Source: a virus. From it: 24,114 nucleotides of DNA. The stretch's first letter is position 1. The number at the start of each line of letters is the position of its first letter. Below the pieces are notes generated by a model that was not told where the DNA came from, ran no database searches, and saw nothing but the letters and a program-made list of their open reading frames with translations. Shown one piece after another: positions 1-24,114 of this stretch. The position numbers were made by a program, and so were the translations under genes. The stretch lies in the IMG/VR virus record IMGVR_UViG_3300008266_000566, positions 1 to 24,114 of that record; one strand, written 5' to 3'.

Positions 1-719
1 TCATATCGTTGACCTACATAGTTTTCATTGAGCTCTAATGTATAGTGAATAACACAATGACCTGCCTTTACAGCATTAGCTCCAATATTAATTAGCATCC
101 ATGATTTACCAATACCTGCAGGAGCCATTACTACACCTAATTCGCCTGGAGCTAAACCACCATCCATCAAATCATCAATAACATCCCACCCGGTTGTTAT
201 AGTGTGTCGGGATGCTTCTGCATAACGAGCCGATATATTAGATTTATATTCTAATCCAATATTGGTATCAGCGCCAGCTTTCATTGCAGTATCAATCTTG
301 CTTTTAATTTCATCATAATTGCCTCGTTGAAGCAAATTCACTGAATCCATTATAGCTCGTTTAATTTCCTGATTCTTGCAAAAATTAAGTATTTCATCTT
401 TAACAAACGTCAGGTCATCAGATTCCATGAAACGAAAGACGTCTTTGAGCTGTTCTAATATTGCAGCTTTTAAAACGCCTTCACTACCTTCAGTACCTAA
501 CTCTGTTAGTTTAACTTTTAATACATCTTTAGTAGGTGGTGTTTTGTATTGCTGAAAATGATCCAATACTATTTCCAATAACCAGTTATTTGCATCAGAC
601 TCAAAATATTCTGGCCGTATAATATCTGCTATTTGTTGTAAAAATATTCGATCCGTAAACATGGCAGCGAGTACTTTTACTTGGAACCCCCAGCCATATT
701 CGCTTAATTTATCTGTCAT
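1..719 (-). CDS. Replicative DNA helicase, DnaB/T4 gp41-like (partial, 3' end beyond window)
   Basis: The reverse strand is open from an ATG at 717-719 to the left edge, giving 239 full codons. Residues 1-130 are a helical N-terminal region of DnaB/gp41 style (starting MTDKLSEYGWGFQVKVLAAM). A RecA-like motor follows: Walker A reads APAGIGKS around residues 199-206 and a candidate catalytic glutamate lies in the YTLE segment at about 229. DnaB-family helicases form hexamers that unwind DNA ahead of the replication fork. The remaining motor motifs (Walker B, arginine finger) would lie outside the window. It is the last visible gene of the replication block and starts 36 bases after the exonuclease stop. 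The family call is strong; whether it is closer to gp41 or to bacterial DnaB cannot be decided here. Confidence 0.85.
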   Translation of the reverse strand, partial: MTDKLSEYGWGFQVKVLAAMFTDRIFLQQIADIIRPEYFESDANNWLLEIVLDHFQQYKTPPTKDVLKVKLTELGTEGSEGVLKAAILEQLKDVFRFMESDDLTFVKDEILNFCKNQEIKRAIMDSVNLLQRGNYDEIKSKIDTAMKAGADTNIGLEYKSNISARYAEASRHTITTGWDVIDDLMDGGLAPGELGVVMAPAGIGKSWMLINIGANAVKAGHCVIHYTLELNENYVGQRY

Positions 720-755
720 GTATTAATAATATTAAAATGCATTTGTATATCCAAA

Positions 756-1814
756 TTATTTTTTATGAGTTTGCATTGCAAAAGCATTTAAAGATAACCA
801 TGTATTATTTAACCAATCCGGAAGATTTTTCATAGTAGTCCACATTTTGTCTTCCATGAACAATCTTTGAAACTCCATTTTATTCATGGTGGATATCGGC
901 TGTTGCATAATGCCTCGTATAACTGATGCACTTTGAGCCGGTATATCTAACAATTTAATGTTCATTAATCTGTAATTCTTTTCAATTGTAGATTCATTAG
1001 ATAACATTTTTTCATATGTCCTAGATTCATTCAATTTGTTTTTACATTTTTCAAATAAATCATCCAATGTGAATTCGACAGGATTTGCTAGCTCTGGCAA
1101 CGATTTAATAATTGTCTTAGGCCCAATACCAGCTACCCCCGGAATATTATCTGAAGTATCTCCCGTAAACGTTCGATACACTACATAGTTATTAGGATGA
1201 ACTCCAAACTCTTCTAACAATGCAGCTTCGTCATACATTTTCTTTTTGATTGGAGACCAAACCTGCAATGTAGGACTTATGAGTTGATAAAAATCACGAT
1301 CCGTAGAAACAATGGTAATTTTCTTTGCAATATCCTTGTACATATCTGCAATGTATGCAATAGTGTCGTCTGCTTCTATTCCATCAATTGCAATGAATGT
1401 TACTGGTAAATTATCTAAATAAGAAACTAATCTGCTAAACTGATGTCGCATTGCTTCTTGTTCATCTTCGATAGTAGCAAATTGCTGATGATCGTGTCGA
1501 CGCAATCTAGTTTTATTAGCTCGATTACCTTTATAATCGCCATATATTTTTCTGCGTCGAGCAGAGCCTCCTCTACCATCAAACACAATAACACATCTAC
1601 TAGGACGAAAATCTCGTATAGCTTTTCCTATAGAAAATAAAAATCCTGTGATTCCTCCGATATGATCTCCATCTTCATTAGTTGATGGAGTTGCTCCAAA
1701 AGCTCTGATGAAGGTATTTAAGCCATCTAATACCATGATATGATCATTGACATCGGACGGCCCATTTACCTTTTCTTCTTGTAACTTTTTGAATAATTCT
1801 TGATATTTATTCAT
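756..1814 (-). CDS. 5'-3' exonuclease / flap nuclease, T4 RNase H-like
   Basis: The 352-residue protein has the acidic pattern of the PIN-like 5'-3' exonuclease family found in T4 RNase H and the N-terminal domain of DNA polymerase I. Seen: VLDG (Asp30), VFDG (Asp79) followed by the basic stretch ARRRKIYGDYKGNR, GIEADD (148-150), STDRD (Asp172, Asp174), and GDTSDN (218-223) leading into the helix-3-turn-helix GVAGIGPKT (226-234) that contacts DNA. These residues bind two metal ions. Family members remove RNA primers and flaps from lagging-strand fragments. Here the polymerase gene lacks such a domain, so this separate gene would supply it. Its ATG overlaps the TGA of the upstream HNH gene (ATGA, 1811-1814), so its translation may be coupled to the mobile gene. 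Confidence 0.9.
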   Translation of the reverse strand: MNKYQELFKKLQEEKVNGPSDVNDHIMVLDGLNTFIRAFGATPSTNEDGDHIGGITGFLFSIGKAIRDFRPSRCVIVFDGRGGSARRRKIYGDYKGNRANKTRLRRHDHQQFATIEDEQEAMRHQFSRLVSYLDNLPVTFIAIDGIEADDTIAYIADMYKDIAKKITIVSTDRDFYQLISPTLQVWSPIKKKMYDEAALLEEFGVHPNNYVVYRTFTGDTSDNIPGVAGIGPKTIIKSLPELANPVEFTLDDLFEKCKNKLNESRTYEKMLSNESTIEKNYRLMNIKLLDIPAQSASVIRGIMQQPISTMNKMEFQRLFMEDKMWTTMKNLPDWLNNTWLSLNAFAMQTHKK

Positions 1815-2374
1815 ATTTTAATTTTTAATTTACAGTTATCAAAATGCCATCTCGTTATTTGAGAATTACCACCTGATTTACTGCAATGCGGACATGTAAT
1901 GATTTTTCGTTTAAATCCAGGTTTACTTCCTCCAAGTTTTTTTAGTTTTCTAGAACTGCTAATTTTTTGTTTTGTTTCATCAGATATACGACGACCAGTT
2001 AATGATTTGCTAATTTTATCGCGGGTCGACTTAGTTGTAATATGACCTCGTTGTATTTTAGACATATTAGAAGAACGTAATACTTTAAAATATTCATATT
2101 CCTGATTTGAAACTATATAATCTCTTATATGATTTTTATTAACTAAATGAATCATACACCAAACAGCATCTTGAAGTCCTTTACTGGTAGGATATATTTT
2201 AACTAATAATTTATGTACTATAAAATGTTCACGAGCAGTTAATTTAACTAGATTGTCTTTATTATTAGTACCACCCATACACCTCGGAATAACATGATGC
2301 TTTTCATAATAACCTTGCAATGTTCTATTGCGAGCTCTATTAATTATAGCATCATGTATTCGTTGGTAATTCAT
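1811..2374 (-). CDS. HNH homing-endonuclease-like protein with NUMOD3-type repeat and C-terminal zinc knuckle
   Basis: A 187-residue free-standing HNH protein. The nuclease core carries His26-His27, Asn41 and His50/His54 in a GYYEKHHVIPRCMGG...NLVKLTAREHFIVHK context, the arrangement common in phage-borne HNH enzymes. A NUMOD3-like DNA-binding helix repeat follows (roughly 113-145, SKSLTGRRISDETKQKISSS). The C-terminus holds a probable zinc knuckle: Cys161-x2-Cys164 then His177-x3-Cys181. These enzymes cut intron- or gene-free alleles and spread by repair. It sits between uvsX and the exonuclease gene and overlaps the latter by ATGA. About two thirds of its first 62 residues match the second HNH gene at 4414-5028. 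All nuclease residues appear intact. Confidence 0.85.
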   Translation of the reverse strand: MNYQRIHDAIINRARNRTLQGYYEKHHVIPRCMGGTNNKDNLVKLTAREHFIVHKLLVKIYPTSKGLQDAVWCMIHLVNKNHIRDYIVSNQEYEYFKVLRSSNMSKIQRGHITTKSTRDKISKSLTGRRISDETKQKISSSRKLKKLGGSKPGFKRKIITCPHCSKSGGNSQITRWHFDNCKLKIKI

Positions 2375-2380
2375 AACTTG

Positions 2381-2478
2381 TTAGCCTTCTTCGTCTATAA
2401 CTGTTTCATCTACTATTACGTCATCGATGCCACCATCAATACCAGCTTGGTATTTGAAAATGTATGCATCACAGATTC
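2381..2478 (-). pseudogene. uvsX: Out-of-frame remnant of the uvsX acidic C-terminal tail
   Basis: Downstream of the 16-bp duplication, the frame uvsX would use if only one repeat copy were present stays open and ends at a TAA at 2381-2383. It encodes RICDAYIFKYQAGIDGG followed by an Asp/Glu-rich end (...VDETVIDEEG), 32 residues with nine acidic and two basic side chains. In the sequence as given, this stretch lies after the uvsX stop and is not in frame. Its TAA is separated by six bases from the HNH ATG, the spacing expected of an original gene junction. Seen directly; that it is a once-functional tail is inference. Confidence 0.75.
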
Positions 2479-3560
2479 TGTGATATAGTCGATTTGTGAT
2501 ATAGTCGATTTTTTATTTCTGTTTGATTAATTACTTTATCAAAAAAGTTTTTAGATTGAAACTTAATCTCACCGTATGTTTCACCAGTTTCGATATCAAC
2601 ATCATCCAATGTATAATGTGCTCCTGCTTGTTTAACTAAACTATATTTTTTCATAGTTTCAAGCCAACCACCATAGTTATCAATACCTGAATCATAATAG
2701 ATATCGTAATTAATTTTTCGATGCGGAGGTCCCATACGATTCTTCACAACTTGAACTTCTGTCTTGCTACCAACTACTTGATCTACGCCATCAATTTTAG
2801 CTTTGATCATCCCGGTGTTTTTCAAACGAAGTCGTACCGAAGCATGAAATGGAATTGCCTTACCGCCAGATGTAGTCCAGGCATCTCCAAACGAAACACC
2901 TAATTTAGTCCGTAACTGATTGGTCATAATCAAACAAATACGTTCTCGTGCAATCCAATTGGTTACTTTACGCATTGCTTTGGATAAGATGATAGATTTG
3001 CTAGTTGCATATCCATCCTTATCATACTCAGCTGCCATTTCAATTTTAGTGGATGCGCCCATAATAGAATCCACAATAATTGTAACTAAACGATCTTTAT
3101 CTGATTTACGTACTTGTTCTACAATTGTTTCAATGGTTTCAAATATTTCTTCAACTGTTTCTAATGGTACATAAAGCATTGATTTCAAATCAATTCCAAT
3201 TGCTGACATAAATTCGGCACTGGATGCTGCTTCAGTATCAATATAAACTGCTAATCCACCTTTCTTCTGAGTTTCAGCCGCTACATGAGATACAAGCAAT
3301 GATTTACCAGATGCTTCTAATCCGGTAACTTCAGTAATCCGACCTACTGGGAATCCTCCGTTCGGTCGGTTTGAAATTGCCAAATCGAGCATATCGCAAC
3401 CAGATGAAATCCATTCTGTTACATTGCTTGGGGAATCTGCATCTCCTTCTAAAAAGAAAGCTGTCTTAAGAGCTTGTCCTTTAAATTGCTTGTTGATGCT
3501 ATCCGCTAATGTACTTGCTAACGAATCTTCCAGTTCTAGTTTGCTTTTACTCTTTGCCAT
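2469..3560 (-). CDS. uvsX: UvsX/RecA-type recombinase, C-terminus altered by frameshift
   Basis: The 363-residue product is a RecA-fold strand-exchange protein that would form filaments on gp32-coated single-stranded DNA for recombination-dependent replication and repair. Walker A is GLEASGKS (80-87), the catalytic glutamate lies in IDTEA (Glu110), and Walker B is VTIIVDS (159-165). A TNQLR segment (213-217) and a long DNA-binding loop follow. A good ribosome site (AAGGAG, six bases before the ATG) overlaps the gp32 stop, and the two genes are 10 bases apart, so they form an operon. The last eight residues (KSTISQNL) are the product of a 16-bp duplication. Without it the protein would be 387 residues with an acidic tail, close to the roughly 390 of T4 UvsX. 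The core should still be active; tail-dependent regulation may be lost. Confidence 0.92.
   Translation of the reverse strand: MAKSKSKLELEDSLASTLADSINKQFKGQALKTAFFLEGDADSPSNVTEWISSGCDMLDLAISNRPNGGFPVGRITEVTGLEASGKSLLVSHVAAETQKKGGLAVYIDTEAASSAEFMSAIGIDLKSMLYVPLETVEEIFETIETIVEQVRKSDKDRLVTIIVDSIMGASTKIEMAAEYDKDGYATSKSIILSKAMRKVTNWIARERICLIMTNQLRTKLGVSFGDAWTTSGGKAIPFHASVRLRLKNTGMIKAKIDGVDQVVGSKTEVQVVKNRMGPPHRKINYDIYYDSGIDNYGGWLETMKKYSLVKQAGAHYTLDDVDIETGETYGEIKFQSKNFFDKVINQTEIKNRLYHKSTISQNL
2479..2510. repeat. Perfect 16-bp tandem duplication inside the 3' end of uvsX
   Basis: The unit TGTGATATAGTCGATT occurs twice back to back, at 2479-2494 and 2495-2510, with no mismatch. Sixteen is not a multiple of three, so the second copy shifts the uvsX frame after codon 355. 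It looks like replication slippage, a repair scar or an assembly error. Confidence 0.95.
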
Positions 3561-3570
3561 TTATAACTCC

Positions 3571-4338
3571 TTAATTGAAAAGATCATTGAATGCAGATGC
3601 AACATCATCTACTTTGTTAGCTGCCGGGGCTGTCGACTTTGGTGCTGCTGCTGGTGCTTGCTCTTCTGTTTCTTCTACATCTGAATCTGCATTTTCTGGA
3701 TTCATCCATTCAGTTAATGCCGCTTCTAATTCTTCATAAGTTGGCTCAGGAAAGATATCAGTAATTTGTGGCTGATTCATAATCTTCTCGGCAACTGCTT
3801 TATCATCAGTAGCTGGTTGAGTGTTTGGTTTTACTCGAATAGATGTTTTAGGGAATGCTCCGCCTTCTGCTGGTGTGAATTCTACATCGATATCACGACC
3901 GTTCATTAAATCTGTGATATCACCATAATCTGGATCTGAGATAATAGAAAGAAGTTCTGTGTAAATTGTTTTACCAAATCCCCAGAATTTAACTCCTTCA
4001 GACTCTTTGCCTCGAACAATAACAGGAACATATGTTCTCATTTTAGGCTCAATTTTACGGCCCATGATCCATTCATCCTTATCTCCAGTTTTCTTTAGTT
4101 TGTCTGAAAACTCTACGATTGGATCAGCATTGCCAAAAGATACCGGGGAAAGCATTGAACGCTTACCAATGTCATAATGGAAATACAATTCTAAGAATGG
4201 ATTTTCTTTGCGATGTACATACGGTACAATGCGGATACGTGTCTTACCTGCTTCAGGTTTCCACAAATTTTGTTTTTTGTCATCAGCCTTATTCAACTGA
4301 TTAAGTTTTGCTTTTATTGCATCGAGATTCAACGCCAT
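3571..4338 (-). CDS. gp32: Single-stranded DNA-binding protein, gp32-like
   Basis: A 255-residue protein with a short basic N-terminus (MALNLDAIKAKLNQLNKADD), an OB-like core rich in aromatic and basic residues (Trp26, FHYDIGKR, KMRTYVPVIVRG, GVKFWGFGKTIY near 116-126), and an acidic, low-complexity C-terminal arm (about 195-230) with an Ala/Pro linker and a terminal hydrophobic-acidic patch (DDVASAFNDLFN). This layout is that of T4 gp32, which coats replication intermediates and recruits UvsX, helicase and polymerase through its acidic tail. No cysteine occurs anywhere, so the zinc site of T4 gp32 is absent. It is immediately upstream of uvsX. An AT-rich, weakly structured 75-base leader lies before the ATG. 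Confidence 0.85.
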   Translation of the reverse strand: MALNLDAIKAKLNQLNKADDKKQNLWKPEAGKTRIRIVPYVHRKENPFLELYFHYDIGKRSMLSPVSFGNADPIVEFSDKLKKTGDKDEWIMGRKIEPKMRTYVPVIVRGKESEGVKFWGFGKTIYTELLSIISDPDYGDITDLMNGRDIDVEFTPAEGGAFPKTSIRVKPNTQPATDDKAVAEKIMNQPQITDIFPEPTYEELEAALTEWMNPENADSDVEETEEQAPAAAPKSTAPAANKVDDVASAFNDLFN

Positions 4339-4413
4339 AATTTACCTTTTGTTAAGTTGTTAATAAAAAAATAATTAATAATAATATAATTGATTTACCG
4401 GTTAAATCCAAGT
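4339..4413 (-). promoter_or_regulatory. AT-rich leader of gp32, possible translational operator
   Basis: This 75-base leader is nearly all A and T, with a run of seven T's on the coding strand and little apparent structure. A modest AAAGG site precedes the ATG. T4 gp32 represses its own translation by binding an unstructured AT-rich leader, and the composition here would allow the same. This is analogy only; no pseudoknot was identified. Confidence 0.25.
4401..4413. repeat. Short imperfect direct repeat flanking the second HNH gene (partner at 5100-5112)
   Basis: GTTAAATCCAAGT at 4401-4413 and GTTAAATCAAAGT at 5100-5112 match at 12 of 13 positions and bracket the HNH gene 4414-5028. They could be insertion-associated flanks, but in such AT-rich DNA chance similarity is plausible. 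Confidence 0.35.
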
Positions 4414-5028
4414 TTAAAGTTGTTTCTTTTTATTTAATCTAGTTTGTTCTAAACTTTTTCTAATTTTTTCTTTAGTTTCTTCAGAATGCGGTTTACGTTT
4501 TTTGCCTAAGTGTGCTAATCGCATTTTTTCTTTAGTTTCATCTGACACGAATTGTACGCCTTTTTTATCTTTATTCCATACGGAACGACCTTTGAGTGCT
4601 TTAGACATATTTTCGCAATGTTGTTTAGATTTTGGTTTACCTGATAATGCAGTTGATATCTTTTGTTTTGTTTTATTAGAATGCGGTAAATGTTTTCTAG
4701 ATTTTTGTATTTCTCGAATAATATCAATTACGGACAGACGTAATGATTCATATTCTCGAGATGATATTTTATATGTTCTTTGATTTTTTTTAGACTTCCA
4801 ATTAACCATTGCCCAAAAGGCTAATCGTATGCCTTTTACATTTGGATAAATTTTGCAAAGAAGTTTGTGTGCTAAGAAATGTTCTCGAGCTGTTAATTCA
4901 ACTAAATTATCTAATGTATTAGTTCCCCCAATACATTTTGGAACGATGTGATGTCGTTCTTTATAACCGTTTAATATTCTCGTTTTTGCTCGGCTAATTA
5001 ATTGATTGTAAATTCGTTCATAATTCAT
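4414..5028 (-). CDS. HNH homing-endonuclease-like protein with NUMOD3-type repeats
   Basis: A 204-residue paralogue of the HNH protein at 1811-2374. The core has His26-His27, Asn41, His50 and His54 in the context GYKERHHIVPKCIGG...NLVELTAREHFLAHK. Its C-terminal half is a chain of about three NUMOD3-like helical repeats (STALSGKPKSKQ, MSKALKGRSVWN, MRLAHLGKKRKPHSEETKEK), basic segments that would set target specificity. Unlike its paralogue it has no C-terminal zinc knuckle. It sits alone between gp32 and a small unknown gene, with AT-rich flanks and a short direct repeat on both sides. Its ribosome site is AAGGAG upstream of the ATG. Nuclease residues look intact. Its target is unknown; the neighbouring gp32 or uvsX region in a related phage is a reasonable guess. 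Confidence 0.85.
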   Translation of the reverse strand: MNYERIYNQLISRAKTRILNGYKERHHIVPKCIGGTNTLDNLVELTAREHFLAHKLLCKIYPNVKGIRLAFWAMVNWKSKKNQRTYKISSREYESLRLSVIDIIREIQKSRKHLPHSNKTKQKISTALSGKPKSKQHCENMSKALKGRSVWNKDKKGVQFVSDETKEKMRLAHLGKKRKPHSEETKEKIRKSLEQTRLNKKKQL

Positions 5029-5135
5029 TTAATTAGTTAACTCCTTTTAATTGGTTAATAAAATATTAAAAATATAATTACATTATAAGTAATTAAAACG
5101 TTAAATCAAAGTAATTAGTTAAGTTTTTTATTTTG
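5029..5135. other. AT-rich intergenic region with an inverted repeat
   Basis: This 107-base gap contains a perfect 7-bp inverted repeat, TAATTAC/GTAATTA with a 7-base loop, at 5075-5095, then T-rich DNA on the coding strand. It has no G+C in the stem apart from one pair, so it is at best a weak terminator. AATTAGTTAA appears at both ends of the gap. Confidence 0.4.
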
Positions 5136-5408
5136 TTATGCCGGGCGATGAGATAAATCAATATTCAAGTATGTTTTAAAAATATGCTGAATAAATCTTG
5201 GATTAAGTCGACCTTCAAAATCCATGTAATAATTATTTGCTATTGAAAGTGCACTAACTTTATTTGTATCAGGAGCTCCATCATAATATTCTGATTTTAA
5301 AAAATCTGCTAGTTTTTTATTTGCATCTTCATCATTGCCAGCTTCATGTAAATTTTTAGTACCAAAGCGACGCATATTTTCTGCTAGGATATGTTTTAAT
5401 TTAATCAT
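5136..5408 (-). CDS. Small hypothetical protein with a tag-like N-terminus
   Basis: A 90-residue protein not assigned to a family. It starts MIKLKHILAENMRRFGTKNL, an amphipathic basic segment, followed by an acidic linker (NDEDANKK) and a compact region of about 55 residues ending FIQHIFKTYLNIDLSHRPA. There is no membrane segment or cysteine. The N-terminal segment resembles in style the short capsid-targeting leaders of T4 internal head proteins, which would make it a candidate packaged protein; that is inference. It lies between the HNH gene and an unknown 128-residue gene, downstream of the polymerase operon. Confidence 0.6.
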   Translation of the reverse strand: MIKLKHILAENMRRFGTKNLHEAGNDEDANKKLADFLKSEYYDGAPDTNKVSALSIANNYYMDFEGRLNPRFIQHIFKTYLNIDLSHRPA

Positions 5409-5441
5409 TTCGTAATCCTTTATACTTTTATATATATGAAC

Positions 5442-5828
5442 TTACCAAGAAATCTTTTTAAAGAAAATCAAGTTAATAACACGGTATCCTGCATCATCTG
5501 TAAGTATAAATGAATTGCGATACTTCATCCAATCCAATTGATATGTTTTATCTAAAACACCGTTATTCACGCTCTTTATAACTTCATTCAATGCATTCAC
5601 CGTATATAGTGTATTGGTTTCTTTTTTGCGATGTATGCTTATTGTGTTTTGACCTCGTCGGGAAGTAGACATTGCATTGTATGTGCAATACAAATTATCT
5701 GTTGTCTCTGAGTTGCTAAACACAAAGATTCGATGTTCTGGAATTTCGTAGCTTGTTTGTATGTAATCAGTTATGATGTTTAAATCCGATTTGTGTGCGA
5801 AGGTGCAAAGTAGTTGTGTCTTTACCAT
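5442..5828 (-). CDS. Conserved-looking hypothetical protein, function unknown
   Basis: A 128-residue soluble protein. It alternates hydrophobic strands and polar segments (TQLLCTFAHKSDLNIITDYI, HRIFVFSNSE, NTISIHRKKETNTLYTVNAL, WMKYRNSFILTDDAGYRVI), which suggests a small alpha/beta fold with no obvious catalytic motif. Its ATG lies seven bases inside the end of the putative nuclease gene (overlap 5822-5828), so it is probably translated with the polymerase operon. No family is recognised; its position suggests a replication or nucleotide role, but nothing in the sequence proves this. Confidence 0.65.
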   Translation of the reverse strand: MVKTQLLCTFAHKSDLNIITDYIQTSYEIPEHRIFVFSNSETTDNLYCTYNAMSTSRRGQNTISIHRKKETNTLYTVNALNEVIKSVNNGVLDKTYQLDWMKYRNSFILTDDAGYRVINLIFFKKISW

Positions 5829-7066
5829 TCATTTTCCTCAGTTATTTGTATGTCACTTAAATCAATATTAGTTGTACCAATTGCTTTTTCAATGATCCGG
5901 ATTTTACCTGCATCAATTACTACATATCGAAAATCTCTTGTAACTCGAATTCTATCTTTACGAAACACTATAAATTGTAAATCAGTTCCTAGTATTTCAT
6001 CAACTGCGCCTTGTAAATCAATATCTAATTCATTAGGATTTCTTACGTATTTTAATCTTCGTAATTCAGTATTAATATATGTTATATCTTGGTCTCCGTC
6101 ATCAATCGGTTTTATAACTATAGAACCATCTTTCATTTTTTTAATTGGTTCAATTGACATTTCTATAGGTGTCGCATTGGGCCCTCGCAAAATAGCATTA
6201 GTATAACCTGTTATTTCTGTATTCAATGCATTAGCTTCTCTATAGAATTGCATTAAATATTGTTTATCTTTCATATTTAGATTGCCGCCTAAAATAAAAG
6301 ATCTTCGGTCATCTAAATACGCAATCGTTTCTAACAATGTTTCATTAAAATATTTATGAAAGTTAAATTTTGGATTTTCAAATGTACCTCGAAGCTGATC
6401 GAGTCGTTTTAAAGTAGTTACAATTTCATCCCAAAATTTGAAACGAGTTACAGTTGCTTTAGTTCCTAGTCGTATTGATTTTGCATTACCAGCTCCACCA
6501 GTATAATCTTTTATCTCATATGGCTGACCATTGGATGTCATATCAAAACTTTCTCCGGATCCATTTAATCTAGCACCTTCAATTAATGCAGCAAGGAATA
6601 TCTCACCTTTTCCCAATCCCTTAGGTTCTATTTTAAATAAATCATAAGCAACGCCGGCTCGAAAATTTATACTATTTAATTCCTCTTCTGAAACACTTGT
6701 TTTTGAATATAATAAATTTGCAAATTGTTCCGATTGTTCTGCTGTACAGTTATTTAAAAATGACAATGTCAATGCATCAGCTTCCGTTGGCAATAATCGT
6801 AAAAACTGTGTAAATTGTTCTGTTTTACCAGCTTGATTAATTGCGTTGATTAACATTGTATTTTCAATAGAATCAAACTGAACTGCTTCAGTAATCATCT
6901 TTGTTAATGTACCCTGTGCCCGTTTTACAATAGCCCGGGCTTCGTTAGGAGATATATTTGAAGTTTCTATGAGCACATCATATAACACTTCATAATCTTT
7001 TGATTTAGAAGGATATCCATTTGGGAGTCTAAAACACCACTCTGTTAATATAGAATCTATGTTCAT
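5822..7066 (-). CDS. Putative PD-(D/E)XK-type nuclease domain protein
   Basis: A 414-residue soluble protein of unknown family. Residues 1-140 are helical. Around 150-186 it shows a pattern typical of restriction-fold nucleases: GLGKGE (Glu155), then GSGESFD (Asp175), then a strand ending in Glu184-Ile-Lys186 (QPYEIKDY). Glu, Asp and ExK at this spacing would form a metal site. A helical segment with basic and aromatic residues follows (TRFKFWDEIVTTLKRLDQL). The C-terminal half looks like mixed strands and helices. The ATG overlaps the polymerase stop as ATGA (7063-7066), so the two are translationally coupled. It could act as an accessory replication nuclease or DNA-processing factor. The nuclease reading is inference from motif spacing alone and could be wrong. 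Confidence 0.5.
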   Translation of the reverse strand: MNIDSILTEWCFRLPNGYPSKSKDYEVLYDVLIETSNISPNEARAIVKRAQGTLTKMITEAVQFDSIENTMLINAINQAGKTEQFTQFLRLLPTEADALTLSFLNNCTAEQSEQFANLLYSKTSVSEEELNSINFRAGVAYDLFKIEPKGLGKGEIFLAALIEGARLNGSGESFDMTSNGQPYEIKDYTGGAGNAKSIRLGTKATVTRFKFWDEIVTTLKRLDQLRGTFENPKFNFHKYFNETLLETIAYLDDRRSFILGGNLNMKDKQYLMQFYREANALNTEITGYTNAILRGPNATPIEMSIEPIKKMKDGSIVIKPIDDGDQDITYINTELRRLKYVRNPNELDIDLQGAVDEILGTDLQFIVFRKDRIRVTRDFRYVVIDAGKIRIIEKAIGTTNIDLSDIQITEENEW

Positions 7067-8382
7067 ATCGAAATAGTTTTCATTTTATCATAAATATTGC
7101 CAACTTTACATTTTACCGGGAAATTACCGGATTCCAATATATGTTTGATTTCTGGTAAAACGGTCTGAGCTTCGGTCATCGGAACATCAAACATTACTGA
7201 ATCATACGTGTATAACACCATACGTGTTTGTTTTTGAGTTAATGCGTCTAATACCTGCTGTAACTTTTGCACAGATACTTCGGTTTCTACTGCTTGTAAA
7301 TAATAATTAAATAGTTTGTTTGCTGTCATGTTTTTAACAGCATCCGAACAAATTGGTCTGTTTAGTATTGGCGTCCGGATACACTTCTTTGATTTCCATT
7401 GTGCCCACAATTCATATACAAACTTATTAACTCGTTGAAAGAATTCAATAGATAAAAATTCAGAATCAATGCCTCCATACATCAATCGAAATGTTATTTG
7501 TTTGCTTTCTTCTCGTTGCTCGTCTGTTAATGCATCTCCAAAATAATAACGACCTAAATAATCATGCACTGATGTGTTAGGCATTTCATATCCAATTATA
7601 CGAGCAATCAATCTAACATGATATGAATCAAAATCCATCTCTACCAATGCACCATCTGTAAACCTGCTACAGAAGGCCGACCTAGTACCATCTTCTTTGT
7701 TCATGGCAGCAAAATTAAAACCGCGGGCTGCGTTACTAGGTCGACCGGTGACTGTATGATAGTTGTATTGCGAATACACAAATCCATTGGTTACCAATTC
7801 TGGCATTCTGAATTCATCAGTTACTCGCAATCCTGATTGTTCAATTCTTGAAAATACTGCAGGATATGTTGCATTAAATTTTAAATATGATTCATCTAAT
7901 TTTGCATTAACACACATAGGCCAGGCATAGTGACGTATTTTCTGACACATTGCTAAATGTTGTTGCATTGGTATCAAAGTATTAACATACTGAAAAGCCG
8001 TATGTCGCCTCCAATAAAATGTATGAGCTGCGGTTGGATAATGAGATTCATCATATGCTTCTGCATAAGTATACCACCACAACGTCTTAACATCCCATAC
8101 GGCATCATTTCCTCCGATTTGCAGCCACTGTTTCTTATCATACACAAAGATATCACGCAGTTGCAGAAACCGGGACAAATGTTCTGAAAAGCCGGTTAAC
8201 TGTTCGGTATGTCTCATCGGAACAATTCGTTCTACACCATCTTCAGTATAAATGTATATTGCACATACCCGATTTATGGATACATGCAAAAAATTGTTTG
8301 TTAAAATAGGTATAACTAGAGTGCGTTTATTTTCAATACACTGAAATAGTGTATCAATTTCATCTGCATCATCTAGTATCAT
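7063..8382 (-). CDS. Family A DNA polymerase with degraded exonuclease region
   Basis: The 439-residue protein contains the three family A palm/finger motifs. Motif A is MDFDSYHVRL (Asp250), after a TGRPS segment (212-216). Motif B is R290-x3-K294-x3-F298-x3-Y302-G303 (in REESKQITFRLMYGG). Motif C is YTYDSVMFDV with Asp394 retained but His-Asp-Glu changed to Tyr-Asp-Ser. Both metal-binding aspartates and the Arg/Lys/Tyr triad are present, so synthesis is plausible. The first 160 residues align in position with a 3'-5' exonuclease domain but lack the DxE motif, so proofreading is unlikely. There is no 5' nuclease domain; that activity is encoded at 756-1814. T4 itself uses a family B enzyme. 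The gene follows the tail module by 36 bases and is coupled to the putative nuclease gene. Confidence 0.85.
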   Translation of the reverse strand: MILDDADEIDTLFQCIENKRTLVIPILTNNFLHVSINRVCAIYIYTEDGVERIVPMRHTEQLTGFSEHLSRFLQLRDIFVYDKKQWLQIGGNDAVWDVKTLWWYTYAEAYDESHYPTAAHTFYWRRHTAFQYVNTLIPMQQHLAMCQKIRHYAWPMCVNAKLDESYLKFNATYPAVFSRIEQSGLRVTDEFRMPELVTNGFVYSQYNYHTVTGRPSNAARGFNFAAMNKEDGTRSAFCSRFTDGALVEMDFDSYHVRLIARIIGYEMPNTSVHDYLGRYYFGDALTDEQREESKQITFRLMYGGIDSEFLSIEFFQRVNKFVYELWAQWKSKKCIRTPILNRPICSDAVKNMTANKLFNYYLQAVETEVSVQKLQQVLDALTQKQTRMVLYTYDSVMFDVPMTEAQTVLPEIKHILESGNFPVKCKVGNIYDKMKTISI

Positions 8383-8418
8383 ACATTGAATATAAGAAAA
8401 AATATGCAGAAATCCTAG

Positions 8419-9027
8419 TTATGAATTAATATCTTTAGGAACTACGAAATCTGTATCTGAGTAATATTGAATAGGGTTAGTTAATACTTCAAATATTTCC
8501 GGGAATTCGGTTTCTACAGTTCGCATAGCTTCAACATTTTTAGTAGCAACTCCTTTTGTTAATACGCCATTTTGAAACGTATCTTGCAACGGTCCGGTAA
8601 TAGTCCAATTCAACTGAAACCCCGAATATAAATTTTTATCAATCTGTCCAGATCTCCAACTTGCAAATTGTTCATAATCAATTTCTAATAATTGTCGTTG
8701 ATTATTCTTTCTTAAAAAATATCTAACAATAAATCCAGTAGATCGGTCTGTTTCTGTAATTATAGGTATATATACATTTGGAGTTTTAAAACGAGTTTGA
8801 ACTGTCTTTAATTCTTTATATCGTTTAGTTAATTCTGATTCTTTAACTAAAGGTTGTAACTTTTTAGATTTATTGGGATTCCAAAATGTTTCAGTAAAAA
8901 TCTCACCTGTAATATATGTGTGATATGGTCCAATGTATTCTTTCTGATCGTCAGTCATCCATTCGGAGCCAGTAGTATATAAATTTTTTGTAATTTGGCT
9001 CGGAGTATAATGTAGTCTACGTCTCAT
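8419..9027 (-). CDS. Probable virion (baseplate-associated) protein, family unknown
   Basis: A 202-residue protein beginning MRRRLHYTPSQITKNLYTTG and rich in aromatic residues (GSEWMTDDQKEYIGPYHTYI, FTETFWNPNKSKKLQPL). It lacks signal peptide, membrane segment and catalytic motif. Its ATG overlaps the hub-like gene's stop as ATGA (9024-9027), and it closes the string of coupled tail genes, so a baseplate or hub role is likely from context. The region FIVRYFLRKNNQRQLLEIDY and the C-terminal segment EIFEVLTNPIQYYSDTDFVV look structured. No named family is recognised. Confidence 0.6.
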   Translation of the reverse strand: MRRRLHYTPSQITKNLYTTGSEWMTDDQKEYIGPYHTYITGEIFTETFWNPNKSKKLQPLVKESELTKRYKELKTVQTRFKTPNVYIPIITETDRSTGFIVRYFLRKNNQRQLLEIDYEQFASWRSGQIDKNLYSGFQLNWTITGPLQDTFQNGVLTKGVATKNVEAMRTVETEFPEIFEVLTNPIQYYSDTDFVVPKDINS

Positions 9028-11036
9028 TTTATTCGAGCCCTTGCATTACATTTAATTTTAGTAGTCCATTCGCCATCATTTGATACTGAATGATCAACAC
9101 CAATAATGGTAAAAACAAAGGCTTCACGATACCGCCTAGGTAATCCGGCTACTGCTAAAACATCTCCATATTTAAACCCATTAATTCCATCTAATGTAAA
9201 TTCTAATTCCATTGGAAACACAGATTTATTTCTATTAATAGATTGTTTAATATCCGGAGTAAAATATATCATATACCGTTGTAATACATTTTGCAATTTT
9301 TCAATGTTATTTGTATCATTAGGTCGCAATCCAAACGTATTTATAGTTTCAGCCAAATTTATAATTACATCTTCATACCTAGCATTCCAGTCTGCTGCTA
9401 ATTTTTCTTTAGTTTTCGTATCTGCATATAAGTATGGATTATAAATTGCTTGTTTCTGTACGGATGCATCACCAGAACTTACTGCAAATACCATACTAGT
9501 AACTGATTCAGGTACTTGACTCGTTAATGATAATTCTCGAATAACAGACGTACCTGTTTTTGATGCAAACGCCGGGAGTGTAAATTCGGTGACGCTTATA
9601 TCTCCATTAACAAAATTAGCATCATAATATAATAATGCGTCTGGTATTAACGGATCTTGTACTAAAACTAAATTTATAGCTCCACCAGTATTATAGTGTA
9701 TTACTTCACTTAGTTTATTTAAAAAGTTTTTTACAGTTGGATTAACTATTCCGTTTTCAGGTGTTTTTTGAATTGCTGATAATATACGTTCAATTGTTTT
9801 TAAATTTATATAAATTCTTGAAGGGAACGCTCGTTCAGATTCAGTTGTACGAACAGCAAATCCTGGTGTTACACGTTCAACTTTAGGGAACATTTTTAGA
9901 TCGGCTTTTCGAATCCCAGACGGCGCCGGAAGTATATTATATGTATATACATCTGTGGGAATGTCAGACGTACCAGACCATAACAATATTTCCATTGGAT
10001 TTGCAGATACTAATCTTTCATAAAAATTACTCTGACACGCCGTGTCTGTGCATATTAACGGAGCACTTATATTTGCTAATAAATTTTCATTTAAAAAATC
10101 TATTAAAAACCCTAATGTCACCATACGTTCGGTAGACGGCGTTGTTTGTGTGTTTTCTAATGTATATGGAGTGCCTACCAGTATAGCTCGATCAGTCAAA
10201 TTAGCAACAGCATATTCAAAATCTACTATATCTGGATTAATCTTTTTTTGTTCTTGTATACGAGCATCCACTACACTACTTATGTCTGTATATATGTTAG
10301 AAACCTCATTTGTAATTTTAGTGCCAGCACCAGATGTTTTAGGTTTATTATTAATAATAGTAGAAACATCCGCATATATATTACTAACACCTGTTGCTTC
10401 AACTGAAACTTCTACACTACCATCGGCACTATATGAATATGTAAATGAAACGATTCTTCCGGTGAAAAATGCTTCATTCATTTTACGTAAATCTTCTAAA
10501 TTAACATTAGGAAAGAAACTCTGAATAGTACCAGTGGTTGGTAATCCTTGATTTTCTAGTTTTTCACCGGTTAATACAACAGACTCATCATGCATAATTT
10601 TTATTCGTATGTATCGGCCTGGCGAACAATATATTTCTTCAATTTCATCTAAGTCTGTAGTAGCATCGGGTACTTGAATAGTTATGTTAGCTTTATTAAT
10701 ATAATTTTTTGATGTATCATTAAAATTAAATGATACTGCAGTAAGTACCGGTGGTATTCGATATGATGGGCGAACTGCATCATTTAAAAAGCCTACAGGG
10801 CCAGTTGGCATATATGAATCTTTTAAAACTGTCTGTCCGCCTAATACACCAAATCCGGGCAATGGTTTAGAATTTACATTAGGTTTTTCTCCGTATGCAA
10901 GTAATTCTACATTTGCTACTTTACCAACCATGTAGTTAATAGCAGCCGTTGTTCGATTTGCAGTTCCAGCAGACCCTCGGGCTATTAATTCTCGCTGCAA
11001 TGCATTGTTAACTTGTGAATAAAACGGAAGACTCAT
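9024..11036 (-). CDS. Putative baseplate hub protein (gpD/gp27-like position)
   Basis: A 670-residue, strand-rich protein. The C-terminus reads LEFTLDGINGFKYGDVLAVAG then AFVFTIIGVDHSVSNDGEW and TKIKCNARARIK. A glycine-containing strand followed by 'V-x-H-x-V...W-T' and a final Arg-rich strand is characteristic of contractile-tail hub proteins. The middle holds strands (YRIPPVLTAVSFNFND; IRIKIMHDESVVLTGEK). Its order after tape measure, U-like and X-like genes matches P2 gene D. The hub connects the tube to the spike and may bind a cell-wall enzyme. No lysozyme or peptidase motif was seen. It overlaps both neighbours by ATGA. The hub role is inferred from order and the C-terminal pattern. Confidence 0.6.
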   Translation of the reverse strand: MSLPFYSQVNNALQRELIARGSAGTANRTTAAINYMVGKVANVELLAYGEKPNVNSKPLPGFGVLGGQTVLKDSYMPTGPVGFLNDAVRPSYRIPPVLTAVSFNFNDTSKNYINKANITIQVPDATTDLDEIEEIYCSPGRYIRIKIMHDESVVLTGEKLENQGLPTTGTIQSFFPNVNLEDLRKMNEAFFTGRIVSFTYSYSADGSVEVSVEATGVSNIYADVSTIINNKPKTSGAGTKITNEVSNIYTDISSVVDARIQEQKKINPDIVDFEYAVANLTDRAILVGTPYTLENTQTTPSTERMVTLGFLIDFLNENLLANISAPLICTDTACQSNFYERLVSANPMEILLWSGTSDIPTDVYTYNILPAPSGIRKADLKMFPKVERVTPGFAVRTTESERAFPSRIYINLKTIERILSAIQKTPENGIVNPTVKNFLNKLSEVIHYNTGGAINLVLVQDPLIPDALLYYDANFVNGDISVTEFTLPAFASKTGTSVIRELSLTSQVPESVTSMVFAVSSGDASVQKQAIYNPYLYADTKTKEKLAADWNARYEDVIINLAETINTFGLRPNDTNNIEKLQNVLQRYMIYFTPDIKQSINRNKSVFPMELEFTLDGINGFKYGDVLAVAGLPRRYREAFVFTIIGVDHSVSNDGEWTTKIKCNARARIK

Positions 11037-11335
11037 CTGGATAAATTTATACTTTCTATTTGGTTTTGCATGTTAGACATATTTGGAATTCGCAATCTAC
11101 TATTAATAGGAACTATTAATGACCCTTTTCCTAATCCATTAGCGGTAGCTATAATATACCACATTGATGAATCACCGTAAAACTTAAATGCTAACAAATC
11201 TAATCGTTCAATATTAGATGTTTGAATATATACATCATTTAACGATGGATTTGGTACTGGTATAATCATGGTGCTTTGTTTTCGCTTACCAGATGCGTCA
11301 TTAAGTATATTAGCATTACTATATCTGTTACTCAT
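11033..11335 (-). CDS. Small LysM-like baseplate protein (gpX/gp53-like)
   Basis: A 100-residue protein whose second half reads like a LysM-type module: ERLDLLAFKFYGDSSMWYII, then ATANGLGKGSLIVPINSRLRIP. The pattern 'D-x-L-A-x-x-x-Y-G-D-x-x-x-W-x-I-x-x-x-N' ending in 'I-x-x-G/P...L-x-I-P' is shared by P2 tail protein X and the LysM part of T4 gp53, small proteins that join the tube or baseplate to the hub. The first 35 residues are polar and probably flexible. The gene overlaps the hub-like gene by ATGA and follows the U-like gene by eight bases, exactly the U-X-D order of P2. The assignment combines motif and position. Confidence 0.7.
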   Translation of the reverse strand: MSNRYSNANILNDASGKRKQSTMIIPVPNPSLNDVYIQTSNIERLDLLAFKFYGDSSMWYIIATANGLGKGSLIVPINSRLRIPNMSNMQNQIESINLSR

Positions 11336-11343
11336 AGCTATCC

Positions 11344-13158
11344 TTAATTATTAGTAATTCCTCCAGCTGCATTGGCAGCCGGTACATTTGCCTCGCCAGC
11401 TATTTTAAATTTACCTTTATCAGAACCTCGCTCTGCTGCATTTTTATCAGCATTTTCATTTATATCATTAGTTCCAAAATCACTTAACCAATTATCGCCA
11501 CCTTCTTTAGGAATTGCATCAGGTCCAAATGTTTTTGCTAACGTATACATTCGACCTCGTAGTTCTGGCAAATAATCTGGTATTATATGCATTCCTAACT
11601 GTACAGCTACTTTATGTGGCACTTGCATCATGGTAGGATCTTCTTCTATATTAATTTCCCATGTTGTTTCTTGATCTTGAAATGTATAGCCTACGCTAGT
11701 TAATACGATTGGCTGCTGAACTAATAAATCTCCCAATGTCATTCGCATCCATGGACCTTTCATTGCCAATGTACTAGTACCATATTTAGGAGCAGTGTAT
11801 GATGCCAATGCATTTAATTTTCTGTATATAGGTTTCATTTCATCACGTGAAGTTGCATAAACAGTAAATGACAAACTTACATCTCTACTATATCCTTGAT
11901 ATGTATAATTTGGGTCAGCACGACCTATCATCTGTACAGTATTCCATTGCGGTGCATGAGTATCTGAAAATGAATCAATTGTAGCACGGAATACTATGAT
12001 ATCATCTTCATCTTCGGCGCCATTATATAAGTTAGGTCCGGTAAAATAAAATTTTATAAAGTCTTTTGTTATATCAGTTTGATTTGCAAAATCAATAGCG
12101 TTATTCCATTTTTGACTACTAAAACTAAATAATTTAGGTTTCCATCTATAAACTTCTTTTAATGATCGTTGTCCAAAATCAACAACATTTATTTTATCTC
12201 CTCTAAATTCAGTTACTAATTCAGTAGGATTAATAGTTGGAACCCATTTTCCTGGTTTTTTATCTGGGCCGGCGGTTTCTGAAGATTTCCATCTGGTTGC
12301 GACTTGTGATCGTTGTGTAAAATCTCGACGTAATGCATTAGCATCTCCATGATTTCCAAATCCATATACAGATTCTAAATTAAATATAGAATACACCCCA
12401 CCCAGCGGTGCAATTGTTGCTGCAGCATATAATCCACTAACAATAGAATTTTTAACATCATTGTTGAATAGATTTCTAACAGTTGCAGCAGTACCATCTA
12501 ATCGAACATTATCGATACTAAAAGAATATCCTTTAAAACTTCGAAAATCTTTGTATTTAGTAGCACTCCAATTTATTAACGTCGCTTTTCTAGTAAACGG
12601 CATCATGGAATATGGTTGTCCTAAATTTTCAAATCGGGTATCGTCTGTTTTATTAGAACTAAATAGGTTGCTTATACCAGGGCCTGTAATTTGATGAGTC
12701 ATTGCAGTGCCTAATCCAGCTGCTGCACCTACTGCTGCATTTCTGGCTACACTTAAAAATATAGACCCGGGAGATACATTACCAATATTATTAACAACAT
12801 CAGCTCTAGTATTATACGTAAATCCAGCTGGGTTTGTAGCAGTATTTACATTTTTTCCTTGTTCAATCGTAGGTGTATTAAATGGACTTGCATATGTTAC
12901 TTGACCTAATCCCAACGGAATTCCAGCTGGTTTAAAAATTCCTTCGGATTCATTATAAGTTTTAAATGTAGCACGTAGCGATGAATTACTATCAGTTAGC
13001 CATATTCTGTATGGCGATGGAATATCTGATGATAGTATTGGATAGTTAACTGTACTTGTAGGAAATACCGTAACACCATATGGTGGATTTTTACTAGAAA
13101 GCGTTGGAGTACTTATAGGAAAAATAGTACTACCATATGGATTTTGATACGTTGACAT
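11344..13158 (-). CDS. Tail/baseplate protein in the gpU position (tube-terminal or baseplate initiator)
   Basis: A 604-residue protein. The N-terminal 130 residues are Pro/Ser/Thr-rich and repetitive (PYGSTIFPISTPTLSS and PPYGVTVFPTSTVNYP are near-repeats). An Ala/Gly-rich helical stretch follows (about 135-155). The best ordered region is the last third: FRATIDSFSDTHAPQWN, MIGRADPNYTYQGYSRDVSL, the ATSRDEMKPIYRKLNALASY helix, then MRMTLGDLLVQQPIVLTSVG and TTWEINIEEDP. A strand-helix-strand layout ending in a 'W-x-I-x-I' strand resembles tube-like beta-sandwich proteins such as P2 gpU. It lies one base after the tape measure stop and eight bases before the X-like gene. The exact role, tube cap or baseplate initiator, is not settled by sequence. 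The C-terminal 60 residues are charged and low in complexity. Confidence 0.6.
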   Translation of the reverse strand: MSTYQNPYGSTIFPISTPTLSSKNPPYGVTVFPTSTVNYPILSSDIPSPYRIWLTDSNSSLRATFKTYNESEGIFKPAGIPLGLGQVTYASPFNTPTIEQGKNVNTATNPAGFTYNTRADVVNNIGNVSPGSIFLSVARNAAVGAAAGLGTAMTHQITGPGISNLFSSNKTDDTRFENLGQPYSMMPFTRKATLINWSATKYKDFRSFKGYSFSIDNVRLDGTAATVRNLFNNDVKNSIVSGLYAAATIAPLGGVYSIFNLESVYGFGNHGDANALRRDFTQRSQVATRWKSSETAGPDKKPGKWVPTINPTELVTEFRGDKINVVDFGQRSLKEVYRWKPKLFSFSSQKWNNAIDFANQTDITKDFIKFYFTGPNLYNGAEDEDDIIVFRATIDSFSDTHAPQWNTVQMIGRADPNYTYQGYSRDVSLSFTVYATSRDEMKPIYRKLNALASYTAPKYGTSTLAMKGPWMRMTLGDLLVQQPIVLTSVGYTFQDQETTWEINIEEDPTMMQVPHKVAVQLGMHIIPDYLPELRGRMYTLAKTFGPDAIPKEGGDNWLSDFGTNDINENADKNAAERGSDKGKFKIAGEANVPAANAAGGITNN

Positions 13159-13159
13159 C

Positions 13160-14848
13160 TTACATTATACTTGTGTTATTTAGATTGGACCGTTCTAATA
13201 TACGCAATGAAGATCTAATTTTTTGACCATCAAATACATTTGTTACTTGAAAACTCATTCCTTTTATCGCATCAGCAACTGCACTAGCAATAGCGTCGCC
13301 ATTCATTCCGGCTTTTGGTGCAGTTGCTTCACGTATACCTGGCATTGCTAGTATATCATCTTTTGGATCTAATGAAAACGACCCAAATGGCCCACTTACA
13401 ACAGTACCAGGGCCAGCTGGTATAAAAACATCTTTTTGTGGTTCTGGCGATGTTATTGTTTCGTATTGTCCTTGATTTAATATATCCCCACTACCAATTT
13501 TACCAGCAACTGTACCAACTAAATTAATACCAGACATCAAACTTCTAATTCCTGCTGCAACTGCGCTAGTTGAAACTGTAGCTGCAATGTCTGCTGCTTC
13601 TTTGGTTAATACCAATGCCCGATCGGCATTTTCTAATATAGTAGTACTGGTTTTTTGTACGTCTGCCCCGGTTTTTCCTTCAAACGCAGAAGTTTCTGCC
13701 TCAGTTGTTACTTTAGCTTGCAATTTTTCCTCAGTAGATCGTTGATCTTCTGCAGCAGCCATTGATTTATATGTTTCATTCAATGATGCTGCGCTAGTAA
13801 CTTCTGCATTTAATAATTTATTAGCATTTGTATGTGCCGTATTTAAAGCAGCTTGTCCTTCGAGTCCTTCAAATATTTGTTCAGCGCTAACACCTAAATA
13901 TTCTGCAGATTTTTCTAAGAAAAAAGGATTTGTTTTTAATTTGCTAGAATATTTAGAAATATAGTCACTAAATAATTCTACTTGTTTATTTGCATCACGT
14001 TGCAGTACTGCTTGTTGCATTGCTACACCAAAATTTTCACCAGCTGACGTAGTTATATCTTCACCGGCTAATGCTTGAAGTTCATACTCGCTAGTAATCA
14101 TTTGATTATAATCCAGGAATCCTTTTGCGCCGGTGGTAATAGTAGACATTTCTACACCTAACATTTTTGCTTTTCCTAATGCTAAAGCTAATTGTTTAGG
14201 CATTGCACCGAATACTACTCGTTCTTCAGCACTTAAATTTGCAAACTCTTTACTAATATCTGTTAATGTACCGGATTCATACCCTAACTTTTTAAATAAT
14301 TCAGCAACATCTGTAACTTGTTCTCGAAATGATTTAGCCATGGCTAAACTACCATTTGCATATGCAGTTTGCGCGCTAGTAAAACTTTCATAAGCGTCTT
14401 CGCCTATTTTCATTTGTTCTAATGCTAACTCATTCTGTTCAACTAAAAATTTTCCGTAGTTTGTTTCATAAAATTTTTTGCCAACTGTAGCAAATAATTT
14501 TTTATTTTCTTCTACATTTTTTTTAGTATTTGCTGAATTAATGTTAAGGGTTTTAGATAAATTTTGTAAAGTTATACCAAAATTAGCAGCGTCTTTTGCA
14601 TTTAAGTTAAATCCAGATTGTAAGCCTGCATTTAACTGTTCTAAAACTGTTAAATTATCTGATACTTTTTTTATTTCATCGCCAATTGTACCAAATACAT
14701 TTAATTTTACAACAGCACCACCTTCGGTTTTATATAACTCAAATAGTTTGCGTAACTGTGCTTCGATTGACGCAAGTTCAGCAGATTGACCTTGTTTAGG
14801 TTGTTGCTTAAGACGTTTAATTAGTTGTATTTGATGTTCGTAGGTCAT
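13160..14848 (-). CDS. Tail tape measure protein
   Basis: A 562-residue, largely alpha-helical, Ala/Lys/Glu-rich protein (for example KLNVFGTIGDEIKKVSDNLT, LEQMKIGEDAYESFTSAQTA, LKAKVTTEAE-like stretches) with a hydrophobic small-residue segment near 430-465 (ADIAATVSTSAVAAGIRSLM and following). It lies directly between the chaperone frames and the baseplate genes, the invariant position of tape measure genes. Tape measure proteins fill the tube and fix tail length at roughly 1.5 angstrom per residue, which here would give about 80-85 nm. No peptidoglycan hydrolase motif was seen. The candidate promoter motif at 14864-14876 lies just upstream of its ATG. Confidence 0.8.
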   Translation of the reverse strand: MTYEHQIQLIKRLKQQPKQGQSAELASIEAQLRKLFELYKTEGGAVVKLNVFGTIGDEIKKVSDNLTVLEQLNAGLQSGFNLNAKDAANFGITLQNLSKTLNINSANTKKNVEENKKLFATVGKKFYETNYGKFLVEQNELALEQMKIGEDAYESFTSAQTAYANGSLAMAKSFREQVTDVAELFKKLGYESGTLTDISKEFANLSAEERVVFGAMPKQLALALGKAKMLGVEMSTITTGAKGFLDYNQMITSEYELQALAGEDITTSAGENFGVAMQQAVLQRDANKQVELFSDYISKYSSKLKTNPFFLEKSAEYLGVSAEQIFEGLEGQAALNTAHTNANKLLNAEVTSAASLNETYKSMAAAEDQRSTEEKLQAKVTTEAETSAFEGKTGADVQKTSTTILENADRALVLTKEAADIAATVSTSAVAAGIRSLMSGINLVGTVAGKIGSGDILNQGQYETITSPEPQKDVFIPAGPGTVVSGPFGSFSLDPKDDILAMPGIREATAPKAGMNGDAIASAVADAIKGMSFQVTNVFDGQKIRSSLRILERSNLNNTSIM

Positions 14849-14863
14849 TTGGAAATATCTTTT

Positions 14864-14876
14864 TATATAAATATTT
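14864..14876 (-). promoter_or_regulatory. Recurrent AT motif upstream of the tape measure gene
   Basis: The coding strand reads AATATTTATATAAAAAG about 17 bases before the ATG and overlaps the stop of the chaperone frame. It shares ATATTTATWWWWAAA with five other sites before virion genes. The plus strand carries an exact TATAAATA (14866-14873), the T4 late promoter core, pointing away from the gene. Confidence 0.45.
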
Positions 14877-15198
14877 ACAATGGAGATTTTACTACTTTGT
14901 TTTTAGTTATAGATCTAGCAGCTTTTTGTTGTTCAGCTCGTTGATTGGCTTCTTCGTATATTTGATTTATTTTACGAATCCAAAATCTACGTAGATACAC
15001 TGGCATATTATATAAATCATGCCATGACCATCTACCAGCGCCGTGCCATACTAAATTAAAAAGAGAGTCATGAAGTTGTACTCGGTCCTCTGGCTTAAAA
15101 CCAAAAAAGGTCTGCGCCAATTGGAAACCCGGCAATGAAGGTGCTCCCATCTTCACCTTCAAACTCATAACTTGATAGTATACTAGGAGTATTGTCAT
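14875..15198 (-). CDS. Tail assembly chaperone, downstream frame (E'/T4 gp51-like position), probably made by frameshift
   Basis: The open frame runs 107 codons from an ATG at 15196-15198 and overlaps the upstream chaperone gene by about 100 bases. The part after the overlap (FGFKPEDRVQLHDSLFNLVW then HGAGRWSWHDLYNMPVYLRR, IYEEANQRAEQQKAARS) is compact and aromatic with a basic helical tail, like the second domain of tail chaperones that bind the tape measure. The codons before about residue 31 are squeezed between upstream codons and look less natural. No good ribosome site precedes the first ATG; AAGGTG lies shortly before Met17. I therefore favour expression as a frameshift extension of the upstream gene (about 326-327 residues) over independent initiation. 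Confidence 0.7.
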   Translation of the reverse strand: MTILLVYYQVMSLKVKMGAPSLPGFQLAQTFFGFKPEDRVQLHDSLFNLVWHGAGRWSWHDLYNMPVYLRRFWIRKINQIYEEANQRAEQQKAARSITKNKVVKSPL

Positions 15199-15856
15199 TT
15201 ATATATTTTCTAAATGGCTTAGATTCTTTTGCTAAAAATTTATAACGTATAAAATCTTGTATTTCATTTATATCACGTACACCGTTAACTTCGCAAATTG
15301 TCTGTTCTAGGAATTTTGAAACTTTATCTTCATCTACAGCATCATTTGATAAAAATTTAAACTTAATCTGAATACCAGATTCTGTTTTATAATCAAATTC
15401 TCCATTTTCATCAGAAACTAAATTAAAATCTGAATGTTTTAGTTTTGATAAGTCTACAACCCGATCTAAAATATTACCTGTTGCTGGGTGTTTTATCTTA
15501 ACAGGATATTCTTTTCCGTAACTAAGAATACGTGCGGATATAATTAATCCGTTTTTGTCTACTTTAGTAATAGTAGAATAATCAACCGGTGTTATAATTA
15601 ATGCTTCTAACAACTTATCCAACATAACTCCTTCTCGTATATATGATGGATTTGTTAGAATATCTTCGTCATATGCAGTCATATACCGCATTTCTATTGT
15701 ACCATCTCGTAATGGATGATCTTTAGGATATACCATTCCTTTACTAACTAAACGAACAATTTCACTTGGAATATTATTACGTTTTGTTTCTTCGTACTGT
15801 TTTTTTGCTAATTGTATTAAATCGTGATTGGTAATTCTATCAGTCATACCGGCCAT
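15095..15856 (-). CDS. Tail assembly chaperone, upstream frame (T4 gp26-like)
   Basis: A 253-residue protein with the signature of the T4 gp26 family: SEIVRLVSKGMVYPKDHPLR, then IEMRYMTAYDEDILTNPSYI, LDKLLEALII, and a strand pair with YGKEYPVKIKHPATGNI before DLSKL. A C-terminal helical part includes DINEIQDFIRYKFLAKES. Proteins of this group lie between tube and tape measure genes and assist tape measure and hub assembly rather than enter the virion. The start is fixed by AAGGAG five bases before the ATG. It ends LFWF at a TAA immediately after a T6 run where ribosomes could shift into the next frame. It follows the terminator at 15897-15922 and the AT motif at 15873-15886, so it probably heads its own transcript. 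Confidence 0.8.
   Translation of the reverse strand: MAGMTDRITNHDLIQLAKKQYEETKRNNIPSEIVRLVSKGMVYPKDHPLRDGTIEMRYMTAYDEDILTNPSYIREGVMLDKLLEALIITPVDYSTITKVDKNGLIISARILSYGKEYPVKIKHPATGNILDRVVDLSKLKHSDFNLVSDENGEFDYKTESGIQIKFKFLSNDAVDEDKVSKFLEQTICEVNGVRDINEIQDFIRYKFLAKESKPFRKYINDNTPSILSSYEFEGEDGSTFIAGFPIGADLFWF
15103..15108 (-). other. Candidate programmed ribosomal frameshift site (T6 run)
   Basis: On the coding strand the upstream chaperone frame reads GAC CTT TTT TGG TTT TAA. The downstream frame reads ACC TTT TTT GGT TTT AAG through the same bases, so it is +1 (equal to -2). A Phe tRNA on TTT can re-pair with TTT after either +1 or -2 movement. The zero-frame stop follows two codons later. The -1 frame closes after about 22 codons and is not the partner. 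Confidence 0.55.
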
Positions 15857-15872
15857 TATAACTCCTTATTAT

Positions 15873-15886
15873 TTAATAATAAATAT
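15873..15886 (-). promoter_or_regulatory. Recurrent AT motif upstream of the tail chaperone gene
   Basis: The coding strand reads CATATTTATTATTAAATAA, ending next to the AAGGAG of the chaperone gene. It matches the shared ATATTTATWWWWAAA and lies directly downstream of the tail tube terminator, the expected place for a new promoter. Confidence 0.4.
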
Positions 15887-15896
15887 GTGCGAACAT

Positions 15897-15922
15897 AAAA
15901 TATGGGGGCAAAAACCCCCATA
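15897..15922 (-). terminator. Rho-independent terminator after the tail tube gene
   Basis: Perfect 8-bp inverted repeat TATGGGGG/CCCCCATA (15901-15908 and 15915-15922) with a 6-base loop, followed on the coding strand by TTTTATG. It begins 12 bases after the tube stop. The plus-strand side also runs into T-rich DNA, but no plus-strand gene ends here. Confidence 0.85.
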
Positions 15923-15934
15923 GTTATATATTTT

Positions 15935-16450
15935 TTAGTATTGCAATATTGCGTAATCAAATTTCAAAGTCAATTCGATTGTCATTGCTTCTTCTGTTCC
16001 CCAATCCATTTGGCCAAAGTTTGCATCTGAAATAAATGCTCCTTTTAATGACCAATTTTCAATTTTTTCACCTAATGCAGAAAGTGCATAGAATTCTATA
16101 TCTCGTTTATAATCTGAAGAATATCCATCTCGACCTGTTATTGATTCATGATGGAAACGAATCCATTCCATTACTGCTTGTGCCCCTTCTGTTGTGATAG
16201 GATCATATACTGTAATAGAAACATCGCTCCATCTAGACTTTCCTTTAACTTTTCGGTCAATATTAATATGGTCTAATACAATCTCTCCGTTTGCAATAGT
16301 AGGACGAGCTGCAGCTTTTACTAAGTATGCAGGAATGTTAGTACCTGCCAATTGCATAATAAATCTGTTAGCATACTTCGGTTCCCACGAAAACGCACTA
16401 TTAAATAAATCATTCTGACTAATATCAGGTAAGGTAGGTGTTAATGCCAT
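15935..16450 (-). CDS. Tail tube protein (gp19-like)
   Basis: A 171-residue protein close in length to T4 gp19 (163). It has the typical tube order: N-terminal segment FSWEPKYANRFIMQLAGTNI, a loop AYLVKAAARPTIANGEI, the strand block VLDHINIDRKVKGKSRWSDV and SITVYDPITTEGAQAVMEWI, and a C-terminal strand pair (ENWSLKGAFISDANFGQMDW, IELTLKFDYAILQY). It would stack in hexameric rings inside the sheath and carry DNA. Its start has AAGGA five bases upstream. The gene is bracketed by a terminator on each side and preceded by the AT motif at 16471-16481, so it appears to be a single-gene transcription unit, fitting a protein needed in many copies. Confidence 0.9.
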   Translation of the reverse strand: MALTPTLPDISQNDLFNSAFSWEPKYANRFIMQLAGTNIPAYLVKAAARPTIANGEIVLDHINIDRKVKGKSRWSDVSITVYDPITTEGAQAVMEWIRFHHESITGRDGYSSDYKRDIEFYALSALGEKIENWSLKGAFISDANFGQMDWGTEEAMTIELTLKFDYAILQY

Positions 16451-16470
16451 TTTATTCCTTCATTTCTTTT

Positions 16471-16481
16471 TATATAAATAT
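16471..16481 (-). promoter_or_regulatory. Recurrent AT motif upstream of the tail tube gene
   Basis: The coding strand reads GATATTTATATAAAAAG, nearly identical to the site before the tape measure gene, about 22 bases before the ATG and immediately downstream of the sheath terminator. The plus strand carries TATAAATA at 16473-16480. Confidence 0.5.
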
Positions 16482-16490
16482 CCGCAAAGT

Positions 16491-16516
16491 AAAAAAGGCA
16501 GAACCGAAGTCCTGCC
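16491..16516 (-). terminator. Rho-independent terminator after the tail sheath gene, UUCG loop
   Basis: On the coding strand GGCAGGAC pairs with GTTCTGCC (one G-U pair) around a TTCG tetraloop (16497-16516), followed by TTTTTT (16491-16496). This is a textbook stable hairpin with a U-tract, 27 bases after the sheath stop. Confidence 0.92.
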
Positions 16517-16543
16517 ATTTTAAATCAATTTTATTTTAGAATT

Positions 16544-19015
16544 TTAATCAGGGAAACTTGCTCCAGTTGGTTGAATATTAAAATCTAAAATAATAAACTC
16601 AGCTGTACGGGTCGGTTGAAGAAATATTTGACCGTATAGAATGTTTTGATCAATTAAGTCTGGTGTGTTATTTGTTTGATCCATTACTACACGAAATGCA
16701 TTTAATCCTTGCTGTGCTTTTACTCTATCTAAATATGGATTAACAATTGCTAAGAATCTCAAACGTGTTGCATCGGTATTTTGTTCAAATACTAAATATC
16801 TAGTTGAGGAAGCAATAAATTTCTTAACCGTAAGCAACAAACGACGCACATTGACGCGGTCTAATGCACTTGGAACACCTTGCAATGTCTTTTGCCCCCA
16901 GATAACTACTCCTTCGTTAGGGAAGTTGGCAATAGGATTAACACGGGCTTCATACAAGGTGTCTCGAGCTGATTGATTAAGATTGATATAAGTATCAGAT
17001 ACTGTAGTCAATCCTCCACGCGTCAAACCAGCTGGTGCGTACCATGGTGCTGCTACTTGATCATTAAATGCCAATACCCCTGGTACTACTACGCTAGGCG
17101 GTACCCATAATGGAACGTTCTTTGCAGGATTAAGAATTCTTAACCATGGCCAATATGTTGATGTATAATTGCTATCAATGGTAGCTACTTGGCTTGTTAC
17201 TGTGGTTAACGAATCTGTTAATGCATTTGAGTCCATTACATAAAATGAATCTTGTCGTGTTTCAACTAAGTTACGAGCTTCGGTTGTTACTACACTATGC
17301 AAACTATCGATAATCCCAGGAGTAATAAGCATATTGATATCATAATAATCAGTATTGCTTAACAATGTAAATGCTTTGTTATATGCTTTGGTTCCCGGGG
17401 TAGTTGTACCGGAACAATTAAATCCAAATGTATTGTTACTAGTTATGTTAGTTCCAGAATACTTTTTAAGATTTGGTTTTGCTCCATCAAATCCACCTTG
17501 GAATGGCACAATAAATTTTCTAGTTGATATAGCAACGTTAGTTGTGAATGTACCTCCAGTCAATGCAGATTCCAAAGACCCGGAATAAGCAGTAGTCGAT
17601 GTTGGGAAATTTGCTGCAGCATCTTGATTAATGTTTCCTAGATAGAAATCAGTGTTGCTACCTGTATTGCTACCAGATGACGGTAATGGTGCTAAGTAAT
17701 TTAAGTTGTTAACCGTGCTAAAATTAAATCCAAAATAAGTATTTGGCGAATATGTTACAACGACTTGTGATGTTTGATATGTAGCAGCTGTTAAATTCAA
17801 TGAACCAGATGCCATTGGAATTGGAGCTTCTGGAGCTCGAAACCCAAACGGTACCAAAGTATTTTCATTGGTTTTAGTAGATACCCCGGTAGAAACTTGT
17901 ACTCGAATAAATCTTGAAATGTTTGGATAATCGCCATTAGGTATGATATCGTTATTGTCAGAAATTGTTTGATAGCGATCACCAATAACTCTAGCAATAT
18001 ATCTAGGCGAATCTGGATTCAAGTTTACATTTAAGAATGTCTCTACGATATCTGGATTTCTATCAGTGTCTTCTGATGAATATGGAGATCCAGGAATGTT
18101 AGTAGTGTTAACACGACGAACTTCTACAGTGAATGTTCCATATCCAGCTGGATCAGATACTTCAGTAGATGTTTTCACATCACGTATACCAACTTTAACC
18201 TCATGGTTTACAGAAGTACCATGTGATAATGTATGAAACTTAAAAAGATCTTTTGCAACACTTCCAATTTTTTGTGAAGTAATCCATGGAGTGGCTGCAG
18301 TTGAATAGTCTGATAAGAATTCATAATTTGATAATAAAGCTAATTCTGTAGTAATATTACCAGCATTAGCAAATGCAGCATACGCAGTTGGATTTGCATA
18401 TAATGCGTATACTGGATAATCTACTGATTTAGGACCAGTACCGAATACTTTGTTAACATAGTTATTTGCATTTGGATTGATTGATGCTGAGATTGCAACA
18501 TCTTTTGCTACTAAAAATGAACCATCAAATCCAATTGCATCATCCTGTGCTGCAGTAAACGATCCAGATACTTTAATTGCAAATGAACCAGAGCCACCAT
18601 CTAATAATACTGCATTTTCAAATATTTGACTAGTGCCATCTTGTGTTACTGGTTGTGTTGGATGTAATACGTGAGTTACAACTTCTACCTTACCTGCACC
18701 GGATCCAGATTTAGCAATAACTGCTAATGCACCATTGGTTAATTTATATCCATCTTCATAGAGAAGACGTGTTACTGTGATTACACTTCCATTACGCAAA
18801 TAATCTTGTACTACAAAAGGCACATATGAATCATCAGTATATGATCCAAATGTTGCAATAAATTCTGAGTAGTTTCTTATTTGGGTAGGGATTAATGCAG
18901 GACCTTTTACAGTTGGTCCTATTACTGCTGCACCGATTGCAGCAACACCGCCGGCTAAAAATGACTGATCTACTTCATTTGTAAATACGCCGGGCGAAAC
19001 AATTCTTTCTGCCAT
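16544..19015 (-). CDS. Tail sheath protein (gp18-like)
   Basis: An 823-residue sheath protein, longer than T4 gp18 (about 659). The N-terminus RIVSPGVFTNEVDQSFLAGG is the conserved sheath start, and FGSYTDDSYVPFVVQDYLRN follows. The conserved C-terminal domain is clear: NEGVVIWGQKTLQGVPSALD, VNVRRLLLTVKKFIASSTRY, VFEQNTDATRLRFLAIVNPY and the final strand TAEFIILDFNIQPTGASFPD. The long middle (about 100-560), rich in Ser/Thr/Asn, would be the surface-exposed inserted domains and accounts for the extra length. The sheath contracts to push the tube through the cell envelope. It has a strong ribosome site (AGGAG, seven bases before the ATG), the AT motif upstream and a strong terminator downstream. 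Confidence 0.93.
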   Translation of the reverse strand: MAERIVSPGVFTNEVDQSFLAGGVAAIGAAVIGPTVKGPALIPTQIRNYSEFIATFGSYTDDSYVPFVVQDYLRNGSVITVTRLLYEDGYKLTNGALAVIAKSGSGAGKVEVVTHVLHPTQPVTQDGTSQIFENAVLLDGGSGSFAIKVSGSFTAAQDDAIGFDGSFLVAKDVAISASINPNANNYVNKVFGTGPKSVDYPVYALYANPTAYAAFANAGNITTELALLSNYEFLSDYSTAATPWITSQKIGSVAKDLFKFHTLSHGTSVNHEVKVGIRDVKTSTEVSDPAGYGTFTVEVRRVNTTNIPGSPYSSEDTDRNPDIVETFLNVNLNPDSPRYIARVIGDRYQTISDNNDIIPNGDYPNISRFIRVQVSTGVSTKTNENTLVPFGFRAPEAPIPMASGSLNLTAATYQTSQVVVTYSPNTYFGFNFSTVNNLNYLAPLPSSGSNTGSNTDFYLGNINQDAAANFPTSTTAYSGSLESALTGGTFTTNVAISTRKFIVPFQGGFDGAKPNLKKYSGTNITSNNTFGFNCSGTTTPGTKAYNKAFTLLSNTDYYDINMLITPGIIDSLHSVVTTEARNLVETRQDSFYVMDSNALTDSLTTVTSQVATIDSNYTSTYWPWLRILNPAKNVPLWVPPSVVVPGVLAFNDQVAAPWYAPAGLTRGGLTTVSDTYINLNQSARDTLYEARVNPIANFPNEGVVIWGQKTLQGVPSALDRVNVRRLLLTVKKFIASSTRYLVFEQNTDATRLRFLAIVNPYLDRVKAQQGLNAFRVVMDQTNNTPDLIDQNILYGQIFLQPTRTAEFIILDFNIQPTGASFPD

Positions 19016-19034
19016 TAATATACTCCTATGATTT

Positions 19035-19046
19035 TATAATAAATAT
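19035..19046 (-). promoter_or_regulatory. Recurrent AT motif upstream of the tail sheath gene
   Basis: The coding strand reads CATATTTATTATAAAATC, about 20-30 bases before the sheath ATG and between the coiled-coil gene stop and the AGGAG site. It fits ATATTTATWWWWAAA; the plus strand has AATAAATAT rather than the exact TATAAATA. Confidence 0.4.
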
Positions 19047-19065
19047 GGATTAAACAAGCCAAACC

Positions 19066-19335
19066 TTATTGGGCAGTAGTGAATGTCCCATCAACAATAT
19101 TAATTTCGCCTTCGCCGTAACGGTCTTTTAATTTTTGTAACAATTCTTGCTCTTGTTCTCTTAATGAATCGAATCTACGAATTGCATCTGCTTCCTGGGA
19201 TTCTAACTGTTCAACACGTTGTTTAGCAAATTGTTTTTCGATGGAAATATTTCCTACTATGGAAACTAATTCGGCAAATTTTTGTTGCAATTCTTGTATT
19301 GAATCTACATGTTCTTTATCTAATTTTCTTGTCAT
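19066..19335 (-). CDS. Small coiled-coil protein, function unknown
   Basis: An 89-residue protein predicted to be one long helix. Heptad-like hydrophobic spacing runs from about residue 10 to 70 (VDSIQELQQKFAELVSIVGN, QRVEQLESQEADAIRRFDSL, EQEQELLQKLKDRYG), followed by an acidic, strand-like tail (GEINIVDGTFTTAQ). No cysteine, signal or membrane segment is present. It lies between the glycine-rich adhesin-like genes and the sheath, so a tail or virion assembly role, perhaps a scaffold or connector, is possible, but no family is recognised. Confidence 0.7.
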   Translation of the reverse strand: MTRKLDKEHVDSIQELQQKFAELVSIVGNISIEKQFAKQRVEQLESQEADAIRRFDSLREQEQELLQKLKDRYGEGEINIVDGTFTTAQ

Positions 19336-19383
19336 ACAAAACCTTTTCTTGATATAATAAGAAATATTATTTCAAAAACCAAA

Positions 19384-20367
19384 TTACCAACTAGTAATAA
19401 TGACTACACCATCACCACCATTGCCACCACGACCACCTGTGGTGCCAGCACCTCCACCTCCACCACCGCAACCGTATCCTCCAGGCCCACCTGCACCACC
19501 AATATTAGCACTTGAGGAACCACCTCCGGTGCCGCCGGTGTTTAGGAAAGGTTTAAGAGATTTATATCCGGCATTGCCTGACGATCCACCACCGGCTGCA
19601 CCAATACCTCCGGCTATAGTATTTCTAAAACTCCCACCTTCAAAATCAACAGCTGCTTGTAGAGTTATACCCCCACCATCACCTTGTGTGGTGTTTGAGC
19701 CACCGCCGCCACCAGACCCACCAGATGTTACATTAATATTCCATACTGCATTTTGGTTTCCTGGGTTGGGTACTGCTGGGGTTCCGCCTCCTTGTCCGGC
19801 CTGGCCGTTGTACCCTGTTGTGCCGGCACCTGCATTTGTGAAAAATCCTAACTTTGCTACTGGTCCTGCATTAGTTACACTAACTGGAGATCCCTGTGAA
19901 CCGCCGCCACCTGCTGTGGATGTACCTGGTGATCCTCCGGCACCACCAGTAGTTCCTATAAGTACATTTGGAGTGGATATTGCTGGGCTAGTGGCACTAA
20001 TTCCTAAGGAAACATATGATAATCCACCCTGGTCTCCAATAATTGTAGCAGCCCCTCCTCGGCCACCAACACCAGCACTTACTTTTAAAATATTAGGTAA
20101 AAATATTGCAGGGATAATAACAGAACTGATTCCGCCGCTACCTCCTCCGCCGCCACCGCCTTTATTGTTAGCGCCAGAAAAACCACCTCCACCTCCTCCG
20201 CCAGCGCCTATGCATAGTATATGTACCATAGTAACACCTGAAGGTTTAACCCAATTTTGCCAACGGACTGCTGAGTTAGTAGTTGCAATAGCAAAAAACA
20301 TTTGCACATCGCTGTTGAATTGAGGTGGTAAAAAACCAAAATCCGAGGGTGGGTTTCCAAATAACAT
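19384..20367 (-). CDS. Glycine-rich adhesin-like virion protein, copy 2
   Basis: A 327-residue protein built of glycine runs (CIGAGGGGGGGFSG, KGGGGGGGSGGISS, GGCGGGGGG, GRGGNGGDG) separated by short strands. The first 50 residues (MLFGNPPSDFGFLPPQFNSD then WQNWVKPSGVTMVHILCIG) form a non-repetitive cap, and the protein ends DGVVIITSW. Long Gly-rich runs recall the polyglycine type II sandwich of distal tail-fibre adhesins such as Salmonella phage S16 gp38, which bind host surface receptors; this is an analogy in composition. It is a paralogue of the gene at 20372-21385, four bases upstream. Because of GGN codons it is much richer in G+C than its neighbours and leaves long proline-rich antisense frames that should not be annotated. 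Confidence 0.75.
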   Translation of the reverse strand: MLFGNPPSDFGFLPPQFNSDVQMFFAIATTNSAVRWQNWVKPSGVTMVHILCIGAGGGGGGGFSGANNKGGGGGGGSGGISSVIIPAIFLPNILKVSAGVGGRGGAATIIGDQGGLSYVSLGISATSPAISTPNVLIGTTGGAGGSPGTSTAGGGGSQGSPVSVTNAGPVAKLGFFTNAGAGTTGYNGQAGQGGGTPAVPNPGNQNAVWNINVTSGGSGGGGGSNTTQGDGGGITLQAAVDFEGGSFRNTIAGGIGAAGGGSSGNAGYKSLKPFLNTGGTGGGSSSANIGGAGGPGGYGCGGGGGGAGTTGGRGGNGGDGVVIITSW

Positions 20368-20371
20368 ATGT

Positions 20372-21385
20372 TTACCAACTAATTATCATAATCAAACCAT
20401 CACCACCATTACCGCCACGTCCTCCTGTGGTACCAGCACCTCCACCACCACCACCGCAACCGCGGCCGCCTGGGCCTCCATCACCGCCAATTTGATCCGA
20501 TGCTGAACCTCCACCAGTGCCGCCTGTTTGGAGAAAGGGTTTAAATAAGTTAACACCAGCATTGCCATTACCACCGGCGATCGTAGCCGATCCTGCGGTA
20601 CCTCCATTCATAAAATTAGTTGCGGGTGTAAGAGTACCATCTGCAAAATCCACATTCCCTTGAAGACTTATCGTTCCCCCAGCAAACCCCGTATTTACGG
20701 TAGTACCTACTCCGCCACCACCTGTACCACCAGATAACATAAACGTGTTAAATACACTAGCTATTGAACCTCCAACTGCACCCGTTGGGACTCCGCCATT
20801 ATTTCCAGGTTGTCCTGCATATCCCGCGTTTGCTGCTGTTCCGTTGTTTGAGAAAAATCCCAATTTACCAATTGGACCTAATTGTGCTATAGTGGTTACG
20901 CTTGCTCCGGTACCCGCTGCACCAACAGCAACCGCAGTACCAAGTCCACCACCAACACCACCAAAAGCTCGAAGAATCATATTCGGGATGGTTATTCCTG
21001 AAGTTATGGCGGATCCTAGTGCTATGTAAGATGGATTACCATTTGTTCCTGCGGCGCCAGGGGCACCTCTTCCACCGGTGCCTACTGCTATTTTTAAAGA
21101 ATCTGGTAATAGGGTTGAAGCTAGCATTAGGGAGGTTAAGGCACCAGATCCTCCACCACCACCACCGCCTCTCTGGTTACCAGATGCTGCAGAGTGGCCT
21201 GCTCCGCCGGCTCCACCTCCACCAATGCAAAGCATATACACCATAGATGTACCACGTGGTTTAGTCCAATTCTGCCAGTTTAGGGCAGCGGTAACATTAG
21301 TACCGTGTGGAGCAAATACTTGTACATCTCCTTTAAAGTTAGGAGGTAAAAACCCAAAGTCAGATGAAGAATTTCCAAAAAACAT
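20372..21385 (-). CDS. Glycine-rich adhesin-like virion protein, copy 1
   Basis: A 337-residue paralogue of the downstream gene: same N-terminal cap (MFFGNSSSDFGFLPPNFKGD, NWQNWTKPRGTSMVYMLCIG), same glycine-run layout and nearly the same ending (GRGCGGGGGGAGTTGGRGG then DGLIMIISW). The ends are the most conserved parts while the middle strands between glycine runs differ (for example SGALTSLMLASTLLPDSLKI here and SGGISSVIIPAIFLPNILKV in copy 2). This suggests a fixed attachment and framework with a varying receptor-facing part. The fibre or adhesin role is inferred from composition and from position at the end of the fibre block. Confidence 0.75.
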   Translation of the reverse strand: MFFGNSSSDFGFLPPNFKGDVQVFAPHGTNVTAALNWQNWTKPRGTSMVYMLCIGGGGAGGAGHSAASGNQRGGGGGGGSGALTSLMLASTLLPDSLKIAVGTGGRGAPGAAGTNGNPSYIALGSAITSGITIPNMILRAFGGVGGGLGTAVAVGAAGTGASVTTIAQLGPIGKLGFFSNNGTAANAGYAGQPGNNGGVPTGAVGGSIASVFNTFMLSGGTGGGGVGTTVNTGFAGGTISLQGNVDFADGTLTPATNFMNGGTAGSATIAGGNGNAGVNLFKPFLQTGGTGGGSASDQIGGDGGPGGRGCGGGGGGAGTTGGRGGNGGDGLIMIISW

Positions 21386-21398
21386 AAACTATTATTTT

Positions 21399-21857
21399 TT
21401 AATAATCACCACCAAATACTATTGCTTGCCACGATTGGTTAGTTGTTTGAGCAATATGTTGCGATACTAAGATGTAGTGAGATGCGGGTATTGCTAAATT
21501 AAGTGGAATTTCATAGTAGTTAACTGCGTTAATACTATTGGCAGCTGATATAATAGGGACAGATATTTCTGCTAGTAATGCTGTGTTAGCAGCAGTTGGT
21601 GTTCCTGTATTTACACTACTCAAAAATACACGTAATGTAGTTGCAACTGAGTTGACTGCTGCGGCTGATGATACGGGAATAAATCTTACACGCTGTACAA
21701 AGCTACCATTTGCTCCTGCGGTAAACGCAAGGAATTGATCCGTGCCTATAGCGTTTGCTGCAGATCCATCAGATCTTACTAATGCAGCAGTTGTTGTAAT
21801 TTTTACATCACCAATGTTTGGTGTTAATGCGAATATTGGACTTGTGTTAGCTGGCAT
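21399..21857 (-). CDS. Small beta-rich virion protein, family unknown
   Basis: A 152-residue protein with regular strands and small residues: DVKITTTAALVRSDGSAANA, GTDQFLAFTAGANGSFVQRV, RFIPVSS, TLRVFLSSVNTG, ALLAEISVPI, YYEIPLNLAIPASHYILVSQ, and the end WQAIVFGGDY. This is a likely jelly-roll or beta-sandwich fold of the kind found in phage fibre-associated or decoration proteins. No signal peptide or enzyme motif is seen. It is between the C1q-like fibre gene and the glycine-rich genes and is preceded by an exact copy of the recurrent AT motif, so it is probably highly expressed late. Role unproven. Confidence 0.65.
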   Translation of the reverse strand: MPANTSPIFALTPNIGDVKITTTAALVRSDGSAANAIGTDQFLAFTAGANGSFVQRVRFIPVSSAAAVNSVATTLRVFLSSVNTGTPTAANTALLAEISVPIISAANSINAVNYYEIPLNLAIPASHYILVSQHIAQTTNQSWQAIVFGGDY

Positions 21858-21870
21858 AATTTATTTCTTT

Positions 21871-21883
21871 TATTATAAATATT
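21871..21883 (-). promoter_or_regulatory. Recurrent AT motif upstream of the small beta-rich virion gene
   Basis: The coding strand reads AATATTTATAATAAAAG about 16 bases before the ATG, overlapping the stop of the fibre gene. The plus strand carries TATAAATA at 21874-21881. Confidence 0.45.
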
Positions 21884-23036
21884 AAAATCCGGAAAACGGA
21901 TACATTATCTGTGTTATTGATATGACTTTACCTAAATCAACACTGCCTCCAGTTGCTGTTGAATTTATTGTTACGTCTCCAGTACCACCGGTTGGTGATA
22001 TTGTGATATTTGTTCCTGCTACAATAGAAGTAACTCCCCCTGGTGCACCTGCCGATCCAGATGGACCTGTCGGACCTGCTACACCTTCCATTTTAGTTAC
22101 ACTCAATACGGTATTGTTTGCTACACCGGTAGAGGTGGCAGGATATCTTGCTACTAGCGAAACGTAGTCGTTAGCGTTTAACAGTGTAAGTATGTCGGCA
22201 CTTGCTACTACTTTATCGGTACTAGAATTCTTTCCTGCAACTAAGCTACCGCTTAAATTATTCCCAACACCATTCTTTGATACTGCAAATTCAAAATCAC
22301 TAACTGTTCCTGGCCCTACATCTGCATGATAATGGATTAAATACAATCCAGACGAATAAACATAGATTCTTTCAGTATTAGTGTTATCGTGTGATATTAT
22401 AGACGGTTGGTTTTCTACATCAGTTGCGTCAAAAGTTATTGCTACTACAGAATTGGTTAGAGTGTATCCGGTGGTTCTTCGTACTTGTACCGATGCTAAA
22501 TTGCCGGTAGAATATGGTGCATATGATGCACTTGTTGCCGTACCTAGTAAACTTCCTGTTATACCACCGGTTACGTACAGTGAACCAGTTATTTGGGTAT
22601 TGCTATCAATGCTGACTACAGTACCGGTATCTGTTATATTTGAACTAGTTATATGTTCACCTAAATCTCCGGCTTGTCCTTTGGTTAGTCGGTTAGCAGC
22701 AATTGTAAGTTCATTTCCAATACTATTAAAGGTTTGCGGCCCCATTATTAAAACAGAACTCGTTGTAGCTGCAGCTGGGGCACTTTGATGTACATATATC
22801 CATTGATTGTTTTGAGAATCAAAAAGCAATGAACCTGAAAGCATTGGGGAAGATCCAGAGTCTGCTACTGCGATACCTCCGTATCTTAGTGGGGCTGCAT
22901 TAGTATTAAGTGTTATAATATTAGTCCCGACGTTTAGTTGAGACGATGTTATGTATAGTATAGATGATGTTGCCGCAGTAAGATTTGTTACTGATAATTT
23001 ACTGAAGCTACCACTATCTGCGTAAAATGTACTCAT
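21882..23036 (-). CDS. Tail fibre protein with C1q-like domain and collagen-like stretch
   Basis: A 384-residue fibre. Residues 1-180 are Ser/Thr-rich strands with typical fibre phrases (FYADSGSFSKLSVTNLTAA; QITGSLYVTGGITGSLLGTA). About 190-316 looks like a C1q/TNF-type jelly roll: RRTTGYTLTNSVVAITFDAT, RIYVYSSGLYLIHYHADVG, FEFAVSKNGVGNN, and DILTLLNANDYVSLVARYPA. A collagen-like Gly-x-y run follows (GVAGPTGPSGSAGAPGG, 318-334), then the fibre motif VTSIVAGTNITISPTGGTGD. Such trimeric parts stiffen fibres and bind surface sugars or proteins. It sits next to the YadA-like repeat fibre, so both probably belong to one host-contact complex. The domain call is by pattern and may be refined by structure prediction. 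Confidence 0.7.
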   Translation of the reverse strand: MSTFYADSGSFSKLSVTNLTAATSSILYITSSQLNVGTNIITLNTNAAPLRYGGIAVADSGSSPMLSGSLLFDSQNNQWIYVHQSAPAAATTSSVLIMGPQTFNSIGNELTIAANRLTKGQAGDLGEHITSSNITDTGTVVSIDSNTQITGSLYVTGGITGSLLGTATSASYAPYSTGNLASVQVRRTTGYTLTNSVVAITFDATDVENQPSIISHDNTNTERIYVYSSGLYLIHYHADVGPGTVSDFEFAVSKNGVGNNLSGSLVAGKNSSTDKVVASADILTLLNANDYVSLVARYPATSTGVANNTVLSVTKMEGVAGPTGPSGSAGAPGGVTSIVAGTNITISPTGGTGDVTINSTATGGSVDLGKVISITQIMYPFSGF

Positions 23037-23040
23037 ATAT

Positions 23041-23048
23041 TATAAATA
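23041..23048 (-). promoter_or_regulatory. Recurrent AT motif upstream of the C1q-like fibre gene
   Basis: The coding strand reads GATATTTATAATATATG, in which the final ATG is the start codon. The gap between the two fibre genes is only 15 bases. At this site the motif is too near the ATG for a normal leader, so it may be a chance match or signal something other than transcription start. Confidence 0.3.
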
Positions 23049-23051
23049 TCT

Positions 23052-24114
23052 TTATCCGTTAAACTCACCGTAACTCGTAGCTTGCCAATACGTGTCTCCT
23101 ATTAATGCAACGCTACTATTTGAATTAACCGTAAAACCCGCAGCAGTTTTACTTTGAATAGACCATGCACGTGCATCTTCACCAGTCACTGCTATAGAAT
23201 AACTTGTATTAGGAAATGCCGTTGCAAATGTAACAGATGCTGATAATGGAGTACCGCCGAATGATGTGTTACTGATGGCATTGTTTTTTGTAATGCCGCC
23301 GTTAGTCGATGTTATACTACCCGATACTAATAGTGAACCGGAAATTACGACACTTCCAGAGTCTGCCACTAACAAGTTATGTCGAGTCGTATCATCAACA
23401 CCATCTCCTACAATGAATGCACTAGGTTGAGATATAGGTTGATTCCATTGGCCAACTACGGATTGATAGTATCCTAATGCACGATTGTTATTACCAGCTG
23501 CATGCGAAAATTCGCCAAGTGCTTGCGTTTCTGAACCTTCTGCGTGAGAATTATTCCCAATTGGTACATCAGCAGCCGTCGGTGCTACTACTCCGTAAAT
23601 TCCAATATAACTTTTGTTGCTAGCAGTATTAACGCTAGTGTCAACTAATGTTATCTCTGTAGCAGGCGTACCATTGAATGCCGATGATGAAATTTCATAG
23701 ATATATGTTGTTTTAACCCCAGGTACAATTTCTCCGTTGTAGTCACCAACTATTACAAACCCGCCAGCAACAAATTGTGCAGTTTGGTCTCCATATTTTG
23801 CATCTAATTCAATAACACCGGATGTGATTGGGATTGCCATGGCAAATCCTAACACACCAGCTGTTCCTGAGCCTTCTGCGTGGGAGTAGTTACCATATGC
23901 ATAGCCACCGCCTTCTGCGTGGGAGTACTGACCAAACGCTTGGCTGGCGCCTTCTGCGTGGGAGAAGTCACCATATGCAGAGCTGGCGCCTTCTGCGTGG
24001 GAGTAGTTACCATATGCATAGCCACCGCCTTCTGCGTGGGAGTAGGCTCCTATTGCGAAAGTGCTAGTTCCTTCGGCATGAGCCGAGTAGCCGCCCCAGT
24101 ACTGGTCTCCAACA
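23052..24114 (-). CDS. Tail fibre with YadA-head-like SHAEG repeats (partial, 5' end beyond window)
   Basis: The reverse strand is open from the right edge to a TAA at 23052, 353 visible residues; a GTG at 23855 is internal, not the true start. The first 90 residues are 13-residue repeats of the form YSHAEGGGYAYGN, YSHAEGASSAYGD, FSHAEGASQAFGQ, resembling trimeric YadA/Hep-Hag head repeats that form a left-handed beta-roll. A second, more diverged set follows after a beta-rich domain (HAEGSETQALGEFSHAAG, NRALGYYQSVVGQW). The C-terminus has the fibre phrases GSVVISGSLLVSGSITSTNG and NTSYSIAVTGEDARAWSIQS. It probably forms a trimeric fibre that recognises host surface structures. The SHAEG array is internally duplicated at DNA level. 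Confidence 0.8.
   Translation of the reverse strand, partial: VGDQYWGGYSAHAEGTSTFAIGAYSHAEGGGYAYGNYSHAEGASSAYGDFSHAEGASQAFGQYSHAEGGGYAYGNYSHAEGSGTAGVLGFAMAIPITSGVIELDAKYGDQTAQFVAGGFVIVGDYNGEIVPGVKTTYIYEISSSAFNGTPATEITLVDTSVNTASNKSYIGIYGVVAPTAADVPIGNNSHAEGSETQALGEFSHAAGNNNRALGYYQSVVGQWNQPISQPSAFIVGDGVDDTTRHNLLVADSGSVVISGSLLVSGSITSTNGGITKNNAISNTSFGGTPLSASVTFATAFPNTSYSIAVTGEDARAWSIQSKTAAGFTVNSNSSVALIGDTYWQATSYGEFNG
23873..24070. repeat. 39-bp coding tandem repeat array in the fibre gene
   Basis: Units begin with CTTCTGCGTGGGAG at 23873, 23912, 23951, 23990 and 24029, exactly 39 bp apart; the next, diverged unit is 42 bp away. The units at 23873-23911 and 23990-24028 are identical, while those between differ at several positions. 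All units are in frame and encode SHAEG-type repeats. Confidence 0.92.

Follow-up and report, generated by a model that had tools for sequence, protein, structure and literature searches.

A 439-aa family A DNA polymerase encoded on the minus strand of a phage genome fragment (positions 7063–8382) is probably a second DNA polymerase that large T4-like myophages encode and that is competent but deficient in proofreading. It would carry out short synthesis while a separate enzyme serves as the bulk replicase, and probably does so together with a 128-aa protein, n128. The fragment analysed (hereafter, the window) is a whole IMG/VR record of 24,114 bases. Judged by its sequence, the gene is a new, uncultured member of divPolA1, a family that was named in 2024 from 14 phages (PMC11348598, Virol J); in the literature searched, the name appears in that article and its preprint. 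In that description, divPolA1 is a family A enzyme that shares its genome with a regular polymerase (family A, B, or C), has an inactivated exonuclease and a truncated thumb, keeps the catalytic palm, is followed downstream by a constant set of replication genes, and is considered to be involved in replication (PMC11348598).

To this we add a histidine/tyrosine signature in the synthesis site, corrections concerning motif C and Arg290, counts of the polymerases that reside in the same genomes, and a constant partner, n128. At least hundreds of environmental phages keep divPolA1 while their main polymerase is exchanged among three families, so that divPolA1 stands for a task in replication that the main enzyme apparently cannot assume. 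That task is made testable by the invariant histidine in place of Glu710 (E. coli Pol I numbering) and by the constant n128.

Identification of the polymerase gene

The 439-codon open reading frame opens with ATG on the minus strand, and the plus-strand reading of the same interval is full of stops. The gene product matched Pfam DNA_pol_A (PF00476) with 36.6 bits (curated cut-off 34.3; E 3.3e-9) and the DNA polymerase family phrog_17 (E 1.5e-11). The family A polymerase proposed in the initial annotation of the window, for which no strand had been given, was thereby borne out and placed on the minus strand. One scan yielded 162 relatives. divPolA1 is under purifying selection, with a median dN/dS of 0.15 among its relatives (165 non-independent pairs, the window being in none of them), and the window polymerase itself differs from one relative, L005, by a dN of 0.17 and a dS of 0.77. 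Because of the 162 relatives and these two sets of values, the reading frame does not owe its existence to chance.

The window polymerase matched gp001 of phage immuto over its full length (31.1% identity over 92%, E 7e-53), and it shares with the published family the inactive exonuclease, the palm residues, and the replication genes downstream; the co-resident regular polymerase, which the paper assigns to family A, B, or C, is here seen in the records of relatives (PMC11348598). In a tree, a 100/100 branch separated 20 divPolA1 rows, including the window, from nine ordinary PolAs. This tree, which contains long branches (T7, phiXF1, and Mel-JY01) and nine ordinary PolAs, shows the separation of divPolA1 and not its origin.

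The family is far more widespread than the 14 phages of the original paper: one alignment-based scan gave at least 594 confirmed divPolA1 stretches in IMG/VR. Contigs of bacterial and archaeal genomes yielded eight loci only, one of which (L181) is not a divPolA1. It had been suspected from the outset that variants of motif C might define an existing phage subfamily. Such a subfamily does exist, as divPolA1 (PMC11348598), but motif C variants are not its mark (see below).

The exonuclease-like domain

Residues ~1–135 form a degenerate exonuclease-like domain, and the remainder of the protein is the polymerase domain. An AlphaFold2 model built from a 59-row alignment had a pLDDT of 92.6, and Foldseek placed Pol I structures at the top of its PDB matches (1kfd, E 6.1e-20). 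The best VIA-align match was the large fragment of Bst Pol I (3hpo; Z 28.6, rmsd 3.2 Å, 405 residues aligned), with residues 1–435 of the model lying on residues 302–876 of the Bst enzyme. Since the alignment spans both domains in this way, the N-terminal part of the predicted structure keeps the exonuclease-domain layout of the Pol I large fragment. When the N-terminal 180 residues were searched by themselves as a profile, the PDB offered no match with an E below 0.19. With regard to the truncated thumb, divPolA1 comprises 439 aa, compared with ~580–605 in Bst/Klenow, and 405 residues align; these lengths do not locate the shortened subdomain.

Mapping of the exonuclease residues with MAFFT gave implausible partners in the N-terminal region and was replaced by a profile–profile alignment against eight ordinary PolAs (probability 99.4, E 8.7e-22). 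In the latter, Pro25 and Leu27 lie at the positions of the catalytic D355 and E357, in a region where the per-column confidence is low. Among columns 1–184 of the 59-row alignment, only D4, E51, E60, D97, and E181 are acidic in more than 70% of rows, and none of them forms a DxE motif. As judged from these alignments, the 3′–5′ exonuclease residues are lost in divPolA1. The earlier observation of a degraded proofreading region that lacks DxE therefore stands, with the addition that the predicted fold still has the Pol I layout.

Residues of the synthesis site

Five residues had been singled out as retained for synthesis, namely Asp250, Arg290, Lys294, Tyr302, and Asp394, and all five align at these positions with D705, R754, K758, Y766, and D882 of E. 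coli Pol I. In the wider alignment, D250, F298, G303, Q363, Y393, D394, and H255 are invariant (59/59 rows), F298, G303, and Q363 being the equivalents of F762, G767, and Q849. K294 occurs in 58 of the 59 rows, the remaining row having X, and Y302 likewise in 58, the other row having Phe; the equivalent of Arg668 is also conserved. The exception is Arg290, which is conserved in close relatives only: it is Arg in 60 of 73 rows of close relatives (72 loci plus the window, with loci of identical protein merged; this set overlaps the 59-row set), and in the wider 59 rows the position holds Arg in 14, Tyr in 35, and Ile in 7.

Motif C reads Tyr-Asp-Ser (residues 393–395), as first reported, with Y393 at the position of H881 and S395 at that of E883. 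The weight initially placed on this motif was misplaced. Ser, Ala, or Gln occupies the Glu883 position in the ordinary phage PolAs of CRP-3, phiXF1, and Nibbles and in immuto gp199, and the polymerase of phage Tt72, which naturally has Ser there, is active (PMC9324360, in the part covered), so we ruled out motif C as a novelty.

A different pair of substitutions does set the family apart. His255 lies at the Glu710 position and is invariant in 73/73 and 59/59 rows of the two overlapping alignments. In 20/20 divPolA1 rows, Glu710 is replaced by His and His881 by Tyr, and neither substitution occurs in any of nine ordinary PolAs. By these comparisons, the fixed pair is a real signature of divPolA1, one that was absent from the initial annotation; neither the word “steric” nor the word “histidine” occurs in the text of PMC11348598. 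Evidence that only divPolA1 has His at position 710 comes from the nine ordinary PolAs together with the statement, in the part of PMC9324360 covered, that Glu is highly conserved here in family A; the residue is not part of the Pfam PF00476 definition. The Glu expected of a family A enzyme is thus absent, and His stands in all divPolA1 rows, which marks a diverged subfamily and does not put the homology in doubt.

Glu710 contributes to the steric gate that keeps out ribonucleotides, and in the Tt72 polymerase replacement by Ala leaves 35% activity at the E710 position and 76% at the E883 position, whilst a mutant of either metal-binding Asp retains 4% (PMC9324360, in the same part). Based on these mutant data and on the role of Glu710 in the steric gate, divPolA1 is likely to have polymerase activity, and an altered choice of sugar is a fair question. 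The change at Glu710 could also impair catalysis, which counts against reading divPolA1 as an active polymerase.

The downstream operon

divPolA1 is followed by genes that are all on the minus strand. Its stop codon lies in a 4-base overlap with the gene for a 414-aa protein, n414 (5822–7066). Next come n128 (5442–5828), a constant companion of divPolA1 with no family or solved-fold match, and a small 90-aa protein of no assigned function, n90 (5136–5408), that is present in some close relatives. An inserted homing-endonuclease-like gene of 204 aa (4414–5028), absent from most relatives displayed, appears by eye to be related to a 187-aa HNH protein. Further downstream are a gp32-type single-strand DNA binding protein (3571–4338), a UvsX-type recombinase (2469–3560), an inserted homing endonuclease (HNH, NUMOD3; 1811–2374), a 5′–3′ exonuclease of the Pol I N-terminal/FEN type (756–1814), and a gp41/DnaB-type replicative helicase (3–719) that is cut by the window end. 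The HNH gene was assigned by Pfam/PHROG, and the other four by Pfam/PHROG and locus comparison, so that the T4-type company of gp32, UvsX, and a gp41-like helicase proposed at the start is all present in the window. Upstream of divPolA1 lie a 202-aa protein without assigned function and then baseplate, tail tube, and sheath genes. None of the Far-T4 markers Gp23, portal, and terminase (PMC4360716) was recognised in the window.

The arrangement is conserved. Among loci with enough downstream sequence, gp32 was found downstream in 33/33 close and 17/17 distant loci, the 5′ nuclease in 25/25 and 12/12, the helicase in 23/23 and 12/12, and UvsX in 27/27 and 11/14. n414 was detected by single-sequence search in 74/74 close and 8/40 distant loci, and by profile in 96 of the 110 loci that have a gap between divPolA1 and n128. 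Most of the 22 other copies aligned are 18–25% identical to that of the window. Its invariant G-x-G-E … D … K columns recall, by eye, a PD-(D/E)xK nuclease, a resemblance that no library match accompanied.

n128 accompanies divPolA1 on the same strand in all 68 loci (of 146) that have at least 4.5 kb of downstream sequence, and it directly adjoins divPolA1 in 17 of 128 pairs, those of immuto and Mel-JY01 among them. The reverse also holds: divPolA1 was present in 29/29 loci centred on n128 where the upstream sequence reached 5 kb or more, and in 43/51 where it reached 1.3 kb or more. A manual comparison of contig names showed that 16 of the 29 lay on contigs known from the divPolA1 set and that 13 were new, and divPolA1 was on all 13 of these newly found contigs. 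In the phage records, n128 and a full-length divPolA1 coincide, both being present in the same six. This linkage is observed; from it, we infer a physical partnership, and n128 probably acts with divPolA1. The text passages of PMC11348598 covered mention no partner protein, and relative to those passages the constant n128 appears to be an addition.

n128 has an invariant His-Arg-Lys-Lys stretch (H66–K69), and its model is confident (pLDDT 93.6). Searches against Pfam/PHROG gave scattered weak names and no coherent family, and lent no support to T4 RegA, a candidate that was dropped. Its profile found no relative in the PDB, and for the model the best Foldseek match to the PDB had an E of 0.19 and the best VIA match a Z of 6.1, below a meaningful level. 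Some of the VIA rows were viral origin-binding domains, which we took to reflect a common arrangement. The one good match in BFVD was an uncharacterised phage protein.

Separate polymerases in divPolA1 phages

We searched 36 records (14 + 22) for polymerases, of which 33 are phage records with divPolA1; RM378, which has no divPolA1, and the two bacterial bins G026 and G027 were left out of this count. In G026, which holds locus L175, family B matches lie on further contigs; G027 holds L181. RM378 had been considered as a precedent for a split polymerase of family A; it was rejected because it gave no PF00476 match, whereas a 532-aa frame matched family B.

A separate DNA polymerase was found in 20 of the 33 records, 13.6–37.7 kb downstream in the direction of transcription. 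Seventeen are of family B, one, in LR756508, is a fragmented family B enzyme (this record also matches family C), one is of family C (G020), and one is of family A (immuto gp199, full-length and with an exonuclease). The 13 records without a second polymerase extend at most 19.5 kb downstream, and 12 of them at most 11.1 kb; in G016, the one with 19.5 kb, profiles of families A, B, and C found none. Wherever the downstream sequence reached 24 kb or more (16 records), another polymerase was present. The family B enzyme of G004, an 835-aa protein with an exonuclease domain, matches phrog_262, which we take to be the gp43 family, and all four of the family B motif patterns used were found in 15 of the 19 loci fetched; on these grounds the family B enzymes appear intact. 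A literature search for phage genomes that combine a family A with a family B polymerase returned no match, and one for Far-T4 phages together with a family A polymerase gave nothing related, as judged by title and the opening of the abstract.

Accessory genes were also seen. In Mel-JY01, the second and fourth genes beyond PolB are annotated as a HolB-like ATPase and a clamp loader. A gp45 clamp (PF02916) was detected in 0/12 records, with control genomes that say little on the sensitivity of this search to phage clamps, and a complete T4-type clamp system behind PolB is therefore not established. Immuto has an annotated DnaG primase, so that its priming need not depend on divPolA1, and a role for divPolA1 in replacing a missing primase is not needed in that phage.

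The initial annotation had left it undecided whether the enzyme is the main replicase or a second, specialised polymerase, and had considered that a gp43-type polymerase elsewhere in the genome would count against the former. Such enzymes are present in relatives (17 of family B, or 18 with LR756508), which disfavours the main replicase, and the separate polymerase in 20/33 relatives' records supports the specialised one. The record of the window itself is too short to contain the region concerned; being a 24 kb fragment, it leads us to infer from its relatives that the main polymerase of this phage lies beyond the left window end.

Role of divPolA1

As the most likely role, we propose, from sequence, gap filling or recombination. 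The bulk replicase would be the separate polymerase, in most cases one of family B that resembles T4 gp43 and is encoded 14–23 kb further downstream. divPolA1 would fill gaps once the co-encoded 5′ nuclease has removed primers or flaps, which is the job of Pol I, here split over separate genes, and/or it would extend 3′ ends after UvsX has made them invade duplex DNA. In either case, its short synthesis would be coupled to the gp32–UvsX–5′ nuclease–gp41 machinery, and it would work together with n128. We favour short synthesis because a Pol I-like enzyme without proofreading is encoded together with a 5′ nuclease, a single-strand DNA binding protein, a recombinase, and a helicase. That divPolA1 stays while the main polymerase changes family (B, C, or A) argues for an accessory task that is independent of the type of the main enzyme.

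The chief alternative, though an unlikely one, is that divPolA1 is itself the main replicase, with the exchangeable enzyme of family A, B, or C as the accessory, and n128 as a processivity or fidelity factor that offsets the lost exonuclease. In its favour, divPolA1 heads a constant replication operon whilst the regular polymerases vary in family and place, and the original authors, who considered divPolA1 to act in replication, noted that the neighbourhoods of the regular polymerases are mixed and called the function of the latter “less obvious” (PMC11348598). However, swapping of main replicases is common in phages (PMC11348598, in the passages covered), so a variable regular polymerase is no argument for its being the accessory. 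In addition, divPolA1 has no proofreading site, yet two cultured relatives are of 160 and 190 kb, and the family B partner has both an exonuclease domain (in G004) and complete motifs (in the 15 loci noted above).

That divPolA1 is a lesion-bypass (translesion) polymerase seems to us improbable. Such an enzyme would tolerate damaged or modified templates, for example the 7-deazaguanine DNA that these phages may make: queuosine/7-deazaguanine pathway genes occur in the relative G004 and in immuto (where DpdA is annotated). Their presence in G004 is also in keeping with a Far-T4 affinity, genes of this pathway being a feature of Far-T4 clade 1 (PMC4360716). The missing exonuclease, the His and Tyr substitutions, and the presence of UvsX and gp32 in the same-strand operon are all compatible with lesion bypass, but a constant operon of housekeeping replication genes fits a role in every cycle better than a response to damage.

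Rather doubtful, too, is a further elaboration in which divPolA1 and n128 would form a two-part polymerase whose sugar pocket, rebuilt on both sides, handles ribonucleotides or RNA primer ends before handing over to whichever main polymerase is present, with n128 as a processivity or template-recruiting subunit. It would then be the phage equivalent of an enzyme that extends primers. On one side of the pocket, where the nucleotide enters, His takes the place of Glu710; on the other, Tyr takes that of His881, a position presumably near the primer end. Finally, it is very unlikely that divPolA1 has lost its polymerase function and serves as a DNA-binding or structural scaffold: none of Glu710, His881, and Glu883 is retained and the Arg754 position varies, but both metal aspartates and the equivalents of Lys758, Phe762, Tyr766, Gln849, and Arg668 are conserved, and the Tt72 mutants show how much more activity survives at the former Glu positions than at the aspartates.

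Comparison with known polymerases

The closest structural counterparts of divPolA1 are Klenow and the Bst Pol I large fragment, with which it shares the whole-chain fold, the metal aspartates, and the equivalents of Lys758, Phe762, and Tyr766. The exonuclease domain of Bst Pol I is likewise dead. Unlike these enzymes, divPolA1 has His for Glu710, Tyr for His881, and Ser or Ala for Glu883, and its 5′ nuclease is a separate gene in a phage operon. The PolA of phage vB_Tt72 resembles the window enzyme in its natural Ser at Glu883, and differs in having proofreading and Glu at 710 (PMC9324360, in the part covered). divPolA2 of barbaviruses, which we compared by description only, is also a second, exonuclease-less family A polymerase beside PolB; unlike divPolA1, it has an N-terminal domain without known fold and a variable neighbourhood (PMC11348598, passages covered). 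T4 gp43 is a family B replicase, whereas divPolA1 belongs to family A, and in relatives of the window phage the replicase role would be held by a gp43-like enzyme. Cultured phages that carry both divPolA1 and n128 are Flavobacterium phage immuto and Microcystis phage Mel-JY01.

Genes near divPolA1

The second, proofreading-deficient family A DNA polymerase, divPolA1, is accompanied, at every locus with room for it, by n128 (5442–5828, minus strand), a 128-aa protein that is possibly a subunit, and to which neither a family nor a clear fold could be assigned. The gene for n414 (5822–7066, minus strand; 414 aa) overlaps the polymerase stop codon. This protein diverges fast, with invariant G-x-G-E...D...K columns that, judged by eye, give it a resemblance to PD-(D/E)xK nucleases. 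Proteins of the n90 type, matching the window's 90-aa protein, are a small gene family placed between n128 and gp32; both of the tandem frames in phage G004 (locus L217, 2936–3274 and 3288–3803) match it. Two homing-endonuclease genes (1811–2374 and 4414–5028, both minus strand) are inserted into the replication operon and are missing in most of the relatives displayed. The two look related to each other.

Other polymerases and genes in divPolA1 phages

In the divPolA1 phage G020 (locus L172), the other polymerase is a family C enzyme (1118-aa frame), which supports polymerase swapping around a constant divPolA1. Locus L086 (LR756508.1) belongs to another divPolA1 carrier, a giant phage of 484 kb, in which pieces of a family B enzyme are spread over two frames and a further frame, of 575 aa, matches family C.

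Between helicase and PolB, G004 (L217, 8414–13560) encodes a ribonucleotide reductase that has a B12-type insertion domain; the genes after it specify GTP cyclohydrolase, QueD and QueE. This stretch possibly constitutes a 7-deazaguanine DNA modification pathway.

In Microcystis phage Mel-JY01 (L085), the divPolA1 gene (19998–21224) is annotated "hypothetical protein", and the 5′ nuclease homologue (25393–26433) "DNA polymerase I". The window also encodes a tandem pair of glycine-rich tail-type proteins (19384–20367 and 20372–21385, minus strand; 327 and 337 aa), paralogues that are alike by eye.
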